A stretch of DNA of 64,000 nt from Streptomyces sp. VRA16 Mangrove soil (GTDB lineage Bacteria > Actinomycetota > Actinomycetes > Streptomycetales > Streptomycetaceae): NCBI RefSeq assembly GCF_017377775.1, contig NZ_JAFVLN010000005.1, forward strand, positions 434,001-498,000, given 5' to 3'. The notes under the pieces were generated by a model. The model made no database searches. It was given only the letters and a program-made list of their open reading frames with translations, and was not told the origin of the DNA. A program made the translations under genes and the position numbers. The number at the start of each line of letters is the position of its first letter. Position 1 is the first letter of the stretch. Shown one piece after another: positions 1-64,000 of this stretch.

Positions 1-586
1 TGGGTCCGGGACCGGCCGAGAGGATCACGTCCGGCCAGTCCGCGAGCCGCGCCCGGTCCTCGGGCGGCACGCCCAGCAGATCGCTGACGACGGTGAGCGG
101 GAACGGGCCGTGCAGGTGGGCCACCAGGTCGGCGGGGCGCCCCGCCTCCTCCATCGCGTCGAGGAGCGCGTCGGCGGTGCGCTCGGCCCGTGGCCGCAGG
201 CCCTTCATGGTGCGGCCGGTGAACGCCTTCGTCATCACCTTGCGCAGCCGGGTGTGGTCGGGCGGATCGGCGTAGTTGAGGCCGACGGTGGCGGCGACGC
301 GGTGCGCCATCATGCCGTTCACCTCGCGGCCGACGAGCGCGGAGCGGCTGAAGCGCGGGTCGGAGGTCACCAGGCGCACGTCCTGGTAGCGCGTGACGAG
401 CCAGGCCTCGCGCTCCTGTCCGAAGGGCATCCGCACCCGGGCCACCTGCTCGTTGCTGAGCACGTCGGCGAGGAGCGGGTCGAAGGTGAGCGCGGGCAGG
501 TCGGCCAGGGCCCACTCGCGGACGGGTCGGCTGCCGCCCACCGGTTCCGGGGCGGCCGGGTCGTCGCGTACGGTCGTGTCGTTCAC
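1..586 (-). CDS. Cytochrome P450, N-terminal part (cut by window edge)
   Basis: The reverse strand opens with GTG at 586 (MNDTTVRDD...) and stays open to the window edge, giving 195 residues. The sequence has the N-terminal layout of bacterial class I P450s: an early 'FDPLLADVLSNEQVARVRMPFG' type segment, 'WLVTRYQDVRLVTSDPRFSR' (B helix region), then 'ADPPDHTRLRKVMTKAFT' (C helix with the conserved DPPxHxRLR motif). The I-helix oxygen-binding motif and the heme-ligating Cys lie beyond the edge, so integrity cannot be judged. It is divergent from the LacI gene at 736. Substrate unknown. The family call is secure because DPPDHTRLR is diagnostic. Confidence 0.88.
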   Translation of the reverse strand, partial: MNDTTVRDDPAAPEPVGGSRPVREWALADLPALTFDPLLADVLSNEQVARVRMPFGQEREAWLVTRYQDVRLVTSDPRFSRSALVGREVNGMMAHRVAATVGLNYADPPDHTRLRKVMTKAFTGRTMKGLRPRAERTADALLDAMEEAGRPADLVAHLHGPFPLTVVSDLLGVPPEDRARLADWPDVILSAGPGP

Positions 587-719
587 GCGGGCAGTGTTCC
601 CCTGCCCCGGGCCGTGGCACGCGCCTCGGCCGCCGCGCCCCCTGATCGGCGCAGGCGTGCTCGTGCAGCCGGGGCACAGATCAGTTGCCGCGATCACGCA
701 AGCGGACCGCAAATGTTGC

Positions 720-731
720 GCTAATCTTGCG
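720..731 (+). promoter_or_regulatory. Candidate operator/promoter element of first LacI gene
   Basis: GCTAATCTTGCG ends 4 bases before the ATG at 736 and follows TTGCG at 716-720. The same 12-mer occurs in the same orientation and place (2769-2780, reverse strand) before the paralogous regulator, and CAAGATT (its complement core) is repeated three times before the transporter operon. It probably combines a -10 region with an autoregulatory operator. Confidence 0.5.
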
Positions 732-735
732 TTCC

Positions 736-1749
736 ATGACGCGCAGACTTGCTCAGGTGGCGAAGAAGGTCGGAGTCAGCGAGGCCACGGTCAGCCGGGT
801 GCTCAACAACAAACCCGGTGTCTCGGAGGCGACACGGCAGTCGGTGCTCACCGCCCTGGACGTGCTCGGCTACGAACGCCCCACGCAACTGCGCGGCGAG
901 CGCGCCCGTCTGGTCGGGCTCGTCCTGCCCGAGCTGCAGAACCCGATCTTCCCCGCGTTCGCCGAGGTCATCGGGGGCGCACTCGCCCAGCAGGGGCTGA
1001 CCCCCGTGCTGTGCACGCAGACCAAGGGCGGCGTCTCCGAGGCCGACTATGTGGAGCTGCTGCTCCAACAGCAGGTCTCGGGCGTGGTGTTCGCGGGCGG
1101 ACTGTTCGCACAGGCCGACGCGGAGCACGATCACTACCAGCGCCTCGCCGAGCGCAAGGTTCCGGTGGTGCTGGTGAACGCCGCGATCGAGCGGCTCGGC
1201 TTCCCGTGCGTGGCCTGTGACGACGCCGTCGCCGTCGAGCAGGCGTGGCGCCATCTCTCCTCCCTCGGGCACGAGCGGATCGGCCTGGTGCTCGGCCCCG
1301 ACGACCACATGCCCTCGCAGCGCAAGCTCACCGCGGCCCGCGCCGCCGCCCGGGCCGCGGGCGGAGCGCTGCCCGACGACGCGGTGGAGCGGGCGATGTT
1401 CTCCCTGGAGGGCGGGCACGCCGCGGCGGCCCGGCTGATCGGGCGCGGCATCACCGGCATCATCTGCGCGAGCGACCCGCTGGCCCTGGGCGCGGTGCGC
1501 GCCGCACGCCGGGCCGGACTCGCGGTGCCCCGCGAGATCTCCGTGGTCGGGTACGACGACTCGGCGTTCATGAACTGCACCGAGCCGCCGCTGACGACCG
1601 TGCGCCAACCCATCGAGGCGATGGGCCGGGCCGCGGTCGAACTGCTCGTCGCGCAGATCCAGGGCGGCTCGGTGCCGCCCGGCGAGCTGCTCTTCGAGCC
1701 CGAGCTGGTGGTGCGCGGTTCGACGGCGCCGCCGCGCTCGGCGTCCTAG
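736..1749 (+). CDS. LacI-family transcriptional regulator (MalR type), copy 1
   Basis: A 337-residue LacI/GalR repressor. The N-terminal helix-turn-helix (RRLAQVAKKVGVSEATVSRVLN, split here as RRLAQVAKKVG and VSEATVSRVLN, residues 3-24) is followed by the hinge and a periplasmic-binding-protein-like sugar sensor ending in 'SVVGYDDSAFMNCTEPPLTTVRQP'. The start at 736 is chosen because it puts the HTH at residue 3; an upstream in-frame ATG at 685 would add 17 unrelated residues. It faces a close paralogue (1746-2765) with overlapping stop codons. Likely represses the adjacent alpha-glucan transporter, glucosidase and GH87 genes, with a malto- or nigero-oligosaccharide as inducer; this role is inferred from context. 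Confidence 0.93.
   Translation: MTRRLAQVAKKVGVSEATVSRVLNNKPGVSEATRQSVLTALDVLGYERPTQLRGERARLVGLVLPELQNPIFPAFAEVIGGALAQQGLTPVLCTQTKGGVSEADYVELLLQQQVSGVVFAGGLFAQADAEHDHYQRLAERKVPVVLVNAAIERLGFPCVACDDAVAVEQAWRHLSSLGHERIGLVLGPDDHMPSQRKLTAARAAARAAGGALPDDAVERAMFSLEGGHAAAARLIGRGITGIICASDPLALGAVRAARRAGLAVPREISVVGYDDSAFMNCTEPPLTTVRQPIEAMGRAAVELLVAQIQGGSVPPGELLFEPELVVRGSTAPPRSAS
856..980. repeat. Inverted repeat arm A (125 bp identical to 2521-2645)
   Basis: Bases 856-980 are identical to the reverse complement of 2521-2645, including every synonymous position, and after one mismatch the identity continues for another 41 bases. It lies inside the two tail-to-tail LacI paralogues, which differ more elsewhere. 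This looks like a recent gene-conversion tract or the most conserved part of an inverted duplication. Confidence 0.9.
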
Positions 1750-2765
1750 GGCAGGCCCTGCGGGGTGAGCTGCCCGGTCGAACCGCGGACGACGAGTTCC
1801 GGTTCGAAGAGCAGCTCGCCGAGGTGGGTGCGCGAGCCCTGGAGCTGTGCCATCAGCAGATCCACGGCCGCGCGTCCCATCGCCTCGATGGGCTGACGGA
1901 CCGTCGACAGGGGCGGCTCCGTGCACGTCATGAACGCGGAGTCGTCGTAGCCGACCACCGACAGGTCCTCGGGCACGGAAAGGCCCCGCCGGCGGGCCGC
2001 CCTGATGGCACCCAGGGCAAGCGGGTCACTGGCGCACACGATGCCGGTGACCCCTCGGTCGAGCAGCCGGGCCGCGGCCGCCTGTCCGCCCTCCAGGGAG
2101 AACAGCGACCGCTCCACCAGCGTGTCGTCCACCGTCATGCCCATCGCCCGCGCGACGCCGCGCGCGGCCCGCAGCTTGCGGCGTGACGGCATGTGGTCGA
2201 GGGGCCCGAGCAGCAGTCCGATCCGCTCGTGGCCGAGCGAGGCGAGGTGCCGCCACGCCTGCTCGACCGCGACCGAGTCGTCGCACGCCACGCACGGGAA
2301 GTCGAGTCCCGTGATGGACGCGTTGATGAAGACGACCGGGATCTTGCGCTCCGCGAGCCGCCGGTAGTGCCCGTGGTCGGCGTCGGCCTGCGCGAAGTGA
2401 CCGCCCGCGAACACCACGCCCGAGACCTGTTGCTGGAGCAGCAGCTCCATGTAGTCGGCCTCGGATATCCCGTTCTTCGTCTGCGTGCACAGCACGGGGG
2501 TCAGCCCCTGCTGGGCGAGCGCGCCCCCGATGACCTCGGCGAACGCGGGGAAGATCGGGTTCTGCAGCTCGGGCAGGACGAGCCCGACCAGACGGGCGCG
2601 CTCGCCGCGCAGTTGCGTGGGGCGTTCGTAGCCGAGCACGTCCAGCGCGGTGAGCACCGACTGCCGTGTCACCTCCGAGACGCCCGGCCTTTCGTTGAGG
2701 ACACGGCTGACCGTCGCCTCGCTGACTCCTGCTTTCCGGGCAACTTGAGCAAGTCGTCGTGTCAT
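1746..2765 (-). CDS. LacI-family transcriptional regulator (MalR type), copy 2
   Basis: A 339-residue LacI-family repressor, most residues identical to copy 1 by eye. The recognition helix VSEATVSRVLN is the same, so both should read the same operator. The sensor domain differs at scattered positions (for example the HFAQADADHGHY and SITGLDFPC regions), which may change effector preference. The stop codon TAG overlaps that of copy 1 through a shared palindromic CTAG at 1746-1749. Its promoter carries GCTAATCTTGCG and CTTGCAA elements. It sits immediately downstream in the genome of, and co-oriented with, the GH13/ABC genes (2832-7912), making it a plausible last gene or separate autoregulated unit of that cluster. 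Confidence 0.93.
   Translation of the reverse strand: MTRRLAQVARKAGVSEATVSRVLNERPGVSEVTRQSVLTALDVLGYERPTQLRGERARLVGLVLPELQNPIFPAFAEVIGGALAQQGLTPVLCTQTKNGISEADYMELLLQQQVSGVVFAGGHFAQADADHGHYRRLAERKIPVVFINASITGLDFPCVACDDSVAVEQAWRHLASLGHERIGLLLGPLDHMPSRRKLRAARGVARAMGMTVDDTLVERSLFSLEGGQAAAARLLDRGVTGIVCASDPLALGAIRAARRRGLSVPEDLSVVGYDDSAFMTCTEPPLSTVRQPIEAMGRAAVDLLMAQLQGSRTHLGELLFEPELVVRGSTGQLTPQGLP
2521..2645. repeat. Inverted repeat arm B (125 bp identical to 856-980)
   Basis: Partner of the arm at 856-980; the reverse complement matches base for base. It encodes the hinge and first strand of the sugar-sensor domain in copy 2. Confidence 0.9.
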
Positions 2766-2768
2766 ATA

Positions 2769-2796
2769 CGCAAGATTAGCTCGTGAAATTGCAAGG
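2769..2796 (-). promoter_or_regulatory. Candidate operator of second LacI gene
   Basis: On the reverse strand this stretch reads CCTTGCAA, a 9-base gap, then GCTAATCTTGCG just before the ATG at 2765. CTTGCAA resembles the CTTGCAG heptamers known to be bound by the Streptomyces maltose regulator MalR/Reg1. The 12-mer is shared with the promoter of copy 1. Confidence 0.5.
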
Positions 2797-2831
2797 AACT
2801 TACTCCTCCTGGCTGTCGCGTTCGCGTGCGG

Positions 2832-4448
2832 CTACTGTTCCGTGGTCCGCAGCCACACCGCGGTGTCGCCTGGCAGCCGTCCCTGGCCGTCGAGCGGACC
2901 ACTGGCGAGGATCACCCGGTCGTACGGCGGGAGTTCGGCCGGCTCCTCGCCCAGGTTGACCACGCAGACCAGGCCGTGCGTCCTGGCGAAGGCGAGCACC
3001 CCGTCCGGCGCGGGCAGCCAGGTCATCGGACCATCGCCGAAGCCCGCGCCCGAGCGGCGGGTGGCCAGGGCCGTGCGGTAGAGGGTGAGCATCGACGCGG
3101 GGTCCTCACTCTGCCGGTCCACCGCGTACCGCGCCCAGCCCTCGGGCTGCGGCAGCCAGGGCTCCCCCTGCGAACCGAAACCGCAGTACGGGGCGTCGGC
3201 CTCCCAGGGCAGCGGCACCCGGCAGCCGTCGCGGCCCGGGTCGGTGCCGCCGGAGCGGAAGTGCATCGGGTCCTCGATGCGGTCCAGCGGGATGTCCGCC
3301 TCGGGCAGACCGAGCTCCTCTCCCTGGTAGACGTAGACCGAACCGGGCAGAGCGAGCGTGAGCAGGGCCGCGGCGCGGGCCCGCCGGGTACCGAGTGCGA
3401 GGTCGGTGGGGGTGCCGAACGCCTTCTTCGCGAAGTCGAATCCGGTGTCCGCACGCCCGTAGCGGGTGGCGGTCCGGGTCACGTCGTGGTTGCACAGCAC
3501 CCAGGTCGCCGGGGCATGGACGGGCGCGTGCTCGGCGAGGGTGTCGTCGATGGTGCGGCGCAGCCGGCCCGCGTCCCAGGGGCAGCTGAGGAAGTTGAAG
3601 TTGAAGGCGGTGTGCAGCTCGTCGGGGCGCAGATAGCGGGCGAACCGCTCGGCGTCGGGCAGCCAGACCTCCCCGACGAAGACGCCCCCGTACGCGTCCG
3701 CGATCGCGCGCCAGGAACGGTAGATGTCGTGCAGCTCGTCCTGGTCGATGTAGGGGTGCGGGTCGACGTCCTCCACGAAGTCGGGCAGGTCGGGATGCTT
3801 GGCGAGCAGCGCGGCGGAGTCGATACGGACACCGGCCACGCCGCGTTCGAACCAGAAACGCAGCACGTCCTCGTGCTCCTGGCGCACGGCCGGGTGGGCC
3901 CAGTTGAGGTCGGGCTGCTCGGGGGTGAACAGGTGCAGGTACCACTCGCCGTCGGGGACCCGGGTCCAGGTGGCGCCCGCGAACTGGGACGGCCAGTTGT
4001 TGGGCGGGAGCTCACCGTTCTCGCCGCGGCCGGGCCTGAAGTGGAAAAGCTCCCGCTCGGGGCTGCCCGGGCCTGCCTCCAACGCGGCCCGGAACCAGGC
4101 GTGTTGGTCGGAGACATGGTTCGGGACGATGTCGACGATCACACGGATGCCGAACTCCCGTGCCTCCGCGATGAGTTTCTCGGCCTCCTCCAGGGTGCCG
4201 AACGCGGGGTCGATGGTGCGGTAGTCGGCCACGTCGTAGCCGCCGTCGACCAGCGGGGAGAGATACCAGGGCGTGAACCAGACCGCGTCGACGCCCAGTT
4301 GGGCCAGGTACGGCAGACGGGCGCGGACACCCGCGAGGTCCCCGGCTCCGTCGCCGTCTCCGTCCGCGAAGCTCCGGGGGTACACCTGATAGATGACGGC
4401 GTCGCGCCACCAGTCGTCGGCGGTGCGGGACGTGGGAACAGCTGCCAC
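2832..4448 (-). CDS. GH13 alpha-glucosidase, cytosolic
   Basis: A 538-residue family GH13 enzyme of the oligo-1,6-/alpha-glucosidase group. 'WWRDAVIYQVYPRSFAD' opens the (beta/alpha)8 barrel, followed by VDIVPNHVSD (residues 105-114), nucleophile D210 in GVRID, acid/base E260 in FVGEVW, and transition-state residues H321-D322 in CNHDVTR. There is no signal peptide, so it should hydrolyse imported oligosaccharides to glucose. It lies 118 bp after the permease gene, transcribed in the same direction, with a stem-loop between them. Context with GH87 enzymes suggests nigero- or malto-oligosaccharides, but linkage specificity cannot be read from sequence alone. Confidence 0.92.
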   Translation of the reverse strand: MAAVPTSRTADDWWRDAVIYQVYPRSFADGDGDGAGDLAGVRARLPYLAQLGVDAVWFTPWYLSPLVDGGYDVADYRTIDPAFGTLEEAEKLIAEAREFGIRVIVDIVPNHVSDQHAWFRAALEAGPGSPERELFHFRPGRGENGELPPNNWPSQFAGATWTRVPDGEWYLHLFTPEQPDLNWAHPAVRQEHEDVLRFWFERGVAGVRIDSAALLAKHPDLPDFVEDVDPHPYIDQDELHDIYRSWRAIADAYGGVFVGEVWLPDAERFARYLRPDELHTAFNFNFLSCPWDAGRLRRTIDDTLAEHAPVHAPATWVLCNHDVTRTATRYGRADTGFDFAKKAFGTPTDLALGTRRARAAALLTLALPGSVYVYQGEELGLPEADIPLDRIEDPMHFRSGGTDPGRDGCRVPLPWEADAPYCGFGSQGEPWLPQPEGWARYAVDRQSEDPASMLTLYRTALATRRSGAGFGDGPMTWLPAPDGVLAFARTHGLVCVVNLGEEPAELPPYDRVILASGPLDGQGRLPGDTAVWLRTTEQ

Positions 4449-4472
4449 GGGAGGTCCTTTCGGGCAGGTGGG

Positions 4473-4525
4473 ACTCCGCCGCCGGCCGGTGCGGGGGCGT
4501 GAATGGGTCGGACCGGCGGCGGAGT
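4473..4525 (-). terminator. Intercistronic stem-loop before GH13 gene
   Basis: Arms ACTCCGCCGCCGG (4473-4485) and CCGGCGGCGGAGT (4513-4525) pair over 13 bp around a 27-base loop. It sits between the permease and glucosidase genes and has no T-run. It may attenuate or stabilise messages rather than stop transcription fully. Confidence 0.5.
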
Positions 4526-4566
4526 GCTTGAGGGGTGACTCGATACGCGCGCTGCGGCGGGAGGGC

Positions 4567-5553
4567 TCAGCCCTTGAGGCTGCCGGCCGTCAAACCCGCC
4601 ATGATGCTGCGCTGGAAGAAGAAGAACACGATGATCATCGGGACGCTCGCGATCACCAGACCGGCCATGATCTGGTTCTGCGTCACCGCTCCCGCGGTCT
4701 GCGACAGGCCCACGCTGATCGTCATCTTCTCGCTGTCGGGCAGCACGAGGAGCGGCCAGACGAAGTCCTTGAAGACGGCGACGACGGTGAAGATGGAGAC
4801 GACGCCGAGGATGGGCCGCGAGATCGGCAGGATGATCGAGAGCAGCACCCGCCACGGCGGTACGCCGTCGATCTCGGCCGCCTCCAGGATCTCGTTCGGG
4901 ATCGAGTCGAAGAAGCGCTTCAGCAGGAAGATGTTGAAGCCGTTGGCGGCGACCGGGAACCAGATGGCCCAGGGCGAGTTGAGCAGGTGCCAGCCGAAGA
5001 TCGGCACGTTCGTCACCGTGATGTACGCCGGGATCATCACGACGATCGGCGGGATCATCAGGGTGGCCAGCATGCCGGCCAGGATCACGTTGCCGAACAT
5101 CGGGCGGAGCTTGGACAGGGCGTACGCGGCGCACACGTCCACGGCGAGCGCGAACAGCCAGGCCCCGACGGCGTAGAGCAGCGTGTTCTTCAGCAGCGTC
5201 CCGATGTCGAAGAGCTGCCAGGCGTCGGCGAAGACCCCGAAGTCGGGGTGTTTCGGGAAGAGGGTGGGCGGCATCTGGGCGATCTCCTCGCCCGACTTCA
5301 TCGCGCCGGTCACCATCCAGTAGAGCGGGAAGACGAAGACCAGGGTGAAGACGAGCAGGACGGTGACGAGCAGCGTCCAGTAGATCCTGCGGCCCCAGCG
5401 GGACTTCAGCTCCAGCGGCGAGACGATGGTCCTGGCATGGCCCTCGGCCCAGGCGCCACGGCGCCTGGCGCCCTTCCGGCCGCCGCGGTGGGCGGACGGT
5501 TTGCGTGCGCGGGTCTGCTCCGCCGCGTCCGGGCGGGCGGTGACGTTGACCAT
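4567..5553 (-). CDS. Sugar ABC transporter permease, MalG type
   Basis: A 328-residue inner-membrane subunit of a CUT1 carbohydrate importer. A basic 45-residue cytosolic N-terminus precedes six predicted transmembrane segments, the first being 'IYWTLLVTVLLVFTLVFVFPLYW'-like around residues 57-79. The EAA loop that docks the ATPase reads EAAEIDGVPPWRVLLSIILP (about residues 220-240). It ends in TAGSLKG, typical of MalG proteins. It begins 4 bp after the other permease gene stops, so the two are translationally linked. No ATPase gene is present nearby; in Streptomyces the shared ATPase MsiK usually energises such systems. Confidence 0.92.
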   Translation of the reverse strand: MVNVTARPDAAEQTRARKPSAHRGGRKGARRRGAWAEGHARTIVSPLELKSRWGRRIYWTLLVTVLLVFTLVFVFPLYWMVTGAMKSGEEIAQMPPTLFPKHPDFGVFADAWQLFDIGTLLKNTLLYAVGAWLFALAVDVCAAYALSKLRPMFGNVILAGMLATLMIPPIVVMIPAYITVTNVPIFGWHLLNSPWAIWFPVAANGFNIFLLKRFFDSIPNEILEAAEIDGVPPWRVLLSIILPISRPILGVVSIFTVVAVFKDFVWPLLVLPDSEKMTISVGLSQTAGAVTQNQIMAGLVIASVPMIIVFFFFQRSIMAGLTAGSLKG

Positions 5554-5557
5554 GGAC

Positions 5558-6490
5558 CTACTTCTCCTCTCGGGTCAGCCGGAGCTGAACCGCGGCGACC
5601 GCCAGCAGCACGACCATGAGCATCAGGCCGAGCGCGCTGCCCGCCCCGTAATTGCCGCCGTAGACGAACGCGTACTGGTACATGAGGTAGACGACGGTGA
5701 CCGTCGCGTTCTCCGGGCCGCCGCCCGTGAGCATGTACGGCTCGATGAACACCTGCATCGTGGCGACGATCTGCAGCATCAACATCAGCAGCAGGATCAG
5801 CCGGGTCTGCGGGATGGTGACGTGCCAGATCCGCTTGAAGATGCCGGCGCCGTCGAGCTCCGCGGCCTCGTACAGGTCACCGGGGATGTTCTGCAGCGCC
5901 GCCAGGTAGATGAGCACGCCCGAGCCCAGGTTCATCCACGTGGCCACGATGACCAGGGAGATGAGTGCCGTGCTCGTGGAGTCGAGCCAGGCCAGGGTCG
6001 GCAGTCCCACGAAGTCGAGGGCCTGGTTGAACAGGCCGGGTCCCGGATCGTAGAACCAGCGGAACAGCAGCACCGCGACGATCGGCGGCAGCATCACCGG
6101 CAGGTAGACCACGAAGCGCAAGTACGCCCGCGCGTGCCGCAGTTCGTTGAGCACGATGGCGACGGCGAACGGCACCACGTAGCCGCACAGCAGGGCCAGC
6201 AGCGTGAAGACCAGCGTGTTGCGCCAGGCCTGGCCGAACGCCGGGTCGTCCACCACCGTACGGAAGTTGTCCAGGCCCACCCAGGTCGGTTTGTCGACGA
6301 GGTTGGTCTGCTGGAAGCTCAGCAGGACTTCCTTGACGATCGGCCACCACGCGAACATGGCGAAGCAGAAGAGCGCCGCGCACAGGAACCCGTAGGCGCT
6401 GAGGTTTCTGCGGACGGACCGTCCTCGCTTCGACGGCGGGCGGCTGTGCGGCGCGGCCCGCCGCTTCGGCTCCATGGTGAGTGTTTCCAT
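5558..6490 (-). CDS. Sugar ABC transporter permease, MalF type
   Basis: A 310-residue permease with six predicted membrane spans and the EAA motif EAAELDGAGIFKRIWHVTIP near residues 200-219. It pairs with the downstream MalG-type subunit to form the channel of a CUT1 importer. The start METLTMEPKRR is chosen as the first in-frame ATG; a second ATG five codons in is possible. It follows the binding-protein gene with an 87-bp gap holding a strong hairpin. Confidence 0.92.
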   Translation of the reverse strand: METLTMEPKRRAAPHSRPPSKRGRSVRRNLSAYGFLCAALFCFAMFAWWPIVKEVLLSFQQTNLVDKPTWVGLDNFRTVVDDPAFGQAWRNTLVFTLLALLCGYVVPFAVAIVLNELRHARAYLRFVVYLPVMLPPIVAVLLFRWFYDPGPGLFNQALDFVGLPTLAWLDSTSTALISLVIVATWMNLGSGVLIYLAALQNIPGDLYEAAELDGAGIFKRIWHVTIPQTRLILLLMLMLQIVATMQVFIEPYMLTGGGPENATVTVVYLMYQYAFVYGGNYGAGSALGLMLMVVLLAVAAVQLRLTREEK

Positions 6491-6535
6491 CGTGATCTCC
6501 CGTTCCCGGCTCCGGCTGATCGGCGGTGCCTGTGC

Positions 6536-6563
6536 GGGGTGCCGCGGTCGGGCGCGGCACCCC
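6536..6563 (-). terminator. Hairpin between binding-protein and permease genes
   Basis: GGGGTGCCGCG (6536-6546) pairs perfectly with CGCGGCACCCC (6553-6563) over 11 bp around a 6-base loop. Such hairpins after binding-protein genes commonly protect the upstream message and reduce read-through, raising binding protein over permease. Confidence 0.65.
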
Positions 6564-6577
6564 GGGACCTACTGCCG

Positions 6578-7912
6578 TCAGGGCTTGGCCAGAATCGAGT
6601 TGGCCTTGGACTCGGCGTCCGAGAGCAGCTTGTCGATGTCGGCGTTCTCGCGGGTCAGCACCGCGGACATGGCCACGTCGAGCACCGCGTACAGCTCCTG
6701 CGCCTTCTCCGGCTCCAGCTTCGGCTGGATGGACGTCGACCCCTGCACGTACGGCTCGTAGTACTCGACCGGCAGGCTCGCGTTGGCCTTGCGCTCCTCG
6801 GCGATCTTCTTGCCGGTGGGCGAGTCACCCATGTAGTCGTTGTTCGGCACGCCCACGGCCTCGCCGTTGGCCTTGCCGCGGGCGAAGTCGAAGCGGCCCT
6901 TGCCCGGGGTGTTGAACTGGAAGTCGATCCACTCCAGGCCCGCCTTGGTCTGCGCGGCGCTCGCCTTCGGGTTGATCATGTACGCCTCGCCGCCGGTGAG
7001 CGACGCCTTGCCGTCCGGTATCGAGGTGATGCCGTAGTCGTCGACCTTGCCCTGGAACTTCTGCACGACGTCGGTGACGACGTCCGGGGCGCCGAGCATC
7101 ATGCCCGTCTTGCCGGCCGCCATCTGCTGCATCAGCGACTCCCAGCCGATGTTGACCTTGGAGCCGGTGCTGTTGTCCTTCCAGCGCATGTCGTGCAGGG
7201 TCTGCAGGACCGCCTTGCCCTCGGGGCTGTTGAAGGCGGCCTTGTGGTTGGTCACCATCTCGCCGCCGCGGCTGTAGATGGCCTGCGCGAAGTGCCAGCC
7301 GCCGGTGTTGCCGCCGCCGTACTCGCCGTATCCGACGTAGTCCTTGCCGAGCCCGGCGATCTTCTTGGCGGCGGCGCGGACCTCGTCCCACGTCTTGGGC
7401 GGGGTGTCGGGGTCGAGGCCCGCCTTCTTGAACACGGCCCGGTTGTAGACGAGCCCGACGCTGTAGCTGACGTTGGGGATGCCGTAGACCTTGCCGTCCT
7501 TGGTGACCATGTCGCGCACGTTCTGCTTGATGTCACCGAAGTTCTTCACGTACTTGGTGTCGCTCGTGATGTCCTTCGCCTGCCGCTTGGAGATCACGTC
7601 GGCGTAGTTGGTGACGGGCACCATGAACACCGTCTCCATCTGACCGCCGGCCAGCTTCGCCGCGAACGTCTTCGGGTCGAAGCACGGCTGCTGGTCGGTG
7701 CTCTTGACCTGCACGTCCGGGTGCGCCTTCTCGAACGTGGCGACGTCGTCGTTCCACGCCTTGCGCTGCTTCGGCGCGGTCTTCGCCGGCTGGCAGGCCA
7801 CGGTGATGGTGACCTTTCCTCCCGCGTCGGAGTCCGACGCGTCGCCGCCGCAGGCTGTGGCAGTGAGTGCCAGACCTGTGGTCAGAAGGATCGCGAGATT
7901 ACGGGGCTTCAT
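6578..7912 (-). CDS. Extracellular sugar-binding lipoprotein of ABC importer
   Basis: A 444-residue solute-binding protein of the CUT1 type. The signal sequence MKPRNLAILLTTGLALTATAC ends in a lipobox with Cys21, followed by a flexible GGDASDSDAGG linker, so it is anchored outside the membrane. Conserved landmarks include DDVATFEKAHPDVQVK near residue 55 and 'DEVRAAAKKIAGLGK'. The start at 7912 has a GGAGGAG ribosome site; a longer in-frame ATG at 8005 would destroy the signal peptide. First gene of the leftward operon and divergent from the first GH87 gene. Expected ligand is an alpha-linked gluco-oligosaccharide released by the GH87 enzymes (inference). Confidence 0.93.
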   Translation of the reverse strand: MKPRNLAILLTTGLALTATACGGDASDSDAGGKVTITVACQPAKTAPKQRKAWNDDVATFEKAHPDVQVKSTDQQPCFDPKTFAAKLAGGQMETVFMVPVTNYADVISKRQAKDITSDTKYVKNFGDIKQNVRDMVTKDGKVYGIPNVSYSVGLVYNRAVFKKAGLDPDTPPKTWDEVRAAAKKIAGLGKDYVGYGEYGGGNTGGWHFAQAIYSRGGEMVTNHKAAFNSPEGKAVLQTLHDMRWKDNSTGSKVNIGWESLMQQMAAGKTGMMLGAPDVVTDVVQKFQGKVDDYGITSIPDGKASLTGGEAYMINPKASAAQTKAGLEWIDFQFNTPGKGRFDFARGKANGEAVGVPNNDYMGDSPTGKKIAEERKANASLPVEYYEPYVQGSTSIQPKLEPEKAQELYAVLDVAMSAVLTRENADIDKLLSDAESKANSILAKP

Positions 7913-7987
7913 GACGGCTCCTCCAGGGGTCACGCCCAAGCACTGCCCTTGATTCGGTGCGAAACGATAGGGCGGCGCACAGATGAC

Positions 7988-8018
7988 CGCAAGATTCGAA
8001 TCCAAGATTGCAAGATTA
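7988..8018 (-). promoter_or_regulatory. Triple CAAGATT operator candidate
   Basis: Three direct copies of CAAGATT, two of them within GCAAGATT, lie about 75-105 bp before the binding-protein start. The same core precedes both LacI genes, making it the likely binding site of one or both LacI paralogues. Direct heptamer repeats are known for the Streptomyces maltose regulator. Confidence 0.55.
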
Positions 8019-8191
8019 CGACTGCATCACGACGCCTCATCGGTGACAGGCCGTCAAGGAGCGACCGCCCCAGGCCCGCCGCATTCGGCACGACCTCCTG
8101 GGCGGCCACCCCCTCGCACCCGTCGACAGGCACCGGCGGAACTTCCGGGCTCGGACACCCCGGACCCCACGCGACATGACCGGCGATCACC

Positions 8192-8203
8192 GATTACGTA
8201 ATC
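8192..8203. promoter_or_regulatory. 12-bp perfect palindrome before GH87 gene
   Basis: GATTACGTAATC is a perfect, AT-rich palindrome in a very GC-rich context, 99 bp upstream of the first GH87 start. Its length and symmetry fit an operator for a dimeric regulator, but no matching regulator can be named. Confidence 0.4.
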
Positions 8204-8302
8204 CTGTCAATTATTTGCAACATACGGCCGACATCTTGTGCTCACATGGCCGCAATGCTTGAGTGAGCGCCCCGCACCCCCACAAGGAAGGCCCCCCACC
8301 CG

Positions 8303-10528
8303 ATGCATCGCCATGTCATGTCCTCGTCACCCCATAGGACGCGGAGCCCATACGTCCTCGCCGTCGCCGTCGCCCTGGTCGGCAGCGTGGTCGCAGTCGC
8401 CGGACCGGCGGCCGCCCGCCCGGCGACGGAGCAGGCCGGAGCCACCGCCGCCGCGGGCGCCTCGCTCCCCTTCACCTCCGTCGAGGCCGAGTCCGCCACC
8501 ACCACAGGACAGAAGATCGGCCCCGACCACACGCAGGGCACGCTCGCCTCCGAGGCCTCCGGCCGGCAGGCCGTCCGGCTCGACGCGGGCCAGAGCGTCG
8601 AGTTCACGCTCAGCGCGGCGGCCAACGCCGTGAACGTCGCCGCCAACGTGCCCGACGGGCAGTCCGGCTCACTCGCCGTGTACGTCAACGGCGCCAAGCT
8701 CGACCGCTCCCTCGCGGTCACCTCCAAGTACAGCTATGTCGACACGTCCTGGATCGCGGGCGCCAAGACCCATCACTTCTTCGACAACACCCGGCTGCTG
8801 CTCGGCCGCGACCTGAAGGCCGGCGACACGGTGCGGCTGGAGGCCACGAGCAGCCAGGTCACCGTCGACGTGGCCGACTTCGAGCAGGTCGCCGCCGTCG
8901 CGAGCGCGCCCTCGGGGGCCATCTCCGTCGTCGACAAGGGCGCCGACCCGACCGGTCAACAGGACTCCACGCAGGCGTTCAGGGACGCGATCGCCTCGGC
9001 CAGGAACAGCGGTGGCACCGTGTGGATCCCCGCGGGCGACTTCAAGGTCGGCTCCGCGCTCAGCGGCGTCGAGAACGTGACGATCCAGGGCGCGGGCAAC
9101 TGGCACTCGGTGGTGCACTCCTCGCACTTCATCGACCAGACCGGCTCCGCGGGCAAGGTCCACCTCAAGGACTTCGCGGTCATCGGCGAGGTCACCGAGC
9201 GCGTCGACAGCAGTCCGGACAACTTCGTCAACGGCTCCCTCGGCCCCGACTCCTCGGTCTCCGGCATGTGGATCCAGCATCTGAAGTGCGGCTTCTGGCT
9301 GACCGGGAACAACGACAACCTCGTGGTGGAGAACAACCGTGTCCTCGACACCACCGCCGACGGACTCAACCTCAACGGCAACGCGCACGGCGTGCAGGTC
9401 CGCGGCAACTTCCTGCGCAACCAGGGCGACGACTCGCTCGCCATGTGGTCGCTGAACGGGGCGGACACCGACTCCGTCTTCTCGGGCAACACCATCTCGC
9501 AGCCCAACCTGGCCAACGGCATCGCGATCTACGGCGGCACCGACATCACCGTCAAGGACAACCTGGTCCAGGACACCAACGCCCTGGGCAGCGGCATCGC
9601 GATCTCCAACCAGAAGTTCCTCGACCCGTTCTCCCCGCTCGCCGGCACCATCACGGTCTCCGGGAACAAGCTGGTGCGCACCGGCGCGATCAACCCGAAC
9701 TGGAACCACCCGATGGGGGCGCTGCGCGTCGACGCGTACGACAGCCCCGTCGAGGCGACGGTGAACATCACCGACACCACCATCGAGGACAGCCCGTACA
9801 GCGCGTACGAGTTCGTCTCGGGCAGCGGCACCGGCAAAGCCGTCAAGAATGTCACCGTCGACGGATCGACGGTCGACAAGGTCGGCACGGTCGTCGTGCA
9901 GGCGGAGACGCCCGGCGCGGTGAAGTTCAGCAACGTCACGGCGACGGGCGTCGGCGCGGCGGGTGTCTACAACTGCCCCTACCCGTCGGGCTCGGGCACC
10001 TTCACGCTCACCGACGGCGGCGGCAACTCCGGCTGGGACAGCACCTGGAGCGACTGCTCCGCCTGGCCGCAGCCGGGCGCCGGCAACCCGGACCCGGACC
10101 CGGACGGCAACCTCGCGCAGGGCCGTACGGCCACCGCGACCGGCTCCGCGGACGTGTACACGCCCGGCAAGGCGGTCGACGGCGACGCGAACACGTACTG
10201 GGAGTCGACCAACAACGCCTTCCCGCAGTCCCTCACGGTCGACCTCGGTTCGGCCCGGGCCGTACGGCGCCTGGTCCTGAAGCTGCCGCCGAGCTCCGCC
10301 TGGTCGGCCCGGACCGAGACCCTCACCGTGCAGGGCGGCACGGACGGCTCCGCGTTCAGCACCCTGGCCGCGTCGAAGGACTACCGCTTCGACCCGGCGA
10401 CCGGGAACACGGTGACCGTCACGCTGCCCGACTCGACGCCCGCCACGCGCTATCTGCGGGTGCAGGTGACCGCCAACACGGGCTGGCCCGCCGCCCAGCT
10501 CAGCGAGGTGGAGGCGTACCTGAAGTGA
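8303..10528 (+). CDS. Secreted GH87 alpha-1,3-glucanase/mycodextranase-type enzyme (CBM-helix-F5/8C)
   Basis: A 741-residue secreted enzyme. A Sec signal (residues 1-40, ending near GPAAARPA) precedes a CBM6/35-like domain (about 50-195, beginning SVEAESATT), a right-handed parallel beta-helix (about 205-585) and, after a PDPDPDG linker, a discoidin/F5-8C-like domain (605-741). The helix carries D353 in ADGLNL and D376-D377 in NQGDDSLAMW. The D-22 residues-DD spacing matches the aspartate triad reported for GH87 endo-alpha-1,3-glucanases. An AAGGAAG ribosome site precedes the ATG. Likely cuts alpha-1,3 or mixed alpha-1,3/1,4-glucan outside the cell and feeds the divergent importer. Exact substrate (mutan, nigeran, fungal wall glucan) is open. 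Confidence 0.85.
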   Translation: MHRHVMSSSPHRTRSPYVLAVAVALVGSVVAVAGPAAARPATEQAGATAAAGASLPFTSVEAESATTTGQKIGPDHTQGTLASEASGRQAVRLDAGQSVEFTLSAAANAVNVAANVPDGQSGSLAVYVNGAKLDRSLAVTSKYSYVDTSWIAGAKTHHFFDNTRLLLGRDLKAGDTVRLEATSSQVTVDVADFEQVAAVASAPSGAISVVDKGADPTGQQDSTQAFRDAIASARNSGGTVWIPAGDFKVGSALSGVENVTIQGAGNWHSVVHSSHFIDQTGSAGKVHLKDFAVIGEVTERVDSSPDNFVNGSLGPDSSVSGMWIQHLKCGFWLTGNNDNLVVENNRVLDTTADGLNLNGNAHGVQVRGNFLRNQGDDSLAMWSLNGADTDSVFSGNTISQPNLANGIAIYGGTDITVKDNLVQDTNALGSGIAISNQKFLDPFSPLAGTITVSGNKLVRTGAINPNWNHPMGALRVDAYDSPVEATVNITDTTIEDSPYSAYEFVSGSGTGKAVKNVTVDGSTVDKVGTVVVQAETPGAVKFSNVTATGVGAAGVYNCPYPSGSGTFTLTDGGGNSGWDSTWSDCSAWPQPGAGNPDPDPDGNLAQGRTATATGSADVYTPGKAVDGDANTYWESTNNAFPQSLTVDLGSARAVRRLVLKLPPSSAWSARTETLTVQGGTDGSAFSTLAASKDYRFDPATGNTVTVTLPDSTPATRYLRVQVTANTGWPAAQLSEVEAYLK

Positions 10529-10571
10529 GTCGCCCCGCCCTTCTTCCCCCTCACCACGAGAGGACCACCTC

Positions 10572-13547
10572 GTGAGACGCAGACCATGGAGCAGCCGGCT
10601 CACCGCCGTCTGGCTCGGCGCCGCACTCACCGCCCTCGGGCTGCTGCCCGTCACCGCGCACGCCGCCGCGGACCTCCCCGACCTCGCCCGCGACAAGCCG
10701 ATCGAGGCGTCGTCGACGATCCAGAACTACGTCGCGAAGAACGCGAACGACGGCAGCGACAGCACCTACTGGGAGGCGAACGGCAGCCCCTCGACGCTGA
10801 CCGTGCGACTCGGCGCGGACGCCGACCTCGACTCGCTCGTCCTCAAGCTCGACCCGAACCCGGCCTGGGCCACCCGCACGCAGAGCATCGCGGTGCTGGG
10901 GCGCGCACGGTCCGCGGACACGTTCAGCACCGTGAAGGCGCGCGCGGACTACACCTTCGATCCCGCCGCCAGCCACAACACGGTGACGATCCCGGTGTCA
11001 GGACGCTACGCCGACGTGCAGCTGAAGATCGACGCCAACAGCGCCGGATACGGCGGCCAGATCGCTTCGTTCGAGGTGCACGGCACCCCGGCGCCGGCCC
11101 CCGACCTGACCGTGTCGGGGCTGACCTGGGAGCCCGGACAGCCCAGTGAGGACGACGCCGTCACGGTGCGGGCGACGGTGCGCAACGCCGGGACGGCCGC
11201 CGCCCCCGCGACGACCGTGGACGTGAGCGTGGCCGGGACGGTCGCGGGCAGCGCGGCGGTACCCGCGCTCGCCGCGGGCGAGTCGGCCACGGTGCCGGTC
11301 GCCGTCGGCAAGCGCGCCGAGGGCAGCTACACCGTGTCGGCCATGACCGATCCGTCGGACACCGTGGCCGAGCAGGACGAGAGCAACAACAGCCGGGTCG
11401 CGGACGCCAAGTTGACGGTCAGTCAGAGTCCGGGGCCCGATCTGGAGGTCACCGGCATCGGCTCGGACCCGGCCAGTCCCGCCGTCGGCGCGCACGTCAC
11501 GTTCTCGGCGAAGGTGCACAACCGCGGCACCAGCGCGGTCGCCGCCGGCTCGGTCACCCGTCTGACGGTGGGCGACACGACGCTCGACGGCACCACGCCC
11601 GCGATCGCCGCGGGCGAGAGCGCCGACGTCCCCCTCAGCGGCAGCTGGGTCGCGACGAGCGGCGGCGCCACCCTCACCGCGACCGCGGACGCCACCGGCA
11701 CGGTCGCCGAGACGAACGAGGACAACAACGTCTTCGCGCGCTCCGTCGTGGTGGGCCGGGGCGCGGCCGTGCCCTACACCGAGTACGAGGCGGAGGACGG
11801 CAGCTACGACGGCACGCTCCTGGAGGCGGACGCCGTCCGCACGTTCGGGCACACCAACTTCGCGTCCGAGTCCTCGGGCCGCAAGTCGGTGCGGCTCGAC
11901 TCCACAGGCCAGTACGTGCAGTTCACCGCCAAGAGCGCGACGAACTCGATCGTGGTCCGCAACTCCCTGCCCGACGCGCCGAACGGGGGCGGCCAGGAGA
12001 AGACGCTCAGCCTCTACGCGGACGGGACGTTCGTGCAGAAGCTGAACCTGTCCTCCAAGCACAGCTGGCTGTACGGCAGCACGGACGACCCCGAGGGCCT
12101 GACCAACACCCCGGGCGGCGCGGCCCGGCGCCTCTTCGACGAGGCGCACGCCCTGCTCTCCCGGACCTACCCGGAGGGCACGACGTTCCGCCTGCAGCGC
12201 GACTCCGGCGACGACGCCGCGTACTACGTCGTCGACCTGATCGACCTGGAGCAGGTGGCACCGCCCGCGAGCAAGCCCGCCGAGTGCACCTCGATCACCG
12301 CGTACGGCGCGGTGCCCGACGACGGGAACGACGACACCGCCGCGATCCAGAAGGCGGTGACCGCCGACCAGAACGGGGACATCGACTGCGTGTGGATCCC
12401 GGCCGGGCAGTGGCGCCAGGAGCAGAAGATCCTCACCGACGACCCGCTGGACCGCGGGCAGTACAACCAGGTCGGCATCCGCGACGTCACCATCAAGGGC
12501 GCCGGCATGTGGCACTCCCAGCTGTACACGCTGACGCCGCCGCAGGACGCGGGCGGCATCAACCATCCGCACGAGGGCAACTTCGGTTTCGACATCGACG
12601 ACAACACGAAGATCTCCGACATCGCGATCTTCGGCTCGGGCACCATCCGCGGCGGCGACGGAAACGCGGAGGGCGGCGTCGGTCTCAACGGCCGCTTCGG
12701 CAAGAACACCGCCATCAGCAACGTCTGGATCGAGCACGCCAACGTCGGGGTCTGGGTCGGCCGGGACTACAGCAACATCCCGGAGCTGTGGGGTCCCGGC
12801 GACGGCCTCGAATTCAGCGGGATGCGGATCCGCGACACGTACGCCGACGGCATCAACTTCGCCAACGGCACCCGCAATTCGACCGTCTACAACTCCTCGT
12901 TCCGGACCACGGGCGACGACGCGCTGGCGGTCTGGGCGAGCAAGTACGTGAAGGATCCGTCGGTCGACATCGGGCACGACAACGTCTTCCGCAACAACAC
13001 GGTGCAGCTGCCGTGGCGGGCCAACGGCATTGCCGTGTACGGGGGTTACGGCAACAGGATCGAGAACAACCTGGTCTACGACACCGCGAACTACCCGGGC
13101 ATCATGCTCGCCACGGACCACGACCCGCTGCCCTTCTCCGGCCGGACGCTGATCGCGAACAACGGGCTCTACCGCACGGGCGGGGCGTTCTGGAACGAGG
13201 ACCAGGAGTTCGGGGCCATCACCCTGTTCGCGCAGGGGCAGGACATCCCCGGGGTCACGATCCGGGACACGGACATCCACGACTCGACGTACGACGGGAT
13301 CCAGTTCAAGACAGGTGGCGGCGCCATGCCGGACGTGAAGGTGAGCAATGTGCGGATCTCGAAGTCCGACAACGGCTCCGGCATCCTCGCCATGAGCGGT
13401 GCGCGCGGCAGCGCCACCCTCACCGACGTGACGATCAGCGACTCGCGCGACGGGGACGTCCTCGTCGAACCGGGCTCGCAGTTCGTTATCGACGCGGGCG
13501 CCGCACGCACCTACGCGTCGGCGCCGGGCACCCGGCTCGGCCTGTAG
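10572..13547 (+). CDS. Secreted GH87 mycodextranase-type enzyme (F5/8C-CARDB2-CBM-helix)
   Basis: A 991-residue secreted protein starting with GTG, 7 bp after GAGAGGA. After a signal peptide (1-33, ending AHA-AAD) come an F5/8C-like domain (about 35-177), two CARDB domains (about 180-285 and 290-395, each with 'NNSRVADAK' or 'DNNVFARS' type edges), a CBM6/35-like domain (about 398-560, opening YTEYEAEDGS) and a C-terminal parallel beta-helix. Active-site candidates are D759 in ADGINF and D782-D783 in TGDDALAVW, the same spacing as in the upstream enzyme. The domain order is a rearranged mirror of its neighbour, from which it is separated by 43 bp, so the two are probably co-transcribed. Confidence 0.85.
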   Translation: MRRRPWSSRLTAVWLGAALTALGLLPVTAHAAADLPDLARDKPIEASSTIQNYVAKNANDGSDSTYWEANGSPSTLTVRLGADADLDSLVLKLDPNPAWATRTQSIAVLGRARSADTFSTVKARADYTFDPAASHNTVTIPVSGRYADVQLKIDANSAGYGGQIASFEVHGTPAPAPDLTVSGLTWEPGQPSEDDAVTVRATVRNAGTAAAPATTVDVSVAGTVAGSAAVPALAAGESATVPVAVGKRAEGSYTVSAMTDPSDTVAEQDESNNSRVADAKLTVSQSPGPDLEVTGIGSDPASPAVGAHVTFSAKVHNRGTSAVAAGSVTRLTVGDTTLDGTTPAIAAGESADVPLSGSWVATSGGATLTATADATGTVAETNEDNNVFARSVVVGRGAAVPYTEYEAEDGSYDGTLLEADAVRTFGHTNFASESSGRKSVRLDSTGQYVQFTAKSATNSIVVRNSLPDAPNGGGQEKTLSLYADGTFVQKLNLSSKHSWLYGSTDDPEGLTNTPGGAARRLFDEAHALLSRTYPEGTTFRLQRDSGDDAAYYVVDLIDLEQVAPPASKPAECTSITAYGAVPDDGNDDTAAIQKAVTADQNGDIDCVWIPAGQWRQEQKILTDDPLDRGQYNQVGIRDVTIKGAGMWHSQLYTLTPPQDAGGINHPHEGNFGFDIDDNTKISDIAIFGSGTIRGGDGNAEGGVGLNGRFGKNTAISNVWIEHANVGVWVGRDYSNIPELWGPGDGLEFSGMRIRDTYADGINFANGTRNSTVYNSSFRTTGDDALAVWASKYVKDPSVDIGHDNVFRNNTVQLPWRANGIAVYGGYGNRIENNLVYDTANYPGIMLATDHDPLPFSGRTLIANNGLYRTGGAFWNEDQEFGAITLFAQGQDIPGVTIRDTDIHDSTYDGIQFKTGGGAMPDVKVSNVRISKSDNGSGILAMSGARGSATLTDVTISDSRDGDVLVEPGSQFVIDAGAARTYASAPGTRLGL

Positions 13548-13569
13548 GGACCGGCCTCCCCAGCCCCTC

Positions 13570-13610
13570 GTGCCGCCCGGCTCCCCTCGACACAGGGGGC
13601 CGGGCGGCAC
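13570..13610 (+). terminator. Strong hairpin terminator after GH87 genes
   Basis: GTGCCGCCCGGC (13570-13581) pairs with GCCGGGCGGCAC (13599-13610), a 12-bp GC stem with further CCCC/GGGG pairing inside. No T-run, as is common in Streptomyces. It closes the GH87 transcription unit. Confidence 0.8.
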
Positions 13611-13865
13611 GCTGTCGAACGTAGAACGTCTACGTGATTCTGCCCCTGTCAACCAGGACGCGTACGAGCCGGAGCTACGCCACAACCGGGCATCCGTTCG
13701 ACCAAGTCCCTCGGAAAGTCCGTTCGTGAGGACAATGGCATATGCCAGAAGCACCACCGCATCGTGTATGGCCAAATCCCTTACGAGGCCAGGCGGCCTG
13801 TGCCAGAGTCTTTAGCGGTCCTTCCGTCCGACTCGGCCGTTCCCGTGCCTGCATCGGAGTTCTTC
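13611..13865. other. Intergenic stretch before PP2C gene
   Basis: No convincing gene is seen. The frame of the phosphatase stays open upstream to a GTG at 13764, but that start lacks a ribosome site. The promoter of the phosphatase gene is expected here; no clear -35/-10 pair was recognised. Confidence 0.5.
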
Positions 13866-15290
13866 ATGCCCCCCCATGTCTTCGCGGACCGCCCCGCCGG
13901 CCCACCGCCGGAGCGTGGCACCGTCGACGCGCTGATCGACCAGACGCGCCGACTCCTCGGCGACGTCGACGCGGTGCGTCGCGAGTCTGTGGACCCGGTG
14001 GGCGACGAGACCGACCCGGAGGCCCGCTGGCAGCGCGCCCTGTACGACCTCGCGGTGCATCAACTCAGCGATCTGGACCGGCACTTGGCGCAGTTACGCG
14101 AAGGTCCCGCGGTCCGTGACGGCGTGCCCTCCCCGCGCCCTGCCGCGGACCCGCGGCACGGCTCCCTGCTCAGCCGCGTCGGCAGCGCCGACTGGAACCT
14201 GCTGACGGACGAATCCACCTGGTCCGAGGAGCTCTACCAGATCCTCGGCCGGGACCCCGCCTCCCCCGCGCTCACCCTCGACGAGCTGCCGGCCATGGTC
14301 CACTGCGACGACCAGCCCAAGCTGACCGCGATGGTCACCGACTGCCTGATCGACGGCAAGCCGATCGACGGGGAGTTCCGCATCGTCCGCCCGGACGACA
14401 CCGTGCGCACGGTGCACATGATGGGCGAGCCCGTGCTCGACGCGGACGGCTCGACCGCCTCCATGTGGGCGGTCGTGCGCGACGTCAGCGAACTGCGGCG
14501 CAGCCAACGCGCGGTGAGCGAGACCCGTGACTCGCTCCAGCGCCAGCGGCACATCACGCAGACCGAGCACCGGCTCGCGGTCGAGCTGCAGGAAGCCGTG
14601 CTACCGCCGTGGCGCGGCTCCCTACGGCTCCCGCACGGCGGCCCCCACGGCCTGGACGTGGCCGGCCACTACCTCCCTTCCGCGTCCGGCGCCCCCACGG
14701 GCGGTGACTGGTACGACGCGCTCGAACTGCCCGACGGACAGACCCTGCTGACCGTCGGCGATCTCACCGGACACGGTGTGGCCGTCGCCTCCGGTATGGC
14801 GATGCTGCTCGGCGCCGTCCGCGGCATGGCCGTGTGCGGCACCCCGCCGGCCGAACTGCTCGGCCGGCTCGGCCGGCTGCTCGACAACGCCGTACGGCCC
14901 TCGCTCGGGAGCGCCCTGTGCTGTCGGTACGACCCGACGGCCCGCACGCTGGCGTGGGCGCAGGCGGGACACCCCGCCCCACTGCTCTTCCGCGGCGGGA
15001 CGGGGCGTGCGCTCACGCCTCCCCGAGGCGTGCTGCTCGGCGCCACCTCGGGTGCCGGGTACGAGCAGGCCGAGGAGCGACTGCGCAGCGGTGACGTACT
15101 GCTGCTGCACACCGACGGCCTGGTGCCGCGGCGCGGTGAGAAGGCCGCCGCGGGCCGGCTGCTCGCTCTGGCACCGCTCCTGGCCGAGGCCCGTGACGCG
15201 CAGGAGTGCGTACGCGTGGTGTCGGACGAGTTCGGCCCGGGCGAGCGCGAGGGCGACGCCTGTGTGCTCGTCGCCAGGATCGGATCCTGA
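13866..15290 (+). CDS. PAS-PP2C (SpoIIE-type) serine phosphatase, with TTA codon
   Basis: A 474-residue signalling protein. A PAS fold (about residues 95-210, 'ADWNLLTDESTWSEELYQIL'-like start) is followed by a coiled linker (SQRAVSETRDSLQRQ) and a PPM/SpoIIE phosphatase domain (about 240-472) with metal-binding aspartates in GGDWYDALEL and VGDLTGHGVAVA and a late HTDGLVPRR. Such proteins dephosphorylate anti-sigma-factor antagonists in Streptomyces partner-switching systems. The start at 13866 has GGAG six bases upstream. Codon 77 is TTA (14094-14096), the rare leucine codon read by the bldA tRNA, so translation should be tied to development. Convergent with the NsdA-like gene. Confidence 0.88.
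   Translation: MPPHVFADRPAGPPPERGTVDALIDQTRRLLGDVDAVRRESVDPVGDETDPEARWQRALYDLAVHQLSDLDRHLAQLREGPAVRDGVPSPRPAADPRHGSLLSRVGSADWNLLTDESTWSEELYQILGRDPASPALTLDELPAMVHCDDQPKLTAMVTDCLIDGKPIDGEFRIVRPDDTVRTVHMMGEPVLDADGSTASMWAVVRDVSELRRSQRAVSETRDSLQRQRHITQTEHRLAVELQEAVLPPWRGSLRLPHGGPHGLDVAGHYLPSASGAPTGGDWYDALELPDGQTLLTVGDLTGHGVAVASGMAMLLGAVRGMAVCGTPPAELLGRLGRLLDNAVRPSLGSALCCRYDPTARTLAWAQAGHPAPLLFRGGTGRALTPPRGVLLGATSGAGYEQAEERLRSGDVLLLHTDGLVPRRGEKAAAGRLLALAPLLAEARDAQECVRVVSDEFGPGEREGDACVLVARIGS
14094..14096 (+). other. TTA (bldA) codon in phosphatase gene
   Basis: An in-frame TTA Leu codon (cag-TTA-cgc). In Streptomyces TTA is translated only by the bldA tRNA and usually marks genes for development or secondary metabolism. 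Confidence 0.85.
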
Positions 15291-15357
15291 CGCCGTACCG
15301 GTGCACTGATTCGGTTGGGTGTTCCGTCGTGTGTTCCGTGCTGACGTGCGGCCGGGA

Positions 15358-16857
15358 TCAGGCCTGCGCCCGCTTCCCCGGGACCCTCGGCAGCGCCAGC
15401 TTGATCTCCTGGCGCAGGTCCTCGATCTTCGGGTACCCCGAGTACTGGCCGGTGAGCCGGTACATCTCGCGCAGCCGGTCCCAGGTGCGGTGCGAGGAGT
15501 TCGCCCCCATGGAGGAGAGCGCCAGCCGCGCGTACCGGTCCGCCTGCTCGGGGTCGTCGGCGATGAAGCAGGCCGACGCCATCGAGATGTTGTCGAAGAT
15601 CTTCGACCGGTCCCGGCCGCCCTCACGCAGGGCGAGGGCCTGCTTGGCGTGGTGCTGCGCCATGACGGCGGCGCCCGGCTCGTGCTCGGCGAGGGTGCGG
15701 TAGGCGAGGGCCTGCATGCCGTGCAGGTCCGCCTCGTCGAACATCTGCATCCAGCTCGGCGCCGGCACGTCACCCTTGTCCGAGACGAAGAGATCCTCCG
15801 CCTCGCCCAGGGTGCGGCGCATCGCCTGCCCCTTGCCCAGCGACGCCTGCGCCCAGGCCTCGATGGTGTAGAGCATCGCCTTGGTGCGGGGCAGCACGTC
15901 GTCCCCGGAGCCGGATTTGGCGAGCTTCATCAGATCGAGCGCCTCGTCGGGGGCGCCGAGATGGATCTTCTGGCGGGCGGCCCTGGACAGGGCCTCGCCG
16001 GCCCGGGGCCGGTCCCCGCCCTCGCGCGCGGCGTGCGCGGCGATGACGAAGTACTTCTGGGCCGTGGGTTCCAGGCCGACGTCGTGCGACATCCAGCCCG
16101 CCAGCACGGCGAGATTGGCGGCGACGCCCCACAGGCGCCGCTGGAGATGGTCGGGATGGCGGTAGGAGAGCATTCCGCCGACTTCGTTGAGCTGGCCCAC
16201 GACCGCCTTGCGCTGCAACCCGCCGCCGCGGGAGGCGTCCCAGGCGCGGAACACCTCGACCGAACGCTCCAGTTCCTCGATCTCCTGCGACCCGATGGGG
16301 GCGGCCTCGTAGCGGTCGAACCCAGCGGGGTCGGCATGCAGGGGAGTGAGAGGGTCGGTGATTCTGGGAGCGTCGGCCGCGAGGGCCGGGTCGGTGTGCA
16401 GCCAGTCGTGCATGGCGCTGCTGAGTGCGGATCCTGCGGCGAGCGCGGCACCCGCGCCCACCAAGCCGCGTCGGTTGAGCATGAGGTCCATTCCCGTGAA
16501 TTCGGTGAGGACCGCAGCTGTCCGCTCAGGCGCCCACGGCACTCCGTCGGGTCCCTGGTGCTCCAGACCCCCGCCGCCCTGCCGTTTCCCTGCGCGCCCG
16601 TGCCGGACAAGACCGAGATCCTCGATGGTCACGACACGGCCGAGTCGCTCGGTGAACAGTGCCGCCAGCACCCGCGGTACCGGATCGCGCGGGATCTCTC
16701 CCATGTCGATCCAACGCCGTACCCGCGAGGTGTCGGTCGCCAGCTGGGGGTGGCCCATGGCCGCCGCCTGCCGGTTGACGAGTCGCGCGAGTTCACCTTT
16801 GGACCAGCCGGCCAGGCCGAACAGGTCGTTCAGGCGGGTGTTGGGTTGTCCGCTCAC
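15358..16857 (-). CDS. NsdA-like / sporulation-associated regulator
   Basis: A 499-residue cytosolic protein starting with GTG at 16857 (MSGQPNTRLNDLFGLAGWS...). That start is preferred over longer frames because the upstream residues are non-native and the length then fits NsdA-type proteins (about 500 residues). The N-terminus (residues 1-75, GWSKGELARLVNRQA through TSRVRRWIDMGEIPRD) resembles an atypical HTH; 'GMDLMLNRRGLVGAGAALAAG' marks the middle; the C-terminal half has TPR-like helical repeats (AREGGDRPRAGEALSRAARQK and following). NsdA in S. coelicolor represses sporulation and antibiotic production. It may be a paralogue rather than NsdA itself, since its usual neighbours are not present. 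Confidence 0.75.
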   Translation of the reverse strand: MSGQPNTRLNDLFGLAGWSKGELARLVNRQAAAMGHPQLATDTSRVRRWIDMGEIPRDPVPRVLAALFTERLGRVVTIEDLGLVRHGRAGKRQGGGGLEHQGPDGVPWAPERTAAVLTEFTGMDLMLNRRGLVGAGAALAAGSALSSAMHDWLHTDPALAADAPRITDPLTPLHADPAGFDRYEAAPIGSQEIEELERSVEVFRAWDASRGGGLQRKAVVGQLNEVGGMLSYRHPDHLQRRLWGVAANLAVLAGWMSHDVGLEPTAQKYFVIAAHAAREGGDRPRAGEALSRAARQKIHLGAPDEALDLMKLAKSGSGDDVLPRTKAMLYTIEAWAQASLGKGQAMRRTLGEAEDLFVSDKGDVPAPSWMQMFDEADLHGMQALAYRTLAEHEPGAAVMAQHHAKQALALREGGRDRSKIFDNISMASACFIADDPEQADRYARLALSSMGANSSHRTWDRLREMYRLTGQYSGYPKIEDLRQEIKLALPRVPGKRAQA

Positions 16858-17092
16858 TTCAAGCCCCCAGGTTCTCGGCTGAAGTTGACAGTAGCCCTCT
16901 GTCAGTTGCTGAGCGACTATTCGCCAGGGTTCGCCAGGGTGCGCCAGCTGTTGTGCTCCTGGCCCTCGGGTGTCAGGTAGGAATGCGCCACCCCGACCCG
17001 GTCGCCGCAGGGCATTCCCCAGGGTGTACCGAACTCGGCCGGGCCGGGCGGCGCATGCAACTCGTCGGCACACGAAGGGATCTGTATCGCCC
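16858..17092. promoter_or_regulatory. Divergent promoter region NsdA-like / APH-like kinase
   Basis: A 235-bp gap between divergent starts with no gene. It contains a short direct repeat TTCGCCAGGGT at 16920-16930 and 16929-16939 and is otherwise unremarkable. Confidence 0.4.
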
Positions 17093-18241
17093 ATGTACGC
17101 AGCATCGTCCTCCGTGTCCGCCCCGCCCCGGCCGCTGCGTCCCGCCCGTCCGGTGGTCGGCGGCGGCCCGTACCTCGACCCCGCTCGGACGGGGTCCACG
17201 GCGCTCGGTGGCGTCGGCAGGACCCGGCGCGTCCCGGGGCTCGGCACGCAACCCGTCAGCGGGAGACTCGACTTGTCCGGCCCTCAGGGCGCCCAGCTGC
17301 GCACGGCGATCGCCTCGGTGCACCGGATCTGCCCGGAGTTCCATCCGGTGCAGGTGCTGCGCCGCAGCCCGCGGTCCGTGCTGCTCGTCGGTACGACAGG
17401 GCGCAGCACCGCCGTCGCGAAGTGTTTACTGGACCACTCCCCCGTGTGGGCGGAGCGGGTCAGGCACGAGATAGCCGCATACCGCTCGTTCGTCCGACAC
17501 CGGCCGCCGGTGCGGGTGCCGCGTCTCATCGCGGCGGACCCGGACAACGGCACGCTGGTGATCGAGCGGATGCCCGGCCGGGTGGCGGCCCTGCAGCGCC
17601 ACCCGGTCGAGGCACCGCCTCGGGCGGACATCCGCGCCGCGCTCGGCGCGATCTGCCGGCTCAACCAGTGGCGGCCTCCGGCGGGCACCTTCGACGCGCC
17701 GCTGGACTACGCTCAGCGGATCAACCGGTTCCACGATCTGGGCCTGCTGACCGACCGCGACATGGGTGACCTGCAGAAGCTGCTGCACGGCATCGCGCAC
17801 GCCTCGGGCCGCGGCGCGATGGGGCAGTTCTGCCACGGTGACGCCCTGCTGTCGAACATCCTGCTCTCCCCCGCGGGCCCGGTGCTCGTGGACTGGGAGC
17901 ACGCCGGCTGGTACCTGCCGGGCTACGACCTCGCGACACTGTGGGCGGTGCTCGGCGACGCCCCGGTGGCCCGCCGTCAGATCAGTCAGCTCGCCCAGTC
18001 CGGCGGTCCGGCCTCCCGTGACGCCTTCCTGGTCAATCTGATGCTCGTACTGACCCGGGAGATCCGGACGTACGAGACGGCACTGCAGCGTTCGATGCAC
18101 GACCAGGCCCCGACGGCACCGGCTCAGGCCCACTCCGGTGCTGTGCCGACCGGCGAGGAGCAGCGGCTGTTGCTGCGCCGTCTGCACGACGACTGCAACA
18201 TGGCGCGCAAGGCGGTGCGTGCGGCAGTCGGCACTCGCTGA
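17093..18241 (+). CDS. Aminoglycoside phosphotransferase (APH)-family kinase, with TTA codon
   Basis: A 382-residue protein of the APH/choline-kinase fold. The catalytic loop [10 protein letters not shown] (residues about 246-255; HGD with Asn five residues on) and the metal-binding DWEHAG motif are intact. The N-terminal 60 residues are low-complexity and Pro/Arg-rich. The start at 17093 (MYAASSSV) follows AAGGGA, though spacing is long. Codon 112 (17426-17428) is TTA, predicting bldA-dependent expression. It is divergent from the NsdA-like regulator. The substrate is unknown; many such kinases act on small alcohols or sugars, not antibiotics, so resistance should not be assumed. Confidence 0.82.
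17426..17428 (+). other. TTA (bldA) codon in kinase gene
   Basis: In-frame TTA Leu codon (tgt-TTA-ctg). With the one in the phosphatase gene it brackets the NsdA-like regulator, suggesting developmental timing of this neighbourhood. Confidence 0.85.
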
Positions 18242-18250
18242 CGGGGACGG

Positions 18251-18294
18251 AGATCCGCGGTGCGCCGGGGTGGAGGATGGCGCACCGCGGATCT
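18251..18294 (+). terminator. Terminator after APH-like gene
   Basis: Arms from 18251 to 18266 and 18279 to 18294 are complementary over 16 bp (AGATCCGCGG...) around a 12-base loop, 10 bp after the stop codon. Confidence 0.85.
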
Positions 18295-18552
18295 TCCCGT
18301 TGTCCGGCACCCGGACGGTCCGCAACTCGTCCGCGCCACGCACACATTGGTCCACACCACTGACGCGCCGCAGGCGGCCGCACCGCCGCGCCGGAAACCC
18401 TCGCACACGCCTGCTGACATGGGAAATCCCACGAATCTCCGTTGTCCGTCCGATCATTGACGGATCGTCGGGGAGCCGATACCACTGACGCACGATCGGC
18501 CCCCGCACGCACCGCGCACCATCCCGAGATTCGTTGGTCCCTGGAGGCACCG
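18295..18552. promoter_or_regulatory. Upstream region of amidase gene
   Basis: About 260 bp without a gene. It is less GC-rich than flanking genes near 18400-18480 and should hold the amidase promoter. The amidase frame stays open to 18442 but without a good ribosome site there. Confidence 0.4.
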
Positions 18553-20544
18553 TTGCATCGTTCCCCGCGTACCGTCACTGGCAGAAACCCCGGCAGAAGC
18601 ACGCGTGCCCGGGCGGTGGGCACGCTCGCGACCGGAGCCCTGCTCCTTCCTCTTCTCGGTGCGGCCCCTCCGCAGGATTCGGTGGCACCGTCGTCCCGGC
18701 TGCAGAGCGCGTTCGCGTCCGCCGCGGCCGAGTACCAGGTGCCGCAGAGCGTGCTGCTCGGCGTCTCGTATCTCCAGTCGCGCTGGGACACGCACGCCGG
18801 CGCGCCGAGCGTCACCGGCGGGTACGGCCCGATGCACCTGACGGACGCCCGCACCGCCATCGCGAACACCGTGGCGTTCGACCACGCGGAGGGCGACGCG
18901 CGCGGCGACGACTCCCGTGCCCCGCTCGACGCCACGGAGGCGTCCCAGTCGGTGCCGAAGGAGTCGCAGCTCCCGGCCCGCCTCAAGACCCTGGTGCGCG
19001 CCGCCGATCTCACCGGTATCCCCGCCGATCAGCTGCGCACCGACGCGGCGGCGAACGTGCGGGGCGGCGCGGCCCTGCTCGCCGCGGCGCAGAAGCAGCT
19101 CGGCAAGCCGCTGAGCGACGACCCGGCCGACTGGTACGGCGCGGTCGCGAAGTTCTCCGGCGCTGACGACACGGCGACCGCGGCCACGTACGCCAATGAC
19201 GTCTTCGCGGTGATCCGCGACGGCGAGCGGCGCACGACGGACGCGGGGCAGAACGTGACGCTCGCCGCCGACGACGCGGCGCAGCCTGAGGCGGCGCAGC
19301 TCAGGGCGATGGGCCTGCGCACGACGAACGCCTCGGAGACGGAGTGCCCGAAGACCGTCTCGTGCGAGTGGATCCCGGCGCCGTACGAGGAGTTCGGCGA
19401 CGGCGACTACGGCAACCACGACCTGGCGGATCGGCCGAACGACCAGAGCATCGACTACATCGTCATCCACGACACGGAGGCGACGTGGGAGGAGACGCTC
19501 AAGCTGGTCCAGGACAAGACCTATCTGGCCTGGCACTACTCGCTGCGCTCCACGGACGGGCACATCGTGCAGTCCGTCAAGGCCAAGGACGTCGGCTGGC
19601 ACGCGGGCAACTGGTACGTCAACGCGAAGTCGATCGGCCTGGAGCACGAGGGTTTCCTCGCGCAGCCCGACGCCTGGTACACGGAGGAGATGTACCGGTC
19701 GTCGGCGCGCCTGGTGTCGTACCTGGCGAAGAAGTACGACATCCCGCTGAACCGGCAGCACATCCTCGGCCATGACACGGTGCCCGGCCCGACGGCGGGG
19801 ACGATCCCGTCGATGCACACGGACCCGGGCCCGTACTGGGACTGGGCGCACTACTTCGCGCTGATGGGCAAGCCGTTCCACCGCACCGCGGGTCCGGCCG
19901 GCGGCCTCGTGACCATCGACCCGCAGTTCGCCGAGAACCAGCCGGAGTTCACGGGCTGCGAGAAGGCGGGGGTGGCGTGCGCGCCGCACGGGTCGAGCGC
20001 GGTGCGCCTGTACACGGCGCCGAGCGAGGACGCCCCGCTGGTCAAGGACATCGGTCTGCGGCCGAAGGGCGACGCCTCGACGATCGACGTGAACGACATG
20101 GCGTCGCGCGTCTCGACCGGCCAGCAGTACGCGGTCGCGGGACGCGACGGCGACTGGACGGCGATCTGGTACCTGGGCCAGAAGGCCTGGTTCAAGAACC
20201 CGAAGAAGCAGCCGACCGCGGTCGGCGCCAAGGGACTCGTGGTGGTGCCGAAGGCGGGCGCGGACTCGGTCCCGGTGTACGGACGCGCCTACCCGGAGGC
20301 CGCCGCCTACCCGGCCGGGATGACGCCGCAGGCGATCTCCCCGCTGCCGTACAAGCTGCTGGCGGGTCAGCGCTATGTGATCGGCGGGAAGACGAAGGGC
20401 GAGTACTTCTACTCCCCCACCTTCGACACGACGACGCACAAGGTGGTCAAGGGCAGCGACGAGTACTACGAGATCCAGTTCGGGCACCGCATCGCCTATG
20501 TGCGGGCGGCGGATGTGCAGGTGGTTCCCTCCACGGTGTCGTGA
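18553..20544 (+). CDS. Secreted N-acetylmuramoyl-L-alanine amidase (Amidase_2)
   Basis: A 663-residue exported cell-wall hydrolase. The start is TTG at 18553, five bases after GGAGG; it gives a basic N-region (MHRSPRTVTGRNPGRSTRAR) and hydrophobic core (VGTLATGALLLPLLGA). Residues about 50-200 resemble a lysozyme/transglycosylase-like domain (SAFASAAAEYQVPQSVLLGV then YLQSRWDTHAG). The Amidase_2/PGRP zinc domain spans about 305-445, with YIVIHDTE (zinc His), WHAGNWYVN, and HILGHDTVPGPT giving the second His. Two SH3-like segments follow (VRLYTAPSEDAPLV and later). It likely cleaves the amide between muramic acid and L-Ala. The N-terminal domain could target or assist and its activity is uncertain. 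Confidence 0.88.
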   Translation: MHRSPRTVTGRNPGRSTRARAVGTLATGALLLPLLGAAPPQDSVAPSSRLQSAFASAAAEYQVPQSVLLGVSYLQSRWDTHAGAPSVTGGYGPMHLTDARTAIANTVAFDHAEGDARGDDSRAPLDATEASQSVPKESQLPARLKTLVRAADLTGIPADQLRTDAAANVRGGAALLAAAQKQLGKPLSDDPADWYGAVAKFSGADDTATAATYANDVFAVIRDGERRTTDAGQNVTLAADDAAQPEAAQLRAMGLRTTNASETECPKTVSCEWIPAPYEEFGDGDYGNHDLADRPNDQSIDYIVIHDTEATWEETLKLVQDKTYLAWHYSLRSTDGHIVQSVKAKDVGWHAGNWYVNAKSIGLEHEGFLAQPDAWYTEEMYRSSARLVSYLAKKYDIPLNRQHILGHDTVPGPTAGTIPSMHTDPGPYWDWAHYFALMGKPFHRTAGPAGGLVTIDPQFAENQPEFTGCEKAGVACAPHGSSAVRLYTAPSEDAPLVKDIGLRPKGDASTIDVNDMASRVSTGQQYAVAGRDGDWTAIWYLGQKAWFKNPKKQPTAVGAKGLVVVPKAGADSVPVYGRAYPEAAAYPAGMTPQAISPLPYKLLAGQRYVIGGKTKGEYFYSPTFDTTTHKVVKGSDEYYEIQFGHRIAYVRAADVQVVPSTVS

Positions 20545-20566
20545 CACCGCTTGAGGGGTGAGGCAT

Positions 20567-20602
20567 CGGGCCCGGGTTCGCACGGATGCGAACCCGGGCC
20601 CG
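20567..20602. terminator. Bidirectional terminator between amidase and GH95
   Basis: A perfect 16-bp stem (20567-20582 with 20587-20602) and 4-base loop CGGA, between two convergent genes. Confidence 0.92.
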
Positions 20603-20612
20603 CGCTCTTGCG

Positions 20613-22997
20613 TCAGTCGAAGACGTAGCGGCGCCCGGCCACCGCCTTGAGGGTCTTCTCGCCGAACAGGGTGCTGCGCAGGGCGAGTCGGCAGGTGCGG
20701 TTCGCGGTGACGACGACCCGGGTGGCACGGCCCGCCGCCCACTCGATGTCCACGGTGGCGCCGCCGCGGGCCCGCAGTCCGCGCACCGATCCCTCGGGCC
20801 AGCTCGCGGGGAGTGCGGGCAGGATCTCGATGACGTCGAACTGGCTCTGCAGCAGCATCTCGACGACGCCCGATGTGGCCCCGAAGTTGCCATCGATCTG
20901 GAACGGCGGATGGGTGTCCCACAGGTTGGGCAGCGTGGACGCCTTGAGCTGTTCGGCGAGCATCTTGTGCGCGTGGTCGCCGTCGCGCAGCCGCGCCCAG
21001 AAGTTGATCTTCCACGCCTTGGACCAGCCGGTGCCGCCGTCGCCGCGGGCGGTGAGGGAGACCTTGGCCGCGTCGGCCCACGTGCTGCCCGGCTCGATCT
21101 GGCGCCCGGGGTGGAGGGCGTAGAGGTGCGAGACGTGCCGGTGGTCGTCGGTCGGGCTGTCGAGGTCGGTCTTCCACTCCTGGAGCTGCCCCCAGGATCC
21201 GATGCGCAGGCCGGGGTCCAACTTCTCCAGGGCGTCGGAGAGTTGCTTCCGGAAGGACGCGGTGTCGCCCAACGTGCCCGCGGCTTCGAGGGTGTTGGTG
21301 AGCAGGTCGTGCACGATCTGCTGCGACATGGCGGCGCCGGCGCTGAAGTCGCCGTGTTCGGGCGAGTAACTGGGCGTCACCACAAGGGTGTTGTCGCGCG
21401 GATCGGTACGCAGGTTGTCGAGCCAGAACTCGGCGGCGGACTTCATCAGCGGGTACGCCGTGGTGCGCAGGTAGTCGGTGGAGCCGCCGAAGCGGTAGTG
21501 CTCGTAGAGCTGGGCGGTGAGCCAGGCGGCGGCTTCGGGGAACCAGAAGGCGGTCGACCAGTCGTGCACGCCCGTGAAGCCGTACGGGTTGGTCTCGTTG
21601 TGCACCACCCAGCCGCGGCTGCCGAACATCTCCTTGGCCGTACGTTCCCCGGGGGCGCGCAGCGCCGCCACGAACCGGTCGTAGGGGGCGGTGGTCTCGG
21701 CCAGGTTGGCGGCCTCGGCGAGCCAGTAGTTCATCTGGAGGTTGATGTTGACGTGGTAGTCGGCGGACCAGGGCGGGCTCGTCGACTGGTTCCACACGCC
21801 CTGGAGGTTGGCGGGCAGCGAACCCGGGCGCGAGGAGGCGATGAGGAGGTAGCGGCCGTACTGGAAGAAGAGCGCTTCGAGGGCCCGGTCGGCGGCGGTG
21901 GCCCCGCCCGCGTACCGCTTGAGGAGTTGGTCGGTGGGGACGTCCGGGGGCGGGGTCTGCCGGATGTCGAGGGCGACCCGGTCGAAGAGCGCGCGGTGGT
22001 CGCGGAGGTGGCGGGCGCGCAGCGCGGCGTGGTCCCGGGCGGCGGCCCGGTCGACCGCGGCGGTGACGGCCGGGTGCGGGTCGCTGCCGCGGTAGTCGGG
22101 GTAGGTGTCCGCGTAGTCGGTCCCGGCGGCGAGGACGAACGAGGCGCTGTCCGCGCCGGTGACGGTGAGGCTGCCGTCGCTGTTCGCGGTGAGGGTGCCG
22201 CCGTCGTGCCGGACCCGGATCTGGGCCTCGAACGTCAGCCCGTTGTCGGCGAGTTGACCGCGGACGGTGATGCGGTCGCCGGTCGCGGTGGCCGTGAAGT
22301 CGGTGCGCGGCGAGGTGTAGCGCAGAGTGAAGGTGACGCTGCCGGGCCGCTCGGCCCACAGCCGTCCCGCGAGCACCGCGTCGGGGTACGAGGCGAGGAA
22401 CTCGCGGTGGTGGACGGTGTCCCGGTGGGTGTACGTGACCGTGGCGAGCGCGGTGCGCAGGTCGAGGGCGCGCCGGTAGTCGGCGGGGGTGGTGGCGGGT
22501 GCGTCGGGCAGGTCGAGGTGGAGGTCGCCGAAGGTCTGGTGTGCGCCGTAACCGATACGTGGCTGGCCGAGTGCGGCGGCGACGGTGTCGGGGTCGAGCG
22601 TCGTCTCCTCGTCGAGCCGGCCCTGGATGTCGGCGAGGGCGGTGGGCCGGGGGCTGCGCCAGTTGCCGAAGTCGTACCCGCTCCGTGCGCCGGGGCCGCC
22701 GGTCCACAGCGTCTTCTCGTTGAGCTGGAGCCGTTCGGAGGCGAGGGTGCCGAAGACGCTCGCGCCGAGCGCGCCGCCGCCGATGGGTAGCGATTCGCGC
22801 TCCCAGTCGGTGGCGGGCGTTGTGTACCAGAGCCGCAATTCATCGGATGGCTCGGGGTTGGCTTCGTCGGCGGCTGCCGCCGTGCCGAGCGGGCCGAGCC
22901 CGGTGGTCAGCGCGGCAGCACCGGCAGCCGCGCCCTTCATGGTGGATCTTCGCGTGATTCCGTTGACCGTGGAGTGCTCAGGATTCGCGGAAGGCAT
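20613..22997 (-). CDS. Tat-exported GH95 alpha-L-fucosidase-like enzyme
   Basis: A 794-residue family GH95 glycosidase. The N-terminus has a twin-arginine signal ([19 protein letters not shown], ending AAAADEA near residue 45). Family landmarks are [18 protein letters not shown](G)GALGASVFG at the start of the N-terminal beta-domain, [26 protein letters not shown] in the (alpha/alpha)6 barrel with the Asn pair that activates water in the family, SYSPEHG with the likely general acid Glu, and [18 protein letters not shown]95 removes terminal alpha-1,2-L-fucose, with some members acting on L-galactose. The single-gene setting gives no partner. It converges on the amidase gene with a shared terminator. 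Confidence 0.9.
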
Positions 22998-23057
22998 GCC
23001 TCGTCACGCTAGAGGTCCGATGACTCCGCGACAAGAGGTGTGACACGAGTGGGCGGC

Positions 23058-23555
23058 TCAGCCCTGCTGGAACAGCTCCGCGGGCAGCGGCTTGAGCAGC
23101 GCGTACAGGTCGTCGGTGATCGGACGGTCCCAGGACGCGATGGTCACCAGCACATTGTCGCTGCGGTCGAACTGGACGCAGGAGATGCGTGTCTCGGAGA
23201 GCTTGAGGCGGCGCACGATGAGGAGGTTGTCGCCCTGCATCACCGGGACGTCCTCGACCTCGGTGACGGTGACCTCCTCGTCGTTCTCCAGCGCGATGAG
23301 CAGCTGGGCGACCTCGAAGGGGATCTCGCCCTCGGCGACCTCGCGGGCCGGGGAGCCCTCCGGCAGGTTGCCGATCACCATCGCGGGGCCGCGGCCGCCG
23401 AACAGGTCGTAGCGCAGGAAGACACCCTGGCAGCTTCCGTCGGGAGCGGGCAGCAGGCCCGCGCCGAGGTTGCCCGGCCAGTCGCCCGGGTCCATGGCCA
23501 GGACATCGAAGTCGGGGCCCGCGGGGGTCGCTGCGCGGCGGCGGAGGAAGGACAT
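23058..23555 (-). CDS. Conserved actinobacterial protein, function unknown
   Basis: A 165-residue acidic protein (MSFLRRRAATPAGPDFDVLAMDPGDWPGNLGAG, split as MSFLRRRAATPAG and PDFDVLAMDPGDWPG). No membrane segment, signal peptide or named motif was recognised. Coding is supported by strong codon bias and a clear start at 23555. It lies 46 bp upstream, in transcription direction downstream, of the LAL regulator gene, so the two could be co-transcribed. No function is proposed. Confidence 0.75.
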   Translation of the reverse strand: MSFLRRRAATPAGPDFDVLAMDPGDWPGNLGAGLLPAPDGSCQGVFLRYDLFGGRGPAMVIGNLPEGSPAREVAEGEIPFEVAQLLIALENDEEVTVTEVEDVPVMQGDNLLIVRRLKLSETRISCVQFDRSDNVLVTIASWDRPITDDLYALLKPLPAELFQQG

Positions 23556-23601
23556 GCGGCCATGGTACGTCGCCTGCGCCCCTTCTCCCGCGTCGGGGTT
23601 C

Positions 23602-26499
23602 TCAGCGCTCCGGCCCGCCCAGCGCGGCGGCGAGCCCGGCCCGGTCCGTGCCGACCTTCCGGTACACCGCGGAGAGCAGCCGCACGACGGCCGTCTCCTC
23701 CAGGTGCAGCTCGGTGCCGATCTCCGCGGGGCACAGACCGCGTGCCGCGCAGGCCGCGGCGGCCCGCTCGCGGGTGGTCAGGGCGTCGGTGGCCGCCTCG
23801 TGCAGCGGGCGGGGCCGCAGGCCCGCCGCCGCGAGTTCGTCCCCGGCCCGCTCCACCAGACCGTCGGCCCCGCAGCCCGCGGCCGCTTCCAGGCCCCGGT
23901 ACAGGTGGTCGGCGGCCTCCTTGGCGCGGCCGGTCCGCCGGCTCTCCGCGCCGAGGGCGACGAGCGAGCAGGCCAGTTCGTACCCGGCCGGTGAGCGCTC
24001 CAGGTGGGCGACGGACTCCTCCAGGAGTTTGCCGCGGACGGCGCCGTAGGAGACCTCGGCGGCGGCGCGCAGGGCCTGCCCGATCGCGGAGGGGGCGCCG
24101 AAGTGCCGGGCCCGTTCCACGGCGTCGTGCGCCAGGGCGACCGCGCGGTCGGGGGCGTCGTGCGCCTCGGCGCGGGCGAGGTGGAGCTGCCAGGGGCACC
24201 AGGCCGGGTTGCGCATGCCGCGGGGGTCGAGGCGGCGCCCCGCGGAGGCGAGCTCCGCCGCGGCCTCCTCGGTGCGGCCGAGGGCGAGCAGCAGCTCTCC
24301 GTACACGGTCTGCGCGTCGGGGAAGACGACGGCGGCGGGGAACGGCGGGCCGAAGCCGTGGGCCTGTGCGGCCTGCTGCGCCTCGGTGACGCGGCCGCGC
24401 GCGAGCAGTACCTCGACGAGGACGCCGACGGCGTACCAGTGCGCGGGGGTGCCGGGTCCCACGCGCTGGGCCAGGCGCAGTCCCGCGCGGACGAAGTCCT
24501 CGGCCTCGGCGAGGCGGCCGCGCCGGTAGCGGACGTAGGCGAGCAGTGTGTACGCGAAGGAGAGGTGGGCGCCGCGCCAGCCCGCGCGCTCGAAGTCGGC
24601 GATGCCCTCGATGAAGAGTTCCTCGGTGCGGCCCGGCCGGTCGGCGTACATGAACGCCATGGCGACCAGGACGGGCACCTCGAAGCCGCGGTCCTCGTCG
24701 GCCGCCCAGCACAGGCCGCCCGCGAGGGCGCGCTCGGCGTGCCGGAGCACGACGTCGGTGGGTTCGCCGCGCAGGGTGGCGTCCCAGGTGCGCAGGCCGA
24801 TGATGTACCGCTCGGTGAGGTCGCGGCCGGTGAGCCGGTCGGCGAGTTTGGCGAGGCGCCGGGAGCGGGCCGGGGACTCGGGTTCGTCGGCGCGGAAGGC
24901 GTCCCACATGAACTGTTCGGCCTGCATGCGCAGGCGGACCCGGGCGTCGCCGGTGGTGCGGATCTCCCGGGCGAGGGTCTCGGACGCCTCGGCGAGGCGG
25001 TCGCTGTGGGCGAGCACCTGGGATAGGCGGTAGACGATGCCGTGGCGCAGCGCCGGGTCGGTGACGGGTTCGGCGAGCGCGGCGCGCAGGTGGTTGACCG
25101 TGGTGGCGGGCTCGGTGAGCAGGGAGGCGCTGCCGAGTTCGTAGAGGACGGCGGCGCGGTCGCCGTCGCGCGGGGGTTCGCGCAGGGCGCGGGCGAGATA
25201 GCGACGCGCGGCGTCGGGGGCGCCGGCGCGGACGGTCTCGCGGGCGGCGGCGCGCAGCTCCCTGACCACCCACGGGTCGCCGTCGGGGTGGGTCTCCAGG
25301 AGATGCCGGGCGGCGGCCGAGGAGCCGAGTCCCGCGTTGACGACGGTCCAGGCCGCCTGGCCGTGCAGGGCGACGCGGACGGGTCCCGGGATGGCGCGGT
25401 AGACGGCGGTGGCGATGAGCGGGTGGACGAATTCGAGGGTGTCCCCGCCGGTCAGGATGCGGGCGGCGCGCAGCCGGTCGGCGGCGTCGGCGGCCTCTTC
25501 GGCGCCCAACCCGGCGACGCCCGACGCGAGTTCGGGGGAGATCTCGGTGCCGAGGACGGCGCAGGCCCAGGCGAAGCGGACGGTGGAGGCGCTCAGCCGT
25601 TCCAGTCGGGCGATCAGACCGCTGCCCTTGACGGCGGCGGCGAGGTCGCGGAGCAGGTGGGCGTCGTTCTCGGTCGGGACGAGACCGCGGTCGTGCACCT
25701 TGGCGGTGAGTTCGACGGTCTCGAAGGGATTGCCCGCGGTGACGACCCAGCACTCGCGGCAGAACGCGTCGTCGGCGTGCGGGCCGAGGGACTCGCGCAC
25801 GAGGCGGGCGACGGCGGGCGGGCTGAGCGGTTCGAGGCCGAGCGGGCGCTGCCCGCAGCGGCCGGGCAGTCCGCGCAGGGCCTCGCCGTACTCGGGCAGT
25901 TCCTCGGGCCGGTAGGCGACGACGAGGAGCAGCGGCAGTTCCTCGGCGCGGGGTGCGAACGCGGCGAGCCAGCTGAGCGACTCCGGGTCGGCCCAGTGGG
26001 CGTCGTCGAGGACGAGGACCATGGGCGCACGCTGCAGAGCGAGGTGGGTGAGCACCCAGTCGAGCCCGTCGCGCAGGCCCTGCGGGTCGGGCGGGGCGCC
26101 GCCGGTCGCCGCGCACAGGCCGAGGGCGGGGCCCACGATCGCGTACCAACTGCCGAGCCTGGCCCGGAGTTCGGGCTCGGGCATGGCGGCGAGCTGCGGC
26201 TGGATCAGCTGGCGTGCGACGTGGAAGGCGACACCCTGTTCCTGGTCTCCGCCGCGGGCGTACAGGACGGTGCAGCCGCGGGCGGCGGCGCGCCTGCGGA
26301 CCTCGGCGAGCAGGGTCGTCTTGCCTAGTCCCGCGGGCGCGGCGACGGCGAGCAGGGCGCCGTGCGGCCGGTCGGGCGGGTCGATGCCGTGCCGCATCCC
26401 CGTGAGCTCGCCCAGCGCTCCGTCGACCGCGGCGAGTTCGCTCTCGCGCTCGAACAGCGTCCGCCGTCCCGTGCCGCCGCGGCCCTCGCGCTGCGTCAT
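23602..26499 (-). CDS. LAL-type LuxR regulator (large ATP-binding)
   Basis: A 965-residue regulator. The N-terminal AAA-type module has Walker A APAGLGKTT (K60) and Walker B LVLDDAHWAD (near residue 160). A long central region of helical TPR-like repeats follows, and the C-terminus carries a LuxR HTH (about residues 895-955: DALTTRERAAAACAARGLCPAEIGTELHL read as DALTTRERAA... and AEIGTELHLEETAVVRLLSAVYRKVG). Such proteins couple ATP or ligand sensing to activation of secondary-metabolite or sugar genes. The start at 26499 has a GGGAGGGGG ribosome site. The HTH is somewhat degenerate ('CAARGLCPAEIG' instead of 'LAAQGLSNREIA'). No target is evident nearby. Confidence 0.9.
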   Translation of the reverse strand: MTQREGRGGTGRRTLFERESELAAVDGALGELTGMRHGIDPPDRPHGALLAVAAPAGLGKTTLLAEVRRRAAARGCTVLYARGGDQEQGVAFHVARQLIQPQLAAMPEPELRARLGSWYAIVGPALGLCAATGGAPPDPQGLRDGLDWVLTHLALQRAPMVLVLDDAHWADPESLSWLAAFAPRAEELPLLLVVAYRPEELPEYGEALRGLPGRCGQRPLGLEPLSPPAVARLVRESLGPHADDAFCRECWVVTAGNPFETVELTAKVHDRGLVPTENDAHLLRDLAAAVKGSGLIARLERLSASTVRFAWACAVLGTEISPELASGVAGLGAEEAADAADRLRAARILTGGDTLEFVHPLIATAVYRAIPGPVRVALHGQAAWTVVNAGLGSSAAARHLLETHPDGDPWVVRELRAAARETVRAGAPDAARRYLARALREPPRDGDRAAVLYELGSASLLTEPATTVNHLRAALAEPVTDPALRHGIVYRLSQVLAHSDRLAEASETLAREIRTTGDARVRLRMQAEQFMWDAFRADEPESPARSRRLAKLADRLTGRDLTERYIIGLRTWDATLRGEPTDVVLRHAERALAGGLCWAADEDRGFEVPVLVAMAFMYADRPGRTEELFIEGIADFERAGWRGAHLSFAYTLLAYVRYRRGRLAEAEDFVRAGLRLAQRVGPGTPAHWYAVGVLVEVLLARGRVTEAQQAAQAHGFGPPFPAAVVFPDAQTVYGELLLALGRTEEAAAELASAGRRLDPRGMRNPAWCPWQLHLARAEAHDAPDRAVALAHDAVERARHFGAPSAIGQALRAAAEVSYGAVRGKLLEESVAHLERSPAGYELACSLVALGAESRRTGRAKEAADHLYRGLEAAAGCGADGLVERAGDELAAAGLRPRPLHEAATDALTTRERAAAACAARGLCPAEIGTELHLEETAVVRLLSAVYRKVGTDRAGLAAALGGPER

Positions 26500-26702
26500 G
26501 GCGCACCCCCTCCCGCGACGGCGCCACCGGCGCGGGGAGCCGGTGCGTGCCACGGGTTCCAGGGGCTCAGCGTACGCCGACGCGACCGGAGCGGAGCTGC
26601 GCACGCGGGAGTCGGGGCGTGCGGTGCGGACGAGCCGGACGCCGGCGCCGGCGCCTCGGCTCGTAGGATCCCGGCACCACCGGCGTGAAGGGAGCGTCCT
26701 GC

Positions 26703-27437
26703 GTGGCCATGACGGACGGCGACACCACACTCGACTACTGGCGTGCGGATCTGGACGAGGTACCGGAGGAGGTGTGGCGGCACCCTTCCCTGGAAGTGCT
26801 GCTGCTGTGCGACAACCGGCTCGGCCGGGTGCCCGCCCGGATCGGGACGCTCACCGCTCTGCACACCCTCGACCTGGGCCACAACCACCTGGACGCGGTG
26901 CCACCGGAGATCGGTGACCTGACGGGCCTGACCCGGTACCTCTATCTGCACGACAACCGGCTCACGGAGCTGCCCGACACCCTCGGCGCACTGACCAGGC
27001 TCGGGTATCTCAACGTCGGCGAGAACCGGCTGACCGCTCTCCCCGCCACGCTCGGCGCACTGACCGCTCTGGTGGAGCTGCGGGCCCAGGACAACCGGCT
27101 CGCCGAACTGCCCGACACGCTCGGCGGCCTGACCGCGCTGCGTGAACTGTGGCTGCGCGGCAACCGGCTCACCGGCCTGCCCGACGGCGTCCGCGACCTC
27201 GGCGAGCTGCGCGAACTGGAGTTGCGGAACAACGCGCTGGAGGTGGTCCCCGAAGTCCTGCGCGGCCTGCCCCGGCTGCGCCGCCTCGACCTGCGCGGCA
27301 ACCGGCTCACCGAACTCCCGCACTGGGTGGCCGAGCTGCCGTCCCTGGAGAAGCTCGACCTGCGCTGGAACGACGTACGCCCCGCGGTCGGCCTGCTGGA
27401 CGCGCTGGCCGGGCGGGGCTGTGTCGTGCTGCTCTAG
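26703..27437 (+). CDS. Cytosolic leucine-rich-repeat protein
   Basis: A 244-residue protein built almost wholly of about nine 23-residue leucine-rich repeats with the consensus LxxLxLxxNxLxxLPxxLGxLTA, e.g. LRELWLRGNRLTGLPDGV and LRRLDLRGNRLTELPHWV. There is no signal peptide or membrane segment, so it is probably a cytosolic protein-binding scaffold. The start is GTG at 26703, eight bases after AAGGGAG; ATG at 26709 is possible. The gene ends in a CTAG shared with the stop of the convergent stress-protein gene. Bacterial LRR proteins of this type are rare and often act as adaptor or effector modules; no partner is encoded beside it. Confidence 0.9.
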   Translation: MAMTDGDTTLDYWRADLDEVPEEVWRHPSLEVLLLCDNRLGRVPARIGTLTALHTLDLGHNHLDAVPPEIGDLTGLTRYLYLHDNRLTELPDTLGALTRLGYLNVGENRLTALPATLGALTALVELRAQDNRLAELPDTLGGLTALRELWLRGNRLTGLPDGVRDLGELRELELRNNALEVVPEVLRGLPRLRRLDLRGNRLTELPHWVAELPSLEKLDLRWNDVRPAVGLLDALAGRGCVVLL

Positions 27438-28354
27438 GCGGTCGCCCCGGTCTCCCCGGTCTCCTCGGCCTCCTCGGGCGTCGGCGGCACCACGGCGACC
27501 GGGCATTTCGCGTGCAGCAGGACGGCGTGCGTGACCGAGCCGAGCATCGGTGCGGGGCGGGTGACGCGGCGGCGGTGACGGCCGACGACGACCAGCGCCG
27601 CGCCCTCGGAGCTGTCGACGAGCCGGCCCGCCGCGTCTCCCGGCGCCGCATTGACCTCGACCTCGACCTCAGGGTGAGAGTCGAGGAAGGGCTGGACCGT
27701 CCGCCGGGCCAGATCGAGGGTCTCCCGTTCGATGATCTCCTGGTCCTGGACGGCCGGTGCGAAGTCGCCGTACGCGGACCAGGCGAGCACCGGCCACGGG
27801 TACGCGGCGACGACGCGCAGCGGCGCGCCCGCCCGTGCCGCGTGCTCGACGGCGAAGGCGAGGGTCGTCTCGTCGGGGTCGTCGGGCTGGAGTCCGACGA
27901 CGATCCGCTCCGCCGACTCCTCGCGAGCGCGCACGACGACGACGGGGCAGGCGGCGTCGCGTGCGGCGGCCACCCCGTTCGAGCCGAGCAGCAGGCTGGC
28001 GAAGCCGCCCCGGCCGCGCGAGCCGAGCACCAGGAGCTGGGCCTCGGCGCCCATGGCGGGCAGCACCGCGGCGGGCGCGCCCTCCCTGGTGATGAACTCC
28101 AGCGGCGGCAGCGGTGAACGCCCTTCGAGTTCCTTGCGTACGTCCCCGATGACGGGATCGTCGACAGGTTCCTCCGGCCCGGCCGTGAGGACGGCGGGCT
28201 GGAGGAAGGGTGCGTACTGCCGCACGTGGACGACCCGCAGGTCGGCGCCGCGGCCCACCGCCTCGGCGAGGGCCCACTCCAGGGCCGCTCGGCTGTCGTC
28301 GGATCCGTCGACCGCGACGACGACGGGAAGGTTCTGCGGCTCGCGCGTGCTCAT
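27434..28354 (-). CDS. Universal stress protein, tandem UspA domains
   Basis: A 306-residue protein with two UspA folds. Domain 1 (about 8-150) starts VVVAVDGSDDSRAALEWALAEA and has the ATP-binding glycine motif GSRGRGGFASLLLGS. Domain 2 (about 158-295) starts RIVVGLQPDDPDE and ends with VVVGRHRRR and MLGSVTHAVLLHAKCPVAVV. Tandem Usp proteins bind ATP and respond to hypoxia or stasis in actinobacteria. The start at 28354 (MSTREPQ) is preferred over longer frames without coding character. It overlaps the LRR gene tail to tail by 4 bp. Confidence 0.92.
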   Translation of the reverse strand: MSTREPQNLPVVVAVDGSDDSRAALEWALAEAVGRGADLRVVHVRQYAPFLQPAVLTAGPEEPVDDPVIGDVRKELEGRSPLPPLEFITREGAPAAVLPAMGAEAQLLVLGSRGRGGFASLLLGSNGVAAARDAACPVVVVRAREESAERIVVGLQPDDPDETTLAFAVEHAARAGAPLRVVAAYPWPVLAWSAYGDFAPAVQDQEIIERETLDLARRTVQPFLDSHPEVEVEVNAAPGDAAGRLVDSSEGAALVVVGRHRRRVTRPAPMLGSVTHAVLLHAKCPVAVVPPTPEEAEETGETGATA

Positions 28355-28576
28355 GGCTGATCGCCTCCGACACCGGGCACGCTGGCCGTGCCCTCGTTGA
28401 CCGGCTGTTCCTGTGTTCTCGTGGCCAGGCTCGCGCACACAAGAGGCACAGGACAGGGCCAAAGGTCACGTGTCGGAGACCGGGCGGGAAATGTGCTGAA
28501 TTCGGCTCAAGATCTCGGCTCGTCGAATCCGGCGGCGGCTCCTCGGCCCCTCCCGCCCGCAGGCCTGCGGCAGGAC
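28355..28576. promoter_or_regulatory. Gap upstream of universal stress protein gene
   Basis: About 220 bp of lower coding character holding the promoter of the stress protein and the 3' flank of the DUF397 gene. No specific motif was recognised. Confidence 0.35.
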
Positions 28577-28819
28577 CTAGGTCAGATCGAACTCTCCCTC
28601 GCGGGCTCCGAGCACGAACGCTCCCCACTCGGCCGGAGTGAAGATCAGCGACGGGCTCTGCGGGCTGCCGCTGTTGCGCATCGCGATGAAACCCTCGACG
28701 AAGGCGATCTGGACATCGCCGAGGCCCCTGCTGCTGGAGTGCCAGTCCGCGTCGCTCAGGTCCAGGTCCGGCTTGTCCCAACCCGCGAGCGGGTGCTGGT
28801 CGATGGTGCTCTCGGCCAC
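28577..28819 (-). CDS. DUF397 small protein
   Basis: An 80-residue Streptomyces DUF397 protein. The family signature WHSSSRGLGDVQIAFVE (normally WxKSSxSxxxGxCVEVA) and 'FTPAEWGAFVLGAREGEFD' are clear. Members normally sit beside an XRE-type HTH regulator and act as its small antagonist. No such regulator is adjacent, so this is an orphan copy. The Cys of the usual 'CVEV' is replaced (QIAFVE). Confidence 0.88.
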   Translation of the reverse strand: MAESTIDQHPLAGWDKPDLDLSDADWHSSSRGLGDVQIAFVEGFIAMRNSGSPQSPSLIFTPAEWGAFVLGAREGEFDLT

Positions 28820-28903
28820 GTCCGTGCTCCTCCCGGTTCGTCGTCCGTGCGTCAGCCTAGCGATCGGTCGGTGCGCAGCACAGGCCGCGACGGAGGTCGA
28901 AGG

Positions 28904-30079
28904 TCACCGCGTGGGCGGTTCGGCGCCGACGAGCCACATCGAGAAGAACTGCGAGCCGCCGCCGTAGGCGTGCCCGAGCACCTTCCTGGCCCCTTCCACC
29001 TGGTGTTCTCCGGCCTGCCCGCGGACCTGGAGGGCGGCCTCGGCGAAGCGGATCATGCCGGAGGCGCCGATGGGATTGGTGGAGAGCACTCCGCCCGACA
29101 TGTTGACGGGAAGGTCACCGTCGAGCTCCGTGACACCGGATTCGGTGAGTTTCCAGCCCTCGCCCTCGTCGGCGAAGCCGAGATTCTCCAGCCACATCGG
29201 CTCGTACCAGGAGAAGGGCACGTACATCTCGACGGCGTCGATCTCGCGGCGCGGGTCGGCGATCCCGGCCTGCCGGTAGACGTCGGCCGCGCAATCCTTG
29301 CCCGCCTGCGGGGAGACGAAGTCCTTCCCGGCGAAGAGGGTGGGCTCGCTGCGCATGGCGCCGCCCAGCATCCAGGCGGGCGGTTTCGGCGAACGGGCGG
29401 CGCCCGCCCGGTCGGTGAGGATCATGGCGCAGGCGCCGTCGGAGGACGGGCAGGTCTCGGAGTAGCGGATGGGGTCCCAGAGCATCGGGGACGCCTGGAC
29501 CTTCTCCAGCGTGATGTCGTGCTCGTGCAGATGCGCGTACGGGTTCTTCAGCGCGTTGCGCCGGTCCTTGTACGCGACGAGCGAGCCGACCGCGTCGGGT
29601 GCTCCGGTGCGCCGCATGTAGGCACGCACGTGCGGGGCGAAGAAGCCGCCCGCGCCGGCGAGCAGCGGCTGCTGGAACGGGATGGGCAGCGAGAGCCCCC
29701 ACATCGCGTTGGATTCCGACTGCTTTTCGAAGGCGAGGGTGAGGACCGTGCCGTGGACGCGGCTCGCGACGAGGTTGGCGGCGACGAGTGCGGTGGAGCC
29801 GCCGACGGAGCCCGCGGTGTGCACGCGGAGCATGGGCTTGCCGACGGCGCCGAGCGCGTCGGCAAGGTACAGCTCCGGCATCATGACGCCCTCGAAGAAG
29901 TCGGGCGCCTTCCCGATGACGACGGCGTCGATGTCGGCCCAGGTCAACTCCGCGTCCGCGAGGGCGCGTCGGGCGGCCTCGCGGACGAGTCCGGCGATCG
30001 ACACGTCGCGCCGGGCGGCGACGTGCTTGGTCTGGCCGATGCCGACGACGGCAACGGGTTCCTTGGACGACGCGGCCAT
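28904..30079 (-). CDS. Thiolase-fold lipid-transfer-like protein lacking catalytic Cys (A)
   Basis: A 391-residue thiolase-superfamily protein of the SCP-x/lipid-transfer group (MAASSKEPVAVVGIGQTKH...). Where thiolases have the nucleophilic Cys (C-x-SG), it reads TAGSVGGSTALVAAN. It keeps the C-terminal NMSGGVLSTNPIGASGMIR loop and has HAYGGGSQF where thiolases have CxGG. Cys-less relatives such as Ltp2 work with DUF35 partners as retro-aldolases in sterol side-chain breakdown. It overlaps the next upstream gene by ATGA, so it is part of one operon with the B subunit and the DUF35 protein. A retro-aldolase role is inferred; synthesis of acyl chains is an alternative. Confidence 0.85.
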   Translation of the reverse strand: MAASSKEPVAVVGIGQTKHVAARRDVSIAGLVREAARRALADAELTWADIDAVVIGKAPDFFEGVMMPELYLADALGAVGKPMLRVHTAGSVGGSTALVAANLVASRVHGTVLTLAFEKQSESNAMWGLSLPIPFQQPLLAGAGGFFAPHVRAYMRRTGAPDAVGSLVAYKDRRNALKNPYAHLHEHDITLEKVQASPMLWDPIRYSETCPSSDGACAMILTDRAGAARSPKPPAWMLGGAMRSEPTLFAGKDFVSPQAGKDCAADVYRQAGIADPRREIDAVEMYVPFSWYEPMWLENLGFADEGEGWKLTESGVTELDGDLPVNMSGGVLSTNPIGASGMIRFAEAALQVRGQAGEHQVEGARKVLGHAYGGGSQFFSMWLVGAEPPTR

Positions 30080-31140
30080 CAGTGGTCCTCCCCTGCTTCG
30101 AGTACGGCGACCAGGTTCTGCTGGAGGCAGGGCCCGGAGGTGGCGTGGCCGAGGGCGCGGTGGGACGCGCCGCGGTGGATGCGGGCGGCGGCCTCGCCGA
30201 TGCGGATGAGGCCCGCGGCCATGACCGGGTTGGCGGCGAGCGCACCGCCCGACGGGTTCACGGCGACGTCGTCGCCGAGCCGCAGCGCCTTCCTGAGCAC
30301 GACCTCCTGCGAGGTGAACGGGGCGTGCAACTCGGCGGTGTCCACGGGCCGTTCGAAGGCGCCGGCGTGCTCGGCGGCGAGCCGGGTGGATGGTGAGTCG
30401 GTGAGGTCGCGGACGCCGAGGCTGTGGGCCTCGATGCGATGGTCGATACCGCGGATCCAGGCGGGCCGCTCGCACAGCTCGCGGGCCCGGTCGCCCGCGG
30501 CGAGGATCACGGCGGCGGCGCCGTCGCCGATGGGCGGGCAGTCGCCGGTGCGCAGCGGATTTACGACGTAATCGCCGTGCGGGACGGTGCCGCGCAGCTG
30601 GGCGTGCGGGTGGGCCGCGGCGGCCTCGCGGCTGCGGGCGGCGACCCCGGCGAGGGCGGGCTCGTCGGTCTCGCCGGCGTCGATGAGGGCCTGCGCCTGG
30701 AGGGCGGCGAGAGCGACGGAGTCGGGCCACAGCGGGGCGACGTAGTACGGGTCGAGCTGGCGGGTGAGCACGTCGCGGACGCTGCCGGGCGACGACTTGC
30801 CGTACGCGTAGACGAGCGCGGTGTCGGCCTCGCCGGTGAGCAGTTTGGTCCACGCCTCGTACAGCGCCCACGCGCCGTCCATCTCGACGTGCGACTCGGA
30901 TATCGGCGGCCAGGCGCCCACGCCGTCGAGCGCCATGGTGAAGGAGAAGGCGCGGCCCGCGAGGTAGTCGGAGGAGCCCGAGCAGGTGAAGCCGATGTCG
31001 GCGGTCCTGAGTCCGGTGGTGTCGAGCACCTCGTGCAGGACGGGCATGAGCATCTCCACCTCCGACATCTCGTCGGTGGTGCGCAGATGGTCGCTCTGCC
31101 CGAAGGCGACGACGGCGATGTCCCGGATCGGCGCCCGCAT
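30079..31140 (-). CDS. Thiolase-fold lipid-transfer-like protein lacking catalytic Cys (B)
   Basis: A 353-residue thiolase-like protein (MRAPIRDIAVVAFGQSDH...). At the position expected for the catalytic Cys it has ESHVEMDGAWALYEAW, so it cannot be a normal thiolase. It retains DYVVNPLRTGDCPPIGDGAAAVIL and NPSGGALAANPVMAAGLIR. With protein A, its immediate operon partner, it probably forms a heteromeric complex and the DUF35 protein supplies the acyl-CoA-binding platform. The ATG abuts the DUF35 stop (31141). Confidence 0.85.
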   Translation of the reverse strand: MRAPIRDIAVVAFGQSDHLRTTDEMSEVEMLMPVLHEVLDTTGLRTADIGFTCSGSSDYLAGRAFSFTMALDGVGAWPPISESHVEMDGAWALYEAWTKLLTGEADTALVYAYGKSSPGSVRDVLTRQLDPYYVAPLWPDSVALAALQAQALIDAGETDEPALAGVAARSREAAAAHPHAQLRGTVPHGDYVVNPLRTGDCPPIGDGAAAVILAAGDRARELCERPAWIRGIDHRIEAHSLGVRDLTDSPSTRLAAEHAGAFERPVDTAELHAPFTSQEVVLRKALRLGDDVAVNPSGGALAANPVMAAGLIRIGEAAARIHRGASHRALGHATSGPCLQQNLVAVLEAGEDH

Positions 31141-32106
31141 CTAGATCAGCTCCTTGTACGTGTCGTAGTCGGCGTCGGGTTCGCCGGTCGGCCGGTAGTG
31201 GTCCGGGTAACGGCCCCCCTCGCTCCACACGGGTTCGACGCGCAGCCCCATCCGCACCTGGTCGTAGGGGATGCCGGCGATGCGTCCGTGCAGGGCGAGG
31301 TCGGCGCCGTCGAGGGCGATGTGGGCGTAGACGTAGGGCAGATCGATGTCGAGGTTCTTGGCCTTGACATTGACGATGCAGTACGTGGTGACCGTGCCGG
31401 CCGGGCCGACCTCGACCTGCTCGGTGGTGGCGACGCCGCAGGTGGGGCAGGCGCCGCGGGGCGGAACGTAGACCTTGCGGCAGGAGGGGCAGCGTTCACC
31501 GACGGTGCGGTGGTCGGCAAGGGCGTTGATGTAGCGGCTCTGGGCGCCGCCGGGGCTGTACGTGTAGTCGAGGCGGGCCTCCGCGACGATGCCGGTGACG
31601 GGCTCGTCGCCGAACTCGCCGTCGTGCGCGGCTGGTTGGGTGTCCTGTACCGGTCCTTCGTGTGCCTCGAAGCAGGCGATGTCGGTGATGGCGCCCTTGC
31701 GTTCGGCGGCCCAGCGGACACGGACGCGCATGCCGGTGTGCACGGCGTCGGGGCCCGGCGCGTCGAGGGCGTGCAGGAGGGCGGTGTCGGCGCCGTCGAG
31801 CCGCACCAGGACCCAGGCGAACGGGGTGTCGAGGGGCTGGCCGCGGCGGGGTTCGGGGTTCCAGGCCCAGGTGGTGACGGTGCCGGTGGCGGCGACCTCG
31901 ACCAGGTCGCGCAGTTCGTCGGCGGTGACCGGGTCGTACTCGACGGGCGGCACGAGGACCTTGCCGTCGGTGGTGCGCACGCCCAGCACGGTGCCGTGGC
32001 GCAGGCCGGTCAGGAAGGCGCTCTGAACGGGGCCCAGGGAGCGGGTGAAGGGGAACTCCACGACCAACGGTGCGCGGAGTACCTCCGGTTGGGGGGTGGT
32101 GGTCAT
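31141..32106 (-). CDS. Double DUF35 (zinc ribbon/OB-fold) protein
   Basis: A 321-residue protein made of two DUF35-like halves. The C-terminal half (about 165-300) has an intact rubredoxin-like zinc ribbon, CPSC-x10-CPTC, then an OB fold (AGTVTTYCIVNVKAKNLD..., 'LPYVYAHIALDGADLALHGRIAG'). The N-terminal half keeps the OB fold (ATGTVTTWAWNPEPRRGQP..., 'FAWVLVRLDGADTALLHALDAP') but has lost all ribbon cysteines. DUF35 proteins bind acyl-CoA and chaperone or stabilise thiolase-like partners. First gene of the three-gene operon 32106 to 28904. The start at 32106 has an AGGAGG-like site (GGGCCTCCTGT complement). Confidence 0.88.
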   Translation of the reverse strand: MTTTPQPEVLRAPLVVEFPFTRSLGPVQSAFLTGLRHGTVLGVRTTDGKVLVPPVEYDPVTADELRDLVEVAATGTVTTWAWNPEPRRGQPLDTPFAWVLVRLDGADTALLHALDAPGPDAVHTGMRVRVRWAAERKGAITDIACFEAHEGPVQDTQPAAHDGEFGDEPVTGIVAEARLDYTYSPGGAQSRYINALADHRTVGERCPSCRKVYVPPRGACPTCGVATTEQVEVGPAGTVTTYCIVNVKAKNLDIDLPYVYAHIALDGADLALHGRIAGIPYDQVRMGLRVEPVWSEGGRYPDHYRPTGEPDADYDTYKELI

Positions 32107-32194
32107 CGGGCCTCCTGTGGGTGCGGGGTGGTGGTGGGCGGTTCGCGTCTGCCAGGTTGTTGTCGTATCGCCGGGTGCGGGTCGCGCGGTGGCC

Positions 32195-32218
32195 GGCCGC
32201 GCAGTTCCCCGCACCCCT
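32195..32218. repeat. Streptomyces intergenic repeat (GCGCAGTTCCCCGC type)
   Basis: The stretch contains CGCGCAGTTCCCCGCACCCCT. Sequences of the form AGGGGCGCGGGGAACTGCGC are among the commonest intergenic repeats in Streptomyces genomes. It lies in the 235-bp gap between the DUF35 gene and the enoyl-CoA hydratase gene, followed by a partly symmetrical GC-rich stretch to about 32290. Confidence 0.6.
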
Positions 32219-32341
32219 GAAGGCATGCGCCGCGCGCAGCCTTTCCCCGGGCGAGCGGAGCTCGCTTCGGGGGCGCGGGGCCGTGTCCGATGTGCGACTC
32301 CGCAGCGGGGCGCCAGACGCCCCACCGGCCCGCGGGCGACG

Positions 32342-33142
32342 TCACGCACGGCGGAAGCGGGGATCCCGCTTCTCCGCGAAGGCCCGCGCCCCCTCCTTCG
32401 CGTCGGCGGTGTCGAAGATCGGCCACCCCCGCTTCAACTCGGCCGCGAGACCGTCCGATTCGGTCATCTCGGCGCTCTCGTAGACGGACGCCTTCACGGC
32501 CTCCACGGCGAGCGGCCCGCACGCGTTGATCCGTTCGGCGACCTCCAGGGCGGCCTCCAGCGCGGTGCCGTCGGGCACGACCCGTCCGATCAGGCCGATG
32601 GCTGCGGCCTCGGGGGCGGGATAGGGGCGGCCGGTGAGCAGCATCTCCAGGGCGTGGGTGCGCGGCACCTGGCGCGGCAGGCGGACGGTGGAGCCGCCGA
32701 TGGGGAACAGGCCGCGCTTGACCTCGAAGAGGCCGAACGTCGCCGACTCCCCCGCGACACGGATGTCCGTGCCCTGGAGGATCTCGGTGCCGCCCGCGAC
32801 GCAGTACCCCTCGACGGCGGCGATCACCGGCTTGCGCGGCCGGTGATGGCGCAGCATCGCCTTCCAGTGCAGATCGGGGTCGGCCTTGAGGCGGTCGCGG
32901 TACTGCTCTCCCTCCATGCCTTTGCCCGCGAGGGCCTTGAGGTCCATGCCCGCGCAGAAGGAGCCGCCCGCGCCGGTGAGCACGATCGAGCGGACGCCGT
33001 CGTCGGCGTCGGCCTCCAGCCAGCCGTCGTGAAGGCCGACCAGCATCGGCAGGGACAGCGCGTTCTTGGCCTCGGGCCGGTTGAGCGTGAGGACGAGCGT
33101 CGCGCCTTCGCGTCGCACGTCGAGATGTTCGGTCCCACCCAT
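32342..33142 (-). CDS. Enoyl-CoA hydratase/isomerase (crotonase family)
   Basis: A 266-residue crotonase. The start at 33142 (MGGTEHLDVRREG) has GGAGG eight bases upstream. The CoA-binding stretch NRPEAKNALSLPML, the oxyanion-hole segments SFCAGMDLKAL and AGGTEILQG, and both acidic positions of hydratases (Glu in GLFEVKRGLFP and in ALEMLLTG) are present, so hydratase chemistry is plausible. Divergent from an acyl-CoA synthetase across a promoter with a strong inverted repeat; co-directional with the thiolase/DUF35 operon. Probably one step of beta-oxidation of a branched or cyclic acyl-CoA. Confidence 0.9.
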   Translation of the reverse strand: MGGTEHLDVRREGATLVLTLNRPEAKNALSLPMLVGLHDGWLEADADDGVRSIVLTGAGGSFCAGMDLKALAGKGMEGEQYRDRLKADPDLHWKAMLRHHRPRKPVIAAVEGYCVAGGTEILQGTDIRVAGESATFGLFEVKRGLFPIGGSTVRLPRQVPRTHALEMLLTGRPYPAPEAAAIGLIGRVVPDGTALEAALEVAERINACGPLAVEAVKASVYESAEMTESDGLAAELKRGWPIFDTADAKEGARAFAEKRDPRFRRA

Positions 33143-33214
33143 GGGTGTCCTCCAGTCGGCCGGAGCTCGGACCTGGAACAGGTTGCAGGAGGGGACCTGC
33201 CAGTTCAAGAGTTT

Positions 33215-33231
33215 TCTGACAGTCAGTCAGA
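33215..33231. promoter_or_regulatory. Inverted-repeat operator TCTGAC-N5-GTCAGA
   Basis: A perfect 6-bp inverted repeat with a 5-bp spacer lies between the divergent hydratase and acyl-CoA synthetase genes. A near-identical element (TCTGAT-N5-GTCAGA) stands at 50291-50307 before the nitronate monooxygenase/acyl-CoA synthetase pair. Size and symmetry fit a TetR- or GntR-family acyl-CoA-responsive regulator that is not obviously encoded here. Confidence 0.65.
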
Positions 33232-33316
33232 TTTCCTGTGCGCGGCCCCTTCCGCCTTCACTTCCCCTCTGCTCTGATGACGGCCACACGAGATGCGGCC
33301 TGGGTCAGGAGGAGCG

Positions 33317-34939
33317 GTGGAGTACAACCTTGCCGACCTGTTCGAGTCGGTCGTCGACGTGGTCCCGGACCGCGAGGCGCTCGTCTATGTCGACCACCCG
33401 GGCACGGGTGCGGAACGCCGGCTGACGTACGCGCAGCTGGACGCGGCGGCCAACCGCATCGCCCACCACCTCGTCGACAGCGGGATCCGCCCCAGGGAGC
33501 ACCTCGGGCTGCACCTCTACAACGGTGTCGAGTATCTGCAGACCGTACTCGGCTGCCTGAAGGCGCGGGTCGTGCCGGTCAACGTGAACTACCGTTACGT
33601 CGAGGAGGAGTTGGTCTACCTCTACCGCGACGCGGACCTCGCCGCCCTGGTCTTCGACACGGAGTTCACCGAGCGCGTGGTGGCGGCGCTGCCGCGGACG
33701 GAGAAGCTGCGGCATCTGGTGCGGGTGGGGACCCCGGCACCAGACGCCCCGCCGCTCAAGGCGGTCGACTTCGCCGAGGCGGAGGCGACGGCGTCGCCCG
33801 AGCGGGGGTTCCCGGCGCGCTCGGCGGACGACCAGTTCATCATCTACACCGGCGGCACGACGGGCATGCCCAAGGGCGTGATGTGGCGTCAGGAGGACCT
33901 GTTCTTCGCCGGGTTGGGCGGCGGCGCACCCACCGGTGAGCCGGTGTCCCGGCCCGAGGAACTGGCCGAGCGGGTGGCGGCGGGCGGCGACGGCATCACG
34001 TTCTTCCCCACTCCCCCGCTGATGCACGGCACCTCCACGCTCACCGCCTTCATCGGCTTCAACTTCGGTCAGCGCATCGTGATCCACCGTAAGTTCGTGC
34101 CGGAGGAAGTGCTGCGCACGATCGAGAAGGAGAAGGTGACGAGCGTGTCGCTGGTGGGCGACGCGATGCTGCGCCCGCTGATCGACGCGCTCGAGGGACC
34201 GCTCAAGGGCACCGACTGCTCGGCTTTGTTCAGCGTCTCCTCGTCGGGCGCGATCATGTCGGACACGGTGCGCGCCCAGTTCCAGGCGCTGGTGCCGAAC
34301 GCGATGCTGCTCAACAACTTCGGTTCGTCGGAGTCCGGCTTCAACGGCACCGCGACCGACGGCTCGGGCGCGGGCCAGGGTTTCCGGCTCCGGGTCAACG
34401 CCCGTACGCGGGTGGTGGATCCCGCGACCTACGAGCCGGTGGAGGCCGGTGAGATCGGGCGTCTGGCGCAGCGTGGGCACGTACCGCTCGGCTACTACAA
34501 CGACCTCGAGAAGACGGCCGAGACGTTCTTCCAGGTGGGCGACGAACGGTGGGTGCTGCTCGGGGACATGGCGACCGTCGACGACGAGGGCATCGTGACG
34601 GTGCTCGGGCGCGGTTCGCAGTGCATCAACACGGGCGGCGAGAAGGTCTACCCGGAGGAGGTCGAGCAGGCCCTCAAGTCGCACCCGGACATCTACGACG
34701 CACTGGTCGCCGGGGTCCCGGACCCGAAATGGGGCAACCATGTGGCGGCCGTGGTCCAACTCCGAGACGGGGCGCAGCCGTTGGACCTGGAGTCCCTGCA
34801 GACGCACTGCCGCACCCATCTCGCCGGGTACAAGATCCCGCGGCAGCTGGTGGTGACCGACCGCATCCAGCGCTCGCCGAGCGGGAAGGCCGACTACCGG
34901 TGGGCGCGGTCCGTGGCGGCGGAGTCGGCGGGCGCGTGA
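33317..34939 (+). CDS. Acyl-CoA synthetase (AMP-forming)
   Basis: A 540-residue ANL-superfamily ligase. GTG at 33317 follows AGGAGG. The adenylate P-loop IIYTGGTTGMPKGVMW (about 172-187), the NNFGSSESGF segment, LLGDMATVDDEG with the conserved Asp, and GRGSQCINTGGEKVYPEEVEQAL with the hinge are intact, ending with the A10 Lys in SPSGKADYR. It activates a carboxylic acid to acyl-CoA; the GG in place of the usual SG of motif A3 is seen in fatty- and steroid-acid ligases. Divergent from the hydratase and sharing the TCTGAC operator, so it likely feeds that pathway. Confidence 0.92.
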   Translation: MEYNLADLFESVVDVVPDREALVYVDHPGTGAERRLTYAQLDAAANRIAHHLVDSGIRPREHLGLHLYNGVEYLQTVLGCLKARVVPVNVNYRYVEEELVYLYRDADLAALVFDTEFTERVVAALPRTEKLRHLVRVGTPAPDAPPLKAVDFAEAEATASPERGFPARSADDQFIIYTGGTTGMPKGVMWRQEDLFFAGLGGGAPTGEPVSRPEELAERVAAGGDGITFFPTPPLMHGTSTLTAFIGFNFGQRIVIHRKFVPEEVLRTIEKEKVTSVSLVGDAMLRPLIDALEGPLKGTDCSALFSVSSSGAIMSDTVRAQFQALVPNAMLLNNFGSSESGFNGTATDGSGAGQGFRLRVNARTRVVDPATYEPVEAGEIGRLAQRGHVPLGYYNDLEKTAETFFQVGDERWVLLGDMATVDDEGIVTVLGRGSQCINTGGEKVYPEEVEQALKSHPDIYDALVAGVPDPKWGNHVAAVVQLRDGAQPLDLESLQTHCRTHLAGYKIPRQLVVTDRIQRSPSGKADYRWARSVAAESAGA

Positions 34940-34947
34940 CGGACCCG

Positions 34948-34985
34948 GCCGGTGCGCCGACGCTCCCCTCCGTCGGCGCACCGGC
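34948..34985. terminator. Terminator between acyl-CoA synthetase and methyltransferase
   Basis: GCCGGTGCGCCGACG (34948-34962) pairs with its perfect complement at 34971-34985, a 15-bp stem with an 8-base loop, between convergent genes. Confidence 0.9.
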
Positions 34986-34996
34986 GCTCGTTCCGG

Positions 34997-35692
34997 TCAG
35001 GGCCGTCGCAGCCGCACGGCCAGGAACGTCGGACGCCGATGGGTCTTCTCGTAACGCCGCTCGTCGACGCGGCGCGCCTCCTCCGTGGCCCGGGGTTCGA
35101 CGAGTTCCTCCAGGACGAAGCCGGCGCCGAGAAGTTCCCCGATGAACTGCTCCAGGGTCATCCGCCAGTAGCTGACGGTGTGGTCGTCGCCGATGGGCAG
35201 CTCCATCCGGTCGTCGTCGAAGTACGAGCCACCGACGTACAGCCAGTCGCCCGTCGGGTGCGTGGTGGAGACGAGCAGCGCACCGCCCGGCCGCAGCACG
35301 CGGCGGATCTCGGCGAGGAGTTGCTGCCGCGCGTCGACGTGGTGGTAGACGAGTGCCAGCAGCGCCAGGTCGAACGACGCGTCCGGCAGGAAGTCCAGGG
35401 GCTCCTCCAGGTCGTGCAGACGGAAGGTGGCGCGGTCGCCGAGCCGCGCGCGGGCGGCGGCCAGCATGCTCTCGCTGCCGTCGACCCCGACGAGCGGGCC
35501 CGCGCCGCGCTCGGCCAGCGCGGCGGCGTAGTGCCCGGCCCCGCACCCGAGGTCGAGGACCGCACGGCCGGTGACGTCCCCGGCCAGCCGCAGCATCGCC
35601 GGACGGTCGGTGTGGGCGTTGTAGACGTGGTCGGCGGAGACGGCGGCGAAGTGCTCGCCCATCTTCCCGTGGTACGCGGTGTCGGCGCTCAT
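34997..35692 (-). CDS. Class I SAM-dependent methyltransferase
   Basis: A 231-residue methyltransferase. Motif I VLDLGCGAGHYAAAL (about 44-58) binds SAM, with VGVDGSESMLAAARAR as motif II and LVYHHVDARQQLLAEIRRVLRPGG covering motifs III-IV. The start at 35692 (MSADTAYHGKMGEHF) overlaps the LLM oxidoreductase stop by ATGA, so the two genes are co-translated. Substrate unknown, probably a small molecule handled with the flavoenzyme. Confidence 0.9.
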   Translation of the reverse strand: MSADTAYHGKMGEHFAAVSADHVYNAHTDRPAMLRLAGDVTGRAVLDLGCGAGHYAAALAERGAGPLVGVDGSESMLAAARARLGDRATFRLHDLEEPLDFLPDASFDLALLALVYHHVDARQQLLAEIRRVLRPGGALLVSTTHPTGDWLYVGGSYFDDDRMELPIGDDHTVSYWRMTLEQFIGELLGAGFVLEELVEPRATEEARRVDERRYEKTHRRPTFLAVRLRRP

Positions 35693-36663
35693 CCCCGCAT
35701 GCTGCCCGCTCGGGCCACCGGCAGCGCGAGTTCGCCGCGTACCGGGTCCACGACGTGCTCGGCGATCCACGACGCGACGCCCAGCGGGTACGGTCGCGGC
35801 AGCCCGAGCACCACATGCGTGACACCGGCCGCGACGAGTTCCGCGACCAGGGCGCGGGTCGCCGCCGGGTCGTCGTAGGAGACCGTGAGCTGCACCGAGC
35901 GGACGATCTCCCCCGGGTCACGGCCGAGTTCGGCGCAGTGCGCGTCGAGGCGGGCGCTGCGCTCGGCCACGTAGGAGACCGGGTTGTGCGGCGGGCCGGG
36001 GATGTTCCAGATGTCGGCGTGCGCGGCGACCAGGCGCAGGACCCGGTCGCCCCAGCCGCCGACGAGCAGCGGCGGGCCGGGGCGCTGCACCGGCTTGGGT
36101 TCGTTGCGGGTGCCCCGGAGGGTGTAGTGGCGGCCCTCGAAGTCGAAGACGTCCTCGGTCCACATACGCCGCAGGATCGTCAGCGTCTCGGCGAGCCGCT
36201 CCACGCCCTCGCCGGGGGTGGCGAGGTCGAGGCCGTACGCGGCGTACTCCTCGACCGCCGGATTGGGCCCCGCGACGCCGCCCGCGCCGGGACGCTGCAC
36301 CGTGCCGCCGACGCCGATGCCCATGACGAGGCGGCCACCGGAGATCACGTCGACCGTGGTGGCGGTCTTGCCGAGCACGGCCGGGTGGCGGGCCGGGTTG
36401 CCGGTGACCAGGACGCCGAGCCGTAGCCGGGTCGTGCGTGCCGCCAACGCGGCCAGCAGGGTCCAGCTCTCGTACGTGGCTCCGCTCTTGGGTCCGACGA
36501 GCGGCAGGAAGTGGTCCCACAGCCAGGCGTCGGTGATCTGCGGGACGGTGTCGGCCTCCTGCCACACCCGCAGGATGTCGTCGTGGGAGACGTGCATGGG
36601 CGGGGTCTTGATGCCGAAGGTGACGGGGTTCTGCGGTGCGGGATGCGGTGCTGAGTGCGCCAT
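35689..36663 (-). CDS. LLM-class flavin/F420-dependent oxidoreductase
   Basis: A 324-residue luciferase-like monooxygenase fold protein. 'NPVTFGIKTPPMHVSHDDILRVW' opens the barrel, 'AALAARTTRLRLGVLVTGNPARHPAVLGKTATTVDVISGGRLVMGIG' is the family core, and 'PPLLVGGWGDRVLRLVAAHADIWN' the cofactor-binding end. The start at 36663 (MAHSAPHP) follows GGGAGGA. It is divergent from a MarR regulator across a palindromic region and is probably its target. F420 is more likely than FMN given the actinobacterial family, but this is inference. Confidence 0.9.
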   Translation of the reverse strand: MAHSAPHPAPQNPVTFGIKTPPMHVSHDDILRVWQEADTVPQITDAWLWDHFLPLVGPKSGATYESWTLLAALAARTTRLRLGVLVTGNPARHPAVLGKTATTVDVISGGRLVMGIGVGGTVQRPGAGGVAGPNPAVEEYAAYGLDLATPGEGVERLAETLTILRRMWTEDVFDFEGRHYTLRGTRNEPKPVQRPGPPLLVGGWGDRVLRLVAAHADIWNIPGPPHNPVSYVAERSARLDAHCAELGRDPGEIVRSVQLTVSYDDPAATRALVAELVAAGVTHVVLGLPRPYPLGVASWIAEHVVDPVRGELALPVARAGSMRG

Positions 36664-36721
36664 CGGGTCCTCCCCCGGGTGCCGGGCGGAGCCGTCGGTC
36701 GGGCCGCCGCGGGCAGTCAAT

Positions 36722-36742
36722 ATCGTCAGCGTAGCTGATGAT
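36722..36742. promoter_or_regulatory. MarR operator candidate (21-bp near-palindrome)
   Basis: Arms ATCGTCAGC and GCTGATGAT flank GTA; 8 of 9 positions are complementary. It lies between the divergent LLM oxidoreductase and MarR genes. A second symmetry, CTGATG at 36735-36740 and CATCAG at 36756-36761, overlaps it. Likely autoregulatory MarR site controlling both genes. Confidence 0.6.
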
Positions 36743-36796
36743 TTATTGAGCTGACCATCAGTGCAGGTCATCGTCAGTCGCGGCTACAGTGACGGC

Positions 36797-37243
36797 ATGG
36801 CCGGACAGCAGCGACAAGGTCCTGACGTGCTCACCGCGCGCCTCGGGTATCTCCTCAAGCACGCGCAGGCCCGTCTCACGCGGGAGGTGGCCGAGGCGCT
36901 GCGCCCGTTCGGGATCGACGGGCACACGCTGGCGGTGCTCGTGGTCATCGCCGCCGAAGACTCCTTGTCGCAGGCCGAGTTGGCGGGGCTGATCGGCGTG
37001 GACCGGACGACGATGGTGGCGCTCGTCGACCGGCTGGAGGAGGCCGGACTCGTCGAGCGACGGCGCAGCGCACAGGACCGGCGCAAGAACGTCGTCGCGC
37101 TCACGGCCTCGGGGCGCGACCGCCTGCGCCGGGCGGAGCGGGCTCGCGCGCGGGCGGAGCGGGCCTTCCTCGCGCCGCTCGGCGAGGGTGAGGCGCAGGC
37201 GCTGACGGCCGCGCTGCGGCGGCTGGTCAGCGACGAGCCGTGA
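36797..37243 (+). CDS. MarR-family transcriptional regulator
   Basis: A 148-residue winged-helix dimeric regulator. The recognition region is SLSQAELAGLIGVDRTTMVALVDRLEEAGLVERRRSAQDRRKNVVALT (residues about 57-105), with the wing DRRKNVV and terminal dimerisation helices. The start at 36797 (MAGQQRQGP) is preferred over an upstream GTG/ATG that would run into the operator. Expected to control the divergent LLM oxidoreductase/methyltransferase pair in response to a small phenolic or lipophilic ligand. Its 3' end overlaps the convergent methyltransferase gene by 17 bp. Confidence 0.92.
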   Translation: MAGQQRQGPDVLTARLGYLLKHAQARLTREVAEALRPFGIDGHTLAVLVVIAAEDSLSQAELAGLIGVDRTTMVALVDRLEEAGLVERRRSAQDRRKNVVALTASGRDRLRRAERARARAERAFLAPLGEGEAQALTAALRRLVSDEP

Positions 37244-38129
37244 GCACCGGCTGGTAGAAGCCCGTGGCGTGCGGCGGGTGCCAGGTGATGTCGTCGAGGC
37301 CGGCCGCCGTGGCCAGTTCGGTCAACTGCCGTGCGTTCAGGGCCCAGTAGGTGGTGCGGCGTTCGCGCACCCGCCAGTCGTCGCCGTCGGGGGCGAGCTG
37401 GAAGTGGCGCAGGTCGTAGCGTTCGCCGTCGTCGTGCCAGTGCCACAGCTGGAACGTGATCGTCGTGCCGCCGTCGGGGGCGGTCGAGACCTGGGGCGGG
37501 GTGGACTCGGGCCGGGTGCGGCGGATCTCGTCGTAGTCGCGGACGCTGAGCACGAGCAGGCCGCCCTCGCGCAGCACCCGCCGCATGCCGGTGAGGGCGT
37601 CGGTGACGTCGTCGGCCGTGAGGAGGTGCGGCAGGGAGTTGTCGGCGCACACCACGGCGTCGAAGGCGCCGGCGGCGAACGGGAGGCCGCGCATGTCCGC
37701 CGACACCGCGCCCAGGCCCACACCGCGCGCCGCCGCCTCGGTACGGGCGCGGGCCGCCGCGCGCGGGCTCAGGTCGGCGCCGGTGACGGCGTGACCGCGG
37801 CGGGCGAGGCCGATCGCCTGGGTGCCGATACCGCAGGCGCAGTCGAGGACACGGTGCGGGCCGGCTCCGAGACGGGCGCCGAGCAGCGCGTCCAGGGCCG
37901 CGGCCTGGCGGGTCATGCTCGCGTCCCAGTCGGCGAAGATGCGGTGGTAATCGGCGGCGAGCTCGTCGTAGAAACGGAGTCCGGCGGGTCCAGGGGCACG
38001 GGCCGCACGATAATCCGTTTGCCACCTCGGCGCACCGGTGCTGAAGTGGCCCGATGGATCATGAGAAAGTGCTCGCCCTGTTCGACCGCCAGATGCGTCT
38101 CGGGGCACAGCCCGACGAACCGGGCGCAC
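37227..38129 (-). CDS. Class I SAM-dependent methyltransferase, start unclear
   Basis: The conserved protein begins near 37982 with GLRFYDELAADYHRIFADWD, followed by motif I VLDCACGIGTQAIGLA, VTGADLSPRAAARART, and VCADNSLPHLL, typical of glycine/sarcosine-type or small-molecule methyltransferases of about 250 residues. No ATG, GTG or TTG lies in frame between 37979 and the GTG at 38129; that GTG would overlap the divergent acetyltransferase by 76 bp and add 50 non-native residues. The first internal ATG (37916) would remove the conserved N-terminus. A frameshift, sequence error or non-standard start is therefore possible. Function not assigned further. Confidence 0.75.
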   Translation of the reverse strand: MRPVRRAVPRDASGGRTGRALSHDPSGHFSTGAPRWQTDYRAARAPGPAGLRFYDELAADYHRIFADWDASMTRQAAALDALLGARLGAGPHRVLDCACGIGTQAIGLARRGHAVTGADLSPRAAARARTEAAARGVGLGAVSADMRGLPFAAGAFDAVVCADNSLPHLLTADDVTDALTGMRRVLREGGLLVLSVRDYDEIRRTRPESTPPQVSTAPDGGTTITFQLWHWHDDGERYDLRHFQLAPDGDDWRVRERRTTYWALNARQLTELATAAGLDDITWHPPHATGFYQPVLTARR

Positions 38130-38848
38130 GCATCGAGCGGGTGGGGGGCGTCGTACGCCACATCGGTCCGCCCGGCAGCTGGCACGGGGTGCTGTGGTCG
38201 GACCTCGACGAGGACACCGTGGACGCCGCCATCGCCGAACAGGTGCGGTTGTTCACCGAGCTGGGCGGCGAGGCGGAGTGGAAGACGTACTCCCACGACC
38301 GGCCCGCCGACCTCCCCGAGCGGCTGGCCGCCGCCGGTTTCGTGGCGGAGGAGCGCGAGACCCTGCTCGTCGCCGAGACGGCCGTGCTGCCCCTGGACAC
38401 GGCCCCGCCCGAGGGCGTCCGGCTGCTCCCCGTCACCGACGAGGAGCACATCGCGCTGGTCGAGGCGGTGCACGCGCAGGCCTTCGAGAGCGAGCGCTCG
38501 GTGATCGGCCACCAGATCCGGCAGCAGCTGGCGAACGACCCGGGCACGGTGCCCGCCGTGCTCGCCATGGCCGGCGACGAACCGGTCAGCGCCGCCCGCC
38601 TGGAACTGCACCCGGGGACGGACTTCGCGAGCCTGTGGGGCGGCGGCACGGTGCCCGCGTGGCGCGGCCGCGGCATCTACCGCGCGCTGGTCGCCTACCG
38701 GGTGCGGATCGCGGCCGAGCGCGGATTCTCGTACGTCCAGGTCGACGCGTCCGAGTACAGCCGGCCGATCCTGGAGCGGCTCGGGTTCGAGGCGCTGGGC
38801 ACGACCACCCCGTACGTGTGGGAGGCGTCGGGCACGGACGCCCACTGA
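38054..38848 (+). CDS. GNAT-family N-acetyltransferase
   Basis: A 264-residue protein with a C-terminal GNAT domain (about 115-258). The acetyl-CoA pyrophosphate loop is seen as VPAWRGRGIYRALV, preceded by ASLWGGGTV, and the last helix-strand reads DASEYSRPILERLGFEALG. The N-terminal 110 residues (MDHEKVLALFDRQMRLGAQ..., 'LPERLAAAGFVAEERETLLV') look like a degenerate first GNAT fold. No ribosome site better than GTGGCC is seen; the message may be leaderless or nearly so. Substrate unknown. Confidence 0.85.
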   Translation: MDHEKVLALFDRQMRLGAQPDEPGARIERVGGVVRHIGPPGSWHGVLWSDLDEDTVDAAIAEQVRLFTELGGEAEWKTYSHDRPADLPERLAAAGFVAEERETLLVAETAVLPLDTAPPEGVRLLPVTDEEHIALVEAVHAQAFESERSVIGHQIRQQLANDPGTVPAVLAMAGDEPVSAARLELHPGTDFASLWGGGTVPAWRGRGIYRALVAYRVRIAAERGFSYVQVDASEYSRPILERLGFEALGTTTPYVWEASGTDAH

Positions 38849-38858
38849 CGGACGGCGG

Positions 38859-38886
38859 CGTGCCCGGGCACTTCCTCCCGGGCACG
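38859..38886 (+). terminator. Terminator after GNAT gene
   Basis: CGTGCCCGGG (38859-38868) pairs perfectly with CCCGGGCACG (38877-38886) around an 8-base loop, between two convergent genes. Confidence 0.85.
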
Positions 38887-38931
38887 CGGCGCGGCCGCCG
38901 GTGTGGACCTCCGTCGCGCGGCCGGCCGGTG

Positions 38932-39771
38932 TCAGCGCGCGGCCAGGAACTCCGCCACCCTGGCCGTGAAGAACCCGGCGTCGTCCAGCCACGGGAAGTG
39001 CGCCGCCCCGGGCTGCACGACCACCTGCCCCCGCGGGAAGAACCCGGCGGCGTGGTGGACCAGTTCGGGGCGTGGGCCACCGTCCAGCTCCCCCGCGAGC
39101 AGCAGGACCGGCGCCGTGAGCCGGGCCAGGGCCGCGCGGGTCGCGGGCGGGTCGAAGGCGCCCTCGGCGGCGTAGCGACCCGCGGCCTCCTCGTTGAACT
39201 GGCCCTCGGCGCCGGCGGCGTGGGCGCGGGCCCGCGCGTCCCAGCGCCCGTAGAAGAACGCCTCGTACAGGTACTCCGCGTCGTCCCGCCCAGCGAGCAG
39301 CTTCTCGAACTCGGCGTACGCGGGCCCGAACCACTCCTCATGGCGACGCAGCGCCGCGGCGGCGCGCCGGTCGTCCGGGGTCGCCTCCAGGCCGAGGGGC
39401 CGGGGCGTCGAGGTGATCAGGACGAGGCGGCCGATCCGCTCCGGATACCGCGCCGCGTACAGCGTGGCGAGGTTGCCGCCCGCCGAGTGCCCGAGCAGGT
39501 CCATCCGCTCCAGGCCGAGCCGGACCCGCAGCGCCTCCACGTCGTCGACCTGGCGGTCGCACCGGTACGTGGCCGGGTCGGCCGGGGCCGCGGACTTCCC
39601 GGTGCCGCGCAGGTCGAGGACGTGGAGGGTCCGGTGGTCGGTGAGGCCGCCGAGGTCCTCCAGATACTCGGAGGCCCGCATCGGCCCGCCCGGCAGACAG
39701 ACCAGCGGCGGGCCGGAACCCCTGACGTGGCAGACGAGCCCGGTGCCGTCCGGGGCGCAGAACGTGATCAT
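38932..39771 (-). CDS. Alpha/beta hydrolase (proline iminopeptidase-like)
   Basis: A 279-residue alpha/beta hydrolase. 'PPLVCLPGGPMRASEYLEDLGGL' supplies the oxyanion hole, LDLRGTGKSA the conserved turn, GHSAGG the nucleophile elbow (Ser about 105), LLLAGELDG the acid region and GAAHFPWLDD the catalytic His. The start at 39771 (MITFCAPDG) is chosen because upstream frame residues are antisense to the ligase promoter. Resembles prolyl aminopeptidase-like esterases; substrate unknown. Divergent from the PaaK-like ligase. Confidence 0.88.
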   Translation of the reverse strand: MITFCAPDGTGLVCHVRGSGPPLVCLPGGPMRASEYLEDLGGLTDHRTLHVLDLRGTGKSAAPADPATYRCDRQVDDVEALRVRLGLERMDLLGHSAGGNLATLYAARYPERIGRLVLITSTPRPLGLEATPDDRRAAAALRRHEEWFGPAYAEFEKLLAGRDDAEYLYEAFFYGRWDARARAHAAGAEGQFNEEAAGRYAAEGAFDPPATRAALARLTAPVLLLAGELDGGPRPELVHHAAGFFPRGQVVVQPGAAHFPWLDDAGFFTARVAEFLAAR

Positions 39772-39876
39772 GGCCCGATCCTCGGATGCGGACCGGCGCA
39801 CCCGCAAGGGGCCAGGCCGTCCGACCTTGTGGCGTCGTATCTCTTGACGTCGGGCGCCCTCGCTTGAATTACTGAC

Positions 39877-39903
39877 GACCAGCAGGTCAACCGAATGATC
39901 GGT
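39877..39903. promoter_or_regulatory. Two adjacent palindromes before PaaK-like ligase
   Basis: GACC-AGCA-GGTC (39877-39888) and ACCGA-ATGA-TCGGT (39890-39903) are perfect inverted repeats separated by one base. A TTGACG -35-like hexamer is at 39844-39849. The second palindrome has the ACCGA-N4-TCGGT layout common for TetR-family sites; ligases of this type are often under TetR control. Confidence 0.5.
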
Positions 39904-39925
39904 CGGGAGTTCGGGAGTGCGGTCG

Positions 39926-41239
39926 ATGACGACAGGGACGTCCATGGCGGGCGACGGGCGGGACGCGGGCGAGCGCCTGGGCCTCGCGGAGGTGCGGGCG
40001 CTGCAGCTGGAACGGCTGCGGGCGACGCTGGCCCGGGTGTACGAGCGGGTGCCGTTCTACCACGAGGCGTTCGACAAGGCGGGGGTACGGCCCGAGGACT
40101 GCACGGACCTCGCGGATCTGGCCCGGTTCCCGTTCACGACCAAGGCGGACCTGCGCGACAACTACCCCTTCGGAATGTTCGCCGTCGACCGCACGGACGT
40201 GCGGCGGCTGCACGCGTCCAGCGGGACGACGGGGGCACCGACCGTCGTCGGGTACACCGAGGACGATCTGTCGATGTGGGCGGACATGGTGGCGCGGTCG
40301 ATCCGCGCGGCCGGCGGCCGGCCCGGGGACACGATCCATGTGGCGTACGGGTACGGCCTGTTCACGGGCGGGCTCGGGGCGCACTACGGCGCGGAGCGGC
40401 TCGGCTGCACCGTCGTACCGGCGTCCGGCGGGATGACGGCCCGCCAGGTGCGGCTGATCCAGGACCTGAGGCCCGAGATCATCATGGTGACGCCGTCGTA
40501 CATGCTGACGCTGCTCGACGAGTTCGAGCGCCAGGGCGTGGATCCGCGGACGACCTCCCTGAAGGTCGGCATCTTCGGGGCCGAGCCGTGGACCGAGGAG
40601 ATGCGGCGGGAGATCGAGGAGCGGTGCGCGATCGACGCCGTCGACATCTACGGCCTGTCGGAGGTGATCGGCCCCGGGGTGGCCCAGGAGTGCGTGGAGA
40701 CGAAGGACGGGCTGCACATCTGGGAGGACCACTTCTATCCCGAGGTGGTCGACCCGATCACGGGTGAGGTGCTGCCGGACGGCGAGCCCGGCGAACTGGT
40801 CTTCACGTCGCTCACGAAGCAGGCGATGCCCCTGGTCCGCTACCGCACCCGGGACCTGACCCGGCTGCTGCCGGGGACGGCCCGGCCGGGCTTCCGCCGC
40901 ATGGAGAAGATCACAGGCCGCAGCGACGACATGGTGATCCTGCGCGGGGTGAACCTGTTTCCCACCCAGGTCGAGGAGATCGTGCTGCGCACGCCCGCCG
41001 TCGCCCCGCACTTCCAGCTGCGGCTGACCCGCGAGGGCCGGATGGACGCGCTGACGGTGCGGGCGGAGGCCCGGCCGGACGCGACGCCGGAGGAGCGGGC
41101 CGCGGCGGCCCGCTCCATCGCGGCGGGGATGAAGGACGGGGTGGGCGTGACGGTCGCGGTCGAGATCGTCGACCCCGAGACGCTGGAGCGTTCGGTGGGG
41201 AAGATCAAACGGATCATGGATCTGCGCGACCGCGCGTAG
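39926..41239 (+). CDS. Phenylacetate-CoA ligase-like enzyme (PaaK family)
   Basis: A 437-residue AMP-forming ligase of the PaaK type. LHASSGTTGAPTVVGYT (about 94-110) is the adenylate P-loop, 'VDIYGLSEVIGPGVAQECVE' the A5 region, YRTRDLTRLL the A8 aspartate and 'KITGRSDDMVILRGVNLFPTQVEE' the hinge, with a C-terminal Lys in VGKIKRI. It converts an aryl acid such as phenylacetate to its CoA thioester. No other paa catabolic genes are in the window, so it may work on another aromatic acid. ATG at 39926 lies eight bases after GGGAG; GTG at 39917 is an alternative. Confidence 0.9.
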   Translation: MTTGTSMAGDGRDAGERLGLAEVRALQLERLRATLARVYERVPFYHEAFDKAGVRPEDCTDLADLARFPFTTKADLRDNYPFGMFAVDRTDVRRLHASSGTTGAPTVVGYTEDDLSMWADMVARSIRAAGGRPGDTIHVAYGYGLFTGGLGAHYGAERLGCTVVPASGGMTARQVRLIQDLRPEIIMVTPSYMLTLLDEFERQGVDPRTTSLKVGIFGAEPWTEEMRREIEERCAIDAVDIYGLSEVIGPGVAQECVETKDGLHIWEDHFYPEVVDPITGEVLPDGEPGELVFTSLTKQAMPLVRYRTRDLTRLLPGTARPGFRRMEKITGRSDDMVILRGVNLFPTQVEEIVLRTPAVAPHFQLRLTREGRMDALTVRAEARPDATPEERAAAARSIAAGMKDGVGVTVAVEIVDPETLERSVGKIKRIMDLRDRA

Positions 41240-41250
41240 CCGCCGGGCGC

Positions 41251-42198
41251 TCATCCCACCGGCAGCGGGTGCTTCGTGAAGAAAGCCCAGATCAGCGGGG
41301 TCGCGTCGATGGTGGTGGGCGTCGCCGAGTCCTCGTTGGGCACGGTGGACGGCCAGACGTGCCCGCCATCGGTGATCCGGTAGTGCTCCAGGGCCGATCC
41401 GCTGTCGCAGTGCGTCCAGCGCTGTCGTACGACGTTGTCCTCGACCCGGGTCTCGCGCGGCCGGTCCGCACAGCCGTCGCGGTCGGCCCAGCCGGCCAGC
41501 CAGTCGGGCAGCGCGGGCAGCCCCTTCGCGGGGTTGCCCTCGTACGGGATCGTCGTGTCGGCCTGGCCGTGGAAGTCCAGGACCGGGACCGGGCGGGCGG
41601 GCTCGCAGGCGCCGCTCTGCGGATAGAAGGCGCCGGAGACGACGGCGCTCGCCGCGATCCGGTCGGCGAGCCGGCACGCCACGACGCCCGCGAAGCCACC
41701 GCCGTTGGACTTCCCCGAGACGTACACGCGCCGCGCGTTCACGCACAACTGGTCCTCCGCGCGGTCGATCAGCGCCTCGGTGAACGCGATGTCGTCGACG
41801 TCCGCCGAGTAGGGCGCCCCCTCCCAGGCGCTCTTGCCGTCCGTGCCGGTGACGCCCTGCGGGTAGACCACGACGGCGTCGAGCGCGTTCATGCCGGTGA
41901 GGCGTTCCTGGTAGTCGGAGGTGCGGCCGTGCCCGTGGAAGGAGAGCACGAGCGGGAGCGCGCGGTCCGGGTCGTAGGAGGCGGGCAGGTGCACGAGGTA
42001 GTCCCGCCGCACGCCGTCGACGGTGAGCGAACGGGCCGTGGAGGCGCCCGGCGTGAGGTCGGTCGGCGTGCCGCAGCCACGGGATCTGACGGATGCGGCC
42101 GGGGTGTCCGCCTGTGCGGCGGCCGGGCTCGCGGTCAGGGCGGCGGTCAGCAGGATCCCCGCGGTGGCGACGAGGCGTACGGTCCTGGACGGGCTCAA
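41251..42198 (-). CDS. Secreted PHB-depolymerase/feruloyl-esterase-like hydrolase
   Basis: A 315-residue secreted esterase of the LpqC/Esterase_PHB group. The start is TTG at 42198 after AAGGGGA, giving a signal peptide (MSPSRTVRLVATAGILLTAALTASPAAAQA). 'YLVHLPASYDPDRALPLVLSFHGHG' opens the catalytic domain; GKSNGGG is the nucleophile elbow, LDFHGQADTTIPYEG the acid region, and TDGGHVWPS the catalytic His. Acts on extracellular esters such as polyhydroxyalkanoate oligomers or hydroxycinnamate esters. Convergent with the PaaK-like gene with only 11 bp between, so an aryl acid released by this esterase could be the ligase substrate (inference). Confidence 0.87.
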   Translation of the reverse strand: MSPSRTVRLVATAGILLTAALTASPAAAQADTPAASVRSRGCGTPTDLTPGASTARSLTVDGVRRDYLVHLPASYDPDRALPLVLSFHGHGRTSDYQERLTGMNALDAVVVYPQGVTGTDGKSAWEGAPYSADVDDIAFTEALIDRAEDQLCVNARRVYVSGKSNGGGFAGVVACRLADRIAASAVVSGAFYPQSGACEPARPVPVLDFHGQADTTIPYEGNPAKGLPALPDWLAGWADRDGCADRPRETRVEDNVVRQRWTHCDSGSALEHYRITDGGHVWPSTVPNEDSATPTTIDATPLIWAFFTKHPLPVG

Positions 42199-42565
42199 TG
42201 GATTCCCCTTCGAACGGCGCGCACCGGCCGGTGGACCCGCGTACGGGCACACCTCACCGGTTCACGGACGGAAGCGTGGACGGGCCCCGCGGCGGCTGAG
42301 CCGCCGACGGCCGGGCCGACGGCCGGGACACTAACGCCCTTCGGCAGCCCGGCAACACGCTCCGGCCGGGGAACTCAATGAACGCAAACACGCATCCGCG
42401 TGACCGTCACTCCGTCGGCGACACGACGGACACCCGGATCTCCGTCACCTTCGACGCGCTGCCTGGAAGAGTCCGCATGCCCTGACCGACTGGACCGTTC
42501 GGCACATCGACACGGCACTGAGCGTGGCAGTAATTTCCCCCTCCTGGAAGCAAAGGGGGAGAAAC
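42199..42565. other. Gene-free gap with hairpins, upstream of repeat protein
   Basis: The 367-bp gap contains GGCGGC-TGA-GCCGCC (42291-42305) and a repeated GACGGCCGGG (42306-42328). Both are on the esterase side. Around 42360-42530 GC falls and the promoter of the repeat-protein gene is expected. No further gene is supported. Confidence 0.5.
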
Positions 42566-43318
42566 GTGATCTTCGATTCGAACGATTGGACCCATGGTCC
42601 CTATTACGGGACACGCGGCACTTTCTTCGCCGTCCTGACGAGCAGTCGAAGGGCCGACGCGATCGTCGTCAACGACGGCACCGTCACCGTGCGGCGCAAT
42701 ACCGGATACGACTTCGGGCCCAGCCCGGCGGCGAACGAGGACTGGACGCACGGACCCTATTACGGGACGCGGGGGACCTTCTTCGCCGACGTCACCGGCG
42801 ACGGCCGCGCGGACGCCATCGTCGTCAACAACGACACCATCGTGGTCCGGCGCAACACGGGACACGACTTCGGGGCGAACTCCGGCGCGAACGAGGACTG
42901 GACGCACGGGCCCTACTACGGGACGCGGGGGACCTTCTTCGCCGACGTCACCGGCGACGGCCGCGCGGACGCCATCGTCATCAACGACGACACCGTCACC
43001 GTCCGGCGGAGCACCGGACACGACTTCGGCCCCGGTCCGAAGGCCAATGAGGACTGGACGCACGGGCCCTTCTTCGGGACGCGGGGAACGTTCTTCGCCG
43101 ACGTCACCGGCGACGGCCGCGCGGACGCCATCGTCGTCAACGACGACACCGTCACCGTCCGCCGCAACACCGGACACGACTTCGGCCCGAACGAGGACTG
43201 GACCCACGGCCCCTATTTCGGGAACCGGGGCATGTTCTTCGTCGACGTCACCGGTGACAAGCGAGGCGATGCCATCGCCGTGAGCGATCAGACGATCATG
43301 GTGCGTCGGTCCGTCTAG
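42566..43318 (+). CDS. Five-repeat FG-GAP/VCBS-like protein without signal peptide
   Basis: A 250-residue protein formed of five tandem repeats. Each begins DWTHGPYYGTRGTFFADVTG and continues GDGRADAIVVNDDTVTVRRN then TGHDFG. Units start at 42584, 42740, 42896, 43052 and 43196, i.e. periods of 52, 52, 52 and 48 residues. D-V-T-G-D-G-R-A-D resembles the calcium-binding loop of FG-GAP/VCBS blades, so a small beta-propeller is likely. GTG at 42566 has AGGGGGA five bases upstream. No signal peptide or anchor is visible, unusual for this fold; secretion by an unknown route or a cytosolic role is possible. First repeat is the most divergent. Confidence 0.85.
   Translation: MIFDSNDWTHGPYYGTRGTFFAVLTSSRRADAIVVNDGTVTVRRNTGYDFGPSPAANEDWTHGPYYGTRGTFFADVTGDGRADAIVVNNDTIVVRRNTGHDFGANSGANEDWTHGPYYGTRGTFFADVTGDGRADAIVINDDTVTVRRSTGHDFGPGPKANEDWTHGPFFGTRGTFFADVTGDGRADAIVVNDDTVTVRRNTGHDFGPNEDWTHGPYFGNRGMFFVDVTGDKRGDAIAVSDQTIMVRRSV
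42584..43243 (+). repeat. Tandem coding repeats, 156/156/156/144 bp
   Basis: The five units of the FG-GAP-like gene are highly similar at DNA level as well as protein level (for example a long shared stretch around TTCTTCGCCGACGTCACCGG in units 2-4), implying recent expansion by unequal crossing-over. Confidence 0.85.
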
Positions 43319-43349
43319 CGCAGAGTGGGGCACCCGACGGCGGACGGTG

Positions 43350-44876
43350 TCACTGCGCGAACCGGTCCCTCAGCTCCCGCTTGAGGATCTTGCCGCTCGC
43401 GTTGCGCGGCAGCGCGTCGACGAACACGATCCGTTTGGGGGCCTTGAAGTGGGCGAGGCGGCCGCGGGCGTGGGCGAGGAGTTCGTCCTCGGTGACGTCC
43501 GCGGCGCGCACCACGACCGCGGTGACCGCCTCGATCCAGCGCTCGTCCGGCAGGCCGATGACGGCGGTCTCGGCCACGGCCGGATGGGTGTACAGGGCGT
43601 CCTCGACCTGGCGTGAGGCGACCAGTACGCCGCCGGAGTTGATGACGTCCTTCACCCGGTCCACGACGGTGAAGTAGCCCTCGGCGTCGCGCACGGCGAG
43701 GTCGCCGGAGCGGAACCAGCCGTCGCGGAAGGCCAGTTCGCTCTCCTCGGGCTTGTCCCAATAGCCGTCGCACAGCTGCGGTGACCGGTAGACGACCTCA
43801 CCCGGGGTGCCGTCGGGGACGTCCTTGCCCTCCTCGTCGACGACCTTCGCCTCGACGAACAGGACGGGCCGCCCGCACGAGTCCATGCGGCCCTCGTGCT
43901 CGTCGGGGCCGAGGACCGTGGCGAGCGGGCCGATCTCGCTCTGGCCGAAGCAGTTGTAGAAGGCGAGGCCGGGCAGCCGGGCGCGCAGCCGCTCCAGGAC
44001 CGGCACCGGCATGATCGAGGCGCCGTAGTACGCCTTGCGCAGACCGCCGAGGTCACGGGTCGCGAAGTCGAGGTGCTGGGACAGGCCGATCCACACCGTC
44101 GGCGGCGCGAAGAGGCTGTCCGCGTCGCCGGCCTCGACGAGGTCGAAGACGCGGTCGGCGGCGGGCGCGTCCAGGATCGTGTTGGTGGCGCCGACCGCGA
44201 GGTACGGGACCAGGAAGACGTGCATCTGCGCCGAGTGGTACAGCGGCAGCGAGTGGACCGGACGGTCCGTCTCCTTCAGATCGAGCGCGTGGATGGCGCT
44301 CACGTACTCGTGGACGAGGGCGCGGTGCGACATCATCGCGCCCTTCGGCAGCGCCGTCGTCCCGGACGTGTAGAGGAGCTGGACGAGGTCGTCGGAGTCC
44401 GGCGCCGGTCCGTCGTAGGGCGCCGCGGCCGGCAGGCGGGCGAGGAGCGAGTCGTCCGCGTCGCGCAGCGGCAGCGTGCGGACGCCCTCGGGGAGCCGTC
44501 CGGTCAGGTCCGGGTCGGTGAGGACCACGGCGCTGCCCGACTGGCGCACGATGTAGGCCAGGTCGTCGCCGGTGAGGTTCTGGTTGACGGGGACGTGCAC
44601 GAGGCCGGCCCGCGCGCAGGCCAGGAAGCCGATGAGGTACGCGTCGGAGTTGTGTCCGTAGGCGCCGACCCGGTCGCCGGGCGAGAGGCCCAGGCCGCGC
44701 AGCGCACCGGCCGCGCGCGAGACCGCGTCGTCCAGCTCCTCGTACGTCCATGAACGCGGCCCGTAGCGCAGCGCGACGCGCGCCGGGGTGCGGCGGGCGC
44801 TGCGCCGCAGCACTCCGTCGACGGTGCTGCCACCCGCCGCGCGTGCCCCTGCTCCTGCTGCCTGTGACGTCGTCAT
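43350..44876 (-). CDS. Acyl-CoA synthetase (AMP-forming), long/medium-chain type
   Basis: A 508-residue ANL ligase. Landmarks are VQLLYTSGTTALPKGAMM (P-loop), 'LPLYHSAQMHVFLVPYLAVGATN', 'AFYNCFGQSEIGPLATVL', GWFRSGDLAVRDAEGYF and VDRVKDVINSGGVLVASRQVEDAL, with A10 Lys in ASGKILKREL. Similar to fatty-acid-CoA ligases of the FadD group. It is divergent from the secreted acylase across a 117-bp promoter that contains a TetR-like palindrome. The pairing suggests use of acyl chains released by the acylase (inference). Confidence 0.92.
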   Translation of the reverse strand: MTTSQAAGAGARAAGGSTVDGVLRRSARRTPARVALRYGPRSWTYEELDDAVSRAAGALRGLGLSPGDRVGAYGHNSDAYLIGFLACARAGLVHVPVNQNLTGDDLAYIVRQSGSAVVLTDPDLTGRLPEGVRTLPLRDADDSLLARLPAAAPYDGPAPDSDDLVQLLYTSGTTALPKGAMMSHRALVHEYVSAIHALDLKETDRPVHSLPLYHSAQMHVFLVPYLAVGATNTILDAPAADRVFDLVEAGDADSLFAPPTVWIGLSQHLDFATRDLGGLRKAYYGASIMPVPVLERLRARLPGLAFYNCFGQSEIGPLATVLGPDEHEGRMDSCGRPVLFVEAKVVDEEGKDVPDGTPGEVVYRSPQLCDGYWDKPEESELAFRDGWFRSGDLAVRDAEGYFTVVDRVKDVINSGGVLVASRQVEDALYTHPAVAETAVIGLPDERWIEAVTAVVVRAADVTEDELLAHARGRLAHFKAPKRIVFVDALPRNASGKILKRELRDRFAQ

Positions 44877-44942
44877 GGCGTGATCCTGTGCGGTGGCGGA
44901 CGCCAGGTCAAGACACGTGCCACCACCCCTCGGCAGCGGACA

Positions 44943-44954
44943 TACCGACTGGTA
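44943..44954. promoter_or_regulatory. Palindrome TACC-GACT-GGTA between ligase and acylase
   Basis: A perfect 4-bp arm palindrome in the middle of the divergent promoter, within ATACCGACTGGTAC. This layout is frequent for TetR-family operators and would place ligase and acylase under one regulator. No TetR gene is adjacent. Confidence 0.5.
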
Positions 44955-44993
44955 CGCTCAACCGCCTTTGCCCTCACGACAGTTGGGAGCACG

Positions 44994-47414
44994 ATGCACA
45001 CCCGCCCGAGACAACGGCGCCTCGTGGTAGTCGGTACGGCCCTGTTGACCGTCCTCACGGCCTCGGCCGCGCTGCCGTCGGCCGCGGCCGACCACGCGGA
45101 GCACCATCACGGCGGCGGCCTGTCCGCCACCATCCGGTACACCGAGTACGGCATTCCGCACATCGTCGCGAAGGACTACGCGAACCTCGGCTTCGGCACC
45201 GGCTGGGCGCAGGCCGCCGACCAGGTCTGCACGCTCGCCGACGGGTTCGTCACGCTGCGCGGTGAGCGCTCGCGTTACTTCGGCGCGGACGCGGCGCCGG
45301 ACGGCTCGCTCTCCTCGGCGACCAAGAACCTCTCCAGCGACCTGTACTTCAAGGGCGTACGCCGGTCGGGGACGGTGGAGAAGCTGCTCGCCACGCCCGC
45401 ACCGGAGGGCCCGAGCAGGGACGTGAAGGACGCGATGCGCGGCTGGGCCGCCGGGTACAACGCATGGCTGCAGCAGAATCCGATCACCGACCCGGCCTGC
45501 AAGGGCGCGGACTGGGTGAGGCCGGTGAGCGAACTCGACGTCGCCGCGCGGGGTTTCGCGATATCGGTGCTCGGCGGTCAGGGCCGCGGCATCGACGGGA
45601 TCACGGCCGGGCAGCCACCGGCCGCTCCCGGTGCGGGCAGCACCGAGAAGGCGCCGACCGACAAGCAACTCGCCACCGCAGCAAGCGAGTTGTTCAGCCA
45701 GGACGACTCCGACATGGGATCGAACGCGGTCGCGTTCAGCGGGGCCGCGACGGCGAACGGGCGGGGGCTGCTGCTCGGGAACCCGCACTATCCGTGGCAG
45801 GGCGGCCGTCGCTTCTGGCAGTCGCAGCAGACGATTCCCGGTGAACTGAACGTCATGGGCGGCTCGTTGCTGGGCACGACCGGTGTCTCCATCGGGCACA
45901 ACGCGCACGTGGCGTGGAGTCACACGGTCGCCACCGGTGTCACGCTCAATCTGCATCAGCTCACGCTCGACCCGTCCGACCCGACGACGTACGTGGTCGA
46001 CGGCAAGCCGGAGAGGATGACGAAGCGGACCGTGACCGTGCCGGTCAAGGGGGGCGCGGACGTGACGCGGACGCAGTGGTGGACGCGGTACGGGCCGGTC
46101 GTCACCTCGCTCGGCGCCCAGCTGCCGCTGCCCTGGACCGCGACGACGGCGTACGCGCTGGGCGACCCGAACGCGCTGAACATGCGGGCCTCGGACACCG
46201 CCCTCGGCTTCAGCAAGGCCCGCTCGACGGAGGACATCCTGAAGTCCCTGCGGCGCACCCAGGGCATTCCGTGGGTGAACACGATCGCGGCGGACTCCTC
46301 CGGGCACTCGCTGTTCACGCAGTCACAGGTGCTCCCCCGCATCACCGACGAGCTGGCGGCGCGCTGTTCGACGGCGCTCGGCAAGATCACGTACCCGGCG
46401 TCGGGCGTCGCGATCCTGGACGGTTCACGCGGCGACTGCGCGCTCGGCAGCGACAAGGACGCCGTACAGCCGGGCGTCTTCGGGCCGTCGAAGATGCCGG
46501 TGCTCAAGGACGCCCCGTACGCGGAGAACTCCAACGACAGTGCCTGGCTGGCCAATCTGGACCGGCCGCTCACCGGGTACGAGCGGGTCTTCGGCACGGT
46601 CGGCACGCCGCGTTCGATGCGGACGCGCGGCGCCGCCGAGGACGTCTCGGCGATGGCGGGCAAGGGCGGTCTGACGGTCGCGGACCTGCAGCGGCAGCAG
46701 TTCACGGACCGGGTTCCGGCCGGTGATCTCGCGGCGGCGGACACCGCGAAGGCGTGCGCGACGCTGCCCGGTGGCACGGCAACGGGAAGTGACGGCAAGG
46801 TGGTTGACGTGTCGGCGGCGTGCGGGGTCCTGAAGTCCTGGGACCGCACGATGAGCACCGACAGCAGGGGCGCGCTGCTCTTCGACCGGTTCTGGCGCAG
46901 GCTCGGCGCGGCGGTCCCGGCGGCGCAGCTGTGGAAGGTGCCGTTCTCCGCGGCTGATCCCGTGCGTACGCCGAACACGCTGAACACGGACGTCCCGGCG
47001 TTCGCCACCGCGCTGGCCGACACGGTGGCCGAACTGCGCACCGCGAACATCCCGTTGGACGCGAAGCTCGGCGACCATCAGTTCGTGGTGCGCGGCGGGG
47101 AGCGGATCCCGGTGCACGGCGGTACCGAGGCGCTCGGCGTCTGGAACAAGGTCGAGCCGAACTGGGACGCGGCGAACGGCGGCTACACGGAGGTCGTGCA
47201 CGGCTCCAGTTACATCCAGGCCGTGGGCTGGAACGGCAGCCGCTGCCCGGACGCGCGCACGCTGCTCACGTACTCCCAGTCGTCGAACCCGAACTCGGCG
47301 CACTACAGCGACCAGACCCGGCTCTTCTCCCAGAAGAAGTGGGTCACGGAACGCTTCTGCGAGAAGGACATCCTGCGCTCGCCGGCGCTGAAGGTGGTGC
47401 GGGTGCGCGACTGA
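44994..47414 (+). CDS. Secreted Ntn acylase (AHL / aculeacin A acylase type)
   Basis: An 806-residue penicillin-acylase-superfamily precursor. Signal peptide residues 1-36 (RRLVVVGTALLTVLTASAALPSAAA). Autoproteolysis should occur before S243 in DSDMGSNAVAF, giving an alpha chain of about 200 residues and a beta chain of 564. The beta chain shows NPHYPWQGGRRFWQSQQ (substrate pocket), SIGHNAHVAWSHTVATGV (oxyanion Asn/His region) and RYGPVVTS. Length and motif order match Streptomyces AhlM and aculeacin A acylases, which deacylate N-acyl-homoserine lactones, echinocandin-type lipopeptides and penicillins. ATG at 44994 follows GGGAG. Four Cys pairs may form disulfides. Exact substrate unproven. 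Confidence 0.9.
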   Translation: MHTRPRQRRLVVVGTALLTVLTASAALPSAAADHAEHHHGGGLSATIRYTEYGIPHIVAKDYANLGFGTGWAQAADQVCTLADGFVTLRGERSRYFGADAAPDGSLSSATKNLSSDLYFKGVRRSGTVEKLLATPAPEGPSRDVKDAMRGWAAGYNAWLQQNPITDPACKGADWVRPVSELDVAARGFAISVLGGQGRGIDGITAGQPPAAPGAGSTEKAPTDKQLATAASELFSQDDSDMGSNAVAFSGAATANGRGLLLGNPHYPWQGGRRFWQSQQTIPGELNVMGGSLLGTTGVSIGHNAHVAWSHTVATGVTLNLHQLTLDPSDPTTYVVDGKPERMTKRTVTVPVKGGADVTRTQWWTRYGPVVTSLGAQLPLPWTATTAYALGDPNALNMRASDTALGFSKARSTEDILKSLRRTQGIPWVNTIAADSSGHSLFTQSQVLPRITDELAARCSTALGKITYPASGVAILDGSRGDCALGSDKDAVQPGVFGPSKMPVLKDAPYAENSNDSAWLANLDRPLTGYERVFGTVGTPRSMRTRGAAEDVSAMAGKGGLTVADLQRQQFTDRVPAGDLAAADTAKACATLPGGTATGSDGKVVDVSAACGVLKSWDRTMSTDSRGALLFDRFWRRLGAAVPAAQLWKVPFSAADPVRTPNTLNTDVPAFATALADTVAELRTANIPLDAKLGDHQFVVRGGERIPVHGGTEALGVWNKVEPNWDAANGGYTEVVHGSSYIQAVGWNGSRCPDARTLLTYSQSSNPNSAHYSDQTRLFSQKKWVTERFCEKDILRSPALKVVRVRD

Positions 47415-47435
47415 TTCCGCACACGCGCCACGGGA

Positions 47436-47477
47436 GGGAGGGGCGGCACGGTCACACGACCCGTGTCCGCCCCTCCC
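47436..47477. terminator. Terminator between acylase and acyl-CoA synthetase
   Basis: GGGAGGGGCGG (47436-47446) pairs with CCGCCCCTCCC (47467-47477) and the inner CACGG pairs with CCGTG, giving a 16-bp stem with one bulge, between convergent genes. Confidence 0.88.
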
Positions 47478-47480
47478 GGT

Positions 47481-49028
47481 TCACACAGCCCGCGTCCGCC
47501 CCTCCCAGTACGGGTCGCGCAGCCGCCGCTTGTACAGCTTGCCGTTGGGGTCGCGCGGCATCGTCTCGATGAAGTCGACGCTCTTCGGCCGCTTGTAGCC
47601 CGCGAGTCGGGTCTCGCAGTGGGCGAGGATCTCGGCGGCAAGAGCCTGCCCGGCCTCGCGCCCCTCGGCGACCTCGACGACGGCCTTGACCTCCTCGCCC
47701 CAGTCGTCGTGCGGGATGCCGAAGGCGGCCGCGTCGGCGACGGCGGGGTGGGTGAGGAGCGCGGACTCGATCTCGGCGGGGTAGATGTTGACGCCGCCCG
47801 AGATGATCATGTCGATCTTGCGGTCGCGCAGGAAGAGATAGCCGTCCTCGTCGAGGACGCCGAGGTCGCCCACGGTGAAGAAGTCGCCGATGCGGTTCTT
47901 CTTCGTCTTCGCCTCGTCCTTGTGGTACGCGAATCCGCCGGTGTTCATCTTCAGGTAGACGGTGCCGAGTTCGCCGGGCGGCAGCCGGTTGCCGTCGTCG
48001 TCGAAGACCGCCAGCTCGCTGATGGGCCAGGCCTTTCCGACGGTTCCCGGCTTCTTCAGCCAGTCCTCGGCGGTGGCGAACGCGCCGCCGCCCTCGCTCG
48101 CCGCGTAGTACTCCTCGACGCACGTTCCCCACCAGTCGATCATCGCGCGCTTGACGTGGTCGGGGCAGGGCGCGGCGCCGTGGATCGCGTGCCGCATGGA
48201 CGTGACGTCGTACCGGTCCCTGATCTCCTGCGGCAGGGCGAGCAGGCGGTGGAACTGGGTCGGCACCATGTGGGTGTGCGTGCACCGGTGGGTGTCGATG
48301 AGGCGGAGCATCTCCTCGGGCGTCCACTTGTCCATCAGGACCAGCCGGTGCCCAATGTGCAGGGACGCGCCCGCGAACTGGAGCACGGCCGTGTGGTACA
48401 GCGGTGAGCAGACCAGGTGGACGTTGTCGTCGAACGGCTTGATGCCGAAGATGCCGAGGAATCCGCCGAGGTAGGACTCCTCGGGGAGCTTGCCCGACAG
48501 CGGGCGGCGGATGCCGCGCGGGCGGCCCGTCGTGCCCGAGGTGTAGTTCATGACCCAGCCGAGGGTGCGGTCCGCCGGCGCCGACTCGGCCTGCCCGTCG
48601 AGGAGTTCGGCGTACGGGCGGAAGGTGTCGACCGCGCCGACGCTGTAGCGGTGCGTGGCCGGGAGCTTCGCCTCGTCGGCGGCGGCGCGGGCCTGGTCGG
48701 CGAAGCGCTCGTGGGCGATCAACACCTTCGCTCCGGAGTCGGAGACGATCCAGGCGATCTCCGGGCCGACCAGATGGTGGTTGACCGGGACCAGGTAGAA
48801 GCCGGCCTGGGAGGCGGCCAGGTAGGCGGTGAAGAACTCGACGCCGTTGGGGAGGACGACGGCGAAGGCGTCGCCGCGCCGGAGTCCGGCGGCGCGCAGG
48901 CCGTGCACCAGCTGATTGGCGGCGGCGTGCAGGCGGCCCGCCGTCCATTCCTCGCCGTCGGGGGCGATCAGGGCGGTACGGTCCGGCTCCGCCGTGGCTT
49001 GGGCCCAGAAGCCGTTCGGGTTGGACAT
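47481..49028 (-). CDS. Acyl-CoA synthetase (AMP-forming)
   Basis: A 515-residue ANL ligase starting at 49028 (MSNPNGFWAQATAEPD). VMNYTSGTTGRPRGIRRP is the adenylate motif, 'CVEEYYAASEGGGAFATAEDW' the A5 region with Glu, FFTVGDLGVLDEDGYLFLRDRKIDMIISGGVNIYPAEIE (split over A7-A8) the hinge, and A10 Lys lies in PNGKLYKRRL. The same strand carries a nitronate monooxygenase-like gene 104 bp upstream; both may be driven from the promoter with the TCTGAT-N5-GTCAGA site. Confidence 0.92.
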   Translation of the reverse strand: MSNPNGFWAQATAEPDRTALIAPDGEEWTAGRLHAAANQLVHGLRAAGLRRGDAFAVVLPNGVEFFTAYLAASQAGFYLVPVNHHLVGPEIAWIVSDSGAKVLIAHERFADQARAAADEAKLPATHRYSVGAVDTFRPYAELLDGQAESAPADRTLGWVMNYTSGTTGRPRGIRRPLSGKLPEESYLGGFLGIFGIKPFDDNVHLVCSPLYHTAVLQFAGASLHIGHRLVLMDKWTPEEMLRLIDTHRCTHTHMVPTQFHRLLALPQEIRDRYDVTSMRHAIHGAAPCPDHVKRAMIDWWGTCVEEYYAASEGGGAFATAEDWLKKPGTVGKAWPISELAVFDDDGNRLPPGELGTVYLKMNTGGFAYHKDEAKTKKNRIGDFFTVGDLGVLDEDGYLFLRDRKIDMIISGGVNIYPAEIESALLTHPAVADAAAFGIPHDDWGEEVKAVVEVAEGREAGQALAAEILAHCETRLAGYKRPKSVDFIETMPRDPNGKLYKRRLRDPYWEGRTRAV

Positions 49029-49132
49029 GGTGGGGCGTCCCTTCTCGTCTGCCGGGTGCTGTGGAGGACGGGTGCGGGCGGCACGTGGCGGGTCCCCGGC
49101 ACTCCGCGACGACTTCGCACCCCCTGCGGCGC

Positions 49133-50248
49133 CTATCGCCCCGCGATCCGGTTGATCCGGTCGATGGCCTTCTCGAAGCCCCGGGTCAGGTCGTCGAAGA
49201 CGGCCTGGACGCCGCGCTCCTCGTTCATGCGGCCCACGATCTGCCCCACGGGCGTGCCGAGCAGCGGCTCGACCTCGTACTTCTGGATGCGTGACACGGC
49301 CTCGGCTACGAGCAGACCCTGCAACGGCATGGGCAGGGTGCCGGGCCCCGCCGGGTCGTCCCAGGCGTCGGTCCACTCGGTGCGCAGTTGGCGCGCGGGC
49401 TTGCCGGTCAGCGCGCGGGAGCGGACCGTGTCGCCGGATCCGGCGGCGAGCAGTTTGCGGGTGAGTGCCGCGGAGTGCATGTCCGCCTCGGTGGTCGTCA
49501 GCCATACCGAGCCGAGCCACACGCCCTGCGCGCCGAGCGCGAGCGCGGCGGCGATCTGCTGTCCGCTGCCGATGCCGCCGGCGGCGAGCACGGGCAGCGG
49601 GTCCACGGCGTCCACGACCTCGGGCGTGAGCACCATGGAGGCGATCTCGCCGGTGTGGCCGCCGGCCTCGTACCCCTGGGCGACGACGATGTCGATGCCC
49701 GCCTCCGCGTGCTTGCGGGCGTGCCGGGCGCTGCCCGCGAGCGCGGCGACGAGCACGTCGTGGTCGTGGGCGCGGGCGATGACGTCGGCCGGGGGTGAGC
49801 CGAGCGCGTTGGCGAGGAGCTTGATCGGGTAGTCGAAGGCGACGTCGAGCTGGCTGCGCGCGACCTGTTCCATCCAGCCGGTGATCCGCCAGCCGGACGC
49901 CTCCCCCTCGGCGAGCTCGGGCACGCCGTGCCGGGCGAGGGTGTCCCGGACGAACTGCCGGTGGCCCTCCGGGATCATGGCCTCGACGTCGGCCTCGGTC
50001 AGCGTGTGGTGTCCTTTGGCTTCGACCTTCTTGGCGGGCATGACGACGTCGAGGCCGTAGGGCTTTCCGTCGGCGTGCGCGTGCAGCCAGTCGAGGTCGC
50101 GTTTGAGTTCGTCGGGCGCCGTGTAGCGGACCGCGCCGAGCACGCCGAAGCCTCCTGCCCTGCTGATGGCCGCGGCCACCGCAGGGAACGGCGTGAAGCC
50201 GAAGACAGCGTGCTCGATCCCCAGTTTCTTGCTCAGCTCCGTCTGCAT
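49133..50248 (-). CDS. Nitronate monooxygenase-family flavoprotein
   Basis: A 371-residue TIM-barrel FMN protein of the NMO/2-nitropropane dioxygenase/FabK-like group. 'HAVFGFTPFPAVAAAISRAGGFGVLGA' opens the barrel; GIDIVVAQGYEAGGHTG carries the FMN phosphate site; LPVLAAGGIGSGQQIAAALALGAQGVWLGS completes flavin binding. Whether the catalytic His of true NMOs is present was not established ('EAGGHTGE' supplies a candidate). Many members in acyl-CoA operons act as enoyl reductases or unknown oxidases, so the name is family-level only. Confidence 0.88.
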   Translation of the reverse strand: MQTELSKKLGIEHAVFGFTPFPAVAAAISRAGGFGVLGAVRYTAPDELKRDLDWLHAHADGKPYGLDVVMPAKKVEAKGHHTLTEADVEAMIPEGHRQFVRDTLARHGVPELAEGEASGWRITGWMEQVARSQLDVAFDYPIKLLANALGSPPADVIARAHDHDVLVAALAGSARHARKHAEAGIDIVVAQGYEAGGHTGEIASMVLTPEVVDAVDPLPVLAAGGIGSGQQIAAALALGAQGVWLGSVWLTTTEADMHSAALTRKLLAAGSGDTVRSRALTGKPARQLRTEWTDAWDDPAGPGTLPMPLQGLLVAEAVSRIQKYEVEPLLGTPVGQIVGRMNEERGVQAVFDDLTRGFEKAIDRINRIAGR

Positions 50249-50290
50249 GGGCGCAGGATGCCGCAGCGAACGAGCCGACGGAAGGGGTTT

Positions 50291-50307
50291 TCTGATGCAG
50301 CGTCAGA
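50291..50307. promoter_or_regulatory. Inverted-repeat operator TCTGAT-N5-GTCAGA
   Basis: Five of six arm bases are complementary, in the same 6-5-6 layout as 33215-33231. It lies 43 bp upstream of the nitronate monooxygenase-like start, between it and the divergent hydrolase gene. Confidence 0.6.
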
Positions 50308-50355
50308 TTCTTCACCGGCCGGGCCCGAGGTCGAGGTGGTTGACACGGAGCAGCC

Positions 50356-50403
50356 TTGACATGAAAGTTTCACCCGTCGTGGTAGATCCCGAAAGATACT
50401 TTC
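50356..50403 (+). promoter_or_regulatory. Promoter with two GAAAG palindromes before serine hydrolase
   Basis: TTGACA (50356-50361) is a consensus -35. GAAA-G-TTTC (50363-50371) and GAAAG-ATA-CTTTC (50391-50403) are perfect inverted repeats; the latter touches the ribosome site. CGAAA-N-TTTCG-like sites are known to control xylan/xyloside genes in Streptomyces through LacI/ROK-type regulators, so carbohydrate control is possible. Confidence 0.55.
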
Positions 50404-50417
50404 AGGAGGGCCCGTTG

Positions 50418-52220
50418 ATGACTGGCGCAGGCGGAGCAGCGGACAGATCCGGCCGGGAGCGCACCGGCCTCACCCGGCGCCGGCTCGGCGCCGCCACCCT
50501 CGCGCTGGGCGGTGCGCTCGCCCTCGCCCCGTTCCCCGCGGGACCCGCGACGGCCGCGTCCCCGAACCGGCGCCCGACGCTGCGCCACGGCTCGCCGGAG
50601 CGCGCGGGCCTGCTCGCCGGCCCGCTGCGCCAGCTGGTCGCCGATGCCGAGAAATACCTCGGCACCTTCCCCGGCGGCCCCAAGCACCCGTGGTACGCGG
50701 GCGCCGTCCTGCTCGCCGGGCGCGGCGGCACGGTGGCCCTGCACCAGCCGATCGGCAAGGCGGTGCGGTACGCGCACTACGACGACGCGACCGACACGGG
50801 CGTGGAGTTCCCCGCGGACCAGCAGATCGACATGGCCGAGGACACCGTCTTCGACCTGGCGTCGGTCTCCAAGCTCTTCACGTCGATCCTCGCCGTGCAG
50901 GAGATCGAGCGCGGCCATCTGGAGCTGGAGACGAAGGTCGCCTCGTACCTGCCGGACTTCGCCGGCGCGGGCAAGCAGGACGTGACCATCCGTCAACTGC
51001 TCACCCACACGTCGGGGTTCACGGCGTGGATCCCGCTGTACAAGGAGCCGAACCGCGAGGGCCAGGTGCGGCTGATCTGGAACCAGCCGCTGCTCAACCC
51101 GCCGGGCACGAAGTACCTCTACTCGGACCTCAACCTGATCTCGCTCCAGCTCGTCCTGGAGAAGCTCACCGGCAAGACGCTCGACGTGCTGTTGCGCGAG
51201 CGCATCACCGGGCCGCTCGGCATGACGCGCACCCGCTACAACCCGCCCGCCGACTGGAAGCCGAAGGTCGCCGCGACGGAGGACGCCCGCGCGCCCTGGT
51301 CGGGCCTGAACCGCGGCCTGGTGTGGGGCGAGGTGCACGACGAGAACGCGTACGGTCTGGGCGGGGTCGCGGGCCACGCGGGCGTCTTCTCCACGGCCTG
51401 GGACCTGGCGGTGCTCGGCCGTACCCTGCTCAACGGCGGTGTGTACGGTGACGCGCGCATCCTCTCCCAGGAGTCGGTGGACCTGATGTTCACCGACTTC
51501 AACCAGGCGTTCCCGGGCGACGAGCACGGGCTCGGTTTCGAGCTCTACCAGCACTGGTACATGGGCGCGATGGCGACGCCGCGCACGGCGGGCCACACGG
51601 GCTTCACCGGTACGTCGATCGTGCTCGACCCGACGACGGACTCGTTCCTGATCGTCCTCGGCAACTCCGTTCACCCCGTGCGCAACTGGCGGTCCGGCTC
51701 CGCACCCCGGGTCGCCGCGGGCACCGACATGGCGCGGGCCGTCGCGGTCCGCCCCGCGCACGGCCGCGCGGCCTGGTTCTCCGGGATGGCGAGCGCCACG
51801 TCGGCGACGCTGACCTTGCCGGATCTTCAACTGACCTCACCCAACGCCCGGTTGAGCTGCGCGCTGTGGTGGGACACCGAGCCGCACTCCGACTTCCTCT
51901 TCCTGGAGGCGTCGACGGACGGCGGTACGACATGGAAGGCACTGCCGTTCACCACTGACCGCACGGATGCGCACGACACCGGGTCCGTGGACGGCTGGTC
52001 GGGCCGCACCTGGCACCACCTCGCCGCGGATCTCGGCGGATTCGGCACGGGCGCCGTCCGGGTGCGGTGGCGGTACACGACGGACCAGCTCTACGTCGGC
52101 CGCGGCGTGTACGTGGACGGGATCCGGGTCACCGACGGCCGCCGGGTCGCCTTCGACGCGTCACGCCCCGCCGATTCCTCCCGCATCGAGGCGGCGGGCT
52201 GGACGGAGTCGCGGGACTGA
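50418..52220 (+). CDS. Tat-exported serine hydrolase (beta-lactamase/S12 family) with C-terminal jelly-roll domain
   Basis: A 600-residue protein with a twin-arginine signal (LTRRRLGAATLALGGALAL, cleavage near GPATAA at about 50). The penicillin-binding fold spans about 60-440: SVSK gives S149/K152, YSDLN the Tyr-x-Asn equivalent, and HTGFTG replaces the usual KTG triad. Residues about 455-590 form a beta-sandwich (ALWWDTEPHSDFLFLEASTDGG...) like those appended to secreted esterases and peptidases. Start at 50418 is eight bases after CAGGAGG. Family members include esterases, D-aminopeptidases and beta-N-acetylglucosaminidase-associated hydrolases; beta-lactam resistance is not implied. Confidence 0.85.
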   Translation: MTGAGGAADRSGRERTGLTRRRLGAATLALGGALALAPFPAGPATAASPNRRPTLRHGSPERAGLLAGPLRQLVADAEKYLGTFPGGPKHPWYAGAVLLAGRGGTVALHQPIGKAVRYAHYDDATDTGVEFPADQQIDMAEDTVFDLASVSKLFTSILAVQEIERGHLELETKVASYLPDFAGAGKQDVTIRQLLTHTSGFTAWIPLYKEPNREGQVRLIWNQPLLNPPGTKYLYSDLNLISLQLVLEKLTGKTLDVLLRERITGPLGMTRTRYNPPADWKPKVAATEDARAPWSGLNRGLVWGEVHDENAYGLGGVAGHAGVFSTAWDLAVLGRTLLNGGVYGDARILSQESVDLMFTDFNQAFPGDEHGLGFELYQHWYMGAMATPRTAGHTGFTGTSIVLDPTTDSFLIVLGNSVHPVRNWRSGSAPRVAAGTDMARAVAVRPAHGRAAWFSGMASATSATLTLPDLQLTSPNARLSCALWWDTEPHSDFLFLEASTDGGTTWKALPFTTDRTDAHDTGSVDGWSGRTWHHLAADLGGFGTGAVRVRWRYTTDQLYVGRGVYVDGIRVTDGRRVAFDASRPADSSRIEAAGWTESRD

Positions 52221-52317
52221 GTCCGCCACCGCACGGAGTTCCAACCGCTCGGTCAGCCATCTGACCTGGCGGTTCGACCCGGCGTGCCGACGGTACGCAC
52301 GAGGAGGAGCGGACGCA

Positions 52318-52650
52318 TGGAACGGACGACGTGCTGCGTGGTGGGCGGCGGCCCGGCCTCGACCGGTTCCGGGCGCGGCTCGGGCAACGGCTCGCACGGG
52401 AGCGGGAGGTGACGGACGCGATCGCGTCCTGGGACGACGTGAAGCTCCTGGAGGTGACGATGGGCCGGCTCACCACCTGGTACCGCGAGGGGCTGCTGTG
52501 CATCGGCGACGCAGCGCACATCATGTCGCCGACCGGCGGCGTCGGGGCCGACCTGGCCGCAGGCCCTGCCGGCGGCGGGCCTGCTCGGTGAAGGCGAGGG
52601 CACCGTCCGTGCGCCGGGGACTCATCGTGGCACCACCGTGTCCTGGCTCG
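52318..52650 (+). pseudogene. Remnant of FAD-dependent aromatic monooxygenase
   Basis: The ATG at 52318 begins MERTTCCVVGGGPAS, the dinucleotide-binding start of a PHBH/UbiH-type monooxygenase. The frame then shifts and jumps about 260 residues of a normal protein to DRFRARLGQRLAREREVTD and LTTWYREGLLCIGDAAHIMSPTGGVGADLA, the family's GD motif. A second shift restores QALPAAGLLGEGEG (normally IQDAVAAARLLAEPL) in another frame. Two frame breaks and a large internal deletion mean no functional enzyme is made. Confidence 0.8.
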
Positions 52651-52657
52651 TGCGTCG

Positions 52658-52674
52658 CGGTCGACAGTCGACCG
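52658..52674. repeat. 17-bp perfect palindrome CGGTCGAC-A-GTCGACCG
   Basis: Perfect inverted repeat just beyond the 3' end of the LacI gene and the decayed monooxygenase. It may be a short terminator-like stem, an operator left from the lost gene, or chance. Confidence 0.4.
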
Positions 52675-52684
52675 TACACCGGCC

Positions 52685-53737
52685 TCAGTGGGCGCCCGGG
52701 GCGGGCGCGGTCGACTCCCGAACCACCAGACGGGGTCTGATCAGCAACGAACGTCCCGCGCCCGAGGACGTCTCGATCCGGGTGCGCAGCTGCTGGAAGG
52801 TCTCGGCCGCCATCTCCGGGAGCGGCTGGCGCACGGTGGTCAGCGGGGGTTCGAAGAGTTCGGCGAGCAGGATGTCGTCGAAGCCGACCACGGAGACCTC
52901 CCGGCCCGCGCTGACGCCGGCGTCACGGGCCCCTCGGCACACGCCGATCGCGCACATGTCGTTGATCGCGACGAAGCCGGTGGGCGGCTCGGGCTGCGCG
53001 AGGAGTTCCCGGGCCGCGGCCCGCCCCAGTTCGGCGGACTCCTTGTCGCCGAACTCGCTGGTCGCCGCGCCCGGCCAGACCACGGCCGACGCCGGATCGA
53101 CACCAGCCTCCTCCAGGGCCGCACGGAAGCCGCGCATGCGCTCGCGCCGGTTCACACTGCTGACGGATCCGGACACGAACGCCAGCCTGCGGTGGCCGAG
53201 TTCGAGCAGATGGCGGGTGGCGAGCTCGGCCCCCATCGCGTTGTCGACGCTGATGCTGGAGAGGGACGCCGGGTCGCCGGACTGGGCGGCGCGGTCGAAC
53301 GCGACCATCTTCAGGCCGCGCTTGAGCAGCGGCGCCACATGGTCGAGGGTCGGCAGCGACGAGCACAGGACGACACCGCTCACCCCGTCGGCCAGCAGCT
53401 CCTCGCCGTACTTGAGCTCCCTGGCCGGGTCGCGCTCGCTGTTGCAGAGCAGGACGTGGTACCCCTCGGCCAGCGCCACGGCCTCCAACTCCCGCGCCAG
53501 GGCGCCCCAGAAGGGGTTGGCCACGGAGGGGACGATCAGGCCGATGACGCGGATGCGGCCGGTGCGCAGCATCCGCGCGGCGCGGTTCGGCCGGTAGCCC
53601 AGCGTCTCTATGACCTGCTCGACGCGGGCGAGGGTCGCGGGCTGCATCCGGTCGGTGCGCCCGTTGAGCACATTCGAGACCGTGCTCGCGGACACCCCTG
53701 CCGCCTGTGCGACCTGATGGATCGTTACCCCGTTCAA
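52685..53737 (-). CDS. LacI-family regulator of polysaccharide-lyase locus
   Basis: A 350-residue LacI/GalR repressor. HTH residues 4-25 (TIHQVAQAAGVSASTVSNVLNG), hinge PNRAARMLR, and a ligand domain with RVIGLIVPSVANPFWGALA and SVVGFDDILLAELFEPPLTTVRQP. The start is TTG at 53737, eight bases after GGAGG, which gives the HTH at the expected position. It is divergent from the ABC/lyase operon; three operator-like repeats lie in the gap. Probably induced by an unsaturated oligouronide or its breakdown product (inference). Confidence 0.93.
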   Translation of the reverse strand: MNGVTIHQVAQAAGVSASTVSNVLNGRTDRMQPATLARVEQVIETLGYRPNRAARMLRTGRIRVIGLIVPSVANPFWGALARELEAVALAEGYHVLLCNSERDPARELKYGEELLADGVSGVVLCSSLPTLDHVAPLLKRGLKMVAFDRAAQSGDPASLSSISVDNAMGAELATRHLLELGHRRLAFVSGSVSSVNRRERMRGFRAALEEAGVDPASAVVWPGAATSEFGDKESAELGRAAARELLAQPEPPTGFVAINDMCAIGVCRGARDAGVSAGREVSVVGFDDILLAELFEPPLTTVRQPLPEMAAETFQQLRTRIETSSGAGRSLLIRPRLVVRESTAPAPGAH

Positions 53738-53777
53738 CGCGGTGCCACCTCCGGCTCGTCACGTCACTGTACGCAGC

Positions 53778-53793
53778 AGTGTACCGATTTACT
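53778..53793. promoter_or_regulatory. LacI operator-like repeat 1
   Basis: AGTGTACCGATTTACT has partial dyad symmetry (AGTnnAnCGnTnnACT) around a central CG, as LacI-family operators do. It is 41 bp upstream of the LacI gene start, suggesting autoregulation. Confidence 0.6.
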
Positions 53794-53894
53794 GAACGAG
53801 CAACACCGCCAAGGGACTTCTTGATCCTCGTAACAGGACCGAAAAATAGTTGCGTGTGGGCTGTTGACGCTCGGTTGAGGCCGTTCCTAGCATC

Positions 53895-53910
53895 AGTGCA
53901 TCGATTTACC
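53895..53910. promoter_or_regulatory. LacI operator-like repeat 2
   Basis: AGTGCATCGATTTACC matches repeat 1 at 13 of 16 positions with the same central CGATTTAC. Lies in the middle of the divergent region. Confidence 0.6.
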
Positions 53911-53966
53911 GAAGGCCGCGACCCCACCGCGGGCATCTACGTCGTGGCACGTAGCCGCATCGATCT

Positions 53967-53982
53967 GTGCATCGGTGCACCA
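53967..53982. promoter_or_regulatory. LacI operator-like repeat 3
   Basis: GTGCATCGGTGCACC shares GTGCATCG with repeat 2 and is itself a good palindrome (GTGCA/TGCAC). It lies about 40 bp before the binding-protein start, where a bound repressor would block transcription. Confidence 0.55.
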
Positions 53983-54020
53983 CTCACCATCTCGCTTCCT
54001 CGCCTCTTAAGGGGTGTCCC

Positions 54021-55292
54021 ATGGAACTCACGAGACGATCGCTCCTGGCCGCGCTGGGCGCCGGCACGGCGGCGGCGCTCACCGGCTGCGGCGCCGGCAC
54101 CGGCGCGAGCGGCAAGGCCGACGGACCGGCCCAGGGGGAGATCTCGCTGCTCACCCCGATCTACGAGGGGGCGGACGGCAAGCAGCTCCTGGAGGGGAAG
54201 ATCCTCAAGGACTTCCGCGCGAAGTACCCGGACGTCAAGGTCAGCGTCGACTACACGACGTACACCCAGCTCAACGAGAAGATCACCACCGCGCTCGCGG
54301 GCGGCCTGCTGCCGGACGTGCTGATGATGGGAGTCGGCTGGATCCCGCCGTTCGCCGCGAAGAAGGTGCTCGCCGAACTGCCGGAGTCGCTCGCCGCCAA
54401 GTACGACTACGAGGACCGGGTTCTCGAACCTTCCCGCTACCAGGGCACGTTGTACGCCCTGCCGACCGTGATGGCGACGCGCCTGGTCGCCTACCGCAAG
54501 GACCACTTCGCGGCGGCCGGCATCAAGAAGCCCCCGGCGTCACTGGCCGAACTGCGCGCCATGGCCAAGGAGTTGACCAAGGGCGAGCGGATGGGCATGG
54601 ACCCGTTCTCCATCGATCTGCGCCAGTGCTGGGAGACGTTCCTGTACGCCAACGGCGGTCAGCTGTTCAGCCCCGACGGGAAGAAGACCGCGTTCACCGA
54701 CGCGCGAGGTGTCGAGGCGCTGCAGTTCTTCAAGGATCTGCAGAAGGACGGCTCGGCGGACTACGCGAAGAAGACGGAGGCGGACGCGGGCGCCGCGACC
54801 AATCTCCAGCTCGGCAAGGCGTCCATGATGATGACCGGCAGCGGCCTGTGGAAGCAGCTCCAGGAGCAGAGCCCGGAGCTCATCGAGAAGGATCTCGTCG
54901 GCGCGTTCGTGCTGCGCGGCCGCAGGCCCGCGATGCTCACCGGCGGCACCCTGGTCTGCCAGTCGGCGCGCAGCCAACACGCCGCCGCCGCACAGGCGTT
55001 GGTCGCGCACCTGGCGGCGCCCGGCAACGTGCTGGCGGCCGCGAAGCAGCGGGCGACGGTCCCCGGCATCACCTCGCTGCGCTCGTCGTCGTACGTGAAG
55101 GGCAACAAGCTGGTCGACTTCTCGGTCCGCAATCTGGGCGACGCCTGCGCCGAGGGCGGCACTCCGGCCTGGATGGAGATCCGCGAGAAGATCAAGCCGA
55201 CGCTCGAACCGGCGATCGTGGGCGACACGTCGGCGGCGTCCGCCATAGCCGACCTCGGCGAGCTGGCCGACGCGGCCATCTCCCGGCTGTGA
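54021..55292 (+). CDS. Extracellular sugar-binding lipoprotein (Tat-type) of second ABC importer
   Basis: A 423-residue CUT1 solute-binding protein. The N-terminus MELTRRSLLAALGAGTAAALTGC combines twin arginines with a lipobox, Cys23 being the lipidated residue. 'ILKDFRAKYPDVKVSVDYTTY' and 'GQLFSPDGKKTAFTD' are typical CUT1 landmarks. The start at 54021 has AAGGGG six bases upstream. First gene of an operon running to the window end. Expected ligand: oligosaccharides made by the secreted lyases encoded downstream. Confidence 0.93.
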   Translation: MELTRRSLLAALGAGTAAALTGCGAGTGASGKADGPAQGEISLLTPIYEGADGKQLLEGKILKDFRAKYPDVKVSVDYTTYTQLNEKITTALAGGLLPDVLMMGVGWIPPFAAKKVLAELPESLAAKYDYEDRVLEPSRYQGTLYALPTVMATRLVAYRKDHFAAAGIKKPPASLAELRAMAKELTKGERMGMDPFSIDLRQCWETFLYANGGQLFSPDGKKTAFTDARGVEALQFFKDLQKDGSADYAKKTEADAGAATNLQLGKASMMMTGSGLWKQLQEQSPELIEKDLVGAFVLRGRRPAMLTGGTLVCQSARSQHAAAAQALVAHLAAPGNVLAAAKQRATVPGITSLRSSSYVKGNKLVDFSVRNLGDACAEGGTPAWMEIREKIKPTLEPAIVGDTSAASAIADLGELADAAISRL

Positions 55293-55305
55293 GGGGTCGC
55301 TGACC

Positions 55306-56262
55306 GTGGGAGCCGTCTCCGTACTCAAGACGCGGCCGCCGACCGCGCCCGCACCACCCGTCGCGCCGTCGACTCCCGCTCGCCGCAAGGGTCCTGGGGC
55401 CCGCAGGCGCCGGGCGGGTCTGCTGATGGTGGCGCCCGCGCTGCTGCACGCGGCGCTGTGGATCGGTGTGCCGGTCGTCGCCGCCGTGTGTCTGGCGTTC
55501 ACGTCGTACGACGTACTGACCCCGCCGAGGTTCGTCGGCCTGGACAACTTCCGGGACATGCTGAACGACGCCGTGTTCCGCAAGGCGATCGTCAACACCG
55601 TCGTCTACACGTTCTTCACGGTGCCGTTCGGGATGGCGCTCGGGCTGCTGCTCGCCCTCGCGCTCAACACCGGGCTGCGGGCACGCGGAGTGTTCCGGAC
55701 CGCGATCTTCCTGCCGCAGGTGACCGCGACCGTGGCGATCGCGCTGGTGTGGCTGTGGATCTACAACCCGCGCAACGGCCTGTTCAACACGCTGCTCGGC
55801 CTGTTCGGGATCGAGGGCCCGGCCTGGCTCGCCTCCACGTCGTGGGCGATGCCGTCGGTGATCCTCGTCGGCGTCTGGCAGGGCATCGGCATGAAGATGC
55901 TGATCTATCTGGCCGCGCTGCAGAACCTTCCGAAGGACCTGTACGAGGCGGCCTCCGTCGACGGGGCCTCGCCGGTGCGGCAGTTCTTCTCGATCACGCT
56001 GCCGCTGCTGAAGCCGGCCACCTTCTTCGTCCTCATCACCTCGATGATCGGCGCGTTCCAGTCCTTCGACCAGATCTACGTCCTCACCGACGGCGGCCCC
56101 GCGGGCTCGACGACGATGATGACGTACGAGATCTACAAGTCGGCGTTCCGCGAGTTCCGCGTGGGCTACGCCTGCGCCCAGTCGCTGGTCCTGTTCGTGC
56201 TGCTCATGGGGTTCACCCTCGTCAACCGGCGCATCATGGGAGGCACCCGTGGCCACGACTGA
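55306..56262 (+). CDS. Sugar ABC transporter permease (MalF type), lyase locus
   Basis: A 318-residue permease, GTG start 13 bp after the binding-protein gene. Six predicted membrane spans; EAA loop EAASVDGASPVRQFFSITLP at about residues 222-241. A Pro/Ala-rich cytosolic N-terminus of about 35 residues precedes the first span. Overlaps the next permease gene by 14 bp. Confidence 0.92.
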   Translation: MGAVSVLKTRPPTAPAPPVAPSTPARRKGPGARRRRAGLLMVAPALLHAALWIGVPVVAAVCLAFTSYDVLTPPRFVGLDNFRDMLNDAVFRKAIVNTVVYTFFTVPFGMALGLLLALALNTGLRARGVFRTAIFLPQVTATVAIALVWLWIYNPRNGLFNTLLGLFGIEGPAWLASTSWAMPSVILVGVWQGIGMKMLIYLAALQNLPKDLYEAASVDGASPVRQFFSITLPLLKPATFFVLITSMIGAFQSFDQIYVLTDGGPAGSTTMMTYEIYKSAFREFRVGYACAQSLVLFVLLMGFTLVNRRIMGGTRGHD

Positions 56263-57145
56263 GACCGTGCGCCCCGCGGCGCGGCGGCCCGTTCCGCCCG
56301 GCCGGATCGTGCTGTACGTGACGCTGTCGGTGATCTCGCTGCTGATGGTGGTGCCCTTCCTGTGGATGATCGTCACCTCGCTGAAGACCCCGCAGGAGAT
56401 CGCGTCCGAGCACACCGGGCTGCTGCCCGCGCACTGGGACTTCGGCAACTACGTCGACGCGTTCGACGCGGCGCCGTTCGCCACGTACGCCCGCAACAGC
56501 TTCGTCATCGCGCTCAGTCACACCGTGCTCAACGTGGTGTTCGCGTCGATGGCGGGGTACGCGCTGGCCCGGATCCGGTTCCGCGGCAGTGAGTTCCTGT
56601 TCTACTGCTTCGTCGCCGCGCTGATGATCCCGACGTACACCAAGGTCCTGCCCGAGTTCCTGATCGTGCGGTTCATGCCGCTCGCGGGCGGCAACGACCT
56701 GTTCGGGCAGGGCGGCAGCGGCTGGCTCGACACCTGGTGGGCGCTGATCGTGCCCGGCGCGGTGACACCGTTCGCGGTGTTCCTGTTCCGCCAGTTCTAC
56801 CTGGATCTTCCGGTGGAGCTGGAGGAGGCGGCCCGCCTCGACGGGCTCGGCGAGTTCCGGATCTACGCCCGCATCATGACGCCGCAGGTCAAGCCGGCGC
56901 TCACCACGGTGGCGCTGCTGACCTTCGAGTCGTCGTGGAACAACTTCCTGTGGCCGCTGCTCGTGACGCGCACCGACAGTCTGCGCGTCATCCAGGTCGG
57001 CCTGTCGGTCTTCAAGACGGAGAACGGCACGCAGTGGCACTTCCTCATGGCCGGTACGACGCTCGCGACGCTGCCGATGGTGCTGCTGTTCCTGCTCGGC
57101 CAGCGCTACTTCGTGCAGGGGTTCGCCCACACCGGCCTCAAGTGA
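56249..57145 (+). CDS. Sugar ABC transporter permease (MalG type), lyase locus
   Basis: A 298-residue permease with GTG start inside the end of the previous gene, indicating translational coupling. Six predicted spans; EAA loop EEAARLDGLGEFRIYARIMTP at about residues 190-210. No ATPase gene follows, again implying a shared ATPase such as MsiK. Confidence 0.92.
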   Translation: MATTETVRPAARRPVPPGRIVLYVTLSVISLLMVVPFLWMIVTSLKTPQEIASEHTGLLPAHWDFGNYVDAFDAAPFATYARNSFVIALSHTVLNVVFASMAGYALARIRFRGSEFLFYCFVAALMIPTYTKVLPEFLIVRFMPLAGGNDLFGQGGSGWLDTWWALIVPGAVTPFAVFLFRQFYLDLPVELEEAARLDGLGEFRIYARIMTPQVKPALTTVALLTFESSWNNFLWPLLVTRTDSLRVIQVGLSVFKTENGTQWHFLMAGTTLATLPMVLLFLLGQRYFVQGFAHTGLK

Positions 57146-57182
57146 CCCCTCGCAACTCCCCGCCCTTTTCGAAAGGTTCCGC

Positions 57183-57947
57183 ATGTCCAGTGATCTTCAG
57201 GGTTCCCGTGCGCTCGTGACCGGCGCGGGGCACGGCATCGGCCGGGCCATCGCCGTCGCGCTCGCCGCGGCCGGCTGCGACGTCGCCGTGCACTACCGCG
57301 GCTCGGCCGAGGAGGCGGGCCGCACGGTCGCCGCGATCGAGGAGCTGGGACGGCGCGCCAAGGCGTTCCAGGCCGACGTCACCGTCACGGCCGAGGTGGA
57401 CGGGCTCGTGGCCGACACCGTCGGGTTCCTCGGCGGGCTCGACGTCCTCGTGTGCAACGCGGGGCATCTGATCGGCCGGGCGACCGTCGCGGAGATGAGC
57501 GACGAGCACTTCGACCGGGTGATCGACGCGAATCTGACGTCGACGTTCCGTACCTGCCGGGCCGCCCTGCCACATCTGTCGGCGTCGCCCGCCGGGCGCA
57601 TCGTGACCATGTCGTCGCTGGCCGCGCACAACGGCGGTGGCCCCGGCTCGGTGGCGTACGCCGCCGCGAAGGCCGGCATCCGCGGCTTCACGAAGGCGCT
57701 GGCCAAGGAGGTCGCGGGGGCGGGCGTGACGGTGAACGCGGTCGCGCCGGGCTTCATCAAGGGCACCGCGTTCCACGACACGTTCACGGCGCCCGAGGCG
57801 CAGGAGGCGATGGCGGCGGGCATCCCGGTCGGCCGTCCCGGCACGCCGGAGGACGTCGCCGCGTCCGTCGTCCACCTCGCCTCGCCCGCCGCCGGGTTCC
57901 TCACGGGGACGACGCTCGACATCGACGGTGGTGTGTGGCCCCGATGA
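57183..57947 (+). CDS. SDR-family NAD(P)-dependent oxidoreductase
   Basis: A 254-residue classical short-chain dehydrogenase/reductase. Cofactor motif TGAGHGIG (13-20), NAG at 92-94, catalytic Ser144/145, Tyr159 and Lys163 (YxxxK), and the terminal DIDGGVWPR. Position between an oligosaccharide importer and two lyases suggests reduction of the unsaturated-uronate product (4-deoxy-5-hexosulose uronate) to 2-keto-3-deoxygluconate, as in alginate pathways. This role is inferred from context only. Stop overlaps the next start (ATGA). Confidence 0.9.
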   Translation: MSSDLQGSRALVTGAGHGIGRAIAVALAAAGCDVAVHYRGSAEEAGRTVAAIEELGRRAKAFQADVTVTAEVDGLVADTVGFLGGLDVLVCNAGHLIGRATVAEMSDEHFDRVIDANLTSTFRTCRAALPHLSASPAGRIVTMSSLAAHNGGGPGSVAYAAAKAGIRGFTKALAKEVAGAGVTVNAVAPGFIKGTAFHDTFTAPEAQEAMAAGIPVGRPGTPEDVAASVVHLASPAAGFLTGTTLDIDGGVWPR

Positions 57948-59734
57948 GCCGGATGATCCCGCGCGAGCGGGGCGGCTGGTGGCACGCGTACGTGTGTCCC
58001 GCGCACGGTCTCGAACTGGACCACGGCGACGTGCTGTCCGGGGTGTTCCCCGAGGGCGGCGCGCGGTGTGCCCGCGGCTGCCGGGTGGACACCCCCGAGG
58101 TGCGCGGCGCGTGGACGGTCCTCGCGCACCAGGCGTGGGCGCGCCGGATCCGGGTGCTCGCGCTGCGCGGAGAGGACGCCGATGCGGTGCGGCTACTGGT
58201 CGAGTACGCCGATGTGTACCGGGAGTTGGCGGCCGACGGGCACGAGGGCGCGCAGGCGTGGATGCTGCGCGGGCGGCTCTTCCACCAGGCGCTGACCGAC
58301 GCGATCTGGGCGGTGAACATCGGACACGCCGTCTGGACGCTCGCGGAGCACGGCGCGCCCGGTACCGACGCCGTGCTCCCGCTCCTGGACGAACTGGAAC
58401 GGGCGGCCCTCGACGCCCGGCACGTCCTGGTCGACCGGGGCGATCTGGCGTCGAACTACACGACGTGGCTGACAGCGGCGGGGATCGCGACGGGCCGGGC
58501 GGCGGCGCTGGTGCGCGGCACTTCGTGGGACGGCGCCAAGCAGTGGCTGGACGGGCCGCACGGGCTGTACGCGCAGCTGCGGGCGTGCGTCGGCGGCGAC
58601 GGCTGGGAGTGGGAGGGCAGCACGTACTACCACGGGTTCGTGCTGCGGGCCGCGCTGCTCGCGCTGCGCGGTCTCGCTCCCGCGGACGTTCCGGCGGACG
58701 TGGCGCAGCGGTTGTGCGGCATGGTCGACGTGCTCGCGGCGCTGGCCACGGACGGCGGGGTGCTGCCCGCCCTCAACGACGGGCCGTACGTGCGGGCTCC
58801 GCTCGCCCTGGAGTGGCTCGAACTGGTCGCGCTGGCGGAGGGTTTCGCGCCGTCGTCGCGTCTCGCCGCGGTGGCGGCGCAGGCCCGGGTGGAGGCCGGG
58901 GCGATGGACGACGGCATGGACCTGCTGCTCTCCGGCCAAGGCCCGTGGTTCGCGGGTCCCCCGCTGCCGGAGCGGCCGGCGCCCGCGCCGGTGACGGTCT
59001 TCGAGGACGCCGGGTACGCGGTGGTGCGTTCGGCCGGGGTGCAGGCGGTTCTGGCGTTCGGGCCGCACGGCGGTTCGCACGGGCACCGGGACAAGCTGGC
59101 CCTGTCGCTGTACGGCAGCGGCGCGTGCTGGCAGCCCGATCCGGGCCAAGTCCCCTACGCGCACGCCGAGTTCCGGGACCATTACGCCTCGACGGCGGCG
59201 CACCCGGCGTTCCGGGTCGACGGCGCCGAGCAGGCGGAGTGCGCGGGCCGACTCGTAGCGCGCGACGCGGTGTCGGTGACGGCCGAGGTGAGCGAGGCGT
59301 ACGACGGGGTGCGGGCGGTGCGCCGGATCGAGGCGGCGGGCTCCCACCTCGTCGACGTCCTGACGGTGGAGGCCGGCGCCGGACGGCAGGTCACGGCCCA
59401 GTTGCGGCCCGGCGTCGCGCTCGACGTGCAGGTGCAGCCGGACGGGCCGGTGCGCACGACCTGGTACGGGCCCGGCGACGAGGTGCTGCACGGCTGGCAC
59501 GCCTCGGACGGTGCCGTACGCCCGGTGACCCGGCCGGGACCAGGGACGGCTGACGATCCTCAACTCACGCACACCTGGGTCGACTTGACCGGGTACGGCG
59601 CGCGGATCGTGTACGCGTCCGTGTACCGGACGGCGGCGCAGGGCCCGGCCGTGACGGATGTGCGCGTGACCGGGGACGAGGTCGTGGTGGAGCGCGCCGA
59701 CGGCTCGCGGAGCGTGCACGGGACGGGGGCCTGA
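57944..59734 (+). CDS. Heparinase II/III-like lyase, cytosolic (1)
   Basis: A 596-residue protein. The N-terminal half (about 60-330) is an (alpha/alpha) toroid with DRGDLASNYTTWLTAAGI and 'GDGWEWEGSTYYHGFVLRAAL' (aromatic/Tyr-His region typical of catalysis). The C-terminal half has the heparinase II/III signature GPHGGSHGHRDKLALSLYG (about 373-391). There is no signal peptide, so it should act on imported oligosaccharides by beta-elimination, as exo-lyases of families PL15/PL17/PL21 do. Overlaps the SDR gene by ATGA. The first 50 residues (WWHAYVCPAHGLELDH with Cys pairs) are unusual and may bind metal. Confidence 0.82.
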   Translation: MSRMIPRERGGWWHAYVCPAHGLELDHGDVLSGVFPEGGARCARGCRVDTPEVRGAWTVLAHQAWARRIRVLALRGEDADAVRLLVEYADVYRELAADGHEGAQAWMLRGRLFHQALTDAIWAVNIGHAVWTLAEHGAPGTDAVLPLLDELERAALDARHVLVDRGDLASNYTTWLTAAGIATGRAAALVRGTSWDGAKQWLDGPHGLYAQLRACVGGDGWEWEGSTYYHGFVLRAALLALRGLAPADVPADVAQRLCGMVDVLAALATDGGVLPALNDGPYVRAPLALEWLELVALAEGFAPSSRLAAVAAQARVEAGAMDDGMDLLLSGQGPWFAGPPLPERPAPAPVTVFEDAGYAVVRSAGVQAVLAFGPHGGSHGHRDKLALSLYGSGACWQPDPGQVPYAHAEFRDHYASTAAHPAFRVDGAEQAECAGRLVARDAVSVTAEVSEAYDGVRAVRRIEAAGSHLVDVLTVEAGAGRQVTAQLRPGVALDVQVQPDGPVRTTWYGPGDEVLHGWHASDGAVRPVTRPGPGTADDPQLTHTWVDLTGYGARIVYASVYRTAAQGPAVTDVRVTGDEVVVERADGSRSVHGTGA

Positions 59735-59735
59735 C

Positions 59736-61718
59736 ATGCTGCTGTCCGCGACGCCACCGCCGGGCCCGCGCCCGCACCAGGAGCGCAGGCTGCTCGACGA
59801 GGCGGTCCGGCACCGGGCGCTGACGCCACCGTCCCGGCACCCGGAGGCGAGCATCACCTGGCTGGGCCCGGCCGCCGCCCACCCGGCGCTCGCCCACCGC
59901 CTGACCGGCGACCCGGCCCATCTCGCCGAGGCGGAGCGGTGGATCGCGGCGGCGGTCCGTCTCCCGCACTGGGGCCGGGCCCACATGCCCGACCACGACC
60001 TGGACGCGGGCTGGCTGCTGCACGGTCTGTCCCTGGCCCACCACTGGATCGGCGACGTGCTCTCCCCCGACCTCGTGGGCCTGCTGCGCTACAAACTCCT
60101 CGTCCAGGGGCGGCGGTTGTACGAGTTCGCGGTGGCGACCGAGGGCCGCTGGTGGTCGTCCTCGTACTGGCAGAACCACAACTGGATCTGCTACGCGGGC
60201 CTCGCGACCGCCGGGTACGTGCTCGGGCGCGAGGAGTGGACGGAGCGGGCCAAGGACAATCTGGGCCGGGTCCTGGACGCGCTGCCCGCCGACGGCTCGC
60301 ACGCCGAGGGCGTCGTGTACTGGCGGTACGGGGTGCCGTGGCTGGCGATCCATCTCGATCTGCTCCAGGAGTGCGAGGGCCTGGACTGGTGGGACCGGGG
60401 CGGCTTCATGGAGCACACCTTCGGCTTCCGGCTGCATCAGTCGGCGCCCGGTTTCGCCGAGCAGACCGGACACGGCGACTGCCACGACCGGCGCAGTGGT
60501 CACAGCGTGGCCCTGTACCGGCGGCTCGCCGCACGCTTCGGGATCGGCGAGGCCCAGTGGCTCGCCGACCTCGTGGACCGCGAACTCTTCGACGACGAGG
60601 CCGTGTTGAGCGGCGTACGGCCGGGGATCCGGGCGGAGGCATATCTGGAGTACCTGTGGCACGACCCGTCGGTCGAGCCGGTCGCGCCCGCGCGGACGCA
60701 TGCGTACTTCCCTGATCTCGGGCTGCTCACGGCGCGAACGGGGTGGGACGCGGCGGCGACGTTCGTGTCGTTCAAGGCGGCGCCGGGCGGCGGCCACCAG
60801 GCGTGGGAGACGTCGGCGAAGCACCGGGCCGACCTCGGCTGGGAGACGCTCGGCCAGGGGCATCACCACCCGGACGCCGGGTCGTTCGTCCTCACGTCGG
60901 GCGGTTCCTTCCTCGCCGTCGACGAGGGCTACAGCAACAACAAGCGAACCGCGCACCACAATCTGCTGCTCGTCGACGGACAGGGCTTCGCGGGCGAGGG
61001 CCGCTACCACGTGTACGAGGGCATGCCGTACGAGCACCGGGCGCGGCTGCGGGACGTGCTGGCCGACGGCGGGTGGGCGCACGGCACCGCGGAGATCGCC
61101 GCGATGTACCCGTCCGAACTGGGTGTGCGACGCCTTGACCGGACGCTGGTCTGCACCCCGTCGGGGCGCCTCGTGCTGCTCGACGAGGCGGCGGCCGACA
61201 CCGCCCGCACCTGGACGTTCCTGCTGCAGACGGACGCGCCGACGACACCGCACGGCCCTGACGGTCACGACCGGCTGATCGAGGCCGGGGACGCGCGGGC
61301 CTGGCTGCGCCGGCACGCCCCCGACGACGGCGAGGTCGTCTCGCGGCCGGTCGAGGTCGAGGCCAACCCCACGTCCAGCACACCGGAGTTGAGCATCACG
61401 CGAACCCTGCACACACTGCGGGTGACGACGCCCGCACGCGCACAGGCTCGGTTCCTGACGACGATCGAGCCGGAGGCGCAGGCGCCGACGGCACGTTGGA
61501 CCCCGTACGGCATCACCTTCGCGACGCCCGACGGCCCGGAGACCGTGCTCCTCTCCCCTGTCGAGCGGCGCATCGAGGCGCCCGGGGTGTCGGCGCACGC
61601 GGCGGCGGTGCTGCTCGCGCCCGGCCGTGCGCCCTATGTGGTCGCGGGCACGCGCCTCGCCCTGGACGGAAGGACCGTCCGCACCTGGACGGAGCCGCAC
61701 ACCGGATCGGCGGTATAG
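59736..61718 (+). CDS. Heparinase II/III-like lyase, cytosolic (2)
   Basis: A 660-residue protein starting 2 bp after the previous stop. N-terminal helical toroid with SSSYWQNHNWICYAGLATAGYVL (about 142-163; the Asn-His pair typical of lyase active sites) and GSHAEGVVYWRYG. The C-terminal beta-domain has GQGHHHPDAGSFVLTSGGSFLAVDEGY (about 372-398), the metal/structural motif of heparinase II, and 'RTAHHNLLLVDGQG'. No signal peptide. Distant from the preceding lyase-like protein, so the two probably cut different linkages of the same oligosaccharide. Confidence 0.83.
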   Translation: MLLSATPPPGPRPHQERRLLDEAVRHRALTPPSRHPEASITWLGPAAAHPALAHRLTGDPAHLAEAERWIAAAVRLPHWGRAHMPDHDLDAGWLLHGLSLAHHWIGDVLSPDLVGLLRYKLLVQGRRLYEFAVATEGRWWSSSYWQNHNWICYAGLATAGYVLGREEWTERAKDNLGRVLDALPADGSHAEGVVYWRYGVPWLAIHLDLLQECEGLDWWDRGGFMEHTFGFRLHQSAPGFAEQTGHGDCHDRRSGHSVALYRRLAARFGIGEAQWLADLVDRELFDDEAVLSGVRPGIRAEAYLEYLWHDPSVEPVAPARTHAYFPDLGLLTARTGWDAAATFVSFKAAPGGGHQAWETSAKHRADLGWETLGQGHHHPDAGSFVLTSGGSFLAVDEGYSNNKRTAHHNLLLVDGQGFAGEGRYHVYEGMPYEHRARLRDVLADGGWAHGTAEIAAMYPSELGVRRLDRTLVCTPSGRLVLLDEAAADTARTWTFLLQTDAPTTPHGPDGHDRLIEAGDARAWLRRHAPDDGEVVSRPVEVEANPTSSTPELSITRTLHTLRVTTPARAQARFLTTIEPEAQAPTARWTPYGITFATPDGPETVLLSPVERRIEAPGVSAHAAAVLLAPGRAPYVVAGTRLALDGRTVRTWTEPHTGSAV

Positions 61719-61724
61719 ACGGCG

Positions 61725-62333
61725 ATGACCATGTCTCTCCAGTTCGGCTCGCGCGGACGGCCGCTGCGGGTGCTCGACCGGGTGGCCCAACCGGCCGCAG
61801 CGGGCGCCGCGTTCACGGTCCTGGCCCTCGGCGTCGTGACCTGGCTGCCCGCGCTCGTCGCCCTCGCCCGCACGCTCCAGCGATGGCGCTCCGACGGGGA
61901 CAACCGGTGCTTCACCGGGGTGTTCGCCGTGTTTCCGCGCTGCTGGCGCGTGCTGTGGCGGCAGAGCCTCATCGGGACCGCCGCCGTGGCCGTCCTCCTC
62001 GCCAACTGCCTCTTTCTGAGCGGGCGTTCCAGTCCGCACCCGTTCGTGCTGCTGGCCGCGCAGGCCGGGATCGTGGCGGCCCTCGCGGTCCACTGCACGG
62101 CGTTCGCGGCGCACGCGGCCCTCGCCCCGGACGCGCCGCCCGCCGACTGGCATCAGCGGGCGTTCGCCCTCGCCTTCGGCTCGCCCGCGCGCGGCACCGC
62201 TCTGCTCGGCGCGGCCGTCTCCGCCGTGATCCTCACGCTGCCCGTCCCGCTCGGCCCGCTGCTGTTCGGTCCGAGCGTGCCCGTCCTGCTCGCCCTGCAC
62301 TTCGCCGCACCGCAACCAGAGAGGACCCCGTGA
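61725..62333 (+). CDS. DUF624 membrane protein (YesL-like)
   Basis: A 202-residue protein with about four to five hydrophobic segments (AAAGAAFTVLALGVVTWLPAL, 'LIGTAAVAVLLANCLFL', 'FVLLAAQAGIVAALAV', 'ALLGAAVSAVILTLPVPL'). DUF624/YesL proteins are recurrent in polysaccharide operons, e.g. rhamnogalacturonan clusters of Bacillus, and their role is unknown. Its stop overlaps the next start. Confidence 0.8.
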   Translation: MTMSLQFGSRGRPLRVLDRVAQPAAAGAAFTVLALGVVTWLPALVALARTLQRWRSDGDNRCFTGVFAVFPRCWRVLWRQSLIGTAAVAVLLANCLFLSGRSSPHPFVLLAAQAGIVAALAVHCTAFAAHAALAPDAPPADWHQRAFALAFGSPARGTALLGAAVSAVILTLPVPLGPLLFGPSVPVLLALHFAAPQPERTP

Positions 62334-63427
62334 TGTCCAGACGCACCCCGCACGTCCTGTCCGCCCTCGCGCTCGGCGCCTGCGCCGCGCTCGCCCTGCC
62401 CGCCGCACCGGCCACCGCGGCCACCGCGTACTACGTGAGCCCGAGCGGCAGCGACACCGCCGCCGGTACGTCGCCCGGCGCGCCGTTCGCCACGATCCAG
62501 CACGCCCTCGACGTGGCCCCGGAGGGCTCCGTCGTGCACCTGGCCTCGGGCACGTACCTCCAGGACGTGGTGACGCGCCGGGAGAACGTCACCCTCACCG
62601 GCCCGGCGAGCGCCGTCGTGAAGGGGGCGGGCAGCACCCGTATCGTGCAGGTGCAGCACGACGGCACCGTCCTCGACGGGTTCACCGTGGACGGCCTGTT
62701 CGGGTCGTCGAGCAGCGTCGCCGGCTACCGCTCCAAACTCGTCTACGTGATGAGCACAACGCCCGGCAACGGCGTCAACGCCCTGACGATCACGAACATG
62801 ACGCTGAAGAACGCGGCCGACGAATGTCTGCGGCTGCGCTATCTCGTCACGGGTGCCGACGTGCACGACAACACGATCAGCGACTGCGGCGTCGCCGACT
62901 TCAAGTTCGGCGGGGGCGGCAAGAACGGCGAGGGTGTCTATCTCGGCACGGCCCCCGAGCAGCAGGGCGCGAACGGTGCGCCCGACGCGGCCCCCGACGT
63001 CAGCAAGAACAACCGGATCCACCACAACACGATCGCCACGCGCGGCAACGAGTGCGTCGACGTGAAGGAGAACTCCACCCACAACTACGTGGAGTACAAC
63101 GACTGTTCGCAGCAGCGTGACCCGAGTTCGGGTGGGCTCGACGCGCGTGGGAACGGCAACATCTTCCGGTACAACACTCTGCACGACAACACGGGCGCGG
63201 GCGTCCGGCTCGGCGGCGACACCGCCACGGACGGTGTCGACACCCAGGTCTACGGCAACACGATCACCGACAACGCGGGCGGCGGCATCAAGGTGATGCG
63301 CACCCCGCAGGGGCCGGTGTGCAGCAACACGATGAGCGGGAACACCGGGGGGAACTCCGTGGGCACGTACGGCGCCGACTACGACCCGACGGCCCTCTGC
63401 TCCGCGAGCGCCGGGGCCGCGTCGTGA
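62333..63427 (+). CDS. Secreted right-handed parallel beta-helix protein (possible lyase)
   Basis: A 364-residue exported protein. Signal peptide 1-31 (MSRRTPHVLSALALGACAALALPAAPATAAT). YYVSPSGSDTAAGTSPGAPFATIQHAL is the usual entry into pectate-lyase-like helices (DUF1565 type). Later coils include DECLRLRYLVTGADVHDNTISDCG and ECVDVKENSTHNYVEYNDC, the last resembling PL9-like coils. Three Cys pairs could form disulfides. ATG at 62333 is seven bases after GAGAGGA. Probably a polysaccharide lyase or binding helix; catalytic residues were not securely identified. Confidence 0.8.
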   Translation: MSRRTPHVLSALALGACAALALPAAPATAATAYYVSPSGSDTAAGTSPGAPFATIQHALDVAPEGSVVHLASGTYLQDVVTRRENVTLTGPASAVVKGAGSTRIVQVQHDGTVLDGFTVDGLFGSSSSVAGYRSKLVYVMSTTPGNGVNALTITNMTLKNAADECLRLRYLVTGADVHDNTISDCGVADFKFGGGGKNGEGVYLGTAPEQQGANGAPDAAPDVSKNNRIHHNTIATRGNECVDVKENSTHNYVEYNDCSQQRDPSSGGLDARGNGNIFRYNTLHDNTGAGVRLGGDTATDGVDTQVYGNTITDNAGGGIKVMRTPQGPVCSNTMSGNTGGNSVGTYGADYDPTALCSASAGAAS

Positions 63428-64000
63428 CCACGACCCGCCGCACCGTCCTCGCCGGCACCGGCGCGGCCCTCGCCGCGCTCGCCCTCCCGACGCCCCTGCT
63501 GTCCGTCGCGCACGCCGACGACGACACGGCCTCCCTGCGCGCCCGTTGGCAGACCCTGCTGACCGGCGGGCCGGGGCTCGACACCACGGAGCCGCGGATC
63601 GCCGCCGCGGTCGCCCGGATCGACCGGGCGGCGGTGAGCGCCGCGAAGGGCCTCGACCCGTCCCGCACCGACGGCCTGTGGCCCGACCTGACCAGCACCT
63701 CCGTCTCGAACCACGTCACCACGTCCTTCAAGCGGCTCGCGACGATCGCCACCGCGTGGGCGGTGCCGGGCACGGGCCAGTACGGCGACGCGGCCCTCGC
63801 AGAGCTGCTGTGCCGGGGCGTCGACTGGATGCTCGACCACCGCTACGGCCCCGATCACGTGCGGTTCGACAACGACTGGGACTGGGAGATCGGCTGCGGG
63901 CTCGCCCTCAACGACACAGCGGTGCTGCTCTTCGACGTGCTCGGCGCGGACCGGCTGACCCGGGTCACCGACGCCGTACGCCACTACACGCCGGACCCGA
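63424..64000 (+). CDS. Secreted PL8-family polysaccharide lyase, N-terminal part (cut by window edge)
   Basis: GTG at 63424 overlaps the previous stop (GTGA). The first 192 residues show a twin-arginine signal (TTTRRTVLAGTGAALAALALPTPLLSVAHA) and the start of the (alpha/alpha) toroid of family PL8: LRARWQTLLTGGPGLDTT, then 'DGLWPDL' and DNDWDWEIGCGLALNDTAVLLFD, equivalent to the aromatic patch NWWDWEIG... of hyaluronate, chondroitin AC and xanthan lyases. The catalytic Asn-His-Tyr lie beyond the window. It cleaves uronic-acid polysaccharides outside the cell by beta-elimination. Confidence 0.88.
   Translation, partial: MTTTRRTVLAGTGAALAALALPTPLLSVAHADDDTASLRARWQTLLTGGPGLDTTEPRIAAAVARIDRAAVSAAKGLDPSRTDGLWPDLTSTSVSNHVTTSFKRLATIATAWAVPGTGQYGDAALAELLCRGVDWMLDHRYGPDHVRFDNDWDWEIGCGLALNDTAVLLFDVLGADRLTRVTDAVRHYTPDP

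Follow-up and report, generated by a model that had tools for sequence, protein, structure and literature searches.

A probable gene set for the cutting, import and digestion of alginate in a Streptomyces-like genome

Introduction

Which polymer is attacked by a gene cluster that combines a secreted polysaccharide lyase, a sugar importer and two heparinase-fold proteins? This question is raised by a locus at the end of the window, i.e. the whole stretch of 64,000 nucleotides that was analyzed, from a Streptomyces-like genome. The initial annotation had suggested that the locus may target an unrecognized polymer. Our analysis indicates that the stretch most likely carries a gene set for the cutting, import and digestion of alginate, a sugar polymer produced by brown algae and some bacteria.

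Results and Discussion

Organization and conservation of the locus

The series starts with the sugar-binding protein of an importer (SBP family 1; 54021..55292, plus strand, start chosen; Pfam SBP_bac_1), which shows a lipoprotein-like signal by eye. It is followed on the same strand by ABC permease 1 (55306..56262; Pfam BPD_transp_1), whose real start is possibly located more downstream, by ABC permease 2 (56249..57145), recognized from its translation and the conserved gene order, and by a short-chain dehydrogenase (SDR; 57183..57947; Pfam adh_short). The heparinase-fold proteins HEP1 (57944..59734) and HEP2 (59736..61718), both lacking a signal peptide by eye, precede a small DUF624-like protein (61725..62333), a right-handed beta-helix protein (62333..63427; Pfam DUF1565/Beta_helix) and a PL8 lyase (63424..65805; Lyase_8_N, Lyase_8 and Lyase_8_C), the latter two with export signals by eye. 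Past the window end at 64000 lie the rest of the PL8 gene, an AXE1/CE7 acetylesterase gene (CE7; 65808-66782 in window numbering), which is the last of the series, and an FAD oxidoreductase gene on the opposite strand. Adjacent genes are separated by gaps of 13 nt (SBP/permease), 37 nt (permease/SDR), 1 nt (HEP1/HEP2), 6 nt (HEP2/DUF624) and 2 nt (PL8/CE7), or overlap by 14 nt (permease/permease), 1 nt (DUF624/beta-helix) and 4 nt (beta-helix/PL8); SDR and HEP1 share an ATGA overlap if HEP1 starts at 57944.

The genes are real and together form one operon. The initial annotation had already proposed a single operon. However, it had included the LacI-family repressor gene (52685..53737; Pfam LacI and Peripla_BP_3), which is divergent on the minus strand and thus encodes a regulator beside the operon rather than a member of it. 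Pfam confirmed the families named there (LacI, SBP, permease, SDR, Hepar_II_III_C, beta-helix and PL8) except DUF624, which scored 21.9 and stayed under the cut-off of 24.2. The two Hepar_II_III_C proteins scored 56.5 and a marginal 25.3 bits (cut-off 24). The importer is represented by SBP and permeases, but no transporter ATPase was found among the operon genes.

The arrangement is conserved far beyond chance. Of 80 loci (79 related loci and the window's own), 66 share the core of divergent LacI, SBP, both permeases, SDR, HEP1 and HEP2 without any change in order or orientation, and the DUF624-like gene comes next in 65 of these 66. Since related genomes share ancestry, these counts do not represent independent events. 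The remaining 14 loci were dropped, so that 2x2 counts refer to the 66 core loci: a contig end is near in L030, L047, L050, L067 and L096, L071 carries an inserted gene, and the Chloroflexi loci L098-L105 have another layout or were poorly called. Gene maps were generated with a simple gene caller of our own; some starts are wrong (in L005, for example, those of LacI, permease 1 and SDR), and L098 yielded no more than two genes. The PL7, PL6, KDG kinase, KDPG aldolase, SGNH and GH88 gene clusters were assigned by Pfam scans of one representative each.

Predicted operators and promoter

Three sites on the plus strand match the predicted LacI operator pattern exactly, namely O1 (GTGTACCGATTTACT; 53779..53793), O2 (GTGCATCGATTTACC; 53896..53910) and O3 (GTGCATCGGTGCACC; 53967..53981), and these are the only exact sites in the whole genome. 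A predicted promoter, TTGACG - 18 nt - TAGCAT (53864..53893, plus strand), was read from the sequence just upstream of O2, which begins 32 nt past the start of TTGACG. The palindromic predicted operator was present with at most one mismatch in all 67 LacI-SBP spacers. TTGAC followed 24-40 nt on by an operator with at most two mismatches was found in 64 of the 67 spacers, compared to 0 of 1340 shuffles. From this pattern, LacI is predicted to repress the operon via the three operators, and it probably also represses its own gene. The search for additional regulon genes with one mismatch allowed returned 33 rows, composed of the 3 exact and 30 one-mismatch sites, one of the latter being O3 on the other strand. 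Neither the PL6 pair nor the KDG-kinase/KDPG-aldolase pair of the genome had a site beside it at this threshold.

The PL8 lyase belongs to the clade of Aly16-1

Aly16-1 from Streptomyces sp. CB16 (WP_073960516 / PQ333014) is a PL8 enzyme that has been shown to be a mannuronate (M)-preferring endo-alginate lyase, with side activities on hyaluronan, chondroitin sulfates and xanthan (PMC11596371). Judged from primers, gene length and domain match of orthologues at this locus, the window PL8 is a member of the same clade. The Aly16-1 cloning primers fit the locus PL8 of S. anulatus (L035) with 0 mismatches (forward) and 1 mismatch (reverse), and that of Streptomyces sp. McG3 (L050) with 0 and 1. 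The primers anneal where the mature protein begins and at its C-terminal end; with 2418 bp, the two genes are as long as published for Aly16-1. The primers do not fit the window PL8 itself (6 mismatches at the C-terminus, 5 elsewhere), which is linked to Aly16-1 by its 74.3% identity to the L035 enzyme. Its three domains are placed as in Aly16-1, with N domains of 332 and 334 residues, respectively, and central domains of 256 residues in both, although the window domains end 11-19 residues earlier. N206, H270 and Y279 are kept in 30 of 31 PL8 sequences (one is truncated) and R333 and R337 in all 31. From the alignment to xanthan lyases, we take the Asn, His, Tyr and Arg at these positions to be the catalytic set.

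A PL8 of at least 72% identity was found in 17 of 295 sampled genomes of the genus. All 17 are among the 19 that have HEP2, at a distance of 0.7-3.0 kb from it, and the next-best PL8 in the sample reaches at most 43% identity. We know of no operon that harbors PsMan8A, a PL8 enzyme of fungal origin. This alginate lyase likewise acts on mannuronate, but differs from the window enzyme in that origin (PMC7911691; also mentioned in PMC11596371). Aly16-1 shares clade, export signal and all three PL8 domains with the window enzyme; however, it was studied as a lone enzyme, and its description in PMC11596371 includes no operon, importer or HEP proteins.

HEP1 and HEP2 resemble oligo-alginate lyases and related enzymes

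Profile searches with HEP1 returned PL17 alginate lyases first, with BoPL17 as best match (E 3.5e-18). Its fold consists of two domains, an (alpha/alpha) toroid and a beta-sandwich, as in PL17. PL17 is the best structural match on rmsd and identity (Alg17c: Z 25.7, rmsd 3.2, 508 aligned residues, 20% identity) but not on Z, where heparinase III ties (Z 25.8, rmsd 5.6, 14% identity). Y225, Y226 and Y411, numbered from the Met at 57953, are conserved in 68 of 68 sequences and lie opposite Tyr residues of PL17 chains. N168-Y169, equally conserved in 68 of 68, lies opposite an Asn-His pair of PL17 chains (N201-H202 in Alg17c). As Tyr169 replaces this His, HEP1 is termed PL17-like and not a PL17 member. 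Catalytic base and acid of PL17 are both Tyr (PMC12336832).

The best profile match of HEP2 in the PDB was dermatan-sulfate epimerase (DSE; 1.4e-33), followed by the PL15 oligo-alginate lyase Atu3025 (9.9e-29) and PL35 (5.6e-18). Fold comparison gave Z values of 31.5 for DSE, 29.6 for PL35 and 24.8 for PL15, with a model in which loops including 245-254, 367-379 and 397-407 have a pLDDT <50. H148, Y195, Y198, H376 and H378, which constitute a His-Tyr-His set, are conserved in 78 of 78 sequences. This set is used by lyases and the epimerase alike and therefore does not separate the families; the conserved residues of HEP2 fit a cytosolic uronate C5-epimerase as well as a lyase. Neither HEP1 nor HEP2 is placed squarely in one described family. 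Two heparinase-fold oligo-alginate lyases in succession are also described for Vibrio (VaAly17A and VaAly17B; PMC12336832). Both of these belong to PL17, whereas HEP1 is PL17-like with a His to Tyr exchange and HEP2 is PL15/PL35/DSE-like.

Reductase, importer and accessory proteins

The PDB matches of the SDR include the DEH reductase A1-R' of Sphingomonas, though not as best match, and this likeness is not diagnostic. The SBP matched general sugar-binding proteins in the PDB, and AlgQ1/AlgQ2 were absent from its 21 matches at E 1e-20, a result that is uninformative. Sphingomonas A1 possesses A1-R reductases and cytosolic lyases, and reduces DEH after cytosolic lysis, as is proposed here. Its alginate import likewise depends on an ABC system (binding proteins AlgQ1/AlgQ2 and importer AlgM1M2SS; PMC8286568), but alginate enters via a pit, whereas here a secreted lyase would act first and the operon has no ATPase gene. 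The main text of that article contains no mention of Streptomyces or Actinobacteria. The beta-helix protein gave seven partial profile matches in the PDB; a role as mannuronan C5-epimerase or other lyase was considered and found no support in anything tested. No signal peptide is visible in CE7. An SGNH esterase is encoded in 25 of 30 PL8-type core loci and is absent from the window's own locus.

Exchangeable modules and downstream genes

Some sister loci harbor a PL7 alginate lyase gene in place of PL8 and CE7, often accompanied by KDG kinase and KDPG aldolase. Counted by gene cluster, 9 of the 80 loci contain PL7 and 3 contain PL6; one of these three, L038, is itself a PL8 locus, with KDG kinase and KDPG aldolase adjoining. 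KDG kinase or KDPG aldolase is present in 15 of the 66 core loci, and KDG kinase was found within the fetched stretch of 1 of 30 PL8-type compared to 13 of 36 other core loci. PL7 was further searched for in the genomes of 50 loci (31 non-PL8, 17 of the 31 PL8-type and 2 PL7-type positives). It was recovered in both positives and found with 6 of the 31 non-PL8 loci, compared to 3 of 396 genomes of the phylum; in one of the six, L070, it lies inside the locus, and in another, L053, the contig stops after HEP2. None of the 17 PL8-type genomes contained PL7. The window's own genome had none either, in a search in which no control genome matched. Across the phylum, HEP1 and PL7 occurred in 3 and 3 of 396 genomes without overlap, which is too rare to test co-occurrence.

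The initial annotation had suggested that the sequence past position 64000 be inspected for GH88/GH105, KDG kinase and aldolase. The latter two are not part of the operon, but a KDG-kinase-like and a KDPG-aldolase-like gene form an adjacent pair on contig C14, with scores under the NCBIfam curated cut-offs, and a second aldolase-family gene is located on contig C38. GH88/GH105 gave 0 matches in the whole source genome (PF07470), while the control search matched in 3 of 14 genomes. Thus, the known route for glycosaminoglycans, xanthan or gellan is lacking.

Substrate and proposed pathway

Taken together, a LacI-controlled operon for the utilization of mannuronate-rich alginate is the likely reading. 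It is based on the Aly16-1-clade PL8, PL7/PL6 and KDG genes in sister loci, the PL17 matches of HEP1, the match of HEP2 to Atu3025, the lack of GH88/GH105 and the predicted operator, conserved in all spacers and exact in this genome at this locus alone. Candidates for the secreted lyase, the importer, the oligo-alginate lyases and the DEH reductase of an alginate system are all present and conserved together; apart from that of Aly16-1, we infer their activities. Secreted PL8 would cleave polymannuronate stretches by beta-elimination, as Aly16-1 does, and the unsaturated oligomers would be taken up by the SBP/permease importer. CE7 may remove acetyl groups inside the cell where these are present. 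HEP1 and HEP2, as a putative pair of cytosolic oligo-alginate lyases, would break the oligomers down to the unsaturated monomer. This monomer opens to DEH, which would be reduced to KDG by the SDR, and KDG would be passed to the products of the KDG-kinase-like and KDPG-aldolase-like genes on the other contig. The earlier scheme of external lysis, import and intracellular heparinase-fold lysis to unsaturated monomers is supported.

Several observations count against alginate: the side activities of Aly16-1, the Tyr169 of HEP1 and its Z tie with heparinase III, a uronate epimerase as best solved relative of HEP2, the off-operon KDG genes without a nearby operator, the rarity of KDG kinase at PL8-type core loci, the absence of PL7 from the 17 PL8-type genomes, the non-diagnostic SDR match and the missing phylum-wide HEP1-PL7 link. 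The same chemistry could serve another uronic homopolymer or a mixed polyuronate, e.g. glucuronan or a bacterial exopolysaccharide, as PL8 and heparinase-fold families span more than one uronic acid, Aly16-1 is multifunctional (PMC11596371) and HEP1 deviates from PL17 at a conserved His. This is rather unlikely, given that Aly16-1 prefers M (PMC11596371) and that PL7 and PL6 occur at some sister loci.

The closest PDB relatives of the window PL8 are xanthan lyases, followed by chondroitin AC and hyaluronate lyases, which also counts against alginate. Together with the side substrates of Aly16-1 (PMC11596371) and the likeness of HEP2 to dermatan-sulfate epimerase and PL35 chondroitinase, it would fit an operon for glycosaminoglycans or xanthan, in which PL8 acts as hyaluronan, chondroitin or xanthan lyase, the products are imported and HEP1 and HEP2 cleave such oligomers. 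Chloroflexi HEP2 relatives adjoin a GH88-family gene, which hints at heteropolymers in those Chloroflexi. However, the source genome lacks GH88/GH105, hexosamine or mannose genes were not found among the operon genes scanned with Pfam, and some sister loci carry PL7/PL6. Moreover, two further PL8 genes of the genome (42% and 39% identical to the window PL8) could serve such polymers, and we regard this assignment as improbable. A polymer outside the recognized ones, as initially proposed, is very improbable: the conserved beta-helix and DUF624 proteins have no assigned role, and CE7, with SGNH in most PL8-type relatives, suggests an acylated substrate, but the mannuronate of bacterial alginate also carries O-acetyl groups (PMC4890793), and alginate is favored by the Aly16-1-clade PL8, the PL7/PL6 sister loci and the PL17-like HEP1.

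Within the alginate reading, we tentatively suggest that the PL8 version is specialized for bacterial alginate of the Azotobacter/Pseudomonas type, which is rich in mannuronate and O-acetylated. Secreted SGNH and intracellular CE7 would deacetylate it and PL8 would cut the M-blocks, whereas loci that combine this core with PL7 would serve for algal alginate. If this is true, Streptomyces and Kribbella with the PL8 version feed on the alginate of their neighbors, and such feeding on bacterial biofilm alginate is directly testable. The analysis describes a conserved actinobacterial operon with an operator motif and swappable modules, either PL8 and CE7 or PL7, the latter frequently accompanied by KDG kinase and KDPG aldolase. 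A PL8 enzyme that was previously characterized alone is thereby placed in a genetic context, which points to its likely substrate in the living cell.

Operon organization and regulation

The window spans positions 434001-498000 of contig C37. The operon occupies the plus strand from position 54021 and is tightly packed, encoding an SBP, two permeases, which presumably act in import, an SDR, the heparinase-fold proteins HEP1 (57944..59734) and HEP2 (59736..61718), a DUF624 protein, a beta-helix protein and a PL8 protein (from 63424, past the window end). A CE7/AXE1 acetylesterase is a further member beyond the window end and is followed by an FAD oxidoreductase gene on the opposite strand. The LacI gene, counted as an operon member in the initial annotation, is divergent and lies on the minus strand. 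Inspection of the translations by eye revealed export signals on the beta-helix and PL8 proteins and none on HEP1, HEP2 or CE7.

Three copies of GTGYAHCGRTKYACY (predicted operators O1-O3) are located in the LacI-SBP spacer, with no other exact match in the 9.75-Mb genome; the reversed pattern gave one match, and allowing one mismatch added 30 scattered rows. The pattern, derived from the window and seven others, was found in all 67 LacI-SBP spacers of the set (60 exact, seven with one mismatch), which share descent, vs 0/1340 shuffles at up to one mismatch. A TTGAC box 24-40 nt 5' of the operator (at most two mismatches) occurs in 64/67 spacers and 0/1340 shuffles. This layout is as expected for a promoter shut off by a repressor, a role that LacI would fill.

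Conservation and exchangeable modules

A HEP2 scan with one genome per species confirmed 147 stretches, the best 80 of which were retained, yielding 79 loci; with the window's own locus these make up the 80 counted below. Genes were predicted by a simple caller and grouped by BLAST to give the gene maps. The window's own locus and 65 others of the 80 share the exact core order (divergent LacI, SBP, permease, permease, SDR, HEP1, HEP2), and DUF624 directly follows in 65 of these 66. The carriers of this order among the loci retained are Actinomycetota, among them Streptomyces, Kribbella, Isoptericola, Salinibacterium and Plantibacter; the closest named relatives by HEP2 among the matches listed are Streptomyces (S. 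longispororuber, 85%). The operon is uncommon, since only 19 of 295 genomes in the genus sample harbor HEP2.

The modules 3' of the core differ between loci. Thirty of the 66 core loci of the retained set contain both PL8 and CE7, none PL8 without CE7, three CE7 without PL8, and 33 neither. PL8-type core loci also harbor the beta-helix gene (28/30) and an SGNH gene (25/30), the latter absent from the window's own locus. PL8 (30 loci) and PL7 (eight) are mutually exclusive across the 66. Nine of the retained loci are PL7-type, seven of them with KDPG aldolase and KDG kinase, or PL6. Within the stretches fetched, KDG kinase occurs in no PL8-type core locus except L038, where LacI is flanked by KDG kinase and KDPG aldolase genes and by a member of the PL6 cluster. 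Pfam analysis of one representative per cluster gave Alginate_lyase2 for PL7 (8e-44), Chondroitinas_B for PL6 (3e-50) and Lipase_GDSL_2 for SGNH, and confirmed the PfkB kinase and KDPG aldolase. Genome-wide, PL7 was detected in 6/31 genomes with non-PL8 loci vs 3/396 across the phylum, and in 0/17 genomes of PL8-type loci; both PL7-type positive controls were recovered.

Upstream of the operon, positions 50418-52217 of the window encode a protein that combines a serine beta-lactamase-family domain with a MAM domain at its C-terminus; 10 of the 79 related loci have a gene of this cluster near the operon. Beta-helix and PL8 genes appear split in Streptomyces sp. RKAG290 (L034 13318-17261), by decay or sequencing error. 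In Promicromonospora kroppenstedtii (L096 191-3589) HEP2 seems to be the first part of a 1132-residue open frame, adjoined by CE7. HEP2 relatives of 42-44% identity occur in Chloroflexi loci (L099, L100, L102-L105) that are organized differently: the map shows importer genes, an SDR, a gene for a beta-helix protein and a GH88-family gene (by cluster, one representative scanned), but no HEP1. There the HEP2 family may act on other uronides.

Heparinase-fold proteins

In profile searches with HEP1, PL17 alginate lyases rank first (8bdd, 3.5e-18). The predicted model (20 sequences, pLDDT 92.6) matches Alg17c with Z 25.7, rmsd 3.2 and 20% identity; heparinase III ties with it in Z score, with a larger rmsd (5.6) and a lower identity (14%). 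The base and acid of PL17 are both tyrosines in the available text of PMC12336832, and HEP1 has tyrosine at both positions. However, the histidine following the conserved asparagine of PL17 is replaced by Tyr169 in 68/68 sequences, and HEP1 was therefore not assigned to PL17. Its N-terminus (57953-58081) contains a conserved WWHxYVCPxHG...C..GC resembling a small metal-binding knuckle, with C15, H18 and C43 conserved in at least 90% of 20 aligned sequences.

HEP2 profiles rank dermatan-sulfate epimerase (DSE, 1.4e-33) before the PL15 oligo-alginate lyase Atu3025 (9.9e-29) and PL35 (5.6e-18). The HEP2 model was built from 18 sequences (pLDDT 80.1) and is weak in its loops. By fold, DSE (Z 31.5) is followed by PL35 (29.6), and a second PL35-type lyase, heparinase II, alginate lyase Dp0100 and others precede PL15 (24.8). 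The His/Tyr/His set is kept in 78/78.

Substrate of the operon

The best solved relatives of the window PL8 are xanthan lyases, which taken alone would mislead on substrate. GH88/GH105 genes, anticipated beyond position 64000, were not found in a search of the whole genome; this leaves out the disaccharide route for GAG, xanthan and gellan in its standard form. The KDG kinase and aldolase likewise anticipated are not in the operon; a KDG-kinase-like/KDPG-aldolase-like pair is adjacent on contig C14, and a second aldolase-family gene lies on C38. PL7 was not found in this genome. Of its PL6-family genes, two strong and one weak, the strong two are adjacent (L143 8778-11672, contig C11) with another importer and, by eye, an SGNH-like and a probable GH29 fucosidase gene, possibly a second uronide locus.

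The alginate activity in our argument is that of Aly16-1 from Streptomyces CB16, described in the available text of PMC11596371 as a 2418 bp gene encoding an endolytic, M-preferring lyase (~15,284 U/mg on poly-M vs 438 on poly-G) that also cuts hyaluronan, chondroitin sulfates and xanthan. Its published primers match the PL8 genes at this locus in S. anulatus (L035) and Streptomyces sp. McG3 (L050), each 2418 bp, with 0 and 1 mismatch at the mature N-terminus and C-terminus. They do not fit the window PL8, which is 74.3% identical to that of S. anulatus. PL8 of this clade occurs in 17/295 genus genomes (72-100% identity; next match outside at most 43% among the matches listed, three candidates scored per genome), all within the 19 HEP2 carriers and 0.7-3.0 kb from HEP2. 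The carriers lacking it are G217 (HEP2 59% identical) and G057 (L025/L026), whose HEP2 is in two pieces, an apparent operon decay. Further PL8 genes on C11 (100011-102404 and 1032640-1035027) are 42% and 39% identical to the operon PL8. Alginate cutting is not general to PL8, since a Microbacterium PL8 32-34% identical to Aly16-1 is reported without alginate cleavage in the available part of PMC12666371.

Alginate lyases are already known from Streptomyces (e.g. PMC8621082, in part); no published description of this operon was recognised in the literature searched, which covered few subscription journals. The operon most probably serves the use of alginate, chiefly of chains rich in mannuronate, and HEP1, HEP2, SDR and CE7 would have their roles in this. 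The PL8-CE7 pairing is found in Streptomyces and four Kribbella loci (L054, L058, L063, L068), and alginate of Pseudomonas is O-acetylated on mannuronate (PMC4890793, available text). Together with the 30/30 pairing, this leads to the hypothesis that the substrate in nature may be acetylated alginate of bacterial origin.
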